Position numbers and translations under genes: made by a program. The notes under the pieces were generated by a model, which did not search any database, was not told where the DNA came from, and worked only from the letters and a program-made list of their open reading frames with translations. 64,000 nucleotides of DNA from Halorubrum alkaliphilum (GTDB lineage Archaea > Halobacteriota > Halobacteria > Halobacteriales > Haloferacaceae): the NCBI RefSeq assembly GCF_017873815.1, contig NZ_JAGGKQ010000012.1:1-64000 (forward strand), written 5' to 3'. Shown piece after piece: positions 1 to 64,000 of the stretch. Every line of letters begins with the position of its first letter. Position 1 is the stretch's first letter.

Positions 1-303
1 GCAACACTGCTCGGGAAGATCGAAGGAGGTCTCGACCACTGGCTCACCTTCGTCGGTGAGCCAGCGGTCTCTCCGACGAACAATGCCGCAGAGAATGCAC
101 TTCGTGAGCCAGTGGTTCTCCGGAAAATCATCGGAACGCTCCGTAATGACCGAGGAATGTTCGTTCACGAGACGATCTTGTCCCTGCTGGCGACGTGGCG
201 CCAGCAGGGACGCAATCCATACGAAGAGCTTCGTCGAGTCGTCAGCAACAATGAAATGATCTCACGGGCTCACGCTGTGCCGGCTGTCGAGACCTCGGGG
301 TAA
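1..303 (+). mobile_element. IS66-family transposase, C-terminal part (5' end outside window)
   Basis: Frame 1 is open from the first base to TAA at 301-303 and encodes the C-terminal 100 residues of an IS66-type (TnpC, DDE) transposase. The family signature is visible: NNAAENALREPVV followed by RKIIGTLRNDRGMF and then LLATWRQQGRNPYEEL, which is the conserved region around the last catalytic Glu. The protein seems to end naturally (VPAVETSG), so the IS end should lie near 300. From about 305 another frame encodes methylase sequence, so the element sits directly against a broken gene. No inverted repeat could be identified. Confidence 0.75.
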
Positions 304-304
304 A

Positions 305-1729
305 CACGTACAAATATCGGAACTTGAAGCAGAGCGTCCTGACTTAGTTGAAGACCTGTCCGAGCAAAGAGAAGAGGCTGACAAGCGGTCTCAAATACTT
401 ACGAACGGCCCGTACAAAGGTATTGGATCTGGTGACCCGGATCTATACCAAGCGTTTTGTTGGCGTTTCTGGCATGTGGTAACTGATGGCGGGGGGATCG
501 GTGTCGTTCTCCCCCGAGAAGCATTTATGGCGAAGGGTTCGGAGGCCTTCCGACGTCATGCTGTTGAGAATGGAACCTTCGACGATGTTACATTTGTGAA
601 GAACAAAAATCGGTGGGCCTTCCAGATGGAGCCTCGATACACGATTGGGTTGGTTTCGCTCCGTAGGTCACTTCCTAATGACGATGCCACGATTCCGATT
701 AGAGGGCCGTACGCGAGTGAAAACGAGTTCAACCAAGGCGTAAGGAAAGATCCCTCGAGGTTTACTATCGACGAAGTCAGAGAATGGACCGATGTTTGCG
801 CTTTTCCTCTGTTACCGCCCGAAGACCGGGCGATAAGTGCGTTCGGCCAACTCCAAAAGTCACCACGTATTTCCGCGAGCGTTGAGGATTCGTGGAGTGT
901 CGTTCCTTATCGAACAGGGATTACCGCAGGAGATCTACTTGATGCTGACGCACCCAGTGAGGCCGATACAACCGTCTGGCCGGTTTACAAAGGTGAATCA
1001 TTCGATGTCTGGAAACCGGACACAAATTCGTACTATGGCTGGGGAGATCGAGATGAGCTGGTTGAATATCTTCGAGACAAGCGATCTCGAAGTCGGAAGT
1101 GGCCAGACACGGATAGGGAACTCCCCTGTTTCCGCCCGTCAATAGCGTTCCGTAGGGTGACCCGGGCGACAGATACTCGGACAATTCGTGCCGCTCTCAT
1201 TCCCCCAGAAGTGTTTATGCGGGATGCAGATCCGCTCTTGCTTTGGGAACGGGGTGACGAGACCGACGAGGCATACCTAATCGGGGTCCTATCATCCATT
1301 CCAGCGGATTGGTATGCCCGTCGTTTCGTAGAAAAGCATTTAGATTATTATATTTTCAATGGAATACCGATACCACGAGCTTCAAGCGAGAATCAACTAC
1401 GTCGAAGAGCCGTTAATCTCGCGGGACGACTCGCCGCAGTAGATGACCGCTATACAGACTGGGCCGAAGCACTCGGTGTCGACTACGGACCGCTCGACGA
1501 AGACACGAAACAGGAGAAGATCTGCGAACTCGATGCTGTCGTTGCGCATCTATACGGGCTCTCCCGTGACCACGTCGAGGTGATCTTCGAGACGTTCCAC
1601 GACGGCTGGGACTACGATGAGCGTCTCGAACGCGTGCTCGATTACTACGCAGACTGGGCCGACCGACTCGACCTCGATCACGCCAACCGCGAGGCGGAAC
1701 AAGCGGCTGGAACACGCAACGATGACTGA
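305..1729 (+). pseudogene. Eco57I-type (class IIG-like) N6-adenine DNA methylase, 5'-truncated
   Basis: Frame 2 is open from about 302 with no usable start until GTG at 476. The product carries the part after the catalytic NPPY motif of Eco57I/PglX-like methylases: GSGDPDLYQAFCWRFW, then VTDGGGIGVVLPREAF, a target-recognition-like region, and a C-terminal segment with LYGLSRDHVEVIFETF typical of these enzymes. The SAM-binding motif I and NPPY motif should lie upstream but are replaced by the IS66 fragment, so the gene is very likely catalytically dead. The stop overlaps the next gene by 8 bases (ATGACTGA), so methylase and helicase were one operon. If reading starts at GTG 476 the fragment is 417 residues. 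Confidence 0.7.
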
Positions 1730-4700
1730 ACGCAGTCGTTTCGAGCGCCCGCAGTTCGTTGACAACCGGAGCGGGAACACGCTCGCCACGGCCATCAATG
1801 GCTACCTCGAAGAGATCGACGACCGACTCGCCGACGACCCGAATCTGGATGTCGTCACGGGCTACTTCAACCCGCGTGGGTACTTCTCGGTCTCCGAGGG
1901 CCTGGAGCACGTCGATCAGGTCCGACTTCTCATCGGTGCCCAGCCGGAATACGAGGGTACCGAACGGTGGCGACAACCAGGTGAACCACTGGACGAAGAG
2001 TACGACCAGAAGCGCATCAACGATGCTCTTCAGCGACTCGATGAGAACCTCGAACAGGACCGGAATCTGCTGGGCTTCTCCCGCGAGATAGACGAGAATC
2101 TTCAGGACCTCGTCGAGTTCCTGAACAGCGACCGCGTGGAGATCCGTCGGCACGAGGATAGCTTCGTTCACGGGAAGGCCTACCTCTTCTCCGACCACGA
2201 GGGCGTCATCGCGGGTTCGTCGAACTTCACTGGCGCAGGCCTGAATTCGAACCTCGAACTCAACCTCGGCACGTACGACCCCCACGTCACGGGCAAGGTA
2301 CAGGACTGGTTCGAGGACCTCTGGAGCGAGAGCGAACCGTTCGATCTCGCCGGGCTGTACGAGGAACGGTTCGAGCCCTACGACCCGTACCTGGTGTACC
2401 TCCGCGTGCTCTACGAGCGATACGGTGAAGAACTCGAAGAGGAACGCGAGGAAGAGGGCGGTATCGGGCTCACGACCTTCCAAGAAGACGGTGTCCGTCG
2501 CGCGAACCGGTTCCTCGATGAACACGGTGGCGTCATCGTCGCCGACGAGGTCGGCCTCGGGAAGACATACATCGCGGGTGAACTCCTCCATCAGTACGTC
2601 CACGAGAACCGTCAGCGCGCTCTTGTGGTCGCACCGGCGTACCTCCGCGACGGGATGTGGAATCGCAAGCCGAGCGAGTGGGGTATTCAGTTCGAGACGA
2701 TTTCCTACGCTGAACTCCGGAACGACAGTCAACTCGGTGGCGACGCCAACAACCTTGATCTCAAAGTCGATGAGTACCAGCTCGTCGTCATCGACGAGGC
2801 CCATGCGTTCCGCAACCCCGGGACTCAGCAAGCCGATGCCCTCCGCCGACTCCTCCGTGGCGACCCGCCGAAGGACGTGGTGATGCTCACGGCAACGCCC
2901 GTGAACAACTCGCTGTGGGACCTATACTACGAGCTCGACTACTTCATCAAGAACGACGCGGCGTTCGCCCACGAGGGGATTCGGTCACTCCGTGAACGGT
3001 TCAAGCAGGCCCAGGCGGAGGACCCGTCGGATCTGAGTCCAGACATGCTGTTCGACGTACTCGACGAGACGACGGTCCGCCGCACGCGTCGGTTCATCAA
3101 GAACCACTACGAGAACGCCACGATGCCCGATGGAGAAGGGGGTTCCGTTCGGATCAGCTTCCCCGACCAGCATCCACGGCGGGTTGACTACGAGTTCTCC
3201 GAGACGTTCGGCGACGAGTACTTCGGCGATGTCGCGCGGGGGCTCGCCGCCGGGGATCACGAGGAGGCAGAACTGACGCTTGCCCGCTACCGTCCGTCGT
3301 ACTATCTGGAGGGTGAGGAGAACGCCTCGGAACTCTCCCTTGTCGGACTCCTGCGGACCGGCTTGCTCAAGCGATTCGAGTCCTCCAGCCACGCGTTCGC
3401 CAACACGCTCAACCGGATGGTGGCACAGAACCGTGCCGCCCTTCAGCTGATGGACGAGGGCTACTTCCCGGACTCCGACGCCATCGACGAGTGGATGGAG
3501 ACGGACAGCGACGAGGCCTGGGAGGAGATGCTCGAAGAGGCTGAAGGAGGTCGTGTCCCACTCGCGGCGGCGGAGGCCGACCCCGATCAGCTTCGTGCCG
3601 ACCTCGAACACGACATCGAGATCCTCGAACGGTGGCACGACGGCGCACGGGCCGTGAGTCGTGACCAGGACGAGAAACTTCACGCCCTCCGAGATACCCT
3701 CCATGACGTGGTAGAACTCGCCCGTGAGGACGCTGAGGCGGGGGAGGTGGACGATGAGAACGTCGAGGCGGCGTTCCGCCAGAACCGCAAGGTGCTGTTG
3801 TTCTCGTACTACGAGGATACAGTCGATTGGATCCTCGACTATCTCGAGGACACCGTCGCGGAGGACGACGAACTGTCGTGTTATGAGGGTCGCATCGCTG
3901 GCGTCTCTGGCGAGGACTCAAAGCGTGGCATTACGCGAGAGGAAGCCGTCTATGGGTTCGCACCGAACATCTCGGACGCCCCACCGGACGCTACTGACGA
4001 GTTCGACATTCTGGTGACGACAGACGTGCTCGGGCAGGGTGTTAACCTTCAGGAAGCCCGCACGGTGATCAATTACGACCTGCCCTGGAACCCGATGCGT
4101 GTCGTCCAGCGAAACGGACGGATCGATCGCGTAAACTCGCCCCACTCAGAAATCTATCCGATCTCGTTCTTCCCGGAGGACCGTCTGGACGAACTCCTCG
4201 AACTCGAACACCGGGTCCGGCGGAAGCTCACGCAGGCGGCACGCTCGATCGGTGTGGACAGCGAGGTCATCCCGGACATGGAGACTCTGGAGCAGAACTT
4301 CTCGGACAAGCTTGAGGACATCGGCTCAATCCACGATGAGGAGAGCGATGTGTACGAGGAGGGCGGGAAGCAGGCGGCGGCCTACTCCGGAGAAGAGTAT
4401 CGGCAGGAACTCCGGAAGGGGTTACAGTCCCGTGAGGGACAGATTACGTCACTTCCTTGGGCCGCAGGATCAGGGTTTGAGGGGCAGAATCCGGGCTACT
4501 TTTTTTGTGCGCGGATTGGCGACGAGGTCTTTATGCGGTACGTCCCCCGCGAGTGGGAGACGATTGAGACTGGTGACGATGACGACGATGTACTCATTCA
4601 GGACACGCTCACCTGCCTCAAGCGAATCGAGTGTACGGAGGAGACAGAGCGTGTCCTTCCCGACGGGATGCGCGAGCGAGTCTATGACGCCTGGGAGGAG

Positions 4701-5132
4701 GCCCGTGGTGACATCTTCCAGCAGTGGCAGGAACAGACTGACCCGCTGAATGTCCAGCCCGACATCCGGAAGCTGTTCCGTGAGGTGGGTCAGCATCTCC
4801 GAGACCACTGGCCGGACGATATGACCCAGGAGAAGCTCCAGACAACAGTCTCCTCGGTCGAAGCGCCGTGGCCACGGCGGTATGAGCGTGAACTCCGCGA
4901 GATCTATGAGGACGAGTCGCTCGCCCCGGTCGAGAAATCCCGCGAGCTGGTTGCCAAGGTTGAGGATCTCGGACTCCAGCCGTACGAAGCCCCAGATCCG
5001 CTCCCTCAGCTCGAAGAGAAGGAGGAGGTAAAGTTGGTCTGCTGGATGGCTGTTGCTCCTGAACAAGACAGTAACGACGAGGAAGGAAGACCATCGTTGG
5101 TGTCCCAGATGGCGGTTGATTCATTCGAGTGA
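1722..5132 (+). CDS. PLD-nuclease-like / SNF2-family helicase fusion protein (defence-type)
   Basis: 1136 residues from the ATG that overlaps the methylase stop; an upstream extension to 1617 lies inside the methylase gene and is unlikely. The N-terminal 200 residues are a phospholipase-D-like domain with one HxK motif (FVHGKAYLF near 149) and GSSNFTGAGL. A superfamily-2 helicase follows: Walker A DEVGLGKT (about 274), DEAH box VIDEAHAF (about 357), LTATPVNN (389), a long insertion, and motif VI QRNGRIDR (about 796). The last 300 residues are unassigned. This architecture occurs with Eco57I-like methylases in restriction-type systems and probably provides ATP-dependent DNA tracking plus a nuclease. 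With the methylase broken, the helicase would act alone or be a relic. It resembles DISARM DrmD in part, but no drmA, drmB or drmC is present. Confidence 0.85.
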   Translation: MTERSRFERPQFVDNRSGNTLATAINGYLEEIDDRLADDPNLDVVTGYFNPRGYFSVSEGLEHVDQVRLLIGAQPEYEGTERWRQPGEPLDEEYDQKRINDALQRLDENLEQDRNLLGFSREIDENLQDLVEFLNSDRVEIRRHEDSFVHGKAYLFSDHEGVIAGSSNFTGAGLNSNLELNLGTYDPHVTGKVQDWFEDLWSESEPFDLAGLYEERFEPYDPYLVYLRVLYERYGEELEEEREEEGGIGLTTFQEDGVRRANRFLDEHGGVIVADEVGLGKTYIAGELLHQYVHENRQRALVVAPAYLRDGMWNRKPSEWGIQFETISYAELRNDSQLGGDANNLDLKVDEYQLVVIDEAHAFRNPGTQQADALRRLLRGDPPKDVVMLTATPVNNSLWDLYYELDYFIKNDAAFAHEGIRSLRERFKQAQAEDPSDLSPDMLFDVLDETTVRRTRRFIKNHYENATMPDGEGGSVRISFPDQHPRRVDYEFSETFGDEYFGDVARGLAAGDHEEAELTLARYRPSYYLEGEENASELSLVGLLRTGLLKRFESSSHAFANTLNRMVAQNRAALQLMDEGYFPDSDAIDEWMETDSDEAWEEMLEEAEGGRVPLAAAEADPDQLRADLEHDIEILERWHDGARAVSRDQDEKLHALRDTLHDVVELAREDAEAGEVDDENVEAAFRQNRKVLLFSYYEDTVDWILDYLEDTVAEDDELSCYEGRIAGVSGEDSKRGITREEAVYGFAPNISDAPPDATDEFDILVTTDVLGQGVNLQEARTVINYDLPWNPMRVVQRNGRIDRVNSPHSEIYPISFFPEDRLDELLELEHRVRRKLTQAARSIGVDSEVIPDMETLEQNFSDKLEDIGSIHDEESDVYEEGGKQAAAYSGEEYRQELRKGLQSREGQITSLPWAAGSGFEGQNPGYFFCARIGDEVFMRYVPREWETIETGDDDDDVLIQDTLTCLKRIECTEETERVLPDGMRERVYDAWEEARGDIFQQWQEQTDPLNVQPDIRKLFREVGQHLRDHWPDDMTQEKLQTTVSSVEAPWPRRYERELREIYEDESLAPVEKSRELVAKVEDLGLQPYEAPDPLPQLEEKEEVKLVCWMAVAPEQDSNDEEGRPSLVSQMAVDSFE

Positions 5133-5533
5133 GACTACAGAAAGCCCGAGAGAGAGAGAGATACTGATACATCAGGACGTGGCCGCACCCTGCTGTCGCG
5201 ACGGTTGAGGATTTATTGAAGCCCGGACGCCAACCTACCCCAGCATACGTCTCGACAGCAGGGGTGGCACTCGACTTTACTCCTAATCCACATCTTTAGC
5301 CCCTCAAACGAATCAATTCGACAGAATCGGTGTTTCCCTATTAGTATATAGAATAATGACAGATCTGTACTTCCCGAATTAAATCTGTATGGACACTCTA
5401 ACAGCCGTTTAGTGGTTACCCGGTGTCTTGATGATGCTGTCGTCGGATAGTCTATCTATGGCGCTTTTATGTCTGAGGTGTAGGTGGTCAGAACCAGCGG
5501 GGCTATTTTAGTGATTCCTGTGAACCGAGCTAT
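5133..5533. other. gene-free spacer in the island
   Basis: About 400 bases, A+T-rich towards the right. It opens with a short GA run (5146-5160) and holds the words CGCACCCTGCTGT near 5184 that recur in the repeats at 6593 and 8435. Several TATA-like words occur; CTATTTTAG near 5503-5511 stands about 26 bases before the ATG at 5534 and is the likely promoter of that gene. I see no RNA gene or coding frame. Confidence 0.5.
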
Positions 5534-5758
5534 ATGTTGTCCGACATCATAACAGGTATCAAATATATAGATAAGAAAACATTATTGGTTTTTCCATTAG
5601 CTATATTTGCAGTAGGGGCGGCACCTCCACTCCTCGAAATATACTATACACGGACCCCAGGCTCAGAAATTTCGATTGCAGTGGTTTCTGCGCTAATCAC
5701 AGCTATCGAACTCCTTCGAGTGAGAGGGAAATTGAGGGATGCTTCGACGTGGGATTGA
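5534..5758 (+). CDS. small two-helix membrane protein, unknown function
   Basis: 74 residues with a hydrophobic segment at about 15-35 (TLLVFPLAIFAVGAAPPLL) and another at about 46-61 (ISIAVVSALITAIELL), ending in a short basic then acidic tail. Codon use is A+T-rich, unlike the core genome but like the rest of the island. The ATG lies about 26 bases after a TATA-like CTATTTTAG, fitting a leaderless transcript. I do not recognise a family. Small membrane proteins in defence islands can be effectors or toxins, but nothing here proves that. Confidence 0.55.
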   Translation: MLSDIITGIKYIDKKTLLVFPLAIFAVGAAPPLLEIYYTRTPGSEISIAVVSALITAIELLRVRGKLRDASTWD

Positions 5759-5865
5759 CGCAACACGTACGAGATGATCGAGTTCGGGGAGTGAATCGCC
5801 AACTCACCCGTTATTGGATTCTTGTTACGGGTCAGTTGGTGATCCTGGTTCTCGGGGATGGCCGG

Positions 5866-6525
5866 TCACTCGACCCACCGAGAGAGATCCGCAAGTTCGT
5901 CGCCGATGATTTCCGAGCTCAGGAACGTCAGTTGGTTCCGTAGCGCGGGGATCTTGTCCCGGTTCGCGCCCCAGTTGGCGTGAAACCAGACGCGATAGCA
6001 CTCTAATCGGACTCCGCCTTGGACGGCGCGAAACGCCCGGATGTCGTGGTTGAGTTCTCGTTCCCTCGAATCGTAATAGTTCATAAGCGTCTGGAACACT
6101 TTCTCGTGGAAGCACAGGATATGATAGGTCTCCTGATCGAGGAGGTCCAGTTGTTCAAAGAAGTGCTCGACATCGTCCGGGGTCGGATCTACGTTCCCTG
6201 AGTTCGCATCGACAATTCGCTCGACCAGATCCGTCATATAGGCCCCTCCGAGATCAGCGTCCTCGACAAAATCTCGGAACTGGTCGTTGCGATGTTTTGG
6301 CTCCGTCGAGTGGAAGTTCTGGTAGTCGGACGGCAATTGTGTAGAGGGATTCAGCGACAGCAACACAATCGACGGTCGCAATCGGTCCTGGTTGCGCTTA
6401 ATGAACTCGTAGAGCCTCCCCGGGCTCTCCTCGATACAGCCCTCTGAAGGGAAGTCCGAACTCCAGAGTGCCCAACTCGATGTTGGGTATTCGTCTCTCA
6501 GTGTCTCCAGTGTGCTGACATCCAT
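5866..6525 (-). CDS. uracil-DNA-glycosylase-like / DUF1643-like protein
   Basis: 219 residues. The core VLLSLNPST (about 54-62) followed by an FHSTEPKHRND segment (about 71-81) and GAYMTDLVE (about 94-102) resembles the beginning of DUF1643 and uracil-DNA-glycosylase-superfamily proteins, where an NPS loop after a hydrophobic strand forms the active-site pocket. The later LDQETYHILCFHEKVFQTL would be the next strand and helix. No zinc or iron-sulfur cysteine pattern is seen. It stands alone, head away from the PD-(D/E)XK gene. The assignment rests on motif likeness only; it could be an island-encoded DNA base-processing protein. Confidence 0.6.
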   Translation of the reverse strand: MDVSTLETLRDEYPTSSWALWSSDFPSEGCIEESPGRLYEFIKRNQDRLRPSIVLLSLNPSTQLPSDYQNFHSTEPKHRNDQFRDFVEDADLGGAYMTDLVERIVDANSGNVDPTPDDVEHFFEQLDLLDQETYHILCFHEKVFQTLMNYYDSRERELNHDIRAFRAVQGGVRLECYRVWFHANWGANRDKIPALRNQLTFLSSEIIGDELADLSRWVE

Positions 6526-6592
6526 TATAAGAATGTACCGAGGCCAGATTGTTGAACGTATCTGTCCCCGTGGGCGAAGGCTTCTGGGCGGA

Positions 6593-6622
6593 GAAAGGTC
6601 AAAACGAACGCAACCCTGCTGT
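6593..6622 (+). repeat. 30-bp direct repeat, left copy
   Basis: Positions 6593-6622 match 8435-8464 at 26 of 30 bases in the same orientation, and all four differences are A/G transitions. The shared core is AGGTCAA.ACGA.CGC.ACC followed by CTGCTGT. The two copies flank the zinc-ribbon PD-(D/E)XK gene and the small acidic gene. Confidence 0.6.
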
Positions 6623-6627
6623 GGGGC

Positions 6628-8127
6628 TCACTCAAATACCTCAAGAGACTCTTCATACGCTTCATCGATGAGAGTAATTATTTGATGGTTCTCAAGCACC
6701 AGATCGTGAAATGCATCGTCCAACGCCGCGACATATGCTTCGAAGAAATCACCATACTCTCTTACCGGGATGTTGTAGGTCGCGGTAAGTGGACTGCTAC
6801 GGGTACCAGGAACGGTCACTGATGATGGCATCTCGTCGTTGCTGTTTTCGGCTTTAGTGATGAATGTTTGTCTAAATTTGTCATTGAACTCATCACTATT
6901 CCCTAAACCGTTAATTATCCTAATCTGTAATAAATTATCCTTGATGGCCTTTTCTCTGTTCTTTTCCAAACGATGACAGAACATTACCCAAATATCATCC
7001 CGGTTTTCATCTGGGACATAGATATTTGACAGGTCATCCTTGTGGCGAAACCATCCTTCTTTGAAGAAGGTTGCCCAGTCTGAACCACTTTGTGAAAAGA
7101 TCCACGTCTCATCTTCGATAGATGGCTGAGAGAGTTCAACCGCTATATCGCTATCTCGTAGAGAGGAGATCTCGACTGGCTCAACACTATCCATGGACTT
7201 GACCAGTTGGTTTCCCCAGTTATTGGCGAACCAATCCCACCGGTTTTCATACGCTTCCTGTGCTTCAGTTATTGCATCGTAGTACTCGAAGTACAGCTCT
7301 GCTTTTTCTTGCTGGTTTTCCTGATATTCAGTCATTTTTACTTCACTTTGGATTGTTCCGATCAACTGGTCAAGTTGTGCCGTTGTTCGAGCAGGGTATT
7401 CGCCGTGACTCTCGCTCAGAAACGTCTGAATCTGATCGGCTACCCATCTCCACCAGACGTGGACAAACTCTTCCGCTTCCGGAGGTGAAGCATCCTTCGG
7501 CGCAAGATACACATAATGGTGGCCGCTCTCGGGAACGTCTGTTTTTGCCAAATCGATACTCTGGAACGAATTGGCATCTGCGTAATCCCGTGTCTGATCT
7601 TCATCCTCAGGGGCATTGATCTTCAGCTCCCAGCAAATGAACCACTCTTCAGAAGCCCACACAACAGCGTCTGGCCGTCGGCCGTTCGGGATCGTAACCT
7701 CTTGCTTGATTTGAACATCAGCGAGATCCAGCCCGGAGAACGTGAAATCCATATCGTCTCGATCGGAGAGTGCCGACAGGACGTGCTCCAAGAGCGCGTG
7801 ATCCAAGCCATGTGGTTCGTCCGGAGATAGATAGTGGAACAGAAGCTGTTGCCACTCTTCTTCCTGCTGGTTGTTCCGAATGATTTGGAGTGTCGTTGAC
7901 GGCGGCTCCTTAGCCTCCGGAAGCCCATCAAGATCGCTTTTGAGTCCGGCCAATTGATCCGCGAGGCTATCTGTCACACAAGACGATATACAAGCCCTAC
8001 AAATCAGCTTTGCCCTCGTGCGTTCATTCCCCTCGTCGAATAGAGCAACGTGAAAGTTGGTGTAGCTGGAAGCTGTTGAGGAGCAGTATGGACACCGATG
8101 ACGATCTCCACGAGTGGGCGGAGTCAC
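6628..8127 (-). CDS. zinc-ribbon PD-(D/E)XK nuclease-family protein
   Basis: 499 residues. The N-terminus has two CxxC knuckles (Cys12/15 and Cys43/46, with Cys50 near), a likely zinc ribbon. A nuclease core follows: Pro152-Asp153 in GRRPDAVVW and Glu167-x-Lys169 in WFICWELKI, the D...ExK arrangement of PD-(D/E)XK enzymes, with FSQSGSDW and WFRHKDD later. The C-terminal half (300-499) has no recognised domain. The start is a GTG at 8127; a later start would remove the first zinc knuckle. A gene on the other strand starts at 8088, so the two 5' ends overlap by 40 bases. Stand-alone defence nuclease is the most likely role (inference). Confidence 0.75.
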   Translation of the reverse strand: MTPPTRGDRHRCPYCSSTASSYTNFHVALFDEGNERTRAKLICRACISSCVTDSLADQLAGLKSDLDGLPEAKEPPSTTLQIIRNNQQEEEWQQLLFHYLSPDEPHGLDHALLEHVLSALSDRDDMDFTFSGLDLADVQIKQEVTIPNGRRPDAVVWASEEWFICWELKINAPEDEDQTRDYADANSFQSIDLAKTDVPESGHHYVYLAPKDASPPEAEEFVHVWWRWVADQIQTFLSESHGEYPARTTAQLDQLIGTIQSEVKMTEYQENQQEKAELYFEYYDAITEAQEAYENRWDWFANNWGNQLVKSMDSVEPVEISSLRDSDIAVELSQPSIEDETWIFSQSGSDWATFFKEGWFRHKDDLSNIYVPDENRDDIWVMFCHRLEKNREKAIKDNLLQIRIINGLGNSDEFNDKFRQTFITKAENSNDEMPSSVTVPGTRSSPLTATYNIPVREYGDFFEAYVAALDDAFHDLVLENHQIITLIDEAYEESLEVFE

Positions 8128-8384
8128 TGAGTTGGAATCATATCGACGAGGACGATTATGAGGGGATAGATGAGCATGAGTATGTGGTTAGTGACTGGTA
8201 CGATGGTGAGGACTTAGAAATCTTCCACCAGTTCAGGAAGTATATCGAGCAGAACGGTGAGAGTGAGATATACAACGGTAACGAGTTCAAGAAGGTTGAA
8301 ATCAACGACTACAAGTACTGGATCACATCGAGTTACTACTCTGACGGGCTGTGCCTGAATCGCTCGAATGTTGGCATTGATTAA
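8088..8384 (+). CDS. small acidic protein, divergent to and overlapping the PD-(D/E)XK gene
   Basis: 98 residues, rich in Asp/Glu and aromatic residues (WNHIDEDDYEGIDEHEY, then VVSDWYDGEDLEIFHQF), with a low-G+C codon pattern like its neighbours. A GAGGAG purine run stands 5 bases before the ATG, a better ribosome-binding site than most genes here have. The first 40 bases overlap the start of the opposite gene. Composition suggests a real protein; a DNA-mimic or inhibitor of the neighbouring nuclease is conceivable but is speculation. There is no other Met in frame, so a shorter start is unlikely. Confidence 0.5.
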   Translation: MDTDDDLHEWAESLSWNHIDEDDYEGIDEHEYVVSDWYDGEDLEIFHQFRKYIEQNGESEIYNGNEFKKVEINDYKYWITSSYYSDGLCLNRSNVGID

Positions 8385-8434
8385 TGAGTAATGTCGAGCC
8401 CGTTAGGTTTTCTTGTGCGGGGTTTATTGCCGAG

Positions 8435-8464
8435 GGAAGGTCAAGACGAGCGCGACCCTGCTGT
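8435..8464 (+). repeat. 30-bp direct repeat, right copy
   Basis: Second copy of the repeat at 6593. It sits in the 288-base spacer 8385-8672, which otherwise shows no coding frame of its own or RNA gene; the frame open upstream of 8673 has non-haloarchaeal composition and is better read as untranslated. Confidence 0.6.
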
Positions 8465-8672
8465 CGGACCATCGACCCGATCACGGTCTTCACTTCCAGC
8501 CTCGGCTCAGCAAACCGGCAATCCTACCTCGCAGATAGCACCATTTGGTGGTCTCAATAGCACAATCTGCGAAGTAGCCGCTGTCTTCCGATTCTCTACT
8601 CACGTCCCGACAGCATCGCACGGATTCGGCCCGACCCAGACGATTTTGTTGCCTGCGCTCGACAGTCGAACT

Positions 8673-9653
8673 ATGACCTTCAGCGTCTCTTGGCATACGC
8701 TTCTGGACGAACTCGACGATCTCCCCGAGGGAGCTACGCTGATCACGCCGCTGTCGCACGATCGCTTTCGCGTGACCGACGTACAGGAACAACGGGTCGT
8801 CATCGAGTTCCTCGACCGCGACATAGACGAAACTCGGCCGCTCCAACGCGATCAGTTCGAGACGCTGTATCGGCGGATCACCGAGGAACCCGGTGGCTTC
8901 GAACTGGATCGACTCCCGCCAAATGCCGATCCGTATCCGGCTGTGCTGAGTGTGCATCCACGGTTCGAGATCGACGAGGACCAAGGCATGATCGCCGAGA
9001 AGGAGGGATCGACCACGAGCCAGCTACTCGATGTCAGGGATGAATCCGAGGAGAGCGAGGAAGAACGTACCGAGCCAGATCTGGATGTGTATGCGGACGC
9101 TCTTCTGCTCGTTGACGCGCTCGAACGCCACGAGATGGAAGTCCTCGAAGACATGGATACGGACGCTCTCGTAAACCTCTACACGCTTCTCTCGGACGTT
9201 CAGCGCAACGCGAACGATCTCCGCAAGGACGTGGCCGACGTACTGTTGAACCGGCTCCATCACGACCGACCGGTGTCCGGACCGTTCGGGTCTGTTCAGC
9301 GAACCACGCGCCGGAACCGCTCGCTGAAGGACGACGAGGAAGTGCTGGGGACGCTTGAAGGGGCCGGAATCGACCGTGAGCGTGTGCTGGGTGTTGACCG
9401 TGACAAGGTAGACGACGCGCTGGATGTCACGGAGCTGTCCGAGAGCGACGTGTACGAAGTCGAAGAGAGCGAGTACGTTCGGAAGGCCGAGGTGGACGAG
9501 GAACGCAAAGAGACGCGACTCCAGGGCCTCAAGGACCAATTGGCGGCCTCGGAAGATGAAGAAGCAGAGGACCTCCGCCGGGAGATCGAGGACCTGGAAG
9601 ACCGCATCGACGAACTCACCAGCTTTCGAACTGGTGCGGAGGTACAAGAATGA
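8673..9653 (+). CDS. unknown acidic protein with C-terminal coiled coil, partner of the downstream nuclease
   Basis: 326 residues from ATG 8673. The first 110 residues form a compact domain (LPEGATLITPLSHDRF, then VVIEFLDRD) that I do not recognise. A very acidic linker (DESEESEEERTEPDLD) follows, then a helical part with SDVQRNANDLRKDVADVL and a basic turn (QRTTRRNRSLKDD). The last 60 residues are a heptad-rich coiled coil (LKDQLAASEDEEAEDLRR, then IEDLEDRIDELTSF). The stop overlaps the next start (ATGA), so the two proteins are co-translated and may form a complex. The frame extends upstream to 8391, but that stretch lacks the acidic bias and covers a repeat. Confidence 0.7.
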   Translation: MTFSVSWHTLLDELDDLPEGATLITPLSHDRFRVTDVQEQRVVIEFLDRDIDETRPLQRDQFETLYRRITEEPGGFELDRLPPNADPYPAVLSVHPRFEIDEDQGMIAEKEGSTTSQLLDVRDESEESEEERTEPDLDVYADALLLVDALERHEMEVLEDMDTDALVNLYTLLSDVQRNANDLRKDVADVLLNRLHHDRPVSGPFGSVQRTTRRNRSLKDDEEVLGTLEGAGIDRERVLGVDRDKVDDALDVTELSESDVYEVEESEYVRKAEVDEERKETRLQGLKDQLAASEDEEAEDLRREIEDLEDRIDELTSFRTGAEVQE

Positions 9654-10168
9654 CTGTCACCGTTGATGTTCCGCCCCGGTATGTTCGGCGGGCTCGTGAG
9701 ATGGGAACGGATCGAAACAAGTCGTTCGAGGAACGGGAGGGATACGATAATCATCAAAATACAGGAGGTGAGAATCCAGAGAATCGGCATCAGGTTGGGA
9801 TGATAGGCGAGATAGCGTTCGCCATCTATGCTGACCTTCAGGTCAATTCGGAACTGGTGGAGTGGTCTGACGGTGGTGTCGATTTTAAAACATCCATCGA
9901 CGGTGTTGAGCAGACGATTGATGTGAAAACGAGACAAACCAAGCCGTACGTCTTTTCGGTAAAAGAAGAGAGTGTGAACGCTGACCTCTTTATTCTCGGA
10001 CATCTGGAGGGCGATACTTCGGTGAAGTTTCTGGGGATGGCAACGAAGGAGATGGTTCTGAACGGGAATCGAAAATGGTCTACGTCAATCGAGAAGTACA
10101 ACTACCAAGTATCGCTTTCCTCGTTGGAGCCGATTCCGGATAGTGAGTCTATCGAGAGCTTGTCGTGA
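9650..10168 (+). CDS. PD-(D/E)XK restriction-endonuclease-like protein
   Basis: 172 residues, last gene of the island. The nuclease core is complete: Glu54 in MIGEIAFAIY, Asp78 in GGVDFKTSI, and Asp91-x-Lys93 in TIDVKTRQTK, spaced as in small phage and restriction enzymes of this fold. The end (NYQVSLSSLEPI) probably packs on the core. It follows the coiled-coil gene with a 4-base overlap. A DNA- or RNA-cutting role with the coiled-coil partner supplying binding is plausible. It could equally be a housekeeping nuclease of a virus or plasmid. Confidence 0.75.
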   Translation: MTVTVDVPPRYVRRAREMGTDRNKSFEEREGYDNHQNTGGENPENRHQVGMIGEIAFAIYADLQVNSELVEWSDGGVDFKTSIDGVEQTIDVKTRQTKPYVFSVKEESVNADLFILGHLEGDTSVKFLGMATKEMVLNGNRKWSTSIEKYNYQVSLSSLEPIPDSESIESLS

Positions 10169-10624
10169 TGAGTGGCTCTTGTTGTTTCTGAGTCCTGTTA
10201 TCTGGAACGTACTCCTGTGACTCCCGAGAGTGTACCATCGTTTATTTATAGGATCGTGCAGTTATTTCGGGATGAGAAGGTACGAGTCAGGTCGAGAACC
10301 GGCGATAGTGGCCGTGAAGTGGCCGGTTTGAGGCGATCTCGAAAAAATCCTTGGTAAGGACGAGACCCCGGATTCAAATTCCGGCCTAGGCTTTTTATTT
10401 CACACGTCCTGTACCCACATCTCTGGGTAATTACATCGGTCAGAAAAACCGGGGGAATCGGCGCGGCGAACCGGAACCAGTCCGGGCCGTGCGCCCATCA
10501 AAATCGACCGACTGGAGCGACTTATATCCGCGTCAGACGGGTGTGATCCGTTCGGCCGACGTTCCGACGGGGCGGGGCTCCGCTCGGCCGGTAAGCCGAT
10601 AGGGACGGAGGACGACGGTGTCGT
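10169..10624. other. island/core junction, no gene apart from the tRNA fragment
   Basis: The left part (10169-10347) is A+T-rich island sequence with a TTTATTTATAG word near 10240. The tRNA fragment follows at 10348-10392 with a T run just after it. From about 10430 the composition becomes core-like. GACTTATATCC at 10519-10528 looks like a TATA box, about 100 bases before the ATG at 10625. Confidence 0.5.
10348..10392 (+). other. 3' fragment of tRNA-Thr(GGT): putative right attachment site
   Basis: The sequence reads as the 3' half of a tRNA: anticodon loop TTGGTAA with anticodon GGT, the 3' anticodon strand GGACG, T arm CCGGA-TTCAAAT-TCCGG, acceptor strand CCTAGGC and discriminator T, then a T run at 10393. 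The 5' half is missing: there is no GCCTAGG acceptor strand upstream, and only TCC of the 5' anticodon strand is kept. This is what integration into the 3' end of a tRNA leaves behind. The intact tRNA and an integrase should lie left of this window. Confidence 0.7.
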
Positions 10625-10732
10625 ATGACCTTCGAGGACTTGTTCGAGCGAGGAGGAGAGTACGCCGTCGAGACGGACGATGTCAGCCGGACGCTCGCGG
10701 AGCGACGCGCGGAACGGAGCGATCGCGAATGA
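10625..10732 (+). CDS. 35-residue protein, first gene of a two-gene operon
   Basis: MTFEDLFERGGEYAVETDDV begins a 35-residue, charged protein ending in AERRAERSDRE. The TGA overlaps the ATG of the PIN-like gene (ATGA). Such short leader-gene products fused by overlap to a PIN-like gene look like small haloarchaeal conserved proteins, or an antitoxin-like partner, but the function is unknown. Codon bias fits the core genome. Confidence 0.5.
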   Translation: MTFEDLFERGGEYAVETDDVSRTLAERRAERSDRE

Positions 10733-11211
10733 GTGGGCGGCCGGAGCCGAGCCCCGCCCGAGTCGTCGCCGACGCGGACGTGCTGGCAGCGGATCTGCTG
10801 GTGGGTGGTGGCGCACGCGACGCGCTCGATATCCTCCGGGAGCACTCCTGGACGACGCTCGTCGCCAGCGATCCGTTGCTCGACGACGCAGCGGCGATCG
10901 TGGCGTCGCTTACGGATCCCGACCTCGCAAGCGACTGGCGCGAGAAAGTGGCGGCGTGGCGGGACCGGGTGGACCACACGGATGGGGATCACCCCGCGTT
11001 GGCGTCGGCGTACCACGGCGGCGCGATGCAGGTCATAAGTCTCGACCCGACGTTGACCGGTCCGAAGGCCGCCGCCGGACTCCGCGATCGACTGCCCGTG
11101 AGCGTTCGCGAGCCGCGAGCGTTCGCGACCGTGTTCGATCCTGAACGACTGTATCCGGCGGTTATCGGCGGAGAGTACCCCGGGCCGGATCGGGACGCGC
11201 GGGACTGGTGA
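10729..11211 (+). CDS. PIN-like domain protein
   Basis: 160 residues. RVVADADVLAADLLVGGGAR places Asp15 and Asp17 after a first strand, as in PIN nucleases, and HPALASAYHGGAMQVISLDP resembles the later strand-helix region. Other acidic active-site residues could be Asp50 or Asp56 in ASDPLLDDAA. It may cut RNA, as in VapC, or be a degenerate PIN fold. It is coupled to the 35-residue gene upstream and convergent with rdgB. The function remains unassigned. Confidence 0.65.
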   Translation: MSGRPEPSPARVVADADVLAADLLVGGGARDALDILREHSWTTLVASDPLLDDAAAIVASLTDPDLASDWREKVAAWRDRVDHTDGDHPALASAYHGGAMQVISLDPTLTGPKAAAGLRDRLPVSVREPRAFATVFDPERLYPAVIGGEYPGPDRDARDW

Positions 11212-11241
11212 GTAGTGGGCGGACGGAGCCCGGACCTCGAG

Positions 11242-11907
11242 TCACCTGTCCGCGTACCACTCCGCGAATTTCGCGAGGGCGCGACCGCGGTGGGAGACGG
11301 CGTTTTTCCGCTCGGTGTCCATCTCCGCGAACGTCTCGCCGTCGTGTTCGAAGATGGGGTCGTAGCCGAAGCCGCCGTCGCCGCGTGGGTCGACGATTCG
11401 CCCGGGAACGTAGCCCTCGAACAGCTTGACCGGGAGCGGATCGAATCGGTCTGCGGTCTCGTCGTCGGTCGTTCTGCTTGAGTCGCCGTCGCTCTCACCG
11501 GGGCCTGCGGCCGCGGCCGCCTCACGATCGGTGCGGTCGACGGGATCCGGGCTCGCGGCGAACCCCTCCCCGTCGCAGTACGCGAGGGTACAGCGGAACG
11601 CGGCGCGAGCGTCCGCAAGCGGGCGGGCGACCTCCCGGACGCGTTCGATGCCGAGCGTCTCCTCGACGTACGAGGAGTACGGGCCCGGAAACCCGTCGAG
11701 TTCCTCGATGAACAGTCCCGCGTCGTCGACGAGGACGGGTTCACCGGCCTCCCGGTACGCCTCGCGAGCGCCTCGGGCCGCGATGGGGCCGAGTTCGGGC
11801 GACTGGATCTCCGCGTAGTCGAAGTCGAGCCGTTCGACGGATCCGTCCGGCAGATACTCCTCGGCCTCGCGAACCTTCCCCGGGTTCGTCGTCACGTATC
11901 TGAGCAC
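11242..11907 (-). CDS. rdgB: XTP/dITP (non-canonical purine NTP) pyrophosphatase, RdgB/HAM1 family
   Basis: 221 residues, GTG start. Hydrolyses dITP, XTP and ITP to monophosphates and pyrophosphate, cleaning the nucleotide pool. Motifs: TTNPGKVREAEEYL (6-19), VLVDDAGLFIEEL (58-70), GGFGYDPIF (178-186) and KNAVSHRGRALAKF (201-214), the classic substrate loop. An insertion at about 118-158 is Ala/Gly/Asp/Ser-rich and includes poly-Ala from a GCGGCCGC-type DNA repeat; other family members lack it and it probably forms a surface loop. It is convergent with the PIN-like gene. Confidence 0.92.
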   Translation of the reverse strand: MLRYVTTNPGKVREAEEYLPDGSVERLDFDYAEIQSPELGPIAARGAREAYREAGEPVLVDDAGLFIEELDGFPGPYSSYVEETLGIERVREVARPLADARAAFRCTLAYCDGEGFAASPDPVDRTDREAAAAAGPGESDGDSSRTTDDETADRFDPLPVKLFEGYVPGRIVDPRGDGGFGYDPIFEHDGETFAEMDTERKNAVSHRGRALAKFAEWYADR

Positions 11908-12086
11908 GGATCCGAGTGGGGGAGGCAGTGCCGAATAGGCGTCGGTCGCGACGCCGCTATGCGTCGGTCGCGACGTTGGGGTACCGTTGATCGCGACACG
12001 GGAGCGTCGTCAGTGACGACGCGATAGGGCGTCCCGTCGACGATCACGGCGGTGCGTTTTTCAGGGTTCAGTGACACCGCGGCGGT

Positions 12087-12500
12087 ATGTCCCTCCCGAC
12101 GTTCGGAAAGGTGCGGCTCTCGGGCCTCATCGCGGTTCTCGCGTTCGGATTCACCGCGCTGTTCGCCGTGCTCGGACTCGGCGTGGCGGTCCCCGCAACG
12201 TTCGTCACCGGGTACTTCCTCCTGATTCCGCTGGTGTGGCTGCTCGGCGACGACTTCCCGCTCGTCGCCTCCGAGAGCAACGGAGACGTCTCGGAATCGA
12301 CGACCGCAGAGCAGCCGGTCGCGGAGCTGCGCGATCGCTACGCGACCGGTGAAATCGACGAGGCGGAGTTCGAGCGCCGGCTCGACCGGCTGCTGGAGAC
12401 CGAACCGCTTGACGAGCGCGTCGACGGCCGAAGCAGAACCCGGTCGGCGGATCGGTCCGTAAGCCGGTCCGGCGAGCGTCGCGAGCGCGAACTGGAGTGA
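12087..12500 (+). CDS. two-TM membrane protein with SHOCT motif
   Basis: 137 residues. Two hydrophobic segments (about 12-33 and 38-54) are followed by an acidic linker and a SHOCT-like motif AELRDRYATGEIDEAEFERR, the short helical oligomerisation motif common in haloarchaeal membrane proteins. The tail is Arg/Ser-rich. A second SHOCT protein lies at 55164-55568. Role unknown. Confidence 0.75.
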   Translation: MSLPTFGKVRLSGLIAVLAFGFTALFAVLGLGVAVPATFVTGYFLLIPLVWLLGDDFPLVASESNGDVSESTTAEQPVAELRDRYATGEIDEAEFERRLDRLLETEPLDERVDGRSRTRSADRSVSRSGERRERELE

Positions 12501-12618
12501 GAGGCCGGCGACGTGACGTGTCGTCGAACGGTCGGCGGCGACGCGGCCGGTCGGGGTCGGTCACGCTCGGCCCGCGAGGGACACCCTCTTAAGAATCGGC
12601 CGTCAGGAACGGACGGAC

Positions 12619-13944
12619 ATGCTGATCACAGGGACCGTCATCGCCGATCCGGAGACCGTCATCGACGACGGCGCAGTCGTTATCGAGGGATCGACGATCA
12701 CGGCGGTCGGCAAGGCCGACGCCCTCCTCTCGGAGCACCCGGATCACGAACGCCGCGCGTTCGACATCGTCGCGCCGGGACTCGTCGGCGGCCACGTTCA
12801 CTCGGTCCAGTCGCTGGGGCGGGGGATCGCCGACGACGACGAACTGCTCGACTGGCTGTTCGAGGCCGTGTTGCCGATGGAGGCCGCGATGGACGCCGAG
12901 GCGACGCGAGCCGCGGCAGAGCTCGGCTATCTCGAGTGTCTGGAGTCCGGGACCACGACCGTCGTCGACCACCTCTCGGTCAACCACGCAGCCGAGGCGT
13001 TCGAGGCGGCGATCGAAACCGGGATCCGCGGACGACTCGGGAAAGTGTTGATGGACAAGGAGTCGCCCGACGGGCTCTTGGAGTCGACCGACGCCGGGCT
13101 CGCGGAAACGGAGGCGCTGATCGGAGAGTACCACGGCGCGGCCGACGGTCGGATCCGCTACGCGGTCACCCCGCGGTTCGCCGTCACCTGTACGGAGGCC
13201 TGTCTCCGCGGCTGTCGGGAGATAGCCGACCGCTACGACGGTGTGGCGATCCACACCCACGCCAGCGAGAACAAAGACGAGATCGCGACCGTCGAGGAGG
13301 CGACGGGAAAACGGAACGTCCACTGGCTCGACGAGGTCGGTCTCACCGGGCCGGACGTGACGCTCGCCCACTGCGTCCACACCGACGAGAGCGAGCGGGA
13401 CATCCTCGCGGAAACCGACACGGTCGTCACCCACTGTCCCTCCTCGAACATGAAACTCGCCTCGGGGATCGCGCCGATCCACGACTACCTCGAGCGCGGG
13501 ATCACGGTCGCGCTCGGCAACGACGGCCCGCCGTGTAACAACACGCTCGACCCGTTCACGGAGATGCGACAGGCGAGTCTACTCGGAAAGGTCGACGCAC
13601 GCGACCCCACCCGCCTCCCCGCGGAGACGGTCCTCGCGATGGCGACGATCAACGGCGCGCGGGCGGCCGGGTTCGATCGGATCGGCCGCCTCGAAGCAGG
13701 GTACGAGGCGGACCTGATCGGGCTCACCACGGAGAAGACGCGGGCGACGCCGCTTCACGATCCCCTCTCACATCTCGTGTACGCGGCACACGGCGACGAC
13801 GTGGTGTTCACGATGGTCGCCGGAACGGTCAGATACGACGGCGGAGAGCACGTCGGGATCGACGCGGACGCGGTTCGCGAACGAGCCACTCGTCACGCGG
13901 AGCGAGTCGTCGAGGCGGCGGGGATCGAGACGGCAGGACGATAA
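12619..13944 (+). CDS. dadD: amidohydrolase, 5'-deoxyadenosine / S-adenosylhomocysteine deaminase-like
   Basis: 441 residues, TrzA/AtzA/DadD branch of the metal-dependent amidohydrolases. It begins MLITGTVIADPETVI; zinc ligands are His59 and His61 in GGHVHSV, His in AIHTHASENKD and His in VTLAHCVH, with the catalytic Asp in VALGNDGPPCNN. THCPSSNMKLASGIAPIHDY is typical of the group that deaminates adenosine-type nucleosides. The likely reaction is 5'-deoxyadenosine (or methylthioadenosine, SAH) to the inosine form, salvage of radical-SAM by-products. The class II aldolase and HAD phosphatase at 35-36 kb could act downstream in the same salvage. The substrate is inferred from family likeness. 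Confidence 0.8.
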   Translation: MLITGTVIADPETVIDDGAVVIEGSTITAVGKADALLSEHPDHERRAFDIVAPGLVGGHVHSVQSLGRGIADDDELLDWLFEAVLPMEAAMDAEATRAAAELGYLECLESGTTTVVDHLSVNHAAEAFEAAIETGIRGRLGKVLMDKESPDGLLESTDAGLAETEALIGEYHGAADGRIRYAVTPRFAVTCTEACLRGCREIADRYDGVAIHTHASENKDEIATVEEATGKRNVHWLDEVGLTGPDVTLAHCVHTDESERDILAETDTVVTHCPSSNMKLASGIAPIHDYLERGITVALGNDGPPCNNTLDPFTEMRQASLLGKVDARDPTRLPAETVLAMATINGARAAGFDRIGRLEAGYEADLIGLTTEKTRATPLHDPLSHLVYAAHGDDVVFTMVAGTVRYDGGEHVGIDADAVRERATRHAERVVEAAGIETAGR

Positions 13945-14004
13945 GTAGAGACCGGGGGAGCACTTCGATCGAAACCGCACTCGACGGTCATGGAGAGGGG
14001 GACG

Positions 14005-14409
14005 CTACGACGGTGACGATCCGACCGCCGGGCCGGATCCGGATCGACAGTCAGCCCACTCCACCCCGGTCTCGCGGTCGTTGAACGCCTCGACCGTGAC
14101 GTCCTCGATGTCGATCGTGCGCTTCAGGTAGCGTCGCTTCGAGCGCTCGCCGACGACGGCGAATCGCTCGACACCGCGGGCGACCGCGATCTGTGCGGAC
14201 TCTCGGAGCGCTCGGCGACCGGCGTCGGAACACGGGCGGCTCGTCCGCACAACGATCACGACGGCACCGATCGGTCGGTCGGCGGTAAGCGCTCGCCACC
14301 GGTCGAGCAGCGCCTCGCCGTCGGCGGGGCTCAACCCCGTCCCGTGCGGGAACTCGACGACGAGCGTGCCGTCGTCGACCCGTGTCGTCCACCGGTCGCT
14401 CGATTCCAT
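14005..14409 (-). CDS. STAS-like domain protein
   Basis: 134 residues from ATG 14409, chosen because a TTTATA box lies about 26 bases upstream. The strand-helix pattern VDDGTLVVEFPHGTGLSPAD, then GAVVIVVRTSRPCSDAGRRA and VERFAVVGERSKRRYLKRTI is like STAS (anti-sigma antagonist / SpoIIAA) folds of haloarchaea; it has Ser in RTSRPCSDAG where STAS proteins carry the phosphorylated loop. Its promoter is almost identical to that of cheB (22 bp, same spacing), so it may belong to the taxis or motility regulon. Confidence 0.65.
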   Translation of the reverse strand: MESSDRWTTRVDDGTLVVEFPHGTGLSPADGEALLDRWRALTADRPIGAVVIVVRTSRPCSDAGRRALRESAQIAVARGVERFAVVGERSKRRYLKRTIDIEDVTVEAFNDRETGVEWADCRSGSGPAVGSSPS

Positions 14410-14432
14410 ACCGTGCGATATCAGACGACTGA

Positions 14433-14454
14433 GTATAAACCCACGCACCCAGTT
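14433..14454 (-). promoter_or_regulatory. promoter with 22-bp motif shared with cheB
   Basis: Reading on the minus strand, AACTGGGTGCGTGGGTTTAT plus AC ends 23 bases before the ATG at 14409. The cheB promoter (28519-28540) has the same 22 bases with three differences, also exactly 23 bases before its ATG. TTTAT is the TATA box; the G-rich part lies where the BRE or an activator site would be. Confidence 0.7.
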
Positions 14455-14683
14455 ATTGTTTTTGATATCTCGACCACGGACGGTAACTCATCGAGAGATC
14501 CCGAGGCTCGTGGGAGTTCGGGTCGTTTCGGTTCGTTACCGCGTCAGAATGAAAGGTACCGATCGATCGAGTCGAAACCCGTCGGGCTCGGGTGATGATC
14601 GACGCCGCCGCTATCGGATCTGAGAACCGAGGGAGACGGCAGATGTCGGGCGGGCGGCATTCCGAGCTCCGGTAGCCCGAAGC

Positions 14684-15439
14684 CTACTCCGCGTCGGTCG
14701 CGTCGGCCGACATCCCGGCAGCATCGACGACGGCGGTTGCGAGAGCGTCGAAGGCGGCCTCGTCGGGAACTACGTCGACGTCGATCCCGTGTTCGGCCGC
14801 GGTCTCGGCGGTCGGCGCACCGATCGCGCCGACGATCGCCTCGTCGAGGCCCGCGAGGGCCGCGTCGCGGACGCCCCGCTCCGCGGCCGCCTCGAGGAAG
14901 TGCGCCACCGTGAGCGAGGAGGTGAACGCGACCGCGTCGAGTTCACCCCCGGCGGCAGCCACCGCCGAGTCGCCGGCCGCCGCCGGGCGTGTCAGCCGAT
15001 AGAGCACGGTCTCGGTCACGTCGGCGCCCGCCTCGGCGAGACCGTCGAGCAGGACCTCGCTGCCGTGATCCGACCGTGCGACCTCGACGGACACCCCGTC
15101 GACGCGGTCGCGGAGGGCCGCCACGAGCCCCGCGGAGGTGTACTCCTCGGGAACGATGTCGACCGTCCAGCCCGCGTCGTGGGCGGCGGCCGCGGTCGCC
15201 GGACCGATGGCGACGAGGGTCGCGTCACCCGGGTCCCAGCCCGCGTCCGCGGCGAGTTCGACCCCCGTCTTACTCGTTACCACGACGTACGACGCGTCGG
15301 CGGGCGTCTCGCCGGTCGGCTCGATCGCGAGCATCGGGTCCGCGACCGGATCGGCTCCGAGCGATGCCAGCGCGGCCATCGCGTCCTCGATCCGCTCGTC
15401 GTTCGGGCGGAAGACGGCGACACGAGGGGCGTCGCTCAC
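14684..15439 (-). CDS. hemD: uroporphyrinogen-III synthase
   Basis: 251 residues, GTG start overlapping the cobA stop (GTGA). Closes hydroxymethylbilane to uroporphyrinogen III with ring-D inversion. RVAVFRPNDERIEDAMAAL at the N-terminus, VVVTSKTGVELAADAG, TLVAIGPATAAAAHDAG, and VAFTSSLTVAHFLEAA with IGAPTAETAAEHGI fit the two-domain HemD fold, including the repeated TS...V and IG..TA phosphate-binding turns. Third gene of hemC-cobA-hemD; it feeds siroheme, heme and cobalamin synthesis. Confidence 0.9.
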   Translation of the reverse strand: MSDAPRVAVFRPNDERIEDAMAALASLGADPVADPMLAIEPTGETPADASYVVVTSKTGVELAADAGWDPGDATLVAIGPATAAAAHDAGWTVDIVPEEYTSAGLVAALRDRVDGVSVEVARSDHGSEVLLDGLAEAGADVTETVLYRLTRPAAAGDSAVAAAGGELDAVAFTSSLTVAHFLEAAAERGVRDAALAGLDEAIVGAIGAPTAETAAEHGIDVDVVPDEAAFDALATAVVDAAGMSADATDAE

Positions 15440-16335
15440 GCGTCCTCACCACCCGTGTCCGCGTCCACGGCGTTCTCCTGATCCGCTCCCGTGTTCGCCT
15501 CGGGCTGGGCCACCGGCGCGGAGCCGGCGTGCTCCAAGAACGCCACGACCCGATCGCGGGTCGCGGCAACCTCGCCGATGACGGTGATCGCCGGCGGCTC
15601 GATCTCCGCCTCGTCCCGGACCGCGACGATCGTGTCGAGCGTGCCGGTCGCGACGCGCATGTTGGGCCACGTGGCGCGCTCGACCAGTGCGACGGGTGTG
15701 TCGCCGTCGAGGCCCGCCCCGCGGAGTTCGGCGGTGTACGCCGGCAGCTTGCCGACGCCCATCAGGACGACGATGGTCCCGCCGGTCGCCGCGAGCGCGT
15801 TCCAGTCGACCGCCGACTCCTCTTTCGTGGGGTCCTCGTGACCCGTGACGAAGGAAACCGAGGAGGCGTGATCGCGGTGGGTGACCGGGATCCCGGCGAC
15901 CGCGGGGCCGGCGACCGCGGAGGTGACGCCGGGAACGACCTCGAAGGGGATCCCGGCATCGGCGAGATGTTCGGCCTCCTCGCCGCCGCGACCGAAGACG
16001 AACGGGTCGCCGCCTTTGAGCCGGACGACGGAGTTGCCCGCCTCGGCCAACTCGACCAGCCGTCGGTTCGTGTACTCTTGAGGCGTCCACTCGCCGCCGG
16101 CACGCTTGCCGACGTCCTCGCGTTTCGCCGCCGGTATCTCCCCAAGGATCTCCGGACCGGGGAGCTTGTCGTGGAGCACGACGTCCGCCGACTCGACCAG
16201 CCGGGCCGCCTTCACCGTCATCAGGTCCGGGTCGCCGGGTCCGGACCCGACGAGGTACACCGTCCCGACATCGTCCTCGCGGGTCCGGGTCGGCGGGTTG
16301 TCGTGGTCACCGTCGTCGCCGGCTCGGTCACTCAT
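15436..16335 (-). CDS. cobA: uroporphyrinogen-III C-methyltransferase (SUMT)
   Basis: 299 residues from the ATG that overlaps the hemC stop by 8 bases; an upstream start would run far into hemC. Transfers two methyls from SAM to uroporphyrinogen III giving precorrin-2. Motifs: [47 protein letters not shown] and [20 protein letters not shown], all hallmarks of SUMT. Acidic tails at both ends are a haloarchaeal trait. Confidence 0.95.
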
Positions 16336-17503
16336 CGGGGTTCCCCTCCTCGTCGCCGCTCGCCGCCGAGTCGACCGTCTCACGCGCCTCGGCTATCAGG
16401 TCCGCCGCACCGCGGTCCGCCAGATCCGCCGCGAACGACTCCGCCGCGCCGGCGTGGTCGCGGATCGGGAGGTCCCGCGTTCCCTCCACCTCCTCCGTGC
16501 CGTCGGTGGAGAGCACGCGAACCCGGGTGTGGACGTGCTCCCCCTGAACCAGCGCCGAGACGCCAATCGGGGCGATACAGCCGCCATTGAGTTCGGCAAG
16601 CACCGTCCGCTCGACGGTCGCCGCCACCCGGGTTCGGGGGTGGTCGATCGCCGACCGGATCGCCTCGATGGTGTCCGGATCCGTCGCGGTGACGGCGATG
16701 GCTCCTTGGCCCGCGGCGGGAACGAACTCCTCGCGCGGGAGTCGGGTCGTTCGGCCGTCGTCGTAGAGCCCGGACCGACGCAGTCCGGCTTCCGCCATCA
16801 CGAGCGCGTCGTACTCGACGTCGACGGAGCGCTCCATGGCCGAGCGTTCGAGCTCCGAGAGCGAGTCGAACCACTCCTCGACGCTCCGCTCGAACGACGC
16901 GTCGGTGTCGCCGTCGGGGCCGTCGGAACCGGTATCGTCCTCGGACACCTCCTCGCCGCCCTCCGCGGTCAGGGCGGCGGCCTCGCCGGAAGCGATCAGC
17001 CGGCGTTCGTGTTCCGCCTGGAGGCCGGGCGCGAGCAGCTTCTCGACCCGGGTGTCGACGTTGCCGCGGATCGGTTCGACGTCGAGGTCGGGTCGTGCCG
17101 CCTTGATCTGGGCGGTTCGGCGGAGCGAGCCAGTCCCGACGACGGCGCCGGCCGGGAGGTCGTCGAGGGCCGACCCCTCCGGGTGAACGAGGACATCGCC
17201 TGAGGGAGCGCGTTCGGGGACGCCGGCGACGACCATGTCGTCCATCCCTTCCGTGGGGACGTCTTTTAACGAGTGGACCGCGAGGTCGGCGTCGCCGGCG
17301 AGCACCTTCTCGTCGAGCGCGCGGACGAACGCTCCCGTGCGCCCGAGCCGATGGATCATCTCGTCGGGGATCCGGTCGCCGCGGGTCTCGACGCGGCGGA
17401 TATCGACCTCGCGTTTGCGTGTCGAAAGCGCGTCGCGGACGGTCTCGGCCTGTGTGAGGGCCAGATCCGACCCGCGGGTCGCGAGGGTGAGGGTTTCGGT
17501 CAT
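16328..17503 (-). CDS. hemC: porphobilinogen deaminase (hydroxymethylbilane synthase)
   Basis: 391 residues from ATG 17503, where MTETLTLATRGSDLALTQAE starts the family's N-terminal signature. Polymerises four porphobilinogens; the dipyrromethane cofactor attaches to Cys309 in LAELNGGCIAPIGV. Asp81 in VHSLKDVPTE is catalytic and GTGSLRRTAQIKAARPDL binds substrate. The length exceeds the usual 310 because of an acidic insertion at about 159-231 (AEGGEEVSEDDTGSDGPDGD and an amphipathic segment) between the R..KL and ALV.AEAGL motifs. First gene of the operon. Confidence 0.95.
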   Translation of the reverse strand: MTETLTLATRGSDLALTQAETVRDALSTRKREVDIRRVETRGDRIPDEMIHRLGRTGAFVRALDEKVLAGDADLAVHSLKDVPTEGMDDMVVAGVPERAPSGDVLVHPEGSALDDLPAGAVVGTGSLRRTAQIKAARPDLDVEPIRGNVDTRVEKLLAPGLQAEHERRLIASGEAAALTAEGGEEVSEDDTGSDGPDGDTDASFERSVEEWFDSLSELERSAMERSVDVEYDALVMAEAGLRRSGLYDDGRTTRLPREEFVPAAGQGAIAVTATDPDTIEAIRSAIDHPRTRVAATVERTVLAELNGGCIAPIGVSALVQGEHVHTRVRVLSTDGTEEVEGTRDLPIRDHAGAAESFAADLADRGAADLIAEARETVDSAASGDEEGNPDE

Positions 17504-17800
17504 ACCCGAGAGGAGGCCCCCGACGTTCAAAAGCACATTAGTTCGGGCGTCACGTCGGAGCGGGAGCGGGACACCCGATCGGTCCCATCTCGAACGCCAG
17601 AGCGACTCGATCCGCAAACGGGTCGCCCGCGACTCAGACGAGCCATATATAAGACGTGTCTCCCACCGTCGAAACGACTTATAAACCCTGCTGAAGAACG
17701 ACGCGCGACACGACGAACCCGCCCCTCGGATCGGCTCCGCGATACGGGCAACACGTACCGGACCGAAGGGCTGTTAATACTCGGGGTCCAACAGGCTATA
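17504..17800 (+). promoter_or_regulatory. promoter region between hemC and sufS
   Basis: Three TATA-like boxes on the + strand: ATATATAAG (17646-17654), ACTTATAAACC (17679-17689) and GTTAATAC (17773-17780). The last is about 24 bases before the sufS ATG and would give a leaderless mRNA; the earlier ones would give a 5' leader of over 90 bases. The hemC promoter must lie near 17525-17535 on the other strand, where I see no strong TATA box. Confidence 0.5.
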
Positions 17801-19078
17801 ATGGGAGTTCAGGAACAGTACCCGTTCGACGTCGAGGCGATCCGCGACGACTTCCCGATCCTCCAGCGGTCGGTCGGCGGCGATCCCGAGACGCCGGGCG
17901 AGGGGGACGGAGACGATACGCCACTCGTCTACCTCGACAACGCGGCGACGACACACACCCCGGAGCCGGTTGTCGAAGCGATGAGCGACTACTACCGAGG
18001 CTACAACTCCAACGTCCACCGGGGAATCCACCAGCTGAGCCAGGAGGCGAGCGTCGCGTACGAGGAGGCCCACGACACGGTCGCGGAGTTCATCGGCGCG
18101 TCTGGTCGCGAGGAAATCGTCTTCACCAAGAACACGACGGAGGCGATGAACCTCGTCGCGTACGCGTGGGGACTGGAGGAGCTCGGTCCGGGCGACAACG
18201 TTGTCCTCACCGAGATGGAACACCACGCGTCACTCGTCACGTGGCAACAGATCGGCAAGCGAACCGGAGCGGACGTCCGGTTCATCGAGGTGACCGAGGA
18301 GGGGACGCTCGACATGGCCGACGCGGCGGCGAAGATCGACGACGACACCGAGATGGTCTCCGTCGTCCACGTCTCGAACACGCTCGGGACGGTGAACCCG
18401 ATCCGCGAGCTGGCGGATCTGGCCCACGATCACGACTCGCTGATCTTCGCGGACGCGGCCCAGTCCGTCCCGAATCGGCCCGTCGACGTCGACGATCTGG
18501 ACGTCGACTTCCTCGCCTTTTCAGGTCACAAGACCGCCGGTCCGACCGGGATCGGTGTGCTCTACGGCCGCGAGGCGATTCTCGATTCGATGCAGCCGTA
18601 CCTCTACGGCGGCGACATGATCCGGAAGGTGACCTTCGAGGACTCGACGTGGGAAGACCTTCCGTGGAAGTTCGAGGCCGGCACCCCCTCTATCGCCGAA
18701 GGGATCGGTCTCGCGGCCGCCATCGACTACGTCGAGGAGATCGGTGTCGACCGGATCGAAGCCCACGAGCGGCTCCTCGCCGAGTACGCCTACGACGAGT
18801 TGGAAGCGCTCGGCGGCGTCGAGATCTACGGTCCGGCGGGCGACGAGCGCGGCGGCCTCGTCGCGTTCAACGTCGACGGCGTCCACGCACACGATCTATC
18901 CAGCATTCTCAACGACTTCGGCGTCGCGATCCGCGCCGGCGACCACTGTACACAGCCGCTCCACGACAAGATGGGCGTCGCCGCCTCCGTCCGAGCGTCC
19001 TTTTATATATACAACACCGTCGAGGAGGTTGACGCGCTCGTCGACGCGGTCGAGCAGGCACGGGATCTGTTCGCCTGA
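17801..19078 (+). CDS. sufS: cysteine desulfurase, SufS type
   Basis: 425 residues from ATG 17801; FDVEAIRDDFPIL is the usual SufS start. PLP enzyme that takes sulfur from cysteine for Fe-S clusters. VYLDNAATTHTPEPV, FTKNTTEAMNLV, EMEHHASLVTWQ, FADAAQSVPNRPVDV and the PLP-binding Lys in FSGHKTAGPTGIGV are present. The active-site Cys lies in AGDHCTQPLHDKMG, where class II SufS enzymes have HCAQP. There is a short acidic insertion (GDPETPGEGDGDD) before VYLDN. A scaffold of the SufU/IscU type lies 3.8 kb downstream; no sufBCD is in the window. Confidence 0.95.
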   Translation: MGVQEQYPFDVEAIRDDFPILQRSVGGDPETPGEGDGDDTPLVYLDNAATTHTPEPVVEAMSDYYRGYNSNVHRGIHQLSQEASVAYEEAHDTVAEFIGASGREEIVFTKNTTEAMNLVAYAWGLEELGPGDNVVLTEMEHHASLVTWQQIGKRTGADVRFIEVTEEGTLDMADAAAKIDDDTEMVSVVHVSNTLGTVNPIRELADLAHDHDSLIFADAAQSVPNRPVDVDDLDVDFLAFSGHKTAGPTGIGVLYGREAILDSMQPYLYGGDMIRKVTFEDSTWEDLPWKFEAGTPSIAEGIGLAAAIDYVEEIGVDRIEAHERLLAEYAYDELEALGGVEIYGPAGDERGGLVAFNVDGVHAHDLSSILNDFGVAIRAGDHCTQPLHDKMGVAASVRASFYIYNTVEEVDALVDAVEQARDLFA

Positions 19079-19148
19079 ACTACATCGGCGTCGAATCACC
19101 CGCGATCGTATTCGACTCTGGTTATCATCGGTGATGATCGAGGACTAC

Positions 19149-19157
19149 TTTTATATG
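19149..19157 (+). promoter_or_regulatory. TATA box of the PH-domain gene, with nearby palindrome
   Basis: CTTTTATATG about 28 bases before ATG 19183 supports a leaderless start there rather than at the TTG of 19159. Just upstream ATCATCGGTGATGAT (about 19127-19141) is a near-perfect inverted repeat, a possible operator. Confidence 0.5.
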
Positions 19158-19182
19158 TTTGTACGAAATTGATAATTCTCGT

Positions 19183-19599
19183 ATGCCAAGTAGTGCAGCG
19201 GAGTCAATAGCGTTGTTAGAGGGAGAAGAGATACGGCATGACGTCAGACCCGCCTGGTCAAAGTGGGGTAATCTACTATTGATCAGTGTAATCATGTCGT
19301 TTTTCCTGATCGGTCTCGTCGGACTCGTTTACGTTTGGCTAGCGCGTAAAAACCACAGGTACATCGTGACGAACGAACGAGTAGTGGAGGTCGCTGGCGT
19401 TCTCAGCACCGGTACCACAGAATACCGTATCAGTGACATTCGACAAGTACAGACTGGACAAGCGTTTGTTGAGGGACTACTTGGGCAGGGGAACATCCAA
19501 ATATCAACTGGAACGATGTCAGACATCGTGTTCGATGGCATTCCGGACTATCAGGCGGTGGCTAATTCGATAAGACAGGCACAGAAAGACATGGAATAG
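19183..19599 (+). CDS. PH-domain (bPH2, YdbS-like) membrane protein
   Basis: 138 residues. One strong hydrophobic hairpin (LLLISVIMSFFLIGLVGLVY) follows a soluble start, then HRYIVTNERVVEVAGVLSTG and a DIRQVQTGQAFVEGLLGQGN segment typical of the bacterial-type PH domain at the inner face of the membrane. Codon use is more A+T-rich than the neighbours, suggesting recent arrival or low expression. Function unknown; PH proteins of this kind are often stress or membrane-homeostasis factors. Confidence 0.75.
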   Translation: MPSSAAESIALLEGEEIRHDVRPAWSKWGNLLLISVIMSFFLIGLVGLVYVWLARKNHRYIVTNERVVEVAGVLSTGTTEYRISDIRQVQTGQAFVEGLLGQGNIQISTGTMSDIVFDGIPDYQAVANSIRQAQKDME

Positions 19600-19762
19600 C
19601 TCGGCTGTAGCCGCTCCGATCGATCCACCCGTTTTGACTTTCATCAGCTGTCAAGTCGAGTGTCTCGTGGCTTGATCCCGAAGCGGTTCGCGGGAGCCAG
19701 TTGGGAACGCTCGTATGCCTTGTTAGCCACTCTAGATTAGTCTTCGCACGGGATCGTTGCTC

Positions 19763-21847
19763 TCACCGGAGCTCCGGCGGACGCTCGCCGACGAGCATCG
19801 GGACGTGCTCGGGATCGCCGGCCGGGTCGAATCCGAACGCCTCGCCGTAGAAAGCGAACTCGGCTTCGTGCGCCCGGGCGATGTTGTCGGCGTCGCGGAA
19901 CCCGTGGCGCTCCTCGGGGAACTCGACGTAGGCGTACGGCGTGTCGTTCGCGACGAGCGCGTCGATCATCGCCCCCGCCTGCGCGGGCGGCACCACCTCG
20001 TCTTTACCACCCTGTAACAACAGCAGCGGGGCGGAGATCCCCTCGGCGTGATACAGCGGGGAGCGCTCGCGGTACGTCTCCTCGGCCGCCGGGAGCGGGC
20101 CGACTAGCCCGTCGAGGTAACGCGACTCGAACTTGTGGGTGTCGGCGGAGAGCGCGGCCAGATCGGCGACGCCGTAGTAGCTCGCGCCGGCATCGAACGT
20201 GTCGTGGAAGGCGAGCGCACAGAGGACGGCGTACCCTCCAGCGCTCCCGCCAGAGATGGCGAGTCGGTCCGGATCCGCTAGGCCCTCCGCCGCGGCGTAG
20301 CGGGCGGCGTTCACGCAGTCGAGGGTGTCGCGGACCCCCCACTGCCCGTCGAGCGCGTCGCGGTACGCGCGGCCGTACCCCGTCGACCCGCGGTAGTTCA
20401 CGTCGAGCACCGCGACCCCGCGAGTCGTGAGGAACTGCGTCGACGTCGACAGCGTCGCCTCCGACCGGCTGGTCGGGCCGCCGTGTACCTTCACGACGAG
20501 CGGCGGGCGCTCGGTGTCGGAATCAGGACCATCGGCGTCGGGGGCCTCGACGTCCGGGTTGTGTGGCGGGTAGTAGTGGGCGTGCGCGACGGTGTCGTCC
20601 GCGCCGACGGCGTCGCCGGTCGGAAAGACGACCGACTCCGGCGTCGAGACGTACGCCGGAGCGATCGGGTCGTCGGTGGACTCACGGAGCCGACGGGGTT
20701 CGCCGAAGCCATCACTCCCCTCGTCCCCCGTACCGTTCGGCTCGGGAGACTCCGGCGACCACTCGACGACCGCGCTCGGGGCGTCCGGTCGGTGGCCGAG
20801 GAAGACGACGCGGTCGCCGTCCGATCGGATCGACGCCGGTCGAAACGACGTGTACGGGAGATCGGGGTCGACGATCTCCCCGGTGCTCGGATCGAGCAGG
20901 CGGAGGCTCGGCTCGCCGTCGACGGTATACAGGGTCGCGATCCGGCCGTCGTCGAGGAAGGCGAACGTCGATACCCCCACGAGCCACATCGGGACTCCGA
21001 ACTCCGCGTCCGCCGGATGGAGGTTCTCAGCGGAGCCATCAGCGATCCGGTAGAGGTTCCACCAGCCGGTCCGGTCGGAGACCGCGTGCAGGACGCCGTC
21101 GGGCGACCACGCGGGCGAGCACACCGACTCATCGGGACCGCCGAGCGCAACCGTTTCGGAGCCGGAGACGACCTCTCCTTCGGCGTCGAGGTCCGCCACG
21201 ACGAGTTCGGTTCCGTCCCACGGCATGTTCGGGTGATCCCAGCGGAGGTACGCGATCCGGTCGCCGTCGGGAGCGGGCCGCGGGGCCGCATAGAAGTCGT
21301 GGCCCTCGGCGATGACGGCCGGATCATCCGGATCGTCCTCGTCACCGGGATACAGCGGGACTCGGACGAGTTCGTTCGCCGGCTCGTCGTCGGTTCCGGG
21401 GCCGACGTGTCGCTCGCGGACCGCGTAGACGATGTCGCCGCCGGGGCCGACCGCCATGTCCGCGTATCGGAGCGCGAGCGGCTCCGGGGGCTCGGGCGTG
21501 ATCGGCGTCGGTTCCGTGCTCCCATCGACCGGAAGCCGATGGAGACGCTGGTCGTCCATGCTCGCGACGACGAGGTCATCGCCCGCGACGGCGAAGTCGC
21601 CGCCGCCGTACTGGTGCACGAGGGTTCTGACGTCGAAGCCCTCCGGAGTGATCTCGTCGTGGTCGGGGGTGTCGTCCGAACCACCGAGCGCGGTCCGACA
21701 GACGACGCCGCGACCGCCCTCGGACGGTCGTCGTTCGAGCCAGTACGCGTACCCGTCCGCGACGTGGACGCTCCCGAAGCCGCGACCACCCTCGGCGACA
21801 TCCTCGGGGGCGATCGGCGACGGCCACTCGCCATATGGTGTCGACAT
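19763..21847 (-). CDS. S9-family serine peptidase (prolyl oligopeptidase / acylaminoacyl-peptidase type)
   Basis: 694 residues from ATG 21847; the open frame continues upstream but loses the acidic bias. The N-terminal two thirds are a beta-propeller of WD/Kelch-like blades; the C-terminal third is an alpha/beta hydrolase. Catalytic Ser in AISGGSAGGYAVL (GxSxGG), Asp in LLLQGGKDEVVPP and His in FPEERHGFRD are all present, with VKVHGGPTSRSEATL as the oxyanion strand. Cleaves short peptides in the cytoplasm; no signal peptide. It is divergent to a receiver-like gene. Confidence 0.92.
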   Translation of the reverse strand: MSTPYGEWPSPIAPEDVAEGGRGFGSVHVADGYAYWLERRPSEGGRGVVCRTALGGSDDTPDHDEITPEGFDVRTLVHQYGGGDFAVAGDDLVVASMDDQRLHRLPVDGSTEPTPITPEPPEPLALRYADMAVGPGGDIVYAVRERHVGPGTDDEPANELVRVPLYPGDEDDPDDPAVIAEGHDFYAAPRPAPDGDRIAYLRWDHPNMPWDGTELVVADLDAEGEVVSGSETVALGGPDESVCSPAWSPDGVLHAVSDRTGWWNLYRIADGSAENLHPADAEFGVPMWLVGVSTFAFLDDGRIATLYTVDGEPSLRLLDPSTGEIVDPDLPYTSFRPASIRSDGDRVVFLGHRPDAPSAVVEWSPESPEPNGTGDEGSDGFGEPRRLRESTDDPIAPAYVSTPESVVFPTGDAVGADDTVAHAHYYPPHNPDVEAPDADGPDSDTERPPLVVKVHGGPTSRSEATLSTSTQFLTTRGVAVLDVNYRGSTGYGRAYRDALDGQWGVRDTLDCVNAARYAAAEGLADPDRLAISGGSAGGYAVLCALAFHDTFDAGASYYGVADLAALSADTHKFESRYLDGLVGPLPAAEETYRERSPLYHAEGISAPLLLLQGGKDEVVPPAQAGAMIDALVANDTPYAYVEFPEERHGFRDADNIARAHEAEFAFYGEAFGFDPAGDPEHVPMLVGERPPELR

Positions 21848-22087
21848 GGCCGACTGATCGCCGCCGGCCGACTTAAATATGGACGGGTCGGTGAGTGCTA
21901 GGAGGAGACAACGGACCGGGACCGCGGAACCCGTCTCCGTCCGTTGATCTGAGCTCCAACCGGGGCGTATCGGACGTGATATGACATCTCGTACCCCTCG
22001 ATCTCGGCCGTATAGAGCCATGACAACCCGGATCGCACAATTCTTATTATGATACCGGGAGAAACACGACCACTGGAGAGAAGATTT

Positions 22088-22101
22088 ACTACATACGTAG
22101 T
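22088..22101. promoter_or_regulatory. palindrome ACTAC-ATAC-GTAGT upstream of the receiver-like gene
   Basis: A perfect 5-base inverted repeat around a 4-base spacer, about 42 bases before ATG 22143, between that gene and the S9 peptidase gene. The spacer 21848-22142 otherwise has only TATA-like words (TTCTTATTATG near 22041). A regulator binding site is a guess. Confidence 0.3.
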
Positions 22102-22142
22102 AGCTTCCGCCGGAGACGACGCCTCGTGCTGGAACAACTATC

Positions 22143-22733
22143 ATGACTGACCGACCATACTCGAACGCGCACGGAACCGCCCCACGAACGACCGCCGACA
22201 CCGACCGATCTATTAACACTGATCGAGGTGCCGATACCGACCGGGAAGTCGACGCTGACGAGGATCCATCGGTCGACCTCCTCCACGTCGAACCGGATCC
22301 GCGGGCCGCGGAGGTGGTGGCGGCGTTCATCGACTGGGGGCTCGACGACGTGACCGTCGAGTCAGTCGATCGGCTCGCCGACGCGCTCGGAGTCGTCGGC
22401 GACGTCGACTGCGTGGTAACGGAACACCGACTCCCGGACGGAACCGGCGTCGAACTGGTCAAGTACGCGCGCGGACGGGACGTTCGAACGCCGATCCTGT
22501 TTCACACGACCTGTCACGACTCGCTCGTCGAGTCGGACGCTATCAGTGCGGGCGCGGACGCGTACGTCAGAAAGCGGTCGAACGCGGGACAGTACGACTG
22601 TCTCCTGAGGGCGATCCGCGGGCACGTCCGGACGGCGGGAAGCGGGGACGCCAAACCCGGTCCGTCGGACTCGACGCACGCCCCGGCCGGCCGATCCGAG
22701 TCGGCACCGATGCCGTTGCTGTCCGAGGAGTAG
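22143..22733 (+). CDS. receiver-like (response-regulator) protein with altered phospho-site
   Basis: 196 residues. After a Thr/Asp-rich start, residues 42-165 follow the CheY-type pattern: VDLLHVEPDPRAAEVVAAF, then DCVVTEHRLPDGTGVELV, TPILFHTTCHD (Thr/His site) and SAGADAYVRKRSNAG with the conserved Lys. At the phospho-acceptor position the usual Asp (in DxxMPGMDG) is a Glu in VVTEHRLPDG. The protein may therefore be unphosphorylated or constitutively active-like. No output domain. Stand-alone receiver proteins are very common in haloarchaea. Confidence 0.75.
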   Translation: MTDRPYSNAHGTAPRTTADTDRSINTDRGADTDREVDADEDPSVDLLHVEPDPRAAEVVAAFIDWGLDDVTVESVDRLADALGVVGDVDCVVTEHRLPDGTGVELVKYARGRDVRTPILFHTTCHDSLVESDAISAGADAYVRKRSNAGQYDCLLRAIRGHVRTAGSGDAKPGPSDSTHAPAGRSESAPMPLLSEE

Positions 22734-22767
22734 TGGTCGGCAGGCGGCCGGCGAAACCCCTCCGAGC

Positions 22768-22811
22768 GCGACCGACGGAACCCTTTTGAGCGACCGACGG
22801 AACCCTTTTGA
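22768..22811 (+). repeat. 22-bp perfect tandem duplication before the SufU-like gene
   Basis: GCGACCGACGGAACCCTTTT plus GA occurs twice without a mismatch (22768-22789 and 22790-22811), followed by GCGCGACCGG. It ends 26 bases before ATG 22838, so each copy carries a CCCTTTTGA that could serve as a weak TATA element, giving tandem promoters. Confidence 0.6.
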
Positions 22812-22837
22812 GCGCGACCGGCGTACGCGAGAGCAGT

Positions 22838-23257
22838 ATGGGACTGGGCTCGGATATGTACCGGCAGCAGATCCTCGATCACTACAAGAACCCCCGTAAC
22901 TACGGGGAACTCGAGGACCCGGACTTCACACACGTCGGCGAGAACCCCTCCTGTGGCGACACGATCAAGGTGGAGATCGGACTCGACGACGCGGAAGAGG
23001 AGATCGAGGCGGTGCGGTTCACCGGCGACGGCTGTGCGATCTCGATGGCCTCAGCGAGCATGCTCTCCGAACGACTCCACGGGATGACGATCGAGGAGTT
23101 GGAGGCGCTCGACACCGAGGACGTCACGGAGATGCTGGGCGTCGACATCTCGCCGATGCGGGTCAAATGCGCCGTGCTCGGTCGGCAGGTGGCTCAGGAC
23201 GGCTCGAAGATCCACCGTGGCGAGCTCGATCCCGATCGGACTCGGACGGAGGAGTAG
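22838..23257 (+). CDS. sufU: Fe-S cluster assembly scaffold, SufU/IscU type
   Basis: 139 residues from ATG 22838. Cluster and zinc ligands are Cys39 with Asp41 (ENPSCGDTI), Cys66 (FTGDGCAISMAS) and Cys111 (RVKCAVLGRQ), the canonical set. QQILDHYKNPRNYGELEDP is the family's N-terminal signature. The spacing of the cysteines suits SufU, which carries sulfur from SufS, encoded 3.8 kb upstream on the same strand. Acidic tail of about 15 residues. Confidence 0.9.
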   Translation: MGLGSDMYRQQILDHYKNPRNYGELEDPDFTHVGENPSCGDTIKVEIGLDDAEEEIEAVRFTGDGCAISMASASMLSERLHGMTIEELEALDTEDVTEMLGVDISPMRVKCAVLGRQVAQDGSKIHRGELDPDRTRTEE

Positions 23258-23330
23258 TCCGAGCGGACGAGGAGTCGGGGACCGAGCCGAGCCCACCGCC
23301 TTTTTGCGCGTGAACCACGTTCGAACGCGT

Positions 23331-24017
23331 ATGAGCGACGGGTTCGACAAGGAGGCCGAACGCGAGAAGCTCCGCGAGAAGTTCGCGGAGGACGAGGAGC
23401 AACGCGAACACACCCAGCGGATGTCCGAGCTACTCCTACAGGGTGCGACGATGACGAACCGCCACTGTGACGCGTGTGGCGATCCGATATTCCGACACGA
23501 CGGACAGGAGTTCTGTCCCACCTGTCACGCCACCGAGGCGGGCTACGCGGTCCCGGCGGGCGGCGGACAGGTGCCGACGGGGGAGACCCCGGACGACGCG
23601 GCCGTGAACGAGTCGCCCGCGACAACGGATCGGACGGCTGGGAGTCCGGAAGGCGTCGAGCCGGCGACATCGGCTCGTAACCCACAGTCGGCGGAACCAA
23701 CACGTGACCCACAGTCGGCGGAACCAGCACGTGACCCACAGTCGGGGTCCGCGCCGCGTCCGGACTCGACGACCACGGATCGTTCGGAGTCGGCGACGAC
23801 CGCCGCCGGTACCTCGATGTCCTCGACCGCAGCCGGGGTTCGGTCCGAGGAGAGCGACGGCTCACCGGGTGGGATCGACGACGCCCGAGCGTCGCTCACG
23901 CGGACGCTGACACGCTTCGCCCGGGCGGCGGAGGAAACCGACGACCCGCGCCGGGCCCGCGACCACCTCGAAGCGGCGCGAGAGGCCGCCGAGGTGCTCG
24001 CGGCACTTGACCGGTAA
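23331..24017 (+). CDS. ZNRD2/Sjogren-scleroderma-autoantigen-1-like zinc protein
   Basis: 228 residues from ATG 23331. Residues 1-60 have a charged helix (EREKLREKFAEDEEQREHTQ), ELLLQGATMTNRHCDACGDP and FCPTCHA: a CxxC...CxxC zinc ribbon as in the p27/ZNRD2 family. The middle is low complexity with a 27-base in-frame tandem repeat (9 residues, PQSAEPTRD) in 2.5 copies near 23680-23745. The end is a helical hairpin (RASLTRTLTRFARAAEET, then HLEAAREAAEVLAALDR). Function unknown. Confidence 0.8.
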   Translation: MSDGFDKEAEREKLREKFAEDEEQREHTQRMSELLLQGATMTNRHCDACGDPIFRHDGQEFCPTCHATEAGYAVPAGGGQVPTGETPDDAAVNESPATTDRTAGSPEGVEPATSARNPQSAEPTRDPQSAEPARDPQSGSAPRPDSTTTDRSESATTAAGTSMSSTAAGVRSEESDGSPGGIDDARASLTRTLTRFARAAEETDDPRRARDHLEAAREAAEVLAALDR

Positions 24018-24024
24018 CCCACCG

Positions 24025-25386
24025 TCACCGGCCGCTTTCGACGGCCTGCCGCATCTCCTCGGCGAGCCGCTCGGCGCGGTCGGCGTCGGCGGACTCGGCG
24101 TAGATCCGGATCTTCGGCTCCGTGCCCGAGGGGCGCACGAGCACCCACGCGTCGCCGTAGTCGAGCCGGTAGCCGTCGGTCGTGTTCGGGGTCGCCGCCG
24201 ACGTCTCGACGTAGGCCCGGGCCGCGGACAGCATCTCCTCACGCTCGTCGGCGTCGTCGTACTCGGCGTTGATGCGGACGAAGTGGTAGTCGGTGTACGG
24301 CGCGACGACCTCGCTGACCGGCTCGTCGGCGGCCGCGAGCAGTTCGAGGAACTTCGCGCCGATGTACGCGCCGTCCCGGGAGAGCCGGTACGGCGGGAAG
24401 AACACGCCGCCGTTCCCCTCGCCGGCGATGGGGACGTGAACGTCCTCCGCGTACAGCTCCCGTGTCCGCGTGATGATGTTCGTCGCGCCGATTGGCGTCA
24501 GCTCCAGGTCGGCGTCGTTGTCGGCACAGACGTCGACGAGTCGCTGAGAGACGTTGACGGCGCTGACGACCGCGTCGCCTGGCTTCAGGGCGTCGTCGGC
24601 GAGCGCCGCGAAGGAGGTGTCACCGTCGACGACCGAGCCGGTCTCGTCGACGAACACCGCCCGATCCGCGTCGCCGTCGTGGGCGATCCCCACGTCGGCG
24701 TCGCTGGTCGCGACGAGCCGCGAGAGCGCGGTCAGGTTCTCGGGGACGGGTTCGGACTCCCGACCGGGGAAGTGGCCGTCGGGCGTCGCGTTCACGGTTA
24801 GCACCTCACAGCCGAGTTCGCGGTAGATGCGGGGAGAACTGACCGAGGCGGCCCCGTGTCCGGGATCGACCGCGACCGTGAGACCCGCGTCGGCGATGCC
24901 ATCCCGGTCGACCGCGTCGATCAGCTGGTCCGCGTAGTCGTCGACGACGCCCTCGACGCGGGTCGTCGTTCCCGCTCCGCGCCAGTCCGTGTGGTCGTAG
25001 TCGTCGTCGAGCACGCGTCGCTCGATCCGTTCGAGCACGTCGACCGACAGCTCGACCCCGTCGTCGCCGACGAGTTTGATACCGTTGAACTCCGGCGGAT
25101 TGTGCGAGGCGGTGACGAGCACACAGGGGACCCCGGTCGACTCGCAGTAGTGGCCGACCGCCGGCGTGGGAGCGACGCCCAGCCGGTCGACGTCGCAGCC
25201 GACGGCGGCGAGCCCGCTCGCGGCCGCGTTGGCGAACAGCTCGCCGGTCGTCCGGGTGTCGCGGGCGACGGCGACCCGGTCGGCGCCCCACGTCGTTCCG
25301 GCCGCCTTCGCGATGTCGAGGACCAGCTCCGGCGTGAGGTACCGCAACGCGACCCCGCGAATGCCGCTGGATCCGAACAGCTCCAT
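24025..25386 (-). CDS. glmM: phosphoglucosamine mutase / phosphohexomutase
   Basis: 453 residues from ATG 25386 (MELFGSSGIRGVALRY). Interconverts sugar 1- and 6-phosphates for UDP-GlcNAc or glycan precursors. The phosphoserine loop is LVTASHNPPEFNGI (Ser94), the Mg2+ loop IAHDGDADRAVFVD, the sugar loop IAGEGNGGVFF and the phosphate-binding loop LVRPSGTEPKIRIY. All four domains are complete. Substrate specificity between glucosamine, mannose and glucose phosphates cannot be fixed from the motifs. Confidence 0.92.
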   Translation of the reverse strand: MELFGSSGIRGVALRYLTPELVLDIAKAAGTTWGADRVAVARDTRTTGELFANAAASGLAAVGCDVDRLGVAPTPAVGHYCESTGVPCVLVTASHNPPEFNGIKLVGDDGVELSVDVLERIERRVLDDDYDHTDWRGAGTTTRVEGVVDDYADQLIDAVDRDGIADAGLTVAVDPGHGAASVSSPRIYRELGCEVLTVNATPDGHFPGRESEPVPENLTALSRLVATSDADVGIAHDGDADRAVFVDETGSVVDGDTSFAALADDALKPGDAVVSAVNVSQRLVDVCADNDADLELTPIGATNIITRTRELYAEDVHVPIAGEGNGGVFFPPYRLSRDGAYIGAKFLELLAAADEPVSEVVAPYTDYHFVRINAEYDDADEREEMLSAARAYVETSAATPNTTDGYRLDYGDAWVLVRPSGTEPKIRIYAESADADRAERLAEEMRQAVESGR

Positions 25387-25463
25387 GGACGGTCTTGCGC
25401 CGGCCGACGGGAAAGCCGTTCCGAACGCGTGTGGTTGAAACCCGCGCCGCCCGTAGCGGTTCC

Positions 25464-26066
25464 ATGACGCGATCACGACGGGAACTGCTCTCCCGCGCCG
25501 GCGGCGCGCTCGCCGCGGTCGGGACGACTGCCGCGGCCGGATGCCTCGACTTCGCGGCCGGCGACGGACCGCAGGGCCCGGAGGGAACACCGGCGACGTT
25601 GTCGTGTACCGACGAGGAGTTCGTCCGGCTGGAGGCCCCCTTTTCCGAGCCGGTCGAGACGCGAACCGTCGAGGCGAACGGGACGCGGGTCGAGCTCTCC
25701 ACCGAAGGAACGTCCGAGACGTACGGGTCGTCGCTCCGGCTCGTGTTGCGGAACAACGGCGACGCGGCGGTCGCCACGCGCGGAGAACACGCCTACTCGA
25801 TCCAGCGACGAACCGGGGCCGGATGGCAGGAGGTCCGGGGCTCGCCGACCGGCGAGCCCGTCGAGCTCCCCCGGGAGGACCGGTCGCTCGCGACCAACGG
25901 AACCTATAGCTGGTCCGTCACGTTGGAGGAGGACGCGCTCGCGTCGGGAGTTCCCGGCACTGAAATCGCCGTTTGTCCGCCACTGGGGCCGGGGACACAC
26001 CGGTTCGTCTACTGGGGGGTCGTCGACGCCGCACCGGTCGGTATCGAGTTCGAACTCGTCGGGTGA
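25464..26066 (+). CDS. Tat-exported lipoprotein, unknown function
   Basis: 200 residues from ATG 25464. Signal MTRSRRELLSRAGG with twin Arg, an Ala-rich core and lipobox TAAAGC (Cys about 29) predict Tat export and lipid attachment on the outer face. The mature part is a single beta-sandwich-like domain (SLRLVLRNNGDAAVAT, ending GTHRFVYWGVVDA) similar to immunoglobulin-like extracellular domains. Two later Cys (about 48 and 173) could pair. No enzyme motif. Confidence 0.8.
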   Translation: MTRSRRELLSRAGGALAAVGTTAAAGCLDFAAGDGPQGPEGTPATLSCTDEEFVRLEAPFSEPVETRTVEANGTRVELSTEGTSETYGSSLRLVLRNNGDAAVATRGEHAYSIQRRTGAGWQEVRGSPTGEPVELPREDRSLATNGTYSWSVTLEEDALASGVPGTEIAVCPPLGPGTHRFVYWGVVDAAPVGIEFELVG

Positions 26067-26102
26067 GTTGCGCAGCGACGGGTCCGAACCCGACGACCAC
26101 CC

Positions 26103-26711
26103 TCAGAACGTCGTCCACTCGGAGGGTTGATCCATGCGACCGCGGACGCGGAACTGGCGTTCGTCGTCCGCCATGCGGGTCTCCAAGACGAGTTCGAACG
26201 GCTCGTGGAGGGTGTGTATCACCTGCTCGTCGTGCGTGGTCGAGCCGACGACGCCGACGAACGGCCAGTCCTGCCCGGACGCCTGTGAAGTCATCACCCG
26301 CGTGAACCGGTAGATCCGCTCGGGGTCCCAGTACATCAACAGTTCCGACAGCGAGTAGACGCCCACGGCCCGAGAGAGGCCGGTCGACGACTCGACGACG
26401 TCGGTGAACTTGATCCCAATCTCGGTGAGATCGCCCGGGTTCCCGACGTACTTCGTCGTCGCGGTGTCGGCCGGTTTATCGCCCTGCTGGTGGGTGACAC
26501 AGTCGATTATCACCACGTCGTCCGCGTCGGTACCCGTGATCTGCTCGTAGTCCGACCGAACCTTGTCGGCGGTACGACCGGTCGACACGACGATCGGTGC
26601 GTTCGACCACTCGAAGAGCAGCCGATTGAACAGGTCGTACTTCCCGCTCATCGGTGGCCCGCTGATGAGCACGCTGCCGGCATCGAGGACAGCGTCGGGA
26701 AGCACGCTCAT
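26103..26711 (-). CDS. RecA/KaiC-like ATPase paralogue with altered Walker A
   Basis: 202 residues from ATG 26711. LISGPPMSGKYDLFNRLL is a P-loop in which the residue after Lys is Tyr, not Thr/Ser, so nucleotide hydrolysis may be weak. VVIIDCVTHQQGDKPAD is the Walker B. The central LTEIGIKFTDVVESSTG and SLSELLMYWDPERIYRF match the fold of the neighbouring full ATPase. Same strand as the next two genes, so probably one operon. This haloarchaeal ATPase type often sits near taxis genes. Confidence 0.75.
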   Translation of the reverse strand: MSVLPDAVLDAGSVLISGPPMSGKYDLFNRLLFEWSNAPIVVSTGRTADKVRSDYEQITGTDADDVVIIDCVTHQQGDKPADTATTKYVGNPGDLTEIGIKFTDVVESSTGLSRAVGVYSLSELLMYWDPERIYRFTRVMTSQASGQDWPFVGVVGSTTHDEQVIHTLHEPFELVLETRMADDERQFRVRGRMDQPSEWTTF

Positions 26712-26754
26712 ATCTCTCCCTTCGGACCGAGTCGTGTAAAACCCTTCCGAGCGA

Positions 26755-27141
26755 TCATTTTCGAAGGAACGACGGGAGCTCAAGCGACGACGGGGCCCCC
26801 GTTCGCGGCCGGTCCATGAGAGTCAGTTCATTGATGGCTCCCGGGAGCGCGGCGGGGACCGGCGCTCGTCGAGGCGTCCCGGTCTCGTCGACGAGCCGGT
26901 CCCAGACGCGTTCGGGTTCCTCGGCCGGATCCTCCAGAGCCTTCGTCCGTCCCTCGTCGTAGGCGAGTTCGACGATGCTCCGGTCGTACGCGCTCGGAAA
27001 CGCCCCGAGGACGCGGTCGAGTTCATCCGGCCGTTCGCTGCCACAGCCGGCGGCGACGCCCAAGGCGAACGCGCGATCGATCGCCTCCTCGCGATCCAGC
27101 GTGTCGTCGCACCAGTCCGTACCGAACGTGCGGTCGTACAT
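26755..27141 (-). CDS. small helical protein between two RecA-like ATPases
   Basis: 128 residues. LDREEAIDRAFALGVAAG and SAYDRSIVELAYDEGRTKAL are amphipathic helices; LPSFLRK closes it. A conserved-looking pair Cys11 and Cys33 is present. Its ATG overlaps the stop of the ATPase upstream by one base. Not recognised; probably a partner of the ATPases. Confidence 0.65.
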   Translation of the reverse strand: MYDRTFGTDWCDDTLDREEAIDRAFALGVAAGCGSERPDELDRVLGAFPSAYDRSIVELAYDEGRTKALEDPAEEPERVWDRLVDETGTPRRAPVPAALPGAINELTLMDRPRTGAPSSLELPSFLRK

Positions 27142-27836
27142 CAGTGACTCACCGTTGCTGCCGGGCCCACACGGAGTCCGCCCTCCGTGAACTCGATGTC
27201 TTGGATGTCCGTATCGATGTCCGCGCCGCGCATCTTCAACACTTGGAGGCCGCGACGCATCCCCTCGTCCTCCAGATAGTTGTGCATGAACACCACGCCG
27301 TGTGCGAGGTAGTGTTCCTCGGAGTACGCGTCGGGGTCGGTCATCTCAGAGATGAGAAGCGTCGTCGCGTCCGCCCGCTTGATCGAGGAGAGGAGCTGTA
27401 TCATCGTGTCTTCGTCGTCATCGAGGAGGAAGCGCAACAGCATCGTCGAGTCGAAGACGACCCGGTCGATGTCGCGGGAGTTAATGAAGCCGGTCAGTCG
27501 GTTCGTGACGCCAGACCGGTCCCGTCGTTCGCCGGGCAACCCGAAGAAGCGCCGGCCGTCGGCCGAAAACGAGTCGAGAAAGGTGATCCGGTCGGTCTCC
27601 AACGCCCGGTCGAACCCGAAGTCGTAGCCGCCCATGTCGCGTTTGATCCCCTCTTTCGTCTCATGCATACTCACGTACAGCACGTCCTCCCCGTTTCGAG
27701 CCCCCTGCGCGGCGAACTGTGAGCAGAACGTCGTTTTCCCGCTTCCCGGAGGGCCGCTCACCACGTATAGCCGATCGGCCGGGAACCCGCCGTCGACGAC
27801 ATCGTCGAACCCGGGGACCCCACTGGAGGCGCGCAT
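27141..27836 (-). CDS. RecA/KaiC-like ATPase (RAD55 family)
   Basis: 231 residues from ATG 27836; a GTG seven codons earlier is the alternative. SGVPGFDDVVDGGFPADRLY precedes the Walker A VVSGPPGSGKTTFCSQ; Walker B is the RVVFDSTMLLRFLL strand. ETKEGIKRDMGGYDFGFDR is typical of archaeal KaiC-like proteins, which act as ATP-driven switches in signalling. Three-gene operon on the minus strand. The cheW cluster starts 77 bases away, suggesting a link with taxis, unproven. Confidence 0.85.
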   Translation of the reverse strand: MRASSGVPGFDDVVDGGFPADRLYVVSGPPGSGKTTFCSQFAAQGARNGEDVLYVSMHETKEGIKRDMGGYDFGFDRALETDRITFLDSFSADGRRFFGLPGERRDRSGVTNRLTGFINSRDIDRVVFDSTMLLRFLLDDDEDTMIQLLSSIKRADATTLLISEMTDPDAYSEEHYLAHGVVFMHNYLEDEGMRRGLQVLKMRGADIDTDIQDIEFTEGGLRVGPAATVSH

Positions 27837-27912
27837 ACCTGTATCCACTCGGGTCACCGGATAAACGTTGCCGCCCGGTTTTCATCGATGAGAACTCCGG
27901 ACGACGAGTATC

Positions 27913-28461
27913 TCACGCGGACTCGGATCCGTCGACACCCGTGCCGTCGTCATCGACACCCGTGCCGTCGTCATCGATGCCCGCACCGTCACCAGCGCCC
28001 GCGCCGTCGATCCCGGTTCCGGCACCCTCGTCGGCATCGACCTCCGGGTCCACCCAGACGACGAACCGGTCGTCGGACTTGACGATCCCGTTGAGTCCCG
28101 GGTCATCAGCCGTAGTTCCGTCGTCGACGTTCTCGGGGCTCACGTCCCGGACCTGAAACACCTCGTCGACGATCCAGCCGACGGTCCCGCCCTCCGAGAG
28201 CTCGTCGTCGTCGAACACCACGATCCGTTCGCGAGGACCCGTCTCGCCGATCCCGAAGAGCGTCTTCGGGTCGACGATGGTGGTCGTTCGACCGCGGAGG
28301 TCCATCACGCCCTCGACGTGATCGGGCGAGTTCGGGATCCGGGTGAGTTCGCCGGCGTCGACGATCTCGTCGATGACGCCGATGTCCAGACAGTACGTTC
28401 CCTCGCCGAGGCCGAACTCCAGTACCTTCGTGGGTTCGGCGTCCGCCTCCATGGCTGCCAT
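27913..28461 (-). CDS. cheW: chemotaxis coupling protein CheW
   Basis: 182 residues from ATG 28461 (an ATG at 28488 is possible). Links transducers to CheA. VLEFGLGEGTYCLDIGVIDE and GVMDLRGRTTTIVDPKTLFG are the CheW signature, followed by GWIVDEVFQVRDVSPENV. The tail after about 140 is an acidic, repetitive extension in which the 18-base unit for DDDGTGV recurs. Divergent from the cheB operon across a shared regulatory region. Confidence 0.93.
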   Translation of the reverse strand: MAAMEADAEPTKVLEFGLGEGTYCLDIGVIDEIVDAGELTRIPNSPDHVEGVMDLRGRTTTIVDPKTLFGIGETGPRERIVVFDDDELSEGGTVGWIVDEVFQVRDVSPENVDDGTTADDPGLNGIVKSDDRFVVWVDPEVDADEGAGTGIDGAGAGDGAGIDDDGTGVDDDGTGVDGSESA

Positions 28462-28506
28462 ACACGGGGATCCGCGAATCCGACTCATAACCGTGTCCCC
28501 TGAATT

Positions 28507-28518
28507 ATCACCTGTGAT
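28507..28518. promoter_or_regulatory. palindrome ATCACCTGTGAT between cheW and cheB
   Basis: Perfect 5-base inverted repeat with a 2-base centre, directly before the cheB promoter motif and between two divergent starts, a good place for an operator acting on both. Related words (TTCACCGGTGATC near 40328, ATCATCGGTGATGAT near 19127) occur before other genes. Confidence 0.4.
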
Positions 28519-28540
28519 TACTGGGTCCGTGGGTTTATGC
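28519..28540 (+). promoter_or_regulatory. cheB promoter, 22-bp motif shared with the STAS-like gene
   Basis: TACTGGGTCCGTGGGTTTAT plus GC; 19 of 22 bases equal the motif at 14433-14454 and the distance to the start codon is 23 bases in both. TTTAT serves as TATA box for a leaderless cheB mRNA starting at ATG 28564. Confidence 0.7.
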
Positions 28541-28563
28541 TGGTTCTGGCCGGCGTTGGGGAC

Positions 28564-29652
28564 ATGAGCAGGACGACGGATCGGCGTGGTGGGCGAGGGG
28601 GCTCTCTCCGGGTGGTCGTCGTCGACGACTCGACGTTCATGCGAGGGTTGATAACCGACCTCCTCGACGACGCCGGGGTAACGGTCGTCGGCGAGGCGAG
28701 CGACGGGGAGGAGGCACTCGACGTGGTCGCGGAGACTCGCCCCGACGTCGTGACGATGGACGTCGAGATGCCCGGCATGGGCGGGCTCGAAGCGGTCGAG
28801 CGGATCATGGACGAGACGCCGACGCCGGTGTTGATGCTGTCGGCACACACCGACGACGGCGCGGAAGTGACGTTCGAGGCGCTCGAACGCGGCGCGGTCG
28901 ACTTCTTCGCGAAACCCGGCGGCGAGGTGTCCGCCGGGGTCTCCCGCGAGGCGGAGCGGCTCGTCGAGGCGGTCCGGTCGGTCGCGGACGCCGACCTCGA
29001 CGCGGCGACCCGTGACGGAGCGAGCGAGCGCGAAGCGACCGGGACGGCGACCGAAACGTCCGGGACCGAGAGCGTCGACCTCGACGACCCGGTCACCGTG
29101 GTCATCGGCGCGTCGACGGGGGGACCGAACGCGGTCGAGCGCGTGCTCGCCTCGCTCCCGACGGGTGACTGCCGCGTGCTCGTGGTCCAACACATGCCGG
29201 AGGCGTTCACCTCCCGGTTCGCCGACCGGCTCGACGGCGTCTCCGCGTACGCGGTGCGGGAGGCGACCGACGGCGACCGGATCGGGGCGGGCGAGGCGCT
29301 CGTCGCCCGCGGCGGAAGCCACCTCGAGATCGGAAGCTATCGTGCCGGCCGGCTGCGCGTGAACCTCGTCGACGACGACTCGACTTCCGTGACGCCAGCC
29401 GTCGACGTGACGATGCGGTCGGCCGCCGAGACGGTCGACGATCCGCTCGTCGGCGTGATCCTGACCGGAATGGGTTCGGACGGAGCGTCGGGGATCCGGG
29501 CGATGGCGGACGCGGGCGCACGAACGATAGCACAGAGCGAGGACACCTGTGTCATCTACGGGATGCCCAAGCGTGCGGCGGAGACGGGCGTGGTCGACGC
29601 GGTCCACGACCTCGACGACGTCGCCGGCGCGATCCTCGGAGGTGAGGCCTGA
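28564..29652 (+). CDS. cheB: chemotaxis response regulator / methylesterase-deamidase CheB
   Basis: 362 residues. Removes methyl groups from transducer glutamates for adaptation. Receiver domain 16-130 with Asp66 in VVTMDVEMPGMGG as phospho-site and Lys in VDFFAKPGG. An acidic linker joins it to the esterase domain: Ser in VVIGASTGGPNAV, His in LVVQHMPEAFTS and Asp in LTGMGSDGASGIRAM form the triad. The stop overlaps the cheA start by one base. First gene of the operon cheB-cheA-cheR-HEAT-cheF. Confidence 0.95.
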   Translation: MSRTTDRRGGRGGSLRVVVVDDSTFMRGLITDLLDDAGVTVVGEASDGEEALDVVAETRPDVVTMDVEMPGMGGLEAVERIMDETPTPVLMLSAHTDDGAEVTFEALERGAVDFFAKPGGEVSAGVSREAERLVEAVRSVADADLDAATRDGASEREATGTATETSGTESVDLDDPVTVVIGASTGGPNAVERVLASLPTGDCRVLVVQHMPEAFTSRFADRLDGVSAYAVREATDGDRIGAGEALVARGGSHLEIGSYRAGRLRVNLVDDDSTSVTPAVDVTMRSAAETVDDPLVGVILTGMGSDGASGIRAMADAGARTIAQSEDTCVIYGMPKRAAETGVVDAVHDLDDVAGAILGGEA

Positions 29653-31913
29653 TGGACTCACACCGCGCGGCGTTCGTCGCCGAGGCCGAGGACGGGATCA
29701 CCGACCTCAACAACGCGCTACTCGCGCTGGAGGCGGATCCGGAGGACGACGCGGCAATGGACGACGTGTTCCGCGTCGCCCACACGCTGAAGGGCAACGC
29801 CGCCGCGATGGGGTACGAGGACGTCTCCTCGTTCGGCCACGCGCTGGAGGACCTTCTCGACGCGGTCCGCGCCGGCGACCGCGAGGTGACGCCGGAACTG
29901 ATGGACCTCCTCTTCGAGGGCGTCGACACCGTCGAGTCGATGGTCGACGAGATCGCCGACACGGGCGAGGTGTCGACGGACCCCTCGGACCTCGAGTCCC
30001 GCCTCCGCGCCGTCGAGGAACACGGAACGGTCGACCCGGACGGCGGCGATGACGACGGCGAAGGCGACGACGACAACGCTTCCGCAGGCGAAGCCGACGG
30101 CGACACCGCCGCCGGCGACGCGGCCGACGTCCCGATCCCCGCGCTCCCGGACGCCGCGGCCGACCTCGATGGCGATGTCGTCTACGCGGCGGTAACGGTC
30201 GGCGATAGCGCGATGCCGGCGGTCGACGCGACGCTCATCACGCAGGCGCTCGACGACCAGTTCGGGGAGTTCGTCACCGACCCCGACCCCGAATCACTGG
30301 AGGAGGGCGAGTTCGAGGACGGGTTCGACGCCTTCGTCGCCGACGCGGAAGCCGACGTCGTCGCCGAGGGACTCGACGCGCTCACCCAAGTCGAGTCCGT
30401 GAGCGTCGCCGCCGCCGATGGGGATGCCGATGCTCCCGACGACGCTGCCACGACCGGCGACGACGCCACCGGAGACGGGACCGCACCCGACGACACCGCC
30501 GCGGACGAGGTGGCGGACGAGACCACACCGGATGACGGTAGCGATGATTCGGCGGGTGACGGGCCGACGGGTGATGGGCCGACGGGTGACGACTCGACCG
30601 GCGACGGCGATGGCGACGGACCGACCGGCGACGGACCGACCGGCGACGGACCGACCGGCGATGGCGACGGACCGACCGGCGGCGACGACCGTGACGAGAT
30701 CAAGTCGATCCGCGTCGACGTCGATCAGGTCGACGACCTGTACGGATTGGTCGAGCAGCTCGTAACGAGTCGGATCAAGCTCCGGCGCGAACTGGAGGAG
30801 GCGAACGTCGAGTCGGACACGCTGGACGAGCTCGACAAGCTCGCGTCGAGCCTTCAGGACACCGCGATGGACATGCGGCTCATCCCGTTCTCGCAGGTGT
30901 CGGACTCGTTCCCGCGGCTCGTTCGGGACATCGCTCGCGACCTCGACAAGCAGGTCCGGTTCGACATCGAGGGCGACGACGTCGAGCTCGACCGGACCAT
31001 CCTGACGGAGATGCGCGATCCGCTCGTCCACGTGCTGCGGAACGCGGTCGATCACGGGATCGAATCACCCGCGGAGCGCGAGGCGGCCGGGAAGGACCCG
31101 ACCGGCGAAGTGATGCTCACCGCGGAGCGCGAACGCGACAGCGTGATCATCGAGGTCTCGGACGACGGCGGCGGCCTGAGCGCGGACCGCCTCCGCGAGA
31201 AGGCGGTCGAGGAGGGCGTCAAGAGTCGGGATACGGTCGAATCGATGGAGGACGGCGAGGTGTACGATCTGGTCTTCCACCCGGGGTTCTCCACGGCCGA
31301 GGAGGTCACCGATGTCTCCGGCCGGGGCGTCGGCATGGACGTGGTTCGGACGACGGCCCGCGACCTCGACGGCTCCGTCTCCGTCGACAGCGTCCCCGGC
31401 GAGGGGACGACGGTCCGCTTCCGGCTTCCGGTCACCGTCGCCATCGTGAAGGTGATGTTCGTCGACGTCGGCGGGACGGAGTACGGGATCCCGATAAAAT
31501 CGATCGCCGAGGTGTCCCGTGCGGACGACATCGAGACGGTTCACGGCGACGAGGTGGTCCGCCACGAGGACGACCTGTATCCGGTCGTTCGACTCAACGA
31601 GCGGCTCGAAGCCGGGAGCACTCCCGCACCGTCGGGTGTTGCGTCCGAATCAGCCGACCCGACGGAGACCACGGCGACCGACGGCGGATCGGTCGACACC
31701 GAAACCGCCTCCGAGACTGCCGACGAGGGAATGCTCGTCAGGATCCGCGAGGAGACGCGACAGGTCGCGCTCCACTGTGACGGCGTGTTGGACCAGGAGG
31801 AAGTGGTCGTGAAACCGCTCGACGGGCCGCTGTCGGGGACGCCCGGGCTCAGCGGCACGGCCGTCCTCGGCGACGGCGACGTCGTGGCCGTTCTGGACGT
31901 GGTGAGCTTATGA
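29652..31913 (+). CDS. cheA: chemotaxis histidine kinase CheA
   Basis: 753 residues. Hpt domain with His44 in RVAHTLKGNAAAMG; a P2-like region follows at about 165-250. A very acidic linker (about 255-350) contains GDGPTGDGPTG-type repeats encoded by near-identical 12-15-base units (30548-30690). The dimerisation domain begins at IRVDVDQVDDLYGLVEQL. In the ATPase domain are LRNAVDHGIESP, VSDDGGGLSADRL and GRGVGMDVVRTTA. The C-terminal CheW-like domain starts at FVDVGGTEYGIPIKS. Co-translated with cheR (ATGA). Confidence 0.96.
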   Translation: MDSHRAAFVAEAEDGITDLNNALLALEADPEDDAAMDDVFRVAHTLKGNAAAMGYEDVSSFGHALEDLLDAVRAGDREVTPELMDLLFEGVDTVESMVDEIADTGEVSTDPSDLESRLRAVEEHGTVDPDGGDDDGEGDDDNASAGEADGDTAAGDAADVPIPALPDAAADLDGDVVYAAVTVGDSAMPAVDATLITQALDDQFGEFVTDPDPESLEEGEFEDGFDAFVADAEADVVAEGLDALTQVESVSVAAADGDADAPDDAATTGDDATGDGTAPDDTAADEVADETTPDDGSDDSAGDGPTGDGPTGDDSTGDGDGDGPTGDGPTGDGPTGDGDGPTGGDDRDEIKSIRVDVDQVDDLYGLVEQLVTSRIKLRRELEEANVESDTLDELDKLASSLQDTAMDMRLIPFSQVSDSFPRLVRDIARDLDKQVRFDIEGDDVELDRTILTEMRDPLVHVLRNAVDHGIESPAEREAAGKDPTGEVMLTAERERDSVIIEVSDDGGGLSADRLREKAVEEGVKSRDTVESMEDGEVYDLVFHPGFSTAEEVTDVSGRGVGMDVVRTTARDLDGSVSVDSVPGEGTTVRFRLPVTVAIVKVMFVDVGGTEYGIPIKSIAEVSRADDIETVHGDEVVRHEDDLYPVVRLNERLEAGSTPAPSGVASESADPTETTATDGGSVDTETASETADEGMLVRIREETRQVALHCDGVLDQEEVVVKPLDGPLSGTPGLSGTAVLGDGDVVAVLDVVSL

Positions 31914-32713
31914 CCGGAGACGCCGCCTTCGAGGGCGTGTTGCGTCAGATCGACGATTCCGTCCCGTTCGAGCCGGGGTACTACAACGAGTCGTACCTCG
32001 ACCGCCGTATCTCCGCCCGGATGCGCCGACGGGATACGGACTCACATGCCGAGTACGAACGACTCCTCCGTGAAGAGGGCGAGGAGCGTGAGGCGCTGAT
32101 GGACGCGCTCACGATCAACGTGACAGAGTTCTTCCGCAACCCCGAGATGTGGGAAGTGCTTCGCGAGGTGTTGGCCGACCTCACCGCCGAGAACCGGAGG
32201 GTCCGGGTCTGGTCCGCGCCGTGTGCGGACGGTCGAGAGCCCTACTCGCTGGCGATGCTGGCGTGTGACGACTCCGATATCGACGAGAGTCGGGTCGAGA
32301 TACTCGGCACGGACATCAGCGAAGAGGCCCTCGACAGCGCACGCGAGGGCGTCTACCACACGACGCGAACGACGGACATCGCCGAGGAGCTCGCGCCCCT
32401 ATCCGATCCGGATCGATACGTCGACCGCGACGAGGACACGTTCCGCGTCCGCGACGGGCCGCGACGGCTCGTGGAGTTCGACACCCACGACCTCATCAGT
32501 GACGGCTCGCGCGGACCGTTCGACGTGGTGTTGTGTCGGAACCTCCTCATCTACATCGACGTCGGTCACAAGGGGAGCCTGTTTGACACCCTCGAGGCGT
32601 CACTGGACGACGACGGCGTCCTGATCGTCGGGATGACTGAGAGCGTTCCGCCCGACAGGAGCGACCGATACGAACCGATAGACAAGCGACGGCGCGTGTT
32701 TCGGAGGGAGTGA
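31910..32713 (+). CDS. cheR: chemotaxis protein methyltransferase CheR
   Basis: 267 residues. Methylates transducer glutamates using SAM. The N-terminal helical domain has YLDRRISARMRRRDTDSHAE; catalytic part has ALTINVTEFFRNPEMWEVL, VWSAPCADGREPYSLAML (SAM loop; Cys-Ala-Asp-Gly where most have CS.GEEPYS), LGTDISEEALDSAREGVY and VVLCRNLLIYIDVGHKG. Stop overlaps the HEAT gene by one base. Confidence 0.95.
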   Translation: MTGDAAFEGVLRQIDDSVPFEPGYYNESYLDRRISARMRRRDTDSHAEYERLLREEGEEREALMDALTINVTEFFRNPEMWEVLREVLADLTAENRRVRVWSAPCADGREPYSLAMLACDDSDIDESRVEILGTDISEEALDSAREGVYHTTRTTDIAEELAPLSDPDRYVDRDEDTFRVRDGPRRLVEFDTHDLISDGSRGPFDVVLCRNLLIYIDVGHKGSLFDTLEASLDDDGVLIVGMTESVPPDRSDRYEPIDKRRRVFRRE

Positions 32714-33921
32714 TGTCGCTGTATCAGCACGCACGGAACGGGGACATCGAGCGGCTCAGGGACGCGTTGGGGAGCGAGAACGTGGCGGTCAGAAAGCGCG
32801 CGGTCGAGCTGCTCGGCGAGCTCGCCGATCCCGACGACCAGGCGACGATCGACGGGCTCCTCCGTGCGGCCTCGACGGACGACGACCCGAAGGTTCGTGG
32901 GGCCGCGGTCGACGCCCTCGATGCGGTCGGTCAGGAAGCGCTCGAACAGCTCCTCACGGAGCTCACGGGTGGCGGCGGCTCCGAGGCCGAGTGGGTCACC
33001 GCACGGAAGTTCGCCCGGGCGCTGAAGGCCGACCGACCTGAACTCCGGATCGCGGCGGCGAACGCCTTGGAGCGTTTGAACGAGCCGAGCGCGGTTCCTG
33101 CGGTCGTCGAGGCGCTCTCGGATCCCGACCCGCGAGTGAGGCTGCGGGCCTGTCAGGCGTGTGGGGCGTTCGCCGATCCGAGGACGATTCCGGCGCTGGT
33201 CGAACGACTCGAAGACGAGCCGCGCGTCAAACGGGCGGCCGCGAACGCGCTCGGGAACGTCGGAACCGACCGCGCGCTCGACCCGCTTTTGAACCTCCTC
33301 GACGATCCGGACGAGTCGATCCGTCGGATCGCCGCGGGTGCGCTCGGTAAGGCGAACAACCCGAAGCCAGTGGAGCCGCTGGCGCGAGCGCTCGGTGACG
33401 AGAGCGCGATCGTCAGAAACGCCGCGGTGTACTCCGTCATCGAACTGCTCTCGAACGTCCCGACCGAACAGAGCCACGCGGTCCGCGATCAGGTCGTCTC
33501 CGAACTGAAAGCGGCCGACGACGAGACCGTCGTGGAGCCGCTAGTCGAGATCCTCACGCGGGGCCAACAGCGTCGACAGCGACGGAACGCGGCGTGGATC
33601 CTCGGGCGGGTCGCGGATCCCGACGCCGCCCCGGCCGTCGAGGCGCTGGCGGACGCGCTCGCGGACGACGACCCACAGACCGCTCAGTTCGCGGCGACGA
33701 GCCTGAAGACCCTCGGTGGCCCGGTAGTCGAGGACAGACTCCTCGACCGGATCGGCACCGAACACCCCGAGTCGGCGCGGGCGAAGGCCGTGTTCGTGCT
33801 CGGATCCGTCGGCGGGCAGGAGACGCTGAACCGTCTCGAAGACCTGACCGACGACGAGAGCGCCGCGGTCCGAAAGCGGGTGTTCTCCGCGGTTTCCAGC
33901 CTTCGTGCGGGGGGTGGGTAG
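32713..33921 (+). CDS. HEAT-repeat (PBS-lyase) taxis-associated protein
   Basis: 402 residues made of about ten 30-residue helical repeats, e.g. VRKRAVELLGELADPDDQ, VRLRACQACGAFADPRTI and VKRAAANALGNVGTDRAL. The repeats are PBS/HEAT type and act as a binding scaffold. In Halobacterium salinarum a HEAT protein next to cheF binds Che proteins (OE2401F, established knowledge), and the order cheR-HEAT-cheF is the same here. Its ATG follows a GGAGG run. Confidence 0.9.
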   Translation: MSLYQHARNGDIERLRDALGSENVAVRKRAVELLGELADPDDQATIDGLLRAASTDDDPKVRGAAVDALDAVGQEALEQLLTELTGGGGSEAEWVTARKFARALKADRPELRIAAANALERLNEPSAVPAVVEALSDPDPRVRLRACQACGAFADPRTIPALVERLEDEPRVKRAAANALGNVGTDRALDPLLNLLDDPDESIRRIAAGALGKANNPKPVEPLARALGDESAIVRNAAVYSVIELLSNVPTEQSHAVRDQVVSELKAADDETVVEPLVEILTRGQQRRQRRNAAWILGRVADPDAAPAVEALADALADDDPQTAQFAATSLKTLGGPVVEDRLLDRIGTEHPESARAKAVFVLGSVGGQETLNRLEDLTDDESAAVRKRVFSAVSSLRAGGG

Positions 33922-34794
33922 ATGTCGGGAAACGAGAGCGAGCGGAAGATCGCCGACACCCAAGCGCGATTCGCCGTTGCGGTTCGAGAGGGTCGAACCG
34001 TCAACGACGTCTCGTGGACCCCGGGACGGGTCCTGTTGTCGAACCGGCGACTGATCCTCGCCGGAAACGACGGGAAGCGAACGATCCCGCTCTCGCAGCT
34101 CCGGGGACTCGGCGGGCGTCACGACGCCAACCAGTCCATCACTCGCGTCTCGAACTACGTGAGCTTCGATCTGGGCGAGCAGGTGTTGCTCGTCGCTGCC
34201 TCCGATCACGAGGCGTTCGAACGCGACGTCTACCGGGCACTGATCGACCAGCGGACGGTGATGGCGAAACACCCCGCGGTAGCCGGTGGCGTCGTACAGG
34301 AGACCGAGTGGCAGCAGGCCCGCGTGAAGATAGACGAGAACGGCCTCAACGCGGCCCTCGAAAAGGGTGCGTTCGTGGAGTTCGACCTCGACGACATCAG
34401 CGGGCTCGACGCCGCAAAACGCACCGTGAACGGCGAGAAGAAACCGGTGATCGAGGTCTCACATACCGACGGCGACGGCACCAGCATCGAGACCCATCTC
34501 GCCGGGAAGCCGAGCCGGATGCGGTTCGTCGAGTCGTGGCTCCGGAAGGGTGAGGAGCGGAGCACGACGAACGTCGACCTGTCGAGTCGCGACAGGGAGG
34601 TGTTGATGGCGCTATACTCCGGCGTCTCGCCGTTCGAGATCCCGGCGTTCCTCGGGATCGATGTCGACGTCGTCGAGGAGACGTTCGAGCGCCTGATCGA
34701 CCTGGAAGTCGTCGAGGAGGTCCGCGTACGACGGGAGGTGACACTCAACTCCCGCGGCCGGAACATCGCCAGCGAGGCGATGAACGAGCAGTGA
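33922..34794 (+). CDS. cheF: archaeal taxis adaptor CheF (DUF439)
   Basis: 290 residues, ATG directly after the HEAT stop. CheF links phosphorylated CheY to the archaellum switch and is found only in archaea with archaella. SWTPGRVLLSNRRLILAGND and ISRVSNYVSF-like NYVSFDLGEQVLLVAASDHE belong to the DUF439 core; LSSRDREVLMALYSGVSPFE and FLGIDVDVVEETFERLIDLE form a C-terminal helix-turn-helix-like domain. It ends the operon; the following 260 bases have no gene apart from the TATA elements of the next operon. Confidence 0.92.
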   Translation: MSGNESERKIADTQARFAVAVREGRTVNDVSWTPGRVLLSNRRLILAGNDGKRTIPLSQLRGLGGRHDANQSITRVSNYVSFDLGEQVLLVAASDHEAFERDVYRALIDQRTVMAKHPAVAGGVVQETEWQQARVKIDENGLNAALEKGAFVEFDLDDISGLDAAKRTVNGEKKPVIEVSHTDGDGTSIETHLAGKPSRMRFVESWLRKGEERSTTNVDLSSRDREVLMALYSGVSPFEIPAFLGIDVDVVEETFERLIDLEVVEEVRVRREVTLNSRGRNIASEAMNEQ

Positions 34795-35055
34795 GTGGCG
34801 TCGGCGCGTCGCTGCCGATCAGTCCGGCTAAACGACCGATCGAGACGATAGTGGCGAACAGCCGGCGGCGACGCTCCCCGGCCGGGTCGCCGGACACCCG
34901 TCTCGCCCGGACCGGGACGGTCAACAGGTCACGGCGAGAGTGGCCGCGGCTCCGTATATAAGGTCGGGCAGTCGGTGGAGAGGGGGACGTCGCGGGGTCG
35001 ACGCACGCGTCCCGTCGAAGCACGCTTAAGTTGTCGCCCGTCCGAGTTTCGGAAC

Positions 35056-35769
35056 ATGAGCTACGAGGCGGTGTTGTTCGATCTCGACAACACCCTGTAT
35101 CCGTACACGCCCTGTAACGAGGCCGGCAAGCGGGCCGCGCTGGCAGCGTTTCGGGAGCACGGACACGAGATGGACCGGTCGACGTTCGACGAGTTGTACG
35201 CGACCGCGCGTCGGGAGGCGAAACGCGAAGTCCGCGGTACCGCGGCGTCCCACGAGCGGTTCATCTATTTTAAACGTGCGCTCCGGATCCACGCCGACAC
35301 GCACGACGCCGCGACCGCGCTCGCGGTCGGCGAGGCGTACTGGGAGGGATACATGGCGGCAATGGACCGGTGTGACGGCGTCGCGTCGGCGCTCACAACC
35401 CTGCGAGAGGCAGGGGTCGCCGTCGCCGTCGTCACCAACCTCACGACGCACGTCCAACTGGAGAAGCTCGTCCGGCTCGGGATCGACGAACACGTCGACC
35501 GGCTCGTCACCTCCGAGGAGGTCGGCCGCGAGAAACCGAGCGCGATCCCCTTCACTACGGCGCTGTCGGCGCTCGATCTCCGGCCGAGCGAGGCGCTCGT
35601 GGTCGGCGACAACGTCGAGACCGACATCGCCGGCGGGAACGCGGTCGGGGCGGAGACCGCGCTGTTCGTCGCGGACGGCGACGCGCCCGCGGACGAGGAG
35701 CTTCGAGCCCGGGAGCGACCGGATCACCGGCTGGACAGGTTCGACGACGTGATCGAGGTGGTGATATGA
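35056..35769 (+). CDS. HAD-superfamily hydrolase, subfamily IA
   Basis: 237 residues from ATG 35056; CTTAAG about 28 bases upstream serves as promoter. Asp nucleophile in [12 protein letters not shown], Ser/Thr in [12 protein letters not shown] (Thr), Lys in [15 protein letters not shown] and Asp pair in [17 protein letters not shown] define a DxD phosphatase with an alpha-helical cap. Overlaps the aldolase (ATGA), so the two act together, for instance removing phosphate from an aldol substrate or product. Exact substrate unknown. Confidence 0.9.
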
Positions 35770-36425
35770 ACGACGACGCGGACCTGCTGGCGGACGCGCG
35801 CCGGGCGGTCGTCGAGTATGCGCCTGCGCTCGCCGACCTCACTCCCGGCCGAACGGGGAACCTCAGCGTTCGCGACGGTGACGCGGTCGCGGTGACGCCG
35901 ACGGGGGTGGCGTACGACGCCTTCGACGCCGCGGACGTCCCGGTCGTCGACCTCGACGGCGAGCGAGTGGCGGGTCGGATGACCCCGTCAAGCGAGGTGC
36001 CGATGCATACGGGTATTTATAAACACGACCGACCCGGCGCGATCGTTCACACCCACTCGCCGTGGGCGACGACGATGGCGACGCTCCATCAGTCACTGCC
36101 GCCGATCCACTACATGATCGTCTCAGTTGGTCGGGAGGTGCCCCTCGTCGAGTACGCCCCCTACGGAACCGAGGAACTCGCCGTCAACGTCGTCGCCGCG
36201 ATGGCCGAGGCGGACGCCGACGCCGCGATCCTCGCGAACCACGGCCTCGTCGTCACCGGCCCGGATCTCGAGACCGCGGTCGAGAACACCCGTCACGTGG
36301 AGGATCTCTGTCGGCTCTATCTCCAGTCCTCGGCGGTCGGCGAACCACACACGCTCACCGACGAGCAACTCGCCGTTGTCGAAGAGAAGTTCGAGAGCTA
36401 CGGACAGAGGCCGGACGACCGGTAG
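35766..36425 (+). CDS. class II aldolase/adducin-family protein
   Basis: 219 residues. Zn2+ ligand His residues lie in [16 protein letters not shown] (two) and [17 protein letters not shown] (one); [20 protein letters not shown] and [17 protein letters not shown] complete the fuculose-phosphate-aldolase core. The reaction is cleavage of a ketose 1-phosphate to dihydroxyacetone phosphate plus an aldehyde. Given the DadD-like enzyme at 12.6 kb, 5-deoxyribulose 1-phosphate is a candidate substrate (inference). Co-translated with the HAD phosphatase. Confidence 0.88.
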
Positions 36426-36574
36426 CCGGGCAGTCGCGACGTGCGTCGCTGGGAGCACGGAACATCGACCCCCTCTTCGGGTTGTTGAACCTGGTGGGTT
36501 GAGCGGCTGACAAATACGATCTCGTCGTCACCGATCGACGGGACTCGCTCTCGGAGTCGTGAAACGCTCGCGGT

Positions 36575-38098
36575 TCAGGAGTCGTCCGGGTGGCTGGACC
36601 GGGTCTCCGAGCAGTCGTTCGGCACCCGAACGGTGACGACGTTCCCGTTGCCGTGGGTGTCAAAGGAGAGGTCACCTCCGGACCGGTCGGTGACCCAGTA
36701 GGCGAGCCACAGCCCCATGCCAACGGTGTGATGAACATCGTCCATCTGCCACTGGTCGGCGATGATGTGGCGCTCCTCGGGCGGGATCAGCGGGCAGTTG
36801 TCACGTATCGTGATCTCGAGGTCCCCGCCGACACGGGCGACCGTCACGTCGACTTCCGGGTCCGCCTCCGCGTGTTCGACCGCGTTCTCGACCAGTTCGG
36901 AGACCGCGTACTCCAGTTCTGGGAGGGCGAACGCTTCGGCGTCCGTCGGACAGGACACGGAGAACTCGGCCGCGGGGGCACCCGCCCGCGCCTCGGCGAC
37001 CGACTCGCGGACGATCGGTTCGATGTCGATGGGACGTGGCGACCCGCCACGGCTCACCAGTTCGATCACGTCCCGCTGTTTCTCCGCCGTGTCGAGGAGG
37101 CTCTCGGCGACGCGGCGGATCGTCTCGGCCGCCGTTTCGACATCTGCGATCGATTCGACGTCCGGAAGGGAGTGAGTATCGGCAGCCGAGCCGACATCCG
37201 GGGAGGGATCCGTGTCGGTGTTACCCTCGTCGTTCGCGGCGGCGAGAGCGGCTCGGTCGCTCCCGATCCGCTCGACCGCCTCGATGATCCGTTCGGCGGT
37301 CCCGATGACGACGTTCATATCGTTTCGGATCGAGTGCCGGAGGAGGTTGTCCATCACTTCGAGTTGGCGTTTGTGCCGGTATTCGTCGGTGACGTCGCGC
37401 GCGAAGCCGGCGACTGCGACGATCTCGCCGTCCTCGTGGACCGGCTCGCCCAGGACGCGGACCCAGCGTATTCCTCCGTCCGGTGGCTCGACTCGGTAGT
37501 CGATGTTCGTCGATTCTCCCGCCGAGAGTCGATCTATCGCGCGTTCGACGTGCTGTCGGTCCTCGGGATGGACGCGATCGAGGAACAGTTGCGGATTCCG
37601 CTCCAGTGCTTCCGGTTCGATCCCGAAGACGTCCTCGGCCGCGTCGTTGACGAAGAGCACCTCCGACCACTCGGGGTCGAACATCCAGAGGACGTCGGCA
37701 GACGTCGAGACGATGGTTTCGAGTCGACGGATGGACTCCACCTCGTCGGTAACGTCCCGGGAACTGAGTACGTAGCCGTCGATACCGGTCGCCTCCCGAG
37801 TGTAGACATCGCTTCGCATCCAGAGCCAGTCGCCGTCGACGGTCCCGTAGCGGTACTCCAAGGTCTCCGTCGTGCCGCGGTTGCCGGCGACGACCTCCTC
37901 GAAAACGGTTCGAATACGTGGCTCGTCCTCGAGGTGTATCAACGCGAAGGCGTCCTCGCCGACGAGGTCGTCCGGTTCGAAGCCGAGTACGTCTCGAACC
38001 GCCGCGTTGAGGTACTGAAACCGCCCCTCATCGTCGAGCACGACGAGTTTCTCCTGCGTGAAATCGAGGAGGGTCTCGGCGTCGGGGGGGCGAACCAT
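36575..38098 (-). CDS. PAS-PAS histidine kinase (HisKA_7TM-lacking, cytoplasmic)
   Basis: 507 residues with no membrane segment. PAS1 about 10-120 (LVVLDDEGRFQYLNAAVRDV), PAS2 about 125-240 with PAC signatures, then a dimer helix with His255 in MDNLLRHSIRNDMNVVIG as phospho-site. Ala/Asp/Ser-rich insertion at about 285-320 is low complexity. ATPase domain: SELVENAVEHAE (N box), TIRDNCPLIPPEERH where the usual DNGPGIP G1 box is altered, and TVGMGLWLAYWV (G2). The absence of the G1 glycines could lower ATP binding. No response regulator is adjacent. Confidence 0.9.
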   Translation of the reverse strand: MVRPPDAETLLDFTQEKLVVLDDEGRFQYLNAAVRDVLGFEPDDLVGEDAFALIHLEDEPRIRTVFEEVVAGNRGTTETLEYRYGTVDGDWLWMRSDVYTREATGIDGYVLSSRDVTDEVESIRRLETIVSTSADVLWMFDPEWSEVLFVNDAAEDVFGIEPEALERNPQLFLDRVHPEDRQHVERAIDRLSAGESTNIDYRVEPPDGGIRWVRVLGEPVHEDGEIVAVAGFARDVTDEYRHKRQLEVMDNLLRHSIRNDMNVVIGTAERIIEAVERIGSDRAALAAANDEGNTDTDPSPDVGSAADTHSLPDVESIADVETAAETIRRVAESLLDTAEKQRDVIELVSRGGSPRPIDIEPIVRESVAEARAGAPAAEFSVSCPTDAEAFALPELEYAVSELVENAVEHAEADPEVDVTVARVGGDLEITIRDNCPLIPPEERHIIADQWQMDDVHHTVGMGLWLAYWVTDRSGGDLSFDTHGNGNVVTVRVPNDCSETRSSHPDDS

Positions 38099-38245
38099 GA
38101 CGGAGCGTTTCCCGAGGATCGGTATAATACTTGCTACGAGGCTATCACGAATAAAATCCGCTTCGCCGCGGATCGACGGAAAACGTGGCGAGTCGGCCGC
38201 GGATCGAGTAGCGAGTCGGGCGGGTCCCCGTGGCGGACCGCGTCG

Positions 38246-38635
38246 TTAGTCCGCGGAGGCTCCGGTGACACCGAAGTCCGCGGTCGACCCGCCGGACACG
38301 ACCTCATCGGGTTCGGTTCCGGTCTCCATGGTCAGTCGGACGCCGGTATCAGTGAGTTCGACGGTGGCGTCGGTGACGCCGCGGGAGTACTCGGAGGCGT
38401 GATCGCCCTCCGGATCGAACCGGATCCCCTCGGAGAGGAGGGGCGTCTCGTTCAGTCGCTCGACTTTACGGTACGCCGTCGAGAGAGCGATGTCGCAGGC
38501 GTCGGCGAGTTCGCTCGTGGTCATCGGCTCGTCGGCCGCGGAGAGGATGGCCCGGCAGTCCGGGTCCGCGAGTGCGTCGAACGCGTCACCGAGCGTTTCG
38601 TCGGCGTCCGTCACGGTCGTCTTCTGTCCCCCCAT
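38246..38635 (-). CDS. ArsR-like winged-helix transcription regulator
   Basis: 129 residues from ATG 38635, leaderless behind a CGTATATG box at about 38654-38662. LGDAFDALADPDCRAILSAA, MTTSELADACDIALSTAY and RKVERLNETPLLSEGI form the helix-turn-helix of haloarchaeal ArsR-type regulators, followed by a wing (VTDATVELTDTGVRLTM). Divergent from the HTH_10 gene, with 241 bases between the starts; possible autoregulation. Confidence 0.82.
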   Translation of the reverse strand: MGGQKTTVTDADETLGDAFDALADPDCRAILSAADEPMTTSELADACDIALSTAYRKVERLNETPLLSEGIRFDPEGDHASEYSRGVTDATVELTDTGVRLTMETGTEPDEVVSGGSTADFGVTGASAD

Positions 38636-38876
38636 GCGGGACGGCTTGCGCTTCATATACGTACCGTGGAGCCGTATCTACCCGAACCCCATCCCAGCAT
38701 ATGCGGGGTGTTTTATATACACCAATCGTCCACCGGGCGGATCAGTACATGCGAGGGAGGATCACGAGAAAGAGGAGTCACGAGGCGGGGGGATACGCGA
38801 GCGCGGACGAACGAATGCTGGCCGCGGCCCGCATCGTGCCGTCAACGTTTTGTTCGGCCGCGGGTACGGACGGACG

Positions 38877-39530
38877 ATGGGAGCCGGTATCAGGGCGGAA
38901 GTCTCGCTGCCGACGTCGTCGCCGTCGCCGTTCGACGGGATCATCGACGGGGCGATGCCGATATACAGCGTGGCCCGAAGCCGGCTCGGATCCCCCCAGT
39001 CCGATGGTTCGAGCGACGACCGGGTCGTGATCGAGTTCGTCGCCGACGCTGACCTCGACGTTCCCGAGGGAGTGGAGACAGTGTTCGACTACGGGGCGAA
39101 GGCCGCCTACCGGTTCGACGTCCCGTGTACGAACGGCTCGCCGTTCACGGTGCTCGATCGCCACGGCGTTCCGGCCACGGAGACGGTGATCCGGGACGGT
39201 CGCCTACTGGTCACCTTTCATGCCACGGACCTGCCAGCCCTGCGGGCCGTCCTCGAAGAGCTCCAGGAGTCGTGTGCGGACATGCAGGTGTTGCGGCTGC
39301 TCCAGTCGTCGTCGACGCCCGAAGAGAGCGACCTGGTCACGTTCGATCGCAGCGAGCTGACCGAGCGCCAACGGGAGGTGCTCACCGCGGCCTACGACGC
39401 CGGCTACTTCGACCACCCGAAGGGCGCGAACGCGGGCGAGGTCGCGGAGACGCTCGGGATCGATCGGTCAACGTTCTCGGAGCACATCGCGGCCGCACAA
39501 CGGAAACTGCTCCCGGCGATGTTGGACTGA
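38877..39530 (+). CDS. HTH_10 (bacterio-opsin-activator, Bat-like) transcription regulator
   Basis: 217 residues. The C-terminus is a complete HTH_10 domain: LTERQREVLTAAYDAGYFDH, then PKGANAGEVAETLGIDRST and FSEHIAAAQRKLL. The N-terminal part (EFVADADLDVPEGVETVFD, then EELQESCADMQVLRLLQSS) is the usual sensor-like half of small Bat-like proteins. Divergent to the ArsR-like gene. Binds DNA near promoters and may respond to stress or oxygen; target unknown. Confidence 0.88.
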   Translation: MGAGIRAEVSLPTSSPSPFDGIIDGAMPIYSVARSRLGSPQSDGSSDDRVVIEFVADADLDVPEGVETVFDYGAKAAYRFDVPCTNGSPFTVLDRHGVPATETVIRDGRLLVTFHATDLPALRAVLEELQESCADMQVLRLLQSSSTPEESDLVTFDRSELTERQREVLTAAYDAGYFDHPKGANAGEVAETLGIDRSTFSEHIAAAQRKLLPAMLD

Positions 39531-39604
39531 GATCGGAGGCCCGGATTCCAGAGCCGTGGGAACCCGATGATCGTTTCATGAGGATGAGTGTCGTAGTCGC
39601 CGCC

Positions 39605-39763
39605 ATGACGCCCCGATCGACACACACCTTCGTCTGCTCGGAGTGCCACCAGTCCTTCGAGGTGGACGACGCAATGCGGGAGGGTCTCCTCGACGCGGGC
39701 TGTGTCGTCTGTGGCGCGCCCGTCGTCGACGCGGATCTCACCGAGCCGACGGCCGTCGAGTGA
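39605..39763 (+). CDS. small zinc-ribbon protein, first paralogue
   Basis: 52 residues; an ATG seven codons earlier (39584) is possible. FVCSECHQSFEVDDAMREGL and AGCVVCGAPVVDAD give CxxC...CxxC. The paralogue at 41051-41227 shares Cys spacing and the VDDAMRE/VNDEMRE helix. Small zinc ribbons of this kind are abundant in haloarchaea; function unknown. Confidence 0.75.
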   Translation: MTPRSTHTFVCSECHQSFEVDDAMREGLLDAGCVVCGAPVVDADLTEPTAVE

Positions 39764-39817
39764 GCGAGGGTAACAGCGGGAGAGAGCGTGTCCGTTCGGA
39801 GAGAGTGAGGTCCGTGA

Positions 39818-40294
39818 TCAGCCGTCGATCCGGTCGCGGAGTCCACGCGTGACGGAGACGACCGCGTCGGATCGGCGGGCCCGGTACCCGAGAACGCCGA
39901 GCGCCAGCACGATCCCACCGACCAGCGTGAACAGCCCGGTGAAGAACACGCCGCCGGTTCCGGACGCATACAGAAGCGACAGGCTGACGCCGCCGATCCC
40001 GAGGATCACGCCAGCGAGGAGCCCGAGGAGTATCGACCCGATGTCGGACCGGTCCACGACTGCGCTCGCGAGGACCGCGAGCCCGAGCAGCGTCGGGACG
40101 ACCAACTCGGGGGAGACCGGGACCGACCCGACCGTCGGCCACGCGGAGTACGGTTGGGGCAGATAGTTGAACGCCATCGCGCCGACGAGGAGCACGCCGA
40201 CGGCGAGCAGGGATTCGGTCGCATGGAGGAACGGTCTGGCACGGTCGGCCGTCGAGGCCACGCCCGTCGAAGAGGAATGCGTCGGGGAGGGCAT
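39818..40294 (-). CDS. membrane protein with about five TM segments
   Basis: 158 residues from ATG 40294. After 25 polar residues come hydrophobic segments LLAVGVLLVGAMAFNYL, PELVVPTLLGLAVLASAV, ILLGLLAGVILGIGGVSL and FFTGLFTLVGGIVLALGVLG, closing with a basic end. No family recognised. Upstream on the minus strand lies the GATCACCGGTGAAAG word (plus 40327-40341), a possible operator. Confidence 0.7.
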   Translation of the reverse strand: MPSPTHSSSTGVASTADRARPFLHATESLLAVGVLLVGAMAFNYLPQPYSAWPTVGSVPVSPELVVPTLLGLAVLASAVVDRSDIGSILLGLLAGVILGIGGVSLSLLYASGTGGVFFTGLFTLVGGIVLALGVLGYRARRSDAVVSVTRGLRDRIDG

Positions 40295-40457
40295 GTACTG
40301 TAGTACCACGAGGGATCGGATAGGTCCTTTCACCGGTGATCTTCCCGGAGCGCGGTGAATCATCCGTCATGTGACCGGCGTCGACGCCTGTTCGTCCCGT
40401 GGTACGTCTCGGCTGCCGCCGACACCGACCCCTCGCGAGGCGGGGTGTCTCGTGTCC

Positions 40458-40466
40458 TTTATACCC
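40458..40466 (+). promoter_or_regulatory. TATA box of the pyridoxamine-oxidase-like gene
   Basis: CTTTATACC lies 22-30 bases before ATG 40488, fixing the start and predicting a leaderless mRNA. Confidence 0.55.
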
Positions 40467-40487
40467 GCGTACGAACAGTCGTATCGT

Positions 40488-40940
40488 ATGACGACGAACC
40501 GCGAGGTCGAGATGTCCGCGTCGGCGGTCGACGCGTTCCTCGCCCGACACGAGACCGGCGTGCTCTCGCTCGCCCGTGACGACGCGCCGTACGCGATCCC
40601 CGTCTCCTACGGCTACGACGAGGAGTCCCGCGAGGCGTTTATCAGGCTGGTGTCGAGCGTCGACAGCGAGAAGCGGGCGTTTCTGGGCACCGACCCGGCG
40701 GCTCGGCTGGTCGTGTACGAGGAGGACGGCGAGGAGTACACGAGCGTCGTCGGCGTCGGGACCCTCCGCCGCGTCGACCTCGACGAACTCACGCCGGAGA
40801 CGATCGCGCAGTACGGCGAGACTCGCCGCCCCCTGTTCGAGATCTGGGCCGACGAAAAGCCGGACCTCGACATCGACCTCTACCGGTTCGAACCCGAGAC
40901 ACTGACCGGGCGGAAGATAACCGTCGATCGCGAGTCGTAG
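40488..40940 (+). CDS. pyridoxamine 5'-phosphate oxidase-like (FMN/heme-binding split barrel) protein
   Basis: 150 residues. SAVDAFLARHETGVLSLARD, PYAIPVSYGYDEESREAFIR and DSEKRAFLGTDPAARLVVYE follow the split-barrel fold of F420/FMN-binding oxidoreductases (pyridoxamine-phosphate-oxidase-like). The protein is short and acts as a dimer in the family. Substrate unknown. The start is fixed by its TATA box. Confidence 0.8.
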   Translation: MTTNREVEMSASAVDAFLARHETGVLSLARDDAPYAIPVSYGYDEESREAFIRLVSSVDSEKRAFLGTDPAARLVVYEEDGEEYTSVVGVGTLRRVDLDELTPETIAQYGETRRPLFEIWADEKPDLDIDLYRFEPETLTGRKITVDRES

Positions 40941-41050
40941 GTGTCTGCTTATAAACGATCGTGGCAGGTACCCGCGTCTTCTAAGACGTTCATCCGGACC
41001 AACGGCTTACGGGCTGGCCTCCGGCCACGAGAGCGGTTTGTAAGTGGTCC

Positions 41051-41227
41051 TCAGGAGTCGCCGGCACCAAGGGTGGCGGCGTCGTCCTCGTCGGGTGCGG
41101 CGAAGTCGTCGTCGCTCGCGGGGGTCGTACAGACGGGACAGCCGACCGAGAGAATGGTCTCGCGCATCTCGTCGTTGACCTCGATGGTCTGGCCACAGCC
41201 CGAACACGTGAACTCGACGGTCGACAC
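41051..41227 (-). CDS. small zinc-ribbon protein, second paralogue
   Basis: 58 residues from GTG 41227. EFTCSGCGQTIEVNDEMRET and VGCPVCTTPASDDD give the CxxC pairs; acidic tail. Related to the protein at 39605-39763. The spacer before it (40941-41050) has GCTTATAAACGATCG at 40947-40961, on the + strand. Confidence 0.7.
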   Translation of the reverse strand: MSTVEFTCSGCGQTIEVNDEMRETILSVGCPVCTTPASDDDFAAPDEDDAATLGAGDS

Positions 41228-41309
41228 GGTGATCCCTCGTTGGTCGGGGAACGGCGGCCGGAGTGATAAACCACCGGCTTTCGTGTCGCGGACTGAGCGT
41301 GAAGGGGAG

Positions 41310-42065
41310 TCAGTCCGTCCGTGGCACCGCGTACGCGCCGAGCGCGAGGAACCCGACGGCAAGTACCGAGAGGATCGCCAACTCGGTGGCCCACGTGGCT
41401 GGCTCGTACAGGATCGCTCGCGTCCCGCGCGCGAAGTACGTCAGCGGCGAGGCCGCGACCGCCGGGAGGAACCAGTCGGGCAGCAGCGCCGGCGGGACGA
41501 ACGTCTCCGAGAGGAACAACAGCGGGAGCGCGACCGTGTTGCTCGCGGCGATCACGCCGTCCTGTGAGTCCGCGAGCGCGCCGAGGATCGCCCCGAACCC
41601 GCAGAAGAGCGCGACCGCGACGGCGACGAAGACGGGCAGGGCCAGCAGCGACGCGGAGACGACGAGTTCCGCGTCGGTCACCGCGATCACGAGTCCGAGG
41701 ATCAGCAGGCTCGCCGCGCCGATGATCGCGACGTTGACGAGCGTGTGGGCGACCAGCCACTCGACCCGCGAGAGCGGGGTCGTCGCCAGCTTCTCGAACC
41801 GGCCGCCGTCGCGGTGGCGGGCGATCTCGGAGCCGACACGCGACAGCGGCGTGAAGAGGACGACGACCGCGAGGTACCCCGGGATGTAGTAGCCGGCCGG
41901 CTCCGCGAACAGCCCGCCGCCGGTTGGTTGCGTCCGGATCAGCGCCCCGAATATCACGACGAGGATCACGGGGAAGAAGAACGTAAAGAACACCGCCGTC
42001 CGCCGCCGGAGGAACGACCGGGTCGCCGCCGTCGCTTCCGTTCCGATCCGTCCGAGCCGACTCAT
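41310..42065 (-). CDS. ABC-2 type permease
   Basis: 251 residues with six hydrophobic segments (FFFPVILVVIFGALI, GYLAVVVLF, IGAASLLILGLVIAVTD, LLALPVFVAVAVALFCGFGA, AASNTVALPLLFLSETF, LAILSVLAVGFLALGAYA). The FARGTRAILYEPA and PLSRVEWLVAHTL regions match the ABC-2 export family. Start overlaps the ATP-binding gene's stop (ATGA), so the pair makes one exporter for a drug, lipid or polysaccharide; cargo unknown. Confidence 0.9.
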   Translation of the reverse strand: MSRLGRIGTEATAATRSFLRRRTAVFFTFFFPVILVVIFGALIRTQPTGGGLFAEPAGYYIPGYLAVVVLFTPLSRVGSEIARHRDGGRFEKLATTPLSRVEWLVAHTLVNVAIIGAASLLILGLVIAVTDAELVVSASLLALPVFVAVAVALFCGFGAILGALADSQDGVIAASNTVALPLLFLSETFVPPALLPDWFLPAVAASPLTYFARGTRAILYEPATWATELAILSVLAVGFLALGAYAVPRTD

Positions 42066-43198
42066 GCGTCCCCTCCGTCGACGACATCTCCTCCATCGAC
42101 GACATCCCCGCCGTCAGCGACATCCCCGACCTCGGCGACCGTGGACGCGTCCGCCGGCTGCGTCCCGTTTCCGGACGAGTCGGTCACGAGTCCGCCGTCG
42201 CCGCGCGGCGAGTACTCCTCGCCGGTCAACTCGAGGTAGACGTCCTCCAGCGTGGGTTCGGACCACGAGAGCGACTCGAACGCGACCCCAGCGTCCGCGA
42301 GCGCGTCGACGACCGCGCCGATCCCCTCGGGTCGGACGCCGAGCACGCGAAGTCCGTTCTCGGTCGGTTCGACATCGACGCGCGTGCCGACGTTCGTGGA
42401 CCCGTCGGGGTCGGTCGTCCCCGCTTCGAGCGCCCCGGCGACCGCGTCGACGGAGCCGGCCGCCGGGTCGGCAAGCGTCACCGACAGCCGCGGTCGGCCG
42501 CCGTGTGCGGCGATCAGGTCGTCCGGGGCACCCGACGCGACGACATCGCCGTCGCGGAGGAGCGCGACCCGGTCCGCGAGCCGCTCGACCTCGTCCATGG
42601 CGTGGCTGGTGAGGAGGACGGTGGTGCCGTCGGCCGCGAGTCGCTCGACCAGCCGGTGGATCGAGCGCCGGCCGGCCGGATCGATCCCGGTCGTCGGCTC
42701 GTCCAGAAACAGCAGGTCGGGGTCGTTGACGATGGCGGTCGCGACGCAGGTCCGTCGCTTCTGGCCCCCGGAAAGCGTCTCGTACCACGCGTCGGCGTCG
42801 GCGGCCATTCCCACGTCCCGGAGGACGCCCTCGGTGTCGCGGGCGGAGTCGTAGAGTCCGCCGTAGTAGTCGACGAGCTCGCGGGCGGTGAGCCGCGCGG
42901 GCGGATCGAACGACTGCGGGAGGAGCCCGACGCGCTGTGGGTCGACCTCGCGCGGCGGGACGCCGAGGACGTGGACCCCTCCTTCCACCTCGGTCGTGCC
43001 GGTGAGCGCGCGTACGAGGGTAGTTTTGCCCGCGCCGTTGGGGCCGATGAGCCCGAACACCTCGCCCGTGTCGACGCGCAGGTCGGCCCCGTCGAGCGCG
43101 ACGACGTCGCCGTACGACTTCCGGACCGCCTCGGCGACAAGGACGGGGTCGGTCGCGTTCGTTCCGTCGGTCGGCTCCGACGGCACCGTCTCGTTCAT
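42062..43198 (-). CDS. ABC transporter ATP-binding protein
   Basis: 378 residues from ATG 43198. Walker A LIGPNGAGKTTLVRAL, Q-loop LLPQSFDPPARL, signature ETLSGGQKRRTCVA, Walker B LLFLDEPTTGIDPAGR, His switch LTSHAMDEVERLADR. Accessory C-terminal domain of the DrrA/CcmA type (SLSWSEPTLEDVYLELTGEE). The last 30 residues repeat DVVDGG three times. Works with the permease that follows. Confidence 0.93.
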   Translation of the reverse strand: MNETVPSEPTDGTNATDPVLVAEAVRKSYGDVVALDGADLRVDTGEVFGLIGPNGAGKTTLVRALTGTTEVEGGVHVLGVPPREVDPQRVGLLPQSFDPPARLTARELVDYYGGLYDSARDTEGVLRDVGMAADADAWYETLSGGQKRRTCVATAIVNDPDLLFLDEPTTGIDPAGRRSIHRLVERLAADGTTVLLTSHAMDEVERLADRVALLRDGDVVASGAPDDLIAAHGGRPRLSVTLADPAAGSVDAVAGALEAGTTDPDGSTNVGTRVDVEPTENGLRVLGVRPEGIGAVVDALADAGVAFESLSWSEPTLEDVYLELTGEEYSPRGDGGLVTDSSGNGTQPADASTVAEVGDVADGGDVVDGGDVVDGGDA

Positions 43199-43315
43199 AT
43201 CCGTCGTCGGCGGTCGTCGCGCGTAAGGGTTGCTCTTTCCCGATCCGACACGCCGAGGGTCGCTCCGCTTTCGTGGTCCGATACGCCTAACCGACGCGGC
43301 ACCGACCCACGCCAC

Positions 43316-45889
<2,574 letters not shown>

Positions 45890-45912
45890 TCGACTCTCGG
45901 GGCGGAGGATCG

Positions 45913-45970
45913 GTCGATTCGTGGACCGTACCCAGTCGATTCGCGGACCGTACCCGGTCGATCCGCGGAC
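45913..45970 (+). repeat. 22-bp tandem repeat (2.6 copies) upstream of the DHH gene
   Basis: Units start at 45913, 45935 and 45957: GTCGATTCGTGGACCGTACC plus two bases. The second differs at two positions (T/C and A/G) and the third is cut after 14 bases. It lies 37 bases before ATG 46007 in a 117-base spacer with no other gene. The unit length matches the tandem duplication at 22768 though the sequence differs. Confidence 0.6.
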
Positions 45971-46006
45971 GGCAGCGTTTTGCGTCGTGACCCCCTTCGG
46001 TCGGAC

Positions 46007-47530
46007 ATGCCCCGGCGTCTGCTGCTCGGCTGTAGCGCTGTCGGGAACACGCTCGTCGAGCGAGCACGGGAGGACCGCGCGGACGTTCTGGCGGTGACCG
46101 ACGACACCGGGTGGGCCTCCACGCTCCGCGACCGCAACGTCGCGACCGTCGAGGCCGACCCGACCGACCCCTCGGCGTATCCCGACCGCGCGTCCGTCGT
46201 GTTGGTCGCGAGCGACGACCCCGCCCGCAACGTCGCGGCCGCCCGGGCCGCCCGGGAACGCTATCCCGACGCGCTGATCGTCGCACACGTCGGGACGGGC
46301 CCGACCGCCGAGCAGACGGAGGCGTTGAAATCGGTCGCCGACCGCGTCGTCGACCCGACCGAGGCGCTGACGAATCGGGTGCTCGACGCCGTCGAGATGG
46401 AGGAGCCGGACGATTCGGATGAGTCGAGCGAACCGGTCGAACCGGTCGGCGACGCCAAGAGGCTTCGATCGCCGGGAGCCGAGGAGCGACCGCCGCGGTT
46501 GGTTCGAACTATCCGGCGGCTCTCGGGGCCGCTTCTCGTGGTCGCACACGACAACCCGGATCCGGACGCCATCGCGAGCGCGATCGGGGTGACGCGGATC
46601 GCGGAGCGGATCGGAACCTCCGCGGACGCCTGTTACGGCGGCGAGATCGCCCATCAAGAGAACCGCGCGATGGTAAACCTCCTCGATCTGTCGTTGAAGA
46701 CCTTCGGCGAGGTCGATCCGTCGGAGTACGGCGGAATCGCCTTAGTCGATCATTCCCGGGCCGGGATCAACGACTCGCTGTCCAAGGACGCGACCGTCGA
46801 TATCGTGATCGACCACCACCCACCCCGCGGTCCGATAGAGGGGACGTTCGTCGACATCCGGCCGGACGCGGGCGCGACGAGCACCCTCATAACGGAGTAT
46901 CTCTCGCGGCTAGGGATCGAACCGGAGCGAGCGCTCGCGACCGCGCTGTTGTACGGGATCCGTATCGACACCCGAGATTTCACCCGGGAGGTGTCGATCC
47001 CGGATTTTACCGCGGCCGCCTCGCTGGTTCCACACGTTGATGAGTCGACACTGGAGCGCGTCGAAAGCCCGAGCGTGAGCGCGGAGACACTCCGCGTCCT
47101 CGCGGAAGCGATCGAACGCCGCGACATCAGGGGATCGATCGTCGCCTCCTGTGTCGGAGAGATAACCGACCGCGACGCGCTCGCGCAGGCCGCCGACCGA
47201 CTGCTGGATCTCGAAGGGGTCTCCGTGACCTTCGTGTACGGGTACATGGACGGCGTAATCTACGGCTCCGCTCGCACCCGCGGCACCGACCTCGACATCG
47301 GTGAAGTCCTCCGTGACGCGCTCGAACAGGCCGGATCCGCGGGCGGACACGCCAACATGGCCGGCGCGCAGGTCCCCCTCGGGATCTTGGAGGGCGTTGC
47401 CGAGGACGAGGAACTTCCCGACGTCGTCGAGGCGTTCGTCTCCGGTCGGTTCTTCGAGGCGCTCGACGACCCGCCGACCGCGACTCGGGGAACGACCCCG
47501 ACGGAGCCCGCGAGCGAGTTTCCGGAGTGA
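46007..47530 (+). CDS. DHH/DHHA1 phosphoesterase with N-terminal TrkA-N-like domain
   Basis: 507 residues from ATG 46007. N-terminal Rossmann part: RRLLLGCSAVGNTLVERARE with VLVASDDPARNVAAARAARE (TrkA-N/RCK type). The DHH core begins about 178: LLVVAHDNPDPDAIASAIGV, GIALVDHSRAGIND and VDIVIDHHPPRGPI, giving the metal ligands; DHHA1 region AGSAGGHANMAGAQVPL. Related to GdpP-like or Pde-type enzymes hydrolysing nucleotides, perhaps cyclic di-AMP, which suits the NAD/nucleotide-sensing N-domain (inference). Confidence 0.88.
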   Translation: MPRRLLLGCSAVGNTLVERAREDRADVLAVTDDTGWASTLRDRNVATVEADPTDPSAYPDRASVVLVASDDPARNVAAARAARERYPDALIVAHVGTGPTAEQTEALKSVADRVVDPTEALTNRVLDAVEMEEPDDSDESSEPVEPVGDAKRLRSPGAEERPPRLVRTIRRLSGPLLVVAHDNPDPDAIASAIGVTRIAERIGTSADACYGGEIAHQENRAMVNLLDLSLKTFGEVDPSEYGGIALVDHSRAGINDSLSKDATVDIVIDHHPPRGPIEGTFVDIRPDAGATSTLITEYLSRLGIEPERALATALLYGIRIDTRDFTREVSIPDFTAAASLVPHVDESTLERVESPSVSAETLRVLAEAIERRDIRGSIVASCVGEITDRDALAQAADRLLDLEGVSVTFVYGYMDGVIYGSARTRGTDLDIGEVLRDALEQAGSAGGHANMAGAQVPLGILEGVAEDEELPDVVEAFVSGRFFEALDDPPTATRGTTPTEPASEFPE

Positions 47531-47635
47531 CAGGGGCTTACGAACTGACACCACCCGACGGGTGTCGACGCGAGCCGCCCGGTCCAACGAACCCGCAGCG
47601 CAACCTACATATCCCGCCGTCACGAACAGTATAGT

Positions 47636-48706
47636 ATGAGCAATGAAATACTCGAACACCGACGACTTCTCGTCGCCGGGAGCGGTATCGCCGCGTTGAG
47701 CGCGGCGATCTACGCCGCCCGGTCGAACAACGAGCCGCTGTTGATCGAGGGTGACGAGCCCGGCGGCCAGCTCACGCTGACGACGGACGTCGAGAACTAC
47801 CCCGGCTTCCCCGACGGGATCTCCGGCCCGGAGCTCATCAACGAGATGCGCGAGCAGGCCGAGAAGTTCGGCACCGACCTTCGAAACGGGATCGTCGCCG
47901 ACGTCGAGAAGACGCCAGCCGGTCACTTCCGTGTCGAGTTGACGAACGGCGACGTGTACACCGCTGACGCCGTGATCGCCGCCTCCGGAGCCTCCGCGCG
48001 CACCCTCGGCGTGCCCGGCGAGGAGGAGCTGATGGGATACGGGCTCTCGACGTGTGCGACGTGTGACGGCGCGTTCTTCCGCGACGAGGACATGCTCGTC
48101 GTCGGCGGCGGCGACGCCGCGATGGAGGAGGCGAATTTCCTTACCAAGTTCGCCGACACCGTCTACATCGCCCACCGCCGCGAGGAGTTCCGTGCCGAGG
48201 ACGTCTGGATCGACCGCGTCATGGACAAGGTCGATGACGGCGCGATTGAGATCCTGCGGAACACGGAGCTAACCGAGATTCACGGCACGGCCGAGGACGG
48301 GATCACGAGCGTCACGCTCGTCGAGCATCCCGACGGCCATCCGAAGGAAAAGCTCAACGACCCCGCGACCGCGGACGCGGTCGAGGAGTACGAGTTCGAC
48401 GTGGGCGCGGTGTTTTATGCGATCGGTCACACGCCAAACACCGAGTACTTGGAGGAAACGGGCGTCGAACTCGACGACGCCGGCTACCTGCTAACGCAGG
48501 GCGGCCGCGACGGCGGCCAGACCGCGACCACGGTCGAGGGACTCTTCGGCGCGGGCGACGTGGTCGACCACCACTACCAGCAGGCGGTTACCGCCGGCGG
48601 AATGGGCGTGAAGGCCGCGCTCGACGCCGACGACTACCTCTCCGATCTGGAGCGGGCCGGCGAGTTGTACGAGCCCGAAGTCGACGCCGCGGCCGCAGAC
48701 GACTGA
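47636..48706 (+). CDS. trxB: thioredoxin reductase-like FAD/NAD(P) oxidoreductase
   Basis: 356 residues, start supported by ACATATC about 26 bases upstream. Redox pair Cys140/Cys143 in LSTCATCDGAFF; FAD loop LVAGSGIAALSAAIYAAR, where the usual third Gly of GxGxxG is Ala; NADPH loop VVGGGDAAMEEANFL with HRREEFRA. The C-terminal FAD part GLFGAGDVVDHHYQQAVTAG is present. Carries electrons from NADPH to thioredoxin; a thioredoxin gene lies at 53.2 kb. Confidence 0.92.
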   Translation: MSNEILEHRRLLVAGSGIAALSAAIYAARSNNEPLLIEGDEPGGQLTLTTDVENYPGFPDGISGPELINEMREQAEKFGTDLRNGIVADVEKTPAGHFRVELTNGDVYTADAVIAASGASARTLGVPGEEELMGYGLSTCATCDGAFFRDEDMLVVGGGDAAMEEANFLTKFADTVYIAHRREEFRAEDVWIDRVMDKVDDGAIEILRNTELTEIHGTAEDGITSVTLVEHPDGHPKEKLNDPATADAVEEYEFDVGAVFYAIGHTPNTEYLEETGVELDDAGYLLTQGGRDGGQTATTVEGLFGAGDVVDHHYQQAVTAGGMGVKAALDADDYLSDLERAGELYEPEVDAAAADD

Positions 48707-48796
48707 GACCACGGCGATACGGACAGTACTGCGACCCGTCGATGACCAGTTCCGGGCGACCGAATGTTCGAACGGGTGGTCGGTCAGTACGGAGTT

Positions 48797-48937
48797 TTTA
48801 TAAGTGATGTCGGGAGTAGGTCTCGCAATACGGTTTGGTAGTTGTTTATAAGTGGATTAGTGGTGTTGCTGGCGGCTGTTTATAAGTAGATGGTGCTGTG
48901 GTGAACGGCTCCACTTCTCCAGCTGTTCGTTTATAAA
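48797..48937 (-). repeat. array of four TTATAAA boxes downstream of RNA element A
   Basis: Boxes (minus-strand sense TTATAAA) at 48930-48937 (palindromic CGTTTATAAACG), 48879-48886, 48845-48852 and 48797-48804. Minus-strand words are CTACTTATAAACAG, CCACTTATAAACAA and TCACTTATAAAAAC. Spacing is 34-51 bases. Orientation relative to the RNA is the same as in copy B. The spacer 48707-48796 holds nothing else recognisable. Confidence 0.6.
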
Positions 48938-48967
48938 CGGTTAGCGACGAATCGTCGGTGAAGACTT

Positions 48968-49312
48968 CCAAAGCCCCAGCCTGCTCCGGTCGAGGGGCTC
49001 GCTGCGCGCTCACACGGCTCGCTGCGCTCGCCCTTTTTGAGTGCTTGCGTCGTCATCAGAACGCTTTGCGTTCTGATCGGCTCACGAGAGCGCCGCTCTC
49101 GTGAACGCCCATCTTCCCGGAGCAGGCTGCCCCTTTGAGTCCCACCCCGCACAGCAACCGCACCTCACGCCTCCCCAGCCTCGTCGGCCGGCCTCCGCTT
49201 CGCTTCGGCCGACCGACTCCCTCGCGCCGTCGTCGCCGGCGCTACGCGCCGGCTGCCAGAGGGACCTTCGGTCCCTCGCGGTTCGCGCCCTCTTGAGGGC
49301 GCGAACCGGGGC
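48968..49312 (-). ncRNA. predicted structured RNA, copy A
   Basis: About 345 nt, minus strand, no coding frame shared with copy B. Closing stem GCCCC (49308-49312) with GGGGC (48973-48977). Inside, hairpins: GGTTCGCGCCCTC/GAGGGCGCGAACC (49280-49307); GAGGGACC/GGTCCCTC; GCCGGCGC/GCGCCGGC; GTCGGTCGGCC/GGCCGGCCGAC; then a 56-nt segment (49127-49182) 95% identical to copy B; then a 12-bp stem AGCCTGCTCCGG/CCGGAGCAGGCT enclosing further hairpins (e.g. CACGAGAGC/GCTCTCGTG and TCAGAACGC/GCGTTCTGA). It ends in CTTTGG. The remaining spacer to ilvA (49339-49525) has a TATTTATAAACGAG word near 49489 and no gene. Confidence 0.6.
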
Positions 49313-49329
49313 ACGCCACCGCATTCCTT

Positions 49330-49338
49330 ATTTATAAA
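49330..49338 (-). promoter_or_regulatory. TATA box of RNA element A
   Basis: TTTATAAAT on the minus strand, 17 bases before the closing-stem GCCCC; copy B has the identical box 15 bases before its GCCCC, and GCGGTGGCG lies between in both. Confidence 0.6.
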
Positions 49339-49525
49339 CCGTCGCCGCAGCCGCTCACAGTCCTTTTAAATACGATCACGTCGCTGTCGATTTGCGAGAC
49401 TCACTCCCGTAATCACTCACCACCAAGCCTTGCCCACAGCTATTTCGGGCGACGATCTGTCCGGAGAGCAGAGACGCAACCGGAGCCGACTATTTATAAA
49501 CGAGTCCCACGGTCTCGTCTCCCGC

Positions 49526-50737
49526 TCACGACACGATATCCACGTCGTACCCCTCCGCTTCGAGCTCCTCGACGATGCCGGCGGCGTGTTCGGCGTCGTC
49601 GGTTTCGAGTTCGAGTTCGAGTTCGGCCGCGTTGACGGCGACATCGCGGGAGGTCCGGTCGTGGTGAACCGCGTACACGTTCGCGCCGGTCCGGGCGACG
49701 ATACTGGAGACGCGCTCCAGTTCGCCCGGTCGGTCTTTTAAATCGATCGTGATCTTGAGGTATCGACCCATCTGGACGAGCCCGCGGCGGACCACGGTGC
49801 CGAGCCGGTTGAGGTCGATGTTGCCGCCACAGAGCGCGGCGACGATCGTCTCGTCGTCCTCGTAGTCGAACGCCTCCGAGAGGACCGCGGCGAGCGCGAC
49901 CGCGCCCGCGCCCTCGACGAGCGTTTTCGAGCGCTCCAACAGGAGGGTGAGCGCGAGTGCGATCTCGCGGTCGTCGACGACGACCGCCTCGTCGACGTAC
50001 TCGCGCATGATCTCGAACGGCTTCTCGCCGACCGATCGGGTAGCGATCCCGTCGGCGATCGTATCGACGCTGTCGATCGCGCGCCGCTCGCCCGCCGCTA
50101 ACGACTGGGGAGCGCTCGCCGCGCCCTCGGCCTGGACGCCCACAACGCGGACGTCGTCAAGCTGCTCTTTGATCGCGACGGCAACCCCCGAGATCAGCCC
50201 GCCGCCGCCGATCGGAACGACGACGGTGTCGAGCTCTGGGCAGTCCTCGGCTATCTCCAGTCCGAGCGTTCCCTGCCCGGCCATCACGGCGGGATCGTCG
50301 AACGCGTGGACGTACGTGAGCCCGTGTTCGCGTTCGAGTTCGTGCGCGTACGCCTGCGCCTCCTCGTAATCGACGCCCTCCAGCCGGACGGTCGCGCCGT
50401 ATCCGCGGGTGGCCTTCACCTTCGACACGGGCGCGAACTTCGGCATGACGACGGTTGCGTCGACGCCCGCGCGCTCGGCCGCGAGGGCGACCCCCTGCGC
50501 GTGGTTGCCCGCGCTGGCGGTGACGACGCCGGCCTCGCGCGCCTCTGCCGGGAGCGTTCCGATGCGGTTGGCCGCACCACGGATCTTGAACGCGCCGGTG
50601 CGCTGGAAGTTCTCGAGTTTGAGGTGGACGTTCGCGCCGGTCATCTCCGAGAACGTCCGCGACCGCTCCAAGGGCGTGTGGCGAGCGACCGCGTCGACCC
50701 GCTCCCGGGCGTCACGGATCGCAGATAGCGTCAGCAT
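49526..50737 (-). CDS. ilvA: threonine ammonia-lyase (threonine dehydratase) with ACT domain
   Basis: 403 residues. PLP-dependent: Lys51 in NFQRTGAFKIRGA, VTASAGNHAQGVALAAER, VPIGGGGLISGVAV and CGGNIDLNRLGTV are the fold-type II markers. An ACT domain occupies about 325-403 (LKITIDLKDRPGELERVSSI). Converts threonine to 2-oxobutyrate for isoleucine; the ACT domain fits feedback control or the TdcB-type catabolic form. Confidence 0.93.
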   Translation of the reverse strand: MLTLSAIRDARERVDAVARHTPLERSRTFSEMTGANVHLKLENFQRTGAFKIRGAANRIGTLPAEAREAGVVTASAGNHAQGVALAAERAGVDATVVMPKFAPVSKVKATRGYGATVRLEGVDYEEAQAYAHELEREHGLTYVHAFDDPAVMAGQGTLGLEIAEDCPELDTVVVPIGGGGLISGVAVAIKEQLDDVRVVGVQAEGAASAPQSLAAGERRAIDSVDTIADGIATRSVGEKPFEIMREYVDEAVVVDDREIALALTLLLERSKTLVEGAGAVALAAVLSEAFDYEDDETIVAALCGGNIDLNRLGTVVRRGLVQMGRYLKITIDLKDRPGELERVSSIVARTGANVYAVHHDRTSRDVAVNAAELELELETDDAEHAAGIVEELEAEGYDVDIVS

Positions 50738-50919
50738 ACGCCGTTCTGGCGGGGCCGGCGGCTAATCGGTTCCGGTCGCCGTCGGTAAAAGGGAATGGGG
50801 GAATGCACGCGTGTGACGTGCGAGTAAACGAAGCGCGGCGTGATACAAAAAGGTCCGGCAGGCGGAGTGAAAGTAAAACCGGGAGACTGCGGCGGGGCTA
50901 GTCCCGCGTCATCGGCCCG

Positions 50920-51327
50920 TCAGACGGATCTCGACCCGTCGAGCCGGACCGCGACATCGGCGGTCGACAGGTAGCTCGCGACACGCTCGCCGAACGATCC
51001 CTCCCCCGGCCACGTCGCGTCCGCACCGAGCCGGTCTGGGTCGCCCACGTACACCGCCGTCTCCGCCGGGTATTCGTCCGGCGCGTCGAGCGGGACGGTC
51101 ACGCGGACGTACAGGTCGTCGTCGACGCGTTCGTACTCGTCGAGGGAGTCGACCTCCTCGGTTCGAAGGAGTCGACCGGCGGTCTCCCCGCCCGGCGCGA
51201 GCGTCGGGTACTCGCCCTCGACGAGCCGGAGCCCCGTCAGCGTCGCGGAGCCGACGAAAACGAACGAGTCGAGCAGGTCGCCGACCTGCTCCGGTTCGGT
51301 GAGCGTTCCGTACACGAAGACGTCCAT
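50920..51327 (-). CDS. gamma-glutamylcyclotransferase-family protein
   Basis: 135 residues from ATG 51327 (MDVFVYGTLTEPEQVGDLL), which has the family's YGTL substrate loop and the catalytic Glu in LDEYERVDDDLYVR. The 20-residue extension before it is out of character. May open gamma-glutamyl amines or gamma-glutamylcysteine; haloarchaea use gamma-glutamylcysteine, so that substrate is plausible (inference). Confidence 0.85.
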   Translation of the reverse strand: MDVFVYGTLTEPEQVGDLLDSFVFVGSATLTGLRLVEGEYPTLAPGGETAGRLLRTEEVDSLDEYERVDDDLYVRVTVPLDAPDEYPAETAVYVGDPDRLGADATWPGEGSFGERVASYLSTADVAVRLDGSRSV

Positions 51328-51465
51328 AGCCCGGGTGGGTCGCTCTCGCGTTTCAATCTTCGGGCGGAAGGCGGCAGAGCGACTGGAGCCGCCTATCGTC
51401 CGGGCTCCGGCGGGGACGGCCGCGTTCGACATCTAAAAACCGGTTCCGGCCGTCGGCGATGACGC

Positions 51466-52884
51466 ATGGATTTCCCGCGGCTCCGGCGCGTCTGGAAACG
51501 CGTGTTCTCGCTCGCGTGGCCGGTGATGGCCGAGCAGACGTTCCGCACCGCGATGCGGACGACGGACATCATCGTCACCGCGCTGTTCTCGCCGGCGGCC
51601 GTCGTCGCCATCGGGCTCGCGGACCTGTACGCCCGGTTTCCGCTGCGGATCGGATTGGGGCTCGGCGGCGGCGCGATCGCGCTCTCCTCACAGGACACCG
51701 GCGCGGGCGCGACAGACACCCGCGACGAGGCCGTCACACAGGCGATCCTGATCGGCGCGCTCGCAGGTGTTCCGTTCGTCCTCTTCGGCCTCTTTTTAGG
51801 TGAGGCCGCGATCGACGTGTTCGGAACGCTCGTCGGGCAGGAGACCCCATCGGAGGTCGTCGCGCTCGGCTCCGTCTACCTCGCAATCGTCTTCGCGACC
51901 GCCCCCGCGAGACACGTCGCGCTCGTCGGCGCGCGAGCGCTCCAAGGAACCGGCGACACCCGAACGCCGATGTACGTCAACATCGTCGCCAACACGCTCA
52001 ATATCACCGGATCGGTCGTGTTGGGGTTGGGACTGTTCGGCTTTCCGCGGCTGGAGATAGTCGGCGTCGGGCTGGCGACCGCCGCCGCCAACGTCCTCAC
52101 CGCCGGCCTGCTGTGTGCGGCCATCTGGGGGTCGTGGACCGACGCGAACTTCGCTCGACCGCGGGATCTCACGATCGCCCGCCAGCTCCTTCGGGTGAGC
52201 GCCCCGCGAGTGGTCGAGGGATTCGGCTCGGAGGCCGCGGAGTTCCCGTTTAACGCCCTGCTGTTAGGATTCGGCGAGGCGGTCAACGCCGGGTTCCAGA
52301 TCGGGCGGCGCGTCTACCAGCAGGTCACCGGACCGCTCTCGCGCGGATACAACGTCGCCGCCTCGGTGCTCGTCGGGCATGCGCTGGGCGCGGGCGATCC
52401 GGACGAGGCACGATACAACGGCTGGGCGGTCGCGAGCCTCGGCGTGCTCACGGTCGGAACGATCGGCCTCGCGCTCGTCGTGCTCGCACCGGAGGTCGTC
52501 CGCCTCTTCACGAGCGACCCGGAGACCGCGAGCTACGCGGTCGACTTCGCTCGAGTATACGGCCTCGCAGGAGCCGCGCTCGTCTGCTTCTCGGCGCTGT
52601 CGGGGTCGTTACAGGGCGCAAGCGAGACCCGGATACCACTGGTCGCGCGGGTCTCGGGGATGTTCGGGCTCTTTTTGGGACTCTCGTGGCTGTTGAGCCG
52701 GACGCTGGCGCTCGGCCCCGAAGGGGCGTACATCGGGGTGTTCCTCGCGTACTGCTGGATGGCGCTCGTCGTCGCTGTCGGCTTTAGGTACACCGGGTGG
52801 GCACCGCGCGCGGCGGAGATGATGGCCGAACGCGGGAGCGCCGCGGACGCGGATCACGTCGCCTCGGAGACGAGCGAGGACTAA
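51466..52884 (+). CDS. MATE-family multidrug/Na+ antiporter
   Basis: 472 residues with twelve hydrophobic helices and internal two-fold symmetry. RVFSLAWPVMAEQTFRTA with TTDIIVTALFSPAAVVAIG and DTRTPMYVNIVANTLNITGS are MATE signatures; the tail is acidic. Exports cationic drugs or metabolites using Na+ or H+. Confidence 0.92.
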   Translation: MDFPRLRRVWKRVFSLAWPVMAEQTFRTAMRTTDIIVTALFSPAAVVAIGLADLYARFPLRIGLGLGGGAIALSSQDTGAGATDTRDEAVTQAILIGALAGVPFVLFGLFLGEAAIDVFGTLVGQETPSEVVALGSVYLAIVFATAPARHVALVGARALQGTGDTRTPMYVNIVANTLNITGSVVLGLGLFGFPRLEIVGVGLATAAANVLTAGLLCAAIWGSWTDANFARPRDLTIARQLLRVSAPRVVEGFGSEAAEFPFNALLLGFGEAVNAGFQIGRRVYQQVTGPLSRGYNVAASVLVGHALGAGDPDEARYNGWAVASLGVLTVGTIGLALVVLAPEVVRLFTSDPETASYAVDFARVYGLAGAALVCFSALSGSLQGASETRIPLVARVSGMFGLFLGLSWLLSRTLALGPEGAYIGVFLAYCWMALVVAVGFRYTGWAPRAAEMMAERGSAADADHVASETSED

Positions 52885-52978
52885 TCGATTCGGCGTCCGG
52901 GAGAAGGCGAGTGACAGTGCCGAAGAAGCCAGGTGCTAGCGGGAACCGGAGCGGAAATAAATGGGCGATGCGTGCCGT

Positions 52979-53128
52979 TCAGGTCGCGCGGCGTTCCTTC
53001 GCCTTCGGTCGGAGCTTCTTGTAGCCGCACTTGCGGCAGCTCTTGGCATCCGGGGCGTTGCGGGCGTTACAGCGCATACAGATCGCGCGGTCGAGGTTGC
53101 GGCGTTCCGCGGCGTCGAAACTGGCCAT
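52979..53128 (-). CDS. rpl40e: 50S ribosomal protein L40e
   Basis: 49 residues, minus strand, [20 protein letters not shown]. Zinc-ribbon Cys17/20/31/34 (ICMRC...[12 protein letters not shown]) and the basic tail match archaeal L40e. ATG 53128. Convergent neighbours are unrelated. Confidence 0.93.
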
Positions 53129-53215
53129 ACTACCGGTGAGCGTGCGAGCGCTGTAAAAGGTTGCGAGACGCGGCGACGGAACACTGCCGGAGCGAGGCGG
53201 CGACGGGAGAAACCG

Positions 53216-53485
53216 TTATGCGCCGGCTTCGGAGATGGCCGCCGTGATGTCCTCCTTCTGGGTGACGCCGACGAACCGGTCGACGACGCCGTCGTCGTTC
53301 TCGACGATCAGCGTCGGCAGCGACCGAACTTGGTACTGGTTGGCGACGTCCTGCTCCTCGTCGACGTCGACCTTCTGTAGCTCGAAGGCGTCGCCGAGTT
53401 CCTCCTGAACGTCCTCCAGGATCGGGTCCTGCGTTTTACACGGGCCGCACCAGTCTGCGTAGAAGTCCAGCAGTCGAACAGTCAT
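53216..53485 (-). CDS. trxA: thioredoxin
   Basis: 89 residues. Active site DFYADWCGPCKTQDP (Cys13/16) and cis-Pro in VRSLPTLIVE. A short, stand-alone thioredoxin; ATG 53485. Reduced by the TrxB-like enzyme or by ferredoxin-linked partners. Start supported by MTVRLLDFYADW, as in other haloarchaeal thioredoxins. Confidence 0.92.
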   Translation of the reverse strand: MTVRLLDFYADWCGPCKTQDPILEDVQEELGDAFELQKVDVDEEQDVANQYQVRSLPTLIVENDDGVVDRFVGVTQKEDITAAISEAGA

Positions 53486-53626
53486 GGTTCGCCGATGACT
53501 AGCAGGGCCGAGCCGATAAGGGTTTCTCACCCGGCGGTACGATGAGGGACTCCGCGAGCGATCCCCGCCCGAACGGTCCCGATCCGAGACGAAACGCTTA
53601 CCACCGGCGATACAGTATCGATGCGT

Positions 53627-53791
53627 ATGAGCAGTGGAAGCAACTCCGGCGGGCTGATGTCCAGTGCGGGGCTCGTTCGGTACTTCGACGCACAGGACCG
53701 GAACGCGATAACGATGGACCCGAAGACGGTCCTCGCGTTCTGCGTCCTCTTCGGCGTCTTCGTCCAGATCCTCTCGTTGACCGTTGCGTAA
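53627..53791 (+). CDS. secG: preprotein translocase subunit Sec61-beta/SecG
   Basis: 54 residues from ATG 53627: a flexible N-terminus ([20 protein letters not shown]), the conserved segment [18 protein letters not shown] and one TM helix at about 35-52 ([18 protein letters not shown]). That is the usual archaeal Sec61-beta layout. TAA at 53789. Confidence 0.9.
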
Positions 53792-53795
53792 CCGA

Positions 53796-54146
53796 CCCCA
53801 CCCTACTTCGCTCACCCTGACGGGTTCGCTCGTGGAGGGTGGGGCTTTGATGTGGGACTCGCCGTCAGTTGTCGCAGGGGAGGAAGGTCGTTCCTCGCCC
53901 GTACTGAGCGACCTTCGGGGTCGGCGTCCCCACCATTTGGGGCCGGGCTACTGCGGCCCGTGATACCGCCGACGTGCGCGACGGTATCACTACACAATGG
54001 TACGTTGTCGCCCGAAAAAAGTGTATCGGGTGGCAAGTCAGACAGTAGCAATCAAGTTACTTGTTTCCGGCCATGTCGGCTTCCTCCCCGGCCTACTCGC
54101 TTCGCGCTTCCGACCGGTCGGAAGCGCTTGCTCGTTGAGGCCGGGG
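53796..54146. mobile_element. hairpin-rich intergenic element, possible PATE/IS605-type remnant or ncRNA
   Basis: The 444 bases between secG and pdxT hold a chain of stems: CCCCACCCT/AGGGTGGGG (53796-53844), AAGGTCG/CGACCTT (53884-53915), GGGCCG/CGGCCC (53940-53959), GTGATACCG/CGGTATCAC (53960-53990) and CCCCGGCCT/AGGCCGGGG (54086-54146) enclosing a perfect palindrome GCGCTTCCGACC/GGTCGGAAGCGC. The last stem resembles subterminal hairpins of IS200/IS605-group elements in haloarchaea. No transposase is present. The rest (54147-54235) is a spacer before pdxT. Confidence 0.4.
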
Positions 54147-54235
54147 GCTCCGCCTCGAAAGATGCTGAGATCGGAGGGGGTCTCCCCGATGTCGCGTAGC
54201 GCGCCCTTTTTGCGCGTCGCTCCCGGATAGCGAGT

Positions 54236-54829
54236 ATGTACGCAGGCGTCATCGCCGTCCAGGGCGACGTGGCCGAACACGCCGCTGCCATCGAGAATGC
54301 GGCGGCCGCACACGACGAACCCGCCGAGGTCGTCGAAGTGAGGGAGTCGGGTATCGTCCCCGACTGCGACGTGCTTCTCATGCCGGGCGGAGAGTCGACG
54401 ACCATCTCGCGGCTGATCCATCAAGAGGGAATCGCAGACGAGATCCGCGACCACGTCGCGGCCGGGAAGCCGGTTCTCGCCACCTGTGCCGGCCTCATCG
54501 TTTGTTCGCGCGACGCCAAGGACGACCGGGTCGACCCCCTCAGCGTCGTCGACGTCACCGTCGACCGCAACGCGTTCGGTCGACAGAAGGACTCCTTCGA
54601 GGCGAAGGTCCCGGTCGAGGGGCTTGACGAGCCGTTCCACGCCGTCTTCATCCGCGCGCCCGCCATCGACGATGTCGGTGAGGCAGTCGAGACGCTCGCG
54701 ACCGTCGACGGGCGGCCGGTCGCAGTGCGTGACGGCCCGGTCGTCGCGACCGCGTTCCACCCGGAACTCACTGCCGACCCGCGACTCCACGACCTCGCCT
54801 TCTTCCCCGACAGCGAGGTGATCGCGTGA
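54236..54829 (+). CDS. pdxT: pyridoxal 5'-phosphate synthase glutaminase subunit
   Basis: 197 residues. Supplies ammonia from glutamine to PdxS for PLP. IAVQGDVAEHAAAIENA, DVLLMPGGESTTISRLI, Cys84 in LATCAGLIVCSRD, and AFHPELTADPRLHD (His-Pro-Glu) are the class I glutaminase triad. Overlaps hisE (GTGA). pdxS is not in the window. Confidence 0.94.
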   Translation: MYAGVIAVQGDVAEHAAAIENAAAAHDEPAEVVEVRESGIVPDCDVLLMPGGESTTISRLIHQEGIADEIRDHVAAGKPVLATCAGLIVCSRDAKDDRVDPLSVVDVTVDRNAFGRQKDSFEAKVPVEGLDEPFHAVFIRAPAIDDVGEAVETLATVDGRPVAVRDGPVVATAFHPELTADPRLHDLAFFPDSEVIA

Positions 54830-55167
54830 GCGACCTCGACGATGGCGACGGGAACGTGCCCGACAATGCCCGAACCGTCCCGGACGAGGCCGTCCTCGAC
54901 GAGCTGTTTGCGACCATCGAGTCGCGCAAGCGAGAACTGCCAGAGGGGTCGTACACCGCCTCGCTTTTTACCCACGAGAAGGGCGAGAACGCGGTGTTAG
55001 AGAAGATCGGCGAAGAGACGACTGAGGCGATCCTCGCGGCGAAAGACGACGACCTCGATGAACTGACCTACGAGAGCGCTGACCTCGTCTATCACCTGCT
55101 GGTGTTGCTCTCGATGAAAGACCTCGACGTGGACGACCTTCGAGCCGAGTTGCGCGACCGGTTCTAA
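54826..55167 (+). CDS. hisE: phosphoribosyl-ATP pyrophosphatase
   Basis: 113 residues, GTG start overlapping pdxT. Second step of histidine synthesis: PR-ATP to PR-AMP. VLDELFATIESRKRELPEGS, LEKIGEETTEAILAAK and SADLVYHLLVLLSMKDLD are the HisE core. Stop overlaps the facing gene's stop (CTAA), so the transcripts meet head-on. Confidence 0.94.
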   Translation: MSDLDDGDGNVPDNARTVPDEAVLDELFATIESRKRELPEGSYTASLFTHEKGENAVLEKIGEETTEAILAAKDDDLDELTYESADLVYHLLVLLSMKDLDVDDLRAELRDRF

Positions 55168-55568
55168 CGCTCGCGTTCGAGCTCTTTGTCGATGCCGTCG
55201 ACGTCCTCGCTTTCCAACTCGCGGGCGATCCGCTGTTCGAACTCCGCCTCGCTGATCTGTCCCTCGATGTACTGCTGTCGGAGACGGTCCTGCCGGTCCT
55301 GCGAGCCGCCCGCCGTCGATGACCCCGACGAGTACGAACTCGGTCCGGTGGAGATTCGGTCCGTTTCTGACCCGCTGCTGCCGAATATCCACGATCCTGC
55401 TTTATAAGCAGCGTAGACGATTCCAAGGAGGATAGCGAGCGATATCAACCCGGATATCACCGCCCACGCGAGACTCAACAGCGTCGAGACGATGGAGACG
55501 ACGATGCTGACGGCGATCAGGATCCCGATCCCGATCGCGCCGTAGTAGAGGACCTTTTTGAGCGCCAT
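55164..55568 (-). CDS. membrane protein with SHOCT motif
   Basis: 134 residues from ATG 55568. A long hydrophobic stretch at about 9-60 makes two TM segments (AIGIGILIAVSIVVSIVSTL, LISLAILLGIVYAA), then a Ser/Gly linker and SHOCT motif DRLRQQYIEGQISEAEFEQR. Similar layout to the 12087-12500 protein. Role unknown. Confidence 0.75.
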   Translation of the reverse strand: MALKKVLYYGAIGIGILIAVSIVVSIVSTLLSLAWAVISGLISLAILLGIVYAAYKAGSWIFGSSGSETDRISTGPSSYSSGSSTAGGSQDRQDRLRQQYIEGQISEAEFEQRIARELESEDVDGIDKELERER

Positions 55569-55707
55569 ACTCCGAACTGGCGGCTCCGACCGCAAATACC
55601 TTCTCCCGTACCGGCCCTCCCGAGAAACGACCACATCCGGGCGTGTCACGGTCCATCACAGGATGGAAAGGTATAGAACGCCGACCGAACCACGAGTATA
55701 TAAGCAG

Positions 55708-58383
55708 ATGTCACAGGAGGGTTACGACCACACCGCGGTCGAGAGTCGGTGGCAGGCGGCGTGGGACGACGCTGCCGTGTATCACACGCCGGACGACGTC
55801 GAGGACCCGACGTACGTCCTCGGGATGTATCCGTACCCGTCCGGGAAACTCCACATGGGCCACGTCCGGAACTACACCATCACGGACGCGTACGCCCGCT
55901 ACCGCCGGATGCGCGGCGACGACGTACTCCATCCGATGGGGTGGGACGCGTTCGGCCTCCCCGCGGAGAACGCCGCCAAGGAGCGCGACACGAACCCCCG
56001 CGACTGGACGATGGACTGTATCGACACGATGCGCGGCCAGATGAAATCGATGGGGTTCGGCTACGACTGGGACCGTGAAATCACGACCTGTACCCCCGAG
56101 TACTACGAGTGGAACCAGTGGCTGTTCCGCCGGTTCCACGAAGAGGGGCTCGCCGAGCGCCGCGACGCCGAAGTGAACTGGTGTCCCTCGTGTGAGACCG
56201 TCCTCGCCGACGAGCAGGTCGAGGGAGACGCAGAGCTGTGCTGGCGGTGTGACACCCCGGTCGAGGACCGCGAGTTGGAACAGTGGTTCCTGCGGATAAC
56301 CGAGTACGCAGACGAGCTACTGGAGGCCATCGACGACTTAGAGGGCTGGCCGAACTCGGTCCGGCAGATGCAGCGTAACTGGATCGGCCGTCAGTACGGG
56401 ACACAACTCGAGTTCCACATCGATGGACATGGCCCTGTCGAGGCGTTTACGACCCGTGTCGACACAATCCACGGCGCGACGTTCTTCGCGCTCGCACCGG
56501 ACCACCCGATAAGTGAGGCGCTCGCGTCCGAGGACGACGCAGTCCACGAGTTCGTCCATCACGAGGCCGATCCCGAAGGCGACGAGCCGAATGGAGTCGA
56601 GACCGGCTTGACCGCCACCAACCCCGCGACCGGCGAGGAGATACCCGTTTTCGTCGCCGACTTCGTCCTCTCGGATGTGGGAACCGGCGCGCTGATGGCC
56701 GTCCCCGCACACGACGAGCGCGACCACGCCTTCGCGGAAAAGATGGACGTCGAGATCCGACCCGTGATCGCCCCTGAACCGGACGACTGGGACGACGACA
56801 CGGCCCCCGACACACCCGACGTGAGCGAGGAGGCGTTCACCGAGGACGGCGTGCTGATCAACTCCGGCGAGTACAGCGGGTTGCGGAGCGAGACGGCCCG
56901 CGAGCGACTCACTGAAGCGATCGAGAGCGCGGAGGAGAGCACCCAGTACCAGCTGCGCGACTGGGGGATCTCCCGGCAGCGCTACTGGGGGACGCCGATC
57001 CCGATCGTTCACTGCCACGACGACTGCGGAAGCGTGCTGGTGCCTGAGGAGGACCTCCCCGTGGAGCTGCCGGAGTTCATCAACACGACCGGCAACCCGC
57101 TCGATGCCGCCGAGGAGTGGAAGGCGACGATCTGCCCGGAGTGCGGCGGGTCGGCAACCCGCGAGACCGACACGATGGACACGTTCGTCGACTCCTCGTG
57201 GTACTTCCTGCGCTACGTCTCGCCCGGCGCGGAGGAGGTACCCTTCGACCTCGATCGTGCGAACGACTGGATGCCGGTCGACCAGTACGTCGGCGGCATC
57301 GAACACGCCGTGATGCATCTGCTGTACAGCCGGTTCGTCACGAAGACAATAGCCGACCACGAGGGACTGGAGCACCGCGAGCCGTTCACCAACCTGTTGG
57401 CGCAGGGAATGGTCCAACTGGACGGCGAGAAGATGTCAAAATCAAAGGGGAACACCGTCTCCCCACAGCGGATCGTCGAGGAGTACGGCGCGGACACCGC
57501 TCGCCTGTTCATGATGCAGGCGGCCCAACCCGAGCGCGACTTCGACTGGAGCGAGGAGGGCGTCAGGTCGACGTACCGGTTCCTGACACGGCTGGCCGAC
57601 CTCGTCGAGGAGTACGTCGCGGACGACGCGGCGACCGCCCCCGCCGACGCCGACCGCGACACGGTCGACGACTACGTCGCGAACGAGACCGACGCCGCCG
57701 TCGCCATCGCGGGCGCGGAGTACGACGACCTCACGTTCAACGTCGCACTGCGCGAGGCGCAGGACCTCGTCCGAACGCTCCGGAGCTATCGCGAGCACGC
57801 CGAGCCGCACCCGGAGACGTACGCGCGCGGCCTCGACGTCGCCGTCCGCCTGCTCGCACCGGTCGCCCCGCATCTGGCCGAGGAGCTGTGGGAAACGCTC
57901 GAACGAGACGGGTTTGCCGTCGACGCCGAGTGGCCGACCGCAACGGTCGACCGGGTGACTGTCGAGCGCCGCCGCCGGCTGGTCGAGAACACGCGCGAGG
58001 ACGTCCGCGATATCGTCGACGTGGCGGGCATCGAGGACCCCCAGCGGATCGATGTCGTCGTCGCGCCCGACTGGAAATACGACGCGCTGTCGATCGCCCT
58101 CGACAGCGACGCCGGCAACCTCATCGGCGAACTCATGCAGGAGAGCCACATCCGCGAGCAGGGCGACGATGCCGCCTCCTACGGGCACGACCTACAGGCG
58201 AACCGCGAGGCCCTCCGGGAGACGCTGTCGGGTGACGACGAGTACGACGCGCTGCGGGCGGCCGCGTGGCTGATCGAGCGTGAGTTCGATGCGCCCGTCG
58301 TTGTCGAGCGTGCCGCGGACGCAGACGACGCCGTCGTCCGGAAGGCGGAGCCGGGGCGACCGGCGATCGACATCGTCGAGTAG
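55708..58383 (+). CDS. leuS: leucyl-tRNA synthetase, bacterial-type
   Basis: 891 residues from ATG 55708. Class I motifs: PYPSGKLHMGHVRNY (HMGH, 47-52) and GEKMSKSKGNTVSP (KMSKS, near 577). A zinc knuckle CPSCETV...CWRCDTP lies before the CP1 editing domain, which has TTRVDTIHGATFFALAPDHP and GTGALMAVPAHDERDHAF, followed by the DTFVDSSWYFLRY segment. This order is that of bacterial LeuRS rather than archaeal/eukaryotic, indicating an old transfer. C-terminal anticodon domain complete. Confidence 0.95.
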   Translation: MSQEGYDHTAVESRWQAAWDDAAVYHTPDDVEDPTYVLGMYPYPSGKLHMGHVRNYTITDAYARYRRMRGDDVLHPMGWDAFGLPAENAAKERDTNPRDWTMDCIDTMRGQMKSMGFGYDWDREITTCTPEYYEWNQWLFRRFHEEGLAERRDAEVNWCPSCETVLADEQVEGDAELCWRCDTPVEDRELEQWFLRITEYADELLEAIDDLEGWPNSVRQMQRNWIGRQYGTQLEFHIDGHGPVEAFTTRVDTIHGATFFALAPDHPISEALASEDDAVHEFVHHEADPEGDEPNGVETGLTATNPATGEEIPVFVADFVLSDVGTGALMAVPAHDERDHAFAEKMDVEIRPVIAPEPDDWDDDTAPDTPDVSEEAFTEDGVLINSGEYSGLRSETARERLTEAIESAEESTQYQLRDWGISRQRYWGTPIPIVHCHDDCGSVLVPEEDLPVELPEFINTTGNPLDAAEEWKATICPECGGSATRETDTMDTFVDSSWYFLRYVSPGAEEVPFDLDRANDWMPVDQYVGGIEHAVMHLLYSRFVTKTIADHEGLEHREPFTNLLAQGMVQLDGEKMSKSKGNTVSPQRIVEEYGADTARLFMMQAAQPERDFDWSEEGVRSTYRFLTRLADLVEEYVADDAATAPADADRDTVDDYVANETDAAVAIAGAEYDDLTFNVALREAQDLVRTLRSYREHAEPHPETYARGLDVAVRLLAPVAPHLAEELWETLERDGFAVDAEWPTATVDRVTVERRRRLVENTREDVRDIVDVAGIEDPQRIDVVVAPDWKYDALSIALDSDAGNLIGELMQESHIREQGDDAASYGHDLQANREALRETLSGDDEYDALRAAAWLIEREFDAPVVVERAADADDAVVRKAEPGRPAIDIVE

Positions 58384-58469
58384 CGACCAACTCCTCGGTT
58401 TCATCCGATTTGTTCGGACACGAGCGCCGTCCCCGGAACCGATTAGTCGACGGCACCACCCGATCGGGT

Positions 58470-59864
58470 ATGGACGAGTACGACGGAGCGACCGATGTCG
58501 GCGACGTGGATCCGGCCGTCCTCGCCGCCCGCCTCGACGACGGCGACCCACTCTCTTCGGTCGCGGACCGATACCACGTGCCAGGAGACGTGTTGTATAT
58601 GGACGGCAACTCGCTCGGTCCCGCAAGCGACGCCGCGCTGGCGAGTCTCGACCGCGTGATCGAGGAGTGGCGTGAGCTGCTGATCGGCGGGTGGACCGAC
58701 GCTGACCCGCCGTGGTTCACGATGGGTGAGCGGCTTGGTGACGCGCTCGCGCCGCTGGTCGGTGCCGACCCCGAGGAGGTCGTCGTCGGCAACTCGATCA
58801 CGGTGAACATCCACACGCTCGTCGGGACGTTCCTCGATGAACTACTGGCCGGAAACGGGCCGGAGCGTGAGGGACTCCCAGCGGCGGACGGGACGTGGGT
58901 AGGGGACGGGACGCAGGCGGCGGACGGAGACCCCGAGACCGACCCCGCCGTCCTCGTCAACGAACTCGACTTTCCCTCAGATCACTACGCGATCCGGGCA
59001 CAGCTCCGCCAGCGAGGGATCGATCCCGACGAGAAGCTCCGGGTCGTTCCGAGTCGCGACGGTCGGACGATCGACCCCCGAGATATCGAGGCCGCGCTCG
59101 ACGCCCACGACGACATCGGGATCGTCTGGATGCCGACCGCGCTGTACCGCTCGGGACAGCTGTTCGACGTTGCGCGGATTACCGAGGCCGCCCACGAGGC
59201 GGGCGCGTACGCCGGCTTCGATGCGGCCCACTCGGTCGGCACGGTCCCACACGAGTTTGGCGAGGCCGACGTCGACTTCGCGGTCTGGTGTACGTATAAA
59301 TACCTCAACGCCGGTCCCGGATCGATCGGCGCGCTGTACGTCGCCGAGCGCCACCACGGGCTCACGCCCGCGCTGGCCGGCTGGTGGGGCCACGAGAAGG
59401 ACACGCAGTTCGAGATGAACATGGAGTACACTCCGGCCGACTCCGCGGGTGCGTGGCAGATCGGAACCCCGCCGCTGTTCGCGGCCGCACCCTTGGAGGG
59501 CTCCATAGAGCTCCTCCGGGAGGCCGGGATCGACCGGCTCCGCGCTAAATCGCTCGCGCTCACGGACTTCCTCATCGCCCTCGTCGACGAGCGGCTTCCA
59601 GAGGTGTCGGTCGGCACGCCCCGTGAGCACGCGGCCCGCGGCGGCCACGTCGCCCTCGAACATCCTGACGCCGAGCGGCTGAGCGCGGCCCTAACGGATC
59701 GCGGCGTGGTCGTCGACTTCCGGCCGCCGAACGTCGTCCGCGTCTGTCCGGCCGCGCCGTACACCTCGTTCGCCGACGTGCTGGAAGTGGTCGACGAAAT
59801 CGCGGCGATCCTCGACAGCGGCGCACACGAGCAATACGCGACGAGTGGGGGTGGAGTGACGTAG
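58470..59864 (+). CDS. kynU: kynureninase
   Basis: 464 residues from ATG 58470. PLP Lys277 in WCTYKYLNAGPGSIGALYV (sits in a TYKY context typical of the family); DVLYMDGNSLGPAS, VVGNSITVNIHTLVG and YAGFDAAHSVGTVPHEFGEA are family motifs. Low-complexity insertion at about 148-168 (DGTWVGDGTQAADGDPETD). Cleaves kynurenine to anthranilate plus alanine. No other kynurenine gene is nearby. Confidence 0.93.
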   Translation: MDEYDGATDVGDVDPAVLAARLDDGDPLSSVADRYHVPGDVLYMDGNSLGPASDAALASLDRVIEEWRELLIGGWTDADPPWFTMGERLGDALAPLVGADPEEVVVGNSITVNIHTLVGTFLDELLAGNGPEREGLPAADGTWVGDGTQAADGDPETDPAVLVNELDFPSDHYAIRAQLRQRGIDPDEKLRVVPSRDGRTIDPRDIEAALDAHDDIGIVWMPTALYRSGQLFDVARITEAAHEAGAYAGFDAAHSVGTVPHEFGEADVDFAVWCTYKYLNAGPGSIGALYVAERHHGLTPALAGWWGHEKDTQFEMNMEYTPADSAGAWQIGTPPLFAAAPLEGSIELLREAGIDRLRAKSLALTDFLIALVDERLPEVSVGTPREHAARGGHVALEHPDAERLSAALTDRGVVVDFRPPNVVRVCPAAPYTSFADVLEVVDEIAAILDSGAHEQYATSGGGVT

Positions 59865-59880
59865 GTGACGATAGCGACTG

Positions 59881-59889
59881 TTTATAAAT
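59881..59889 (+). promoter_or_regulatory. TATA box of RNA element B
   Basis: TTTATAAAT, 15 bases before GCCCC of copy B, identical to the box of copy A. GCGGTGGCG follows in both. Confidence 0.6.
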
Positions 59890-59904
59890 GAACTGCGGTG
59901 GCGC

Positions 59905-60178
59905 GCCCCGGTGAGCGGCCCTTTGGGCCGCGAACCGTGAGGGACCGAGGGTCCCTCTGGCAGCCGGCGCTACGCGCCGGCGACGCCGGCGCGAGGGACG
60001 CGGCGACCGAAGGGAGCCGCGAGGCTGGGGAGGTGTGAGGTGCGGTTGCGGTGCGGGGTGGGATTCAAAGGGGCAGTCGCGAGGGCGGCGCAGGGGACGC
60101 GAGCACCGCAGGGAGTGAGCGAAGCGAACGACCGAGGAGCGCGGCGAGCGTGCGCCGCCCTCGCGACTGGGGCTTTGG
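59905..60178 (+). ncRNA. predicted structured RNA, copy B
   Basis: About 274 nt. Closing stem GCCCC (59905-59909) with GGGGC (60169-60173). Hairpins: GCGGCCC/GGGCCGC with GGT/ACC at the base (tandem GA internal loop); GAGGGACC/GGTCCCTC; GCCGGCGC/GCGCCGGC; CGCGGC/GCCGCG; then the conserved 56-nt core at 60021-60076; then a 17-bp stem AGTCGCGAGGGCGGCGC/GCGCCGCCCTCGCGACT. Compared with copy A, three stems differ in sequence but pair perfectly in both, which is covariation. It ends in CTTTGG as copy A does. Confidence 0.65.
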
Positions 60179-60335
60179 CGGTGTTCATCGCCGGATCGCT
60201 AGTAATCACTTATAAACGAGCGACCGAGGCTTTGGCGGTGTTCATCGCCGGATCGCTAGTAATCACTTATAAACGAGCGACCGAGGCTTTGGCGGTGTTC
60301 GTCACTCATCCACCACCGATCACTTATAAATAAAC
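60171..60335 (+). repeat. 57-bp tandem repeat carrying CACTTATAAA boxes
   Basis: Units start at 60171, 60228 and 60285. The first two are identical; the third keeps the first 16 bases and then ATCACTTATAAA after diverged sequence. Each unit begins with the 3' end of the RNA element (GGCTTTGGCGGTGTTC) and ends with a CTTATAA box (60209, 60266, 60323). The 54 bases to lhr hold no further box. Translation would give a 19-residue repeat, but this is not a credible protein. Confidence 0.7.
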
Positions 60336-60389
60336 CACGTATAGCGACGGCCTTAATCGCCTCAGTCTCCAACATCCGACGATCAGCTA

Positions 60390-63308
60390 ATGGCGAAATC
60401 GTCGGGCATGGACGCGTTCGCGAACCTCGGAACTGAGGTCCGGGAGGCCCTCTCCGAGCAGGGCTTCTCCACACCCACTGAACCACAACAAAAGGCGATC
60501 CCGCCACTGTCCGACGGCCGAAACGCACTCGTTCTCGCGCCGACCGGAACCGGAAAGACGGAAACCGCGATGCTCCCCGTCTTTGACGCCATCGTCGACG
60601 CCCGCGATTCTCCCGGCGACCGGCCCCGAGATGGGATCTCTGCCCTCTACATCACCCCGCTCCGCGCACTCAACCGCGACATGATGGACCGATTGGAGTG
60701 GTGGGGCGATCGACTGGATATCGAGGTCGCAGTGCGTCACGGCGACACCACCCAGTACGAGCGGTCGAAACAGGCCGACGACCCGCCGGATGTACTCATC
60801 ACGACGCCCGAGAGCCTCCAAGCAATCTTGACCGGTTCGAAGATGCGGGTTGCCCTCGAAGACGTGGCACACGTCGTGATCGACGAGGTACACGAACTCG
60901 CCTCGGCGAAACGCGGCGCACAGCTCACGGTCGGGCTCGAACGCCTCCGCCGGGTGGCAGGACCGTTTCAGCGGGTCGGCCTCTCCGCGACCGTCGGGAC
61001 ACCCGGGGAAGTCGGGCGCTTTCTCGTGGGCTGTGGCCGGCGCGATCCGGACCGTCCGGGCGACCGCGAGTTCGAGACGGTCGAGGTCGCGGCCGGCAGC
61101 CGGACCGACGTGCGGGTGCTCGACCCCAAAATAACCGACCGGGACGCCACCCTCGCCGGCGAGTTGGCGATCGACGAGACGACTGCGAGCCACGTCCGGA
61201 CGATCCGCGGGATCGTCGCCGACAACGACTCGACATTGATCTTCGTCAACACGCGACAGACCGCGGAAGCGCTCGGCTCGCGGTTCAAGACGCTGGCCGA
61301 GCGGGAGGAGAGCGACGAGAATATCGCCGACCCAACCGGGATCGAAGTCCATCACGGGTCGCTCTCGAAGGATGTCCGGATCGACGTGGAAGACCGGTTC
61401 AAATCGGGGGATCTCGATGGGCTCGTCTGTACCTCCTCGATGGAACTCGGCATCGACGTGGGACGCGTCGACCACGTGGTTCAGTACGGGAGTCCCCGCG
61501 AGGTCGCCCGCCTGCTCCAACGCGTCGGCCGCGCGGGTCACCGCCGCGATCTGGTTTCTGAAGGAACGGTCGTAACGCAGGGCGGTGACGACACCCTCGA
61601 AGCGCTGGCGATCGCCCGCCGCGCCGACGAGGAGTTGGTCGAGCCGGCGGCGATCCACCACGGCAGTCTCGATACCGTCGCCAACCAGATCGTCGGGGTC
61701 GTCATGGACGAGGACGACATCCACGCTCGGGAAGTGTACGAGACCGTGACGAACGCGTACCCGTTCCGCGAGCTCTCGGAGCCACGGTTTCAGGAGGTCG
61801 TTCGCGAGCTCGACGGTAACCGGCTGCTCTGGCTCGACGAGGAGTCGGACACGCTCGAAAAGTCCGGGGGGACGTGGCAGTACTTCTACGCGAACCTCTC
61901 TATGATCCCCGACGAATCCACCTACGAGGTGTACGACATGTCCTCGCGTCGCGGGATCGGCACCTTGGACGAGCGGTTCGTCGTGAACTTCGCCGGTCCG
62001 GGCGAGACGTTCATCCAACGCGGCGAAATGTGGCGGATCACGAAGGTGGACGAGGAGGAGGAGCGCGTCGAGGTCACACCGATCGCGGACCCCGCGGGCG
62101 AGGTCCCCTCGTGGGTCGGCCAAGAGATCCCCGTCCCGCGACCGGTCGCCGAGGAGGTGGGACGGATCCGGGGTGAGGTCGCGGACGCGCTCGTGGCCGG
62201 GTCGACTCCGAGGGCGGTCGCGGGCGATCTCGCGGAGCGCTATCCGATCGACGAGACGACTGGCGCAGCCGCGATCGACGCGATCGTCGACCACGTTGAG
62301 GCGGGCGGTCCCGTCCCGACCGACGACCGGGTCGTGATCGAGGGGAGCGCGCGGACCGTGGCCGTGAACGCGACGTTCGGTCACGCGGTCAACGAGACGC
62401 TCGCGCGCCTGCTCGCCGCGCTCGTGGGGCAGCGGACGGGGTCGTCGGTCGGGATGGACGTCGACCCGTATCGGATCGAGTTCGAGGTCCCACACGGTGT
62501 CGATCCCGGTACGTTCTGTGAGGTTCTGGAGACGACGGACCCCGACTCGCTGGAGGCGTACCTCGAACTTGCCCTGAAGAACGCCGACACGCTGAAGTTC
62601 ACGCTCGCGCAGGTCGCGGCGAAGTTCGGCTCAGTCAAGCGCTACCGCGAGGGGCGCGGGAAGTTTGGCGGCGACCGCCTGCTCGCGGCGCTTGAGGGGA
62701 CTCCCGTCTACGACGAGGCGGTCCGGGAAGTGTTCCACGCCGATCTCGCCGTCGAGGAGACCGCCGAGGTGCTGTCGGAGATACAGTCCGGCGAGATCGA
62801 CCTCGCGACCGCCCGCGAGCGGACGCCCCTCGGGACCGCGGGACGCTCGGCCGGCACGGAGTTCCTCGTGCCCGAGAACGCCGACGCCGACGTGATCGAG
62901 ACGGTCCGCGAGCGCATCCGCAACGACCGAGTGATCCTATCGTGTCTCCACTGTAACGACTGGAAACACACGACGAAGGTGCGACGGGTCCGCGAGCAGC
63001 CGGAGTGTCCGGAGTGCGGGTCGACGCGGATCGCCTCGCTGAACCCGTGGGACGACGAGACGGTCGCCGCGGTCCGCGCAAGCGAAAAGGACGACGGACA
63101 GGAGCGACGCACCCGGCGGGCCCACCGCGCAGCGAGTCTCGTCCAGACCCACGGGAAGCGGGCGGTAATCGCGATGGCCGCCCGCGGCGTCGGCCCGCAC
63201 AACGCCGCCCGGATCATCAACAAGCTGCGCGAGGACGAAGAGGAGTTCTACCGCGACGTGATCCGTCAGGAACGCGAGTACGCCCGGACGCAGTCGTTCT
63301 GGGACTGA
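60390..63308 (+). CDS. lhr2: Lhr-family DEAD/DEAH-box helicase
   Basis: 972 residues; Met7 (60408) is an alternative start. Walker A VLAPTGTGKTETA (51-58), DEVH box HVVIDEVHELAS (near 164), VGLSATVGTPG, LVCTSSMELGIDVGRVD and motif VI LLQRVGRAGHR. A winged-helix/Lhr-specific middle follows, and a zinc knuckle CLHCNDWKHT...CPECGS at about 852 with a helical tail. 3'-5' helicase thought to act in replication-fork repair. The extra zinc knuckle suggests the Lhr2-like branch. Confidence 0.92.
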   Translation: MAKSSGMDAFANLGTEVREALSEQGFSTPTEPQQKAIPPLSDGRNALVLAPTGTGKTETAMLPVFDAIVDARDSPGDRPRDGISALYITPLRALNRDMMDRLEWWGDRLDIEVAVRHGDTTQYERSKQADDPPDVLITTPESLQAILTGSKMRVALEDVAHVVIDEVHELASAKRGAQLTVGLERLRRVAGPFQRVGLSATVGTPGEVGRFLVGCGRRDPDRPGDREFETVEVAAGSRTDVRVLDPKITDRDATLAGELAIDETTASHVRTIRGIVADNDSTLIFVNTRQTAEALGSRFKTLAEREESDENIADPTGIEVHHGSLSKDVRIDVEDRFKSGDLDGLVCTSSMELGIDVGRVDHVVQYGSPREVARLLQRVGRAGHRRDLVSEGTVVTQGGDDTLEALAIARRADEELVEPAAIHHGSLDTVANQIVGVVMDEDDIHAREVYETVTNAYPFRELSEPRFQEVVRELDGNRLLWLDEESDTLEKSGGTWQYFYANLSMIPDESTYEVYDMSSRRGIGTLDERFVVNFAGPGETFIQRGEMWRITKVDEEEERVEVTPIADPAGEVPSWVGQEIPVPRPVAEEVGRIRGEVADALVAGSTPRAVAGDLAERYPIDETTGAAAIDAIVDHVEAGGPVPTDDRVVIEGSARTVAVNATFGHAVNETLARLLAALVGQRTGSSVGMDVDPYRIEFEVPHGVDPGTFCEVLETTDPDSLEAYLELALKNADTLKFTLAQVAAKFGSVKRYREGRGKFGGDRLLAALEGTPVYDEAVREVFHADLAVEETAEVLSEIQSGEIDLATARERTPLGTAGRSAGTEFLVPENADADVIETVRERIRNDRVILSCLHCNDWKHTTKVRRVREQPECPECGSTRIASLNPWDDETVAAVRASEKDDGQERRTRRAHRAASLVQTHGKRAVIAMAARGVGPHNAARIINKLREDEEEFYRDVIRQEREYARTQSFWD

Positions 63309-63491
63309 GTCCGGCTGCCCCACCGCCGTGGAGTTCCACTTGCGTCCGCCTTTCGCCGCCGACGTTTCGACTCTCCGCGATCACTTCCCGACGCATGCCA
63401 GTAATATGAAAGGGAATCCGGTGGAGCCGAACACGTGGAATCCGAACCGGACGAACGCCATCCAACGTGGAGACGCCTCACGGACCCGGGG

Positions 63492-63500
63492 TCTTATATC
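63492..63500 (+). promoter_or_regulatory. TATA box of the PLDc_N gene
   Basis: TCTTATATC about 21-29 bases before ATG 63521 fixes the start of the next gene and predicts a leaderless mRNA. The rest of the 212-base spacer 63309-63520 is empty of recognisable features. Confidence 0.55.
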
Positions 63501-63520
63501 GACGCGCTCGAAGCGGGCGT

Positions 63521-63910
63521 ATGGAGCCGTTCCTCGTCGTAGTTCTCGTCGGGCTGCCGCTCGCGTGGCTCGTCGGGTTCGCGGCGTACGCCTACATCGA
63601 CGCGCCGAACCACGGGATGAACCCGAAAAAGTGGGCAGCGATCGCGTTTTTCGTTCCGCTGTTCGGCTTCTTCGCGTATCTCTTCGAGCGAGCGGAGACC
63701 GACTACGACCCCGAAGAGGACCCGTACGCACAGGGCCAACGCTTCGAGGTCCACGAGTCGCGACGCGGAGAGGAACTCATCGAACCGGGCGGAACCGACC
63801 GCGGCGAGGGACGAGAAGCGGCCGATGGGGGACGAAGCGCGACCGACGGAGAAGGGGGCACGACCGACGAGGACGACGAGTGGAACGATCCGCCGGGCGT
63901 CGACGTGTAA
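63521..63910 (+). CDS. membrane protein with PLDc_N (phospholipase-D nuclease N-terminal) domain
   Basis: 129 residues. Two TM segments (LVVVLVGLPLAWLVGFAAYA and WAAIAFFVPLFGFFAYLFE) around NHGMNPKKW, the layout of the PLDc_N family. The tail from 60 on is acidic and disordered. Unknown role, possibly a membrane anchor or chaperone-like factor. Confidence 0.8.
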   Translation: MEPFLVVVLVGLPLAWLVGFAAYAYIDAPNHGMNPKKWAAIAFFVPLFGFFAYLFERAETDYDPEEDPYAQGQRFEVHESRRGEELIEPGGTDRGEGREAADGGRSATDGEGGTTDEDDEWNDPPGVDV

Positions 63911-63934
63911 TACGGTTCTCACGCTAGCGGCGAT

Positions 63935-64000
63935 CTAACAGAGATCGAGGAGCGCGGCCCGTCGCCGATCGAGATCGAATGCGGCATCGGCGGCGTCGAG
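63935..64000 (-). CDS. C-terminal end of a gene continuing beyond the window
   Basis: The minus strand reads LDAADAAFDLDRRRAALLDL, then Cys and TAG (63935-63937). Codon choice fits core genes. Too short to name. Confidence 0.4.
   Translation of the reverse strand, partial: LDAADAAFDLDRRRAALLDLC

What the first reader, a model, noticed from the sequence alone, without database searches (positions are those of the whole stretch)
10348..10392. Island boundary marked by a 3' tRNA-Thr(GGT) fragment
The fragment keeps the anticodon loop, T arm and 3' acceptor strand but lacks the 5' half, exactly at the change from A+T-richer sparse genes to dense core genes. Its orientation implies the element lies to the left, as the island does.
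Basis: partly seen in the sequence, partly recalled or inferred. Interest (0 to 1): 0.6.

Follow-up and report, generated by a model that had tools for sequence, protein, structure and literature searches.

The report
Integrated defence-gene element in tRNA-Thr
A roughly 25-kb mobile DNA element carrying restriction-type defence genes has inserted itself into a threonine tRNA gene of a salt-loving archaeon, and the 46-base tRNA scrap in the window is the piece of the original gene that it pushed aside: a well-known kind of event, here shown clearly.

Summary
In detail: window 10348-10393 matches the 3' part of tRNA-Thr(GGT) (42 of 45 bases; next best in the window 25 of 45). The only intact tRNA-Thr(GGT) lies on another contig (C14:14761-14834, minus), with a tyrosine integrase 103 bp after it. 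The two contigs are two ends of one element: a type IIG restriction-methylase gene is split between them by an IS66-family insertion with the same 8-bp target duplication on both sides. The element is about 24.7 kb without the IS, 55% GC against 66-68% in the core. In seven relatives the intact tRNA is followed directly by the DUF7384 gene that here follows the fragment: the empty site. The same integrase clade sits beside the same tRNA in other haloarchaea, three times with the distal repeat, and beside a tRNA-Thr attP on a Haloferax plasmid and in HF1-group haloviruses. Mechanism: site-specific recombination, probably in the anticodon stem-loop; the element supplied a new 3' half to the working tRNA gene and the native 3' half was displaced. 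New member of a known kind. Integration and excision were not shown experimentally, and the two contigs are not physically joined.

The parts
1..311 (+). right end of an IS66-family insertion sequence (C-terminus of transposase); its other end is G000:C14:1-112
   Evidence: NF033517 and PF03050 matches; 16 matches in the genome, many at contig ends; inverted ends GTACGTGTTTA[G/C]CCCGAG
312..319 (.). 8-bp target-site duplication AAATATCG; the other copy is at G000:C14:113-120
320..1729 (+). C-terminal part of type IIG restriction enzyme-methyltransferase; N-terminal part at G000:C14:101-2779 (minus)
   Evidence: PDLC03620: window part matches model 957-1369, C14 part 58-886 of 1378; open frame continues upstream to the IS end
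1617..5132 (+). SNF2-type helicase with PLD domain, DrmD/HKD+Snf2-like, defence-associated (true start probably downstream of 1617)
5866..6525 (-). hypothetical protein, element cargo
   Evidence: no match in Pfam, NCBIfam, PHROGs
6628..8127 (-). PD-(D/E)XK nuclease-superfamily protein, element cargo; homologues 50-53% identical next to related integrases in L144 and L145
8391..9653 (+). 420-aa element protein; homologues 57-67% identical directly after the integrase in elements of L146, L147 and G056
   Evidence: phrog_35116
9650..10168 (+). 172-aa protein at the distal element end; a homologue sits at the same place in the Haloquadratum element
   Evidence: 35% identity over 171 aa just inside the distal repeat of L151
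10196..10322 (.). conserved inner arm of the distal attachment site
   Evidence: 76% identity over 128 bp with the inner arm of the distal site in L151
10348..10393 (+). distal attachment site: displaced 3' part of the native tRNA-Thr(GGT) gene
   Evidence: 42 of 45 bases with the intact tRNA; 45 of 45 with the tRNA of G031
10732..11211 (+). core right flank: DUF7384 gene, directly downstream of intact tRNA-Thr in seven relatives
   Evidence: PF24109
11242..11907 (-). core right flank: Ham1/RdgB family nucleotide pyrophosphatase
   Evidence: PF01725; conserved in 57 of 59 genomes

Best explanation
The fragment is the distal attachment site (attR) of an integrated mobile element of about 24.7 kb (IS not counted). 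The element entered a haloarchaeal chromosome by tyrosine-recombinase recombination between its own copy of the tRNA-Thr(GGT) 3' part and the chromosomal gene. Strand exchange most likely took place in the anticodon stem-loop, because CCTTGGTAAGGACGAGA is shared by every att copy aligned here while bases further 3' differ. The element's 3' half now completes the working tRNA gene at the integrase end, and the native 3' half was pushed about 25 kb away, where it marks the boundary. Shown from sequence: intact tRNA, adjacent integrase, distal repeat, conserved inner arms, empty sites in relatives, recurrence of the same integrase type at the same tRNA, and a plasmid-borne attP-integrase pair. 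Inferred: the crossover position, the donor of each tRNA 3' half, that the element can still excise, and that its restriction-type genes serve defence (one of them is broken by an IS).
For: Single intact tRNA-Thr(GGT) at C14:14761-14834. Tyrosine integrase (PF00589, E 1.7e-15) starting 103 bp 3' of it. Contigs linked by a split methylase gene with IS66-type ends and the same 8-bp duplication on both sides. The distal inner arm and the integrase-side inner arm both match the Haloquadratum element (76% over 128 bp, 84% over 103 bp), which ties the two contig ends to one element family independently of the IS. Empty sites: in G003, G005, G011, G012, G017, G019 and G023 the tRNA is followed within about 180-262 bp by DUF7384. 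Same integrase clade at the same tRNA in G004, G040, G056 and in eight named loci; complete tRNA-to-repeat elements of about 12.4 and 13.3 kb in G040 and G056 and about 10.8 kb in L151. The circular plasmid pHGLR3 of Haloferax gibbonsii carries a 54-bp tRNA-Thr 3' copy (96%) 103 bp before a 71% identical, truncated integrase. HF1-group viruses carry the same kind of attP just upstream of a 64-66% identical integrase (PMC7230728).
Against: The two contigs are not physically joined in the assembly; the IS between them is only partly present. The empty sites come from other species of the genus, and some relatives (for example G018) have other genes between tRNA and DUF7384. In G004, which has the integrase, no distal repeat was found within 58 kb. 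Three mismatches separate the two att copies.
Confidence: 0.95

Rival explanations
1. The element is a remnant of an HF1-group tailed provirus that lost its structural genes.
For: Integrase 64-66% identical over its full length to HF1/HF2-group integrases, with tRNA-Thr attP just upstream in both. HF1-type proviruses of 77.6 kb in tRNA-Thr are published (PMC7230728).
Against: Closer integrases (91-94%) lie in other elements and a 71% one on a plasmid. No structural PHROG match in the 19 element proteins scanned. The proteins at 8391-9653 and 9650-10168 have no match in 50,697 phage records.
Confidence: 0.05
2. The element is a satellite of HF1-group viruses: it shares their integration site and integrase type, brings a P4-family primase and no structural genes, and would be packaged by the helper.
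For: TIGR01613 P4-family primase, HF1-type integrase and attP, no structural genes found.
Against: The primase was not found in the related elements examined; no packaging signal was sought; an integrative plasmid fits as well, and a plasmid with the same attP-integrase pair exists.
Confidence: 0.08
3. The fragment is a tRNA pseudogene from a local duplication or deletion, unrelated to any integrating element.
For: None specific; a partial tRNA-Thr without integrase nearby is reported in Haloquadratum walsbyi (PMC3119063).
Against: Integrase beside the intact gene, conserved arms at both ends, empty sites and parallel elements.
Confidence: 0.01

Closest known systems
HF1/HF2-group haloviruses (Haloferacalesvirus) and their proviruses in tRNA-Thr (PMC7230728)
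   Same: Integrase 64-66% identical full length; partial tRNA-Thr(GGT) attP just upstream of it; proviruses in a tRNA-Thr gene
   Different: This element is about 25 kb rather than about 75-78 kb, has no structural genes among the proteins scanned, and carries restriction-type cargo
Elements beside tRNA-Thr(GGT) in Natrinema altunense, Halorientalis pallida, Halolamina pelagica, Natrarchaeobius chitinivorans and Haloquadratum J07HQW2 (loci L145-L151)
   Same: Same tRNA, same integrase clade (67-94%); distal repeat seen in N. altunense and Haloquadratum; some shared cargo proteins
   Different: Mostly different cargo; some much shorter (about 11-13 kb)
Plasmid pHGLR3 of Haloferax gibbonsii LR2-5 (NZ_CP063208.1)
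   Same: tRNA-Thr 3' copy 103 bp before an integrase of the same clade, followed by restriction-modification genes
   Different: 65-kb circular plasmid, not integrated; integrase truncated; type I rather than type IIG restriction genes
Haloquadratum walsbyi genomic island 3 in tRNA-His and its tRNA-Glu relatives (PMC3119063)
   Same: Integrase beside a complete tRNA, 3' tRNA repeat at the far end, restriction and helicase cargo, uncertain virus or plasmid nature
   Different: Other tRNA targets; integrases beside tRNA-Glu and tRNA-His in this survey are only about 40% identical
pNOB8-type (non-split) archaeal integrases (PMC8371274)
   Same: Integrase gene left whole by integration; R...YxxR...Y active-site pattern; att of 40-50 bp reaching from the anticodon loop to the 3' end
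   Different: Membership in the published integrase families was not computed

Membership tests
tRNA-targeting integrative element with tyrosine integrase | Intact tRNA gene at one end with integrase adjacent | tested here: met
tRNA-targeting integrative element with tyrosine integrase | Direct repeat of the tRNA 3' part at the other end | tested here: met
tRNA-targeting integrative element with tyrosine integrase | Uninterrupted site in genomes without the element | tested here: met
   seven relatives
tRNA-targeting integrative element with tyrosine integrase | Both ends on one continuous DNA molecule | tested here: inconclusive
   two contigs, linked by split gene, IS ends, 8-bp duplication and matching arms; not physically joined
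tRNA-targeting integrative element with tyrosine integrase | Excision and integration activity | not testable with these tools
   needs experiment
pNOB8-type archaeal integrase | R...YxxR...Y catalytic pattern and unsplit gene | tested here: met
   TGLRPIEV, WYSIRHG, MKYLH read in the alignment; unsplit ORF; pattern as given in PMC8371274
HF1-group provirus | Head-tail structural genes | tested here: not met
   no structural PHROG match in 19 element proteins; short ORFs not all scanned
HF1-group provirus | HF1-type integrase with tRNA-Thr attP | tested here: met
DISARM defence system | DrmA, DrmB, DrmC with DrmD/DrmMI | tested here: not met
   only a DrmD-like helicase and a methylase that matches type IIG better than DrmMI; no separate DrmA/B/C among the proteins scanned

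The most novel reading that the evidence does not exclude
The element is a defence-bearing satellite or competitor of HF1-group haloviruses: by using the same integrase type and the same single-copy tRNA-Thr(GGT) site it may occupy the viruses' landing place, and with its P4-family primase and no structural genes it may be mobilised by them.
Probability: 0.08. Interest if true: 0.65.

Novelty: new member of a known kind. Interest (0 to 1): 0.3.

Why it matters
It fixes the boundaries of an integrated element spread over two contigs of a draft genome and shows that one tRNA gene, tRNA-Thr(GGT), is a repeated landing site for one integrase clade across several haloarchaeal groups, a plasmid and HF1-group viruses. 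Sequence differences between the att copies show how such insertions swap the 3' half of a working tRNA gene. The kind of event is textbook; the link between restriction-type islands and HF1-group viruses through one attachment site is a testable lead.

Tried and rejected
The idea that tRNA-Thr directly precedes DUF7384 and RdgB together in relatives was only partly right: DUF7384 follows the tRNA in seven relatives, but RdgB is elsewhere in those; in G018 (and apparently G001, G010, G013, G025) DUF7384 and RdgB are together, but other genes or contig breaks separate them from the tRNA. G004 was searched for a distal repeat over 58 kb without success. The viral contig scan with the integrase gave no confirmed relative, although the annotated phage collection did. 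DISARM was considered because of DrmD-like and DrmMI matches and rejected for lack of the core genes. The paired T-stem change in the fragment (G-C to A-U) was first suspected to be decay; the same allele in intact tRNAs of G031, G024, Halorientalis pallida and Halolamina pelagica shows it is a natural allele.

Full report
The observation. The window is the first 64 kb of an 83.9-kb contig (C12) of a 3.1-Mb haloarchaeal draft genome in 64 contigs. At 10348-10393 lies the 3' part of a tRNA-Thr(GGT) gene, from three bases before the anticodon loop to the discriminator base; the 5' half is absent. It agrees with the genome's intact tRNA-Thr(GGT) at 42 of 45 bases, against 25 of 45 for the next best place on either strand of the window. 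Base composition changes at this point: the element is 55.2% GC, the core flanks 67.5% and 66.3%.

The other end. The fragment has only one further strong match in the genome, C14:14760-14805 minus, which is the 3' part of an intact tRNA-Thr(GGT) at C14:14761-14834. A tyrosine integrase of 416 aa (PF00589, E 1.7e-15) starts 103 bp after the tRNA, in the same direction. In its alignment the motifs TGLRPIEV, WYSIRHG and MKYLH are visible, which agrees with the R...YxxR...Y pattern given for pNOB8-type integrases in PMC8371274. C14 from 1 to about 14.8 kb is 50-63% GC per kb, then 65-71%.

Why the two contigs are one element. The free end of C14 holds the N-terminal part of a type IIG restriction-methylase (profile positions 58-886 of 1378) and the start of the window holds the C-terminal part (957-1369). 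Each part stops at an inverted end, GTACGTGTTTA[G/C]CCCGAG, bordered by the same 8 bases AAATATCG. Window 1-303 is the C-terminus of an IS66-family transposase with many partial copies at contig ends, which explains the assembly break. Independently, the inner arm next to the fragment (10196-10322) and the inner arm next to the intact tRNA both match the corresponding arms of an element in Haloquadratum J07HQW2 (76% over 128 bp, 84% over 103 bp). The element is 24,684 bp without the IS.

The empty site. In G003, G005, G011, G012, G017, G019 and G023, all of the same genus, the intact tRNA-Thr is followed about 180-262 bp later by DUF7384, the gene that follows the fragment in the window. G008 has it 1.2 kb downstream. 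This is the arrangement expected before insertion. The relatives are other species, and the gene order further right differs among them (RdgB is adjacent to DUF7384 only in some), so a same-species comparison is still wanted.

Recurrence at the same tRNA. Integrases 65-71% identical in G004, G024, G040 and G056 all lie beside the same left-flank gene and tRNA-Thr; in G024 that first tRNA copy is only a 5' half and an intact copy lies 3.7 kb further. Eight named loci, including integrases 91-94% identical in Natrarchaeobius chitinivorans, Halolamina pelagica, Haloquadratum and a probably mislabelled MAG, have tRNA-Thr(GGT) directly upstream. Natrinema altunense (G040) and G056 show a 57-58 bp distal repeat about 12.4 and 13.3 kb away, and Haloquadratum a 44-bp one about 10.8 kb away. 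The circular plasmid pHGLR3 of Haloferax gibbonsii carries a 54-bp tRNA-Thr 3' copy without the 5' part, 103 bp before a truncated integrase of the same clade: the attP-integrase pair in an unintegrated replicon. More distant integrases (about 40-46%) lie beside tRNA-Gly, tRNA-Glu, tRNA-His or tRNA-Thr, so the target follows the integrase clade.

Which tRNA half is native. The intact gene in this genome has the 3' sequence GAGAGCCCGGGTTCAAATCCCGG, the same as both repeats in G040 and G056; the fragment has GAGACCCCGGATTCAAATTCCGG, the same as the intact tRNA of G031 and G024. The simplest reading is that the element brought the first allele and displaced the second. This is an inference: both alleles occur widely. 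All copies share the anticodon loop and the 3' anticodon strand, which fits a crossover there, as described for other archaeal integrases (PMC8371274).

Cargo and relation to viruses. Besides the integrase and a P4-family primase (TIGR01613) the element carries the split type IIG enzyme, a PLD-SNF2 helicase of the DrmD kind, a PD-(D/E)XK protein and a PDC-S11 defence-candidate protein. The methylase gene is interrupted by the IS, so this restriction module is probably inactive here. No structural virus gene was found among 19 proteins scanned against PHROGs. The integrase is nevertheless 64-66% identical to that of HF1-group haloviruses, and those carry a tRNA-Thr attP just upstream of it, already recognised as attP in PMC7230728. 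The integration module is therefore shared between these viruses, a plasmid and smaller cargo elements.

Verdict. The fragment and its interpretation are right. The event is of a well-known kind, a tRNA-targeting integrative element, and this is a new member. Activity, crossover position and any tie to HF1-group viruses remain to be tested.

Noticed in passing
G000:C13:31452-35545 (locus L040:9452-13547): A cluster of about 15 tRNA genes for many amino acids, several scoring poorly, on an 81.5-kb contig; it resembles the tRNA arrays of large tailed viruses. An 8-kb search found only short matches to phage records.
   Followed up: partly
G000:C14:14761-14834: The intact tRNA-Thr(GGT) has a two-base insertion (CT) in the D loop that none of the relatives aligned has, although it is the only copy in the genome.
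   Followed up: no
locus L141 (G024:C2), reversed coordinates about 1865-5656: G024 has a 5' half of tRNA-Thr next to an integrase gene with an internal TGA, and an intact tRNA-Thr 3.7 kb further on, an arrangement opposite to the usual one.
   Followed up: no
window 1-311 and further places in the genome: IS66-family copies lie at many contig ends (C3, C9, C13, C16, C18, C19, C27, C35), so this IS accounts for a good part of the assembly breaks.
   Followed up: partly
G000:C24:26503-28796: Two further integrase relatives (43% and 36%), facing each other about 230 bp apart, near a tRNA gene at C24:26117-26191: probably a second tRNA-integrated element in this genome.
   Followed up: no
locus L144, PUOX01000072.1: A contig labelled as a Mollicutes MAG carries a haloarchaeal tRNA-Thr and an integrase 94% identical to this one, so the record is probably mislabelled or contaminated.
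   Followed up: no
locus L152 (NZ_CP063208.1, plasmid pHGLR3), 5845-6966: Haloferax gibbonsii plasmid carries an unannotated tRNA-Thr 3' copy 103 bp before a truncated integrase and type I restriction genes.
   Followed up: partly
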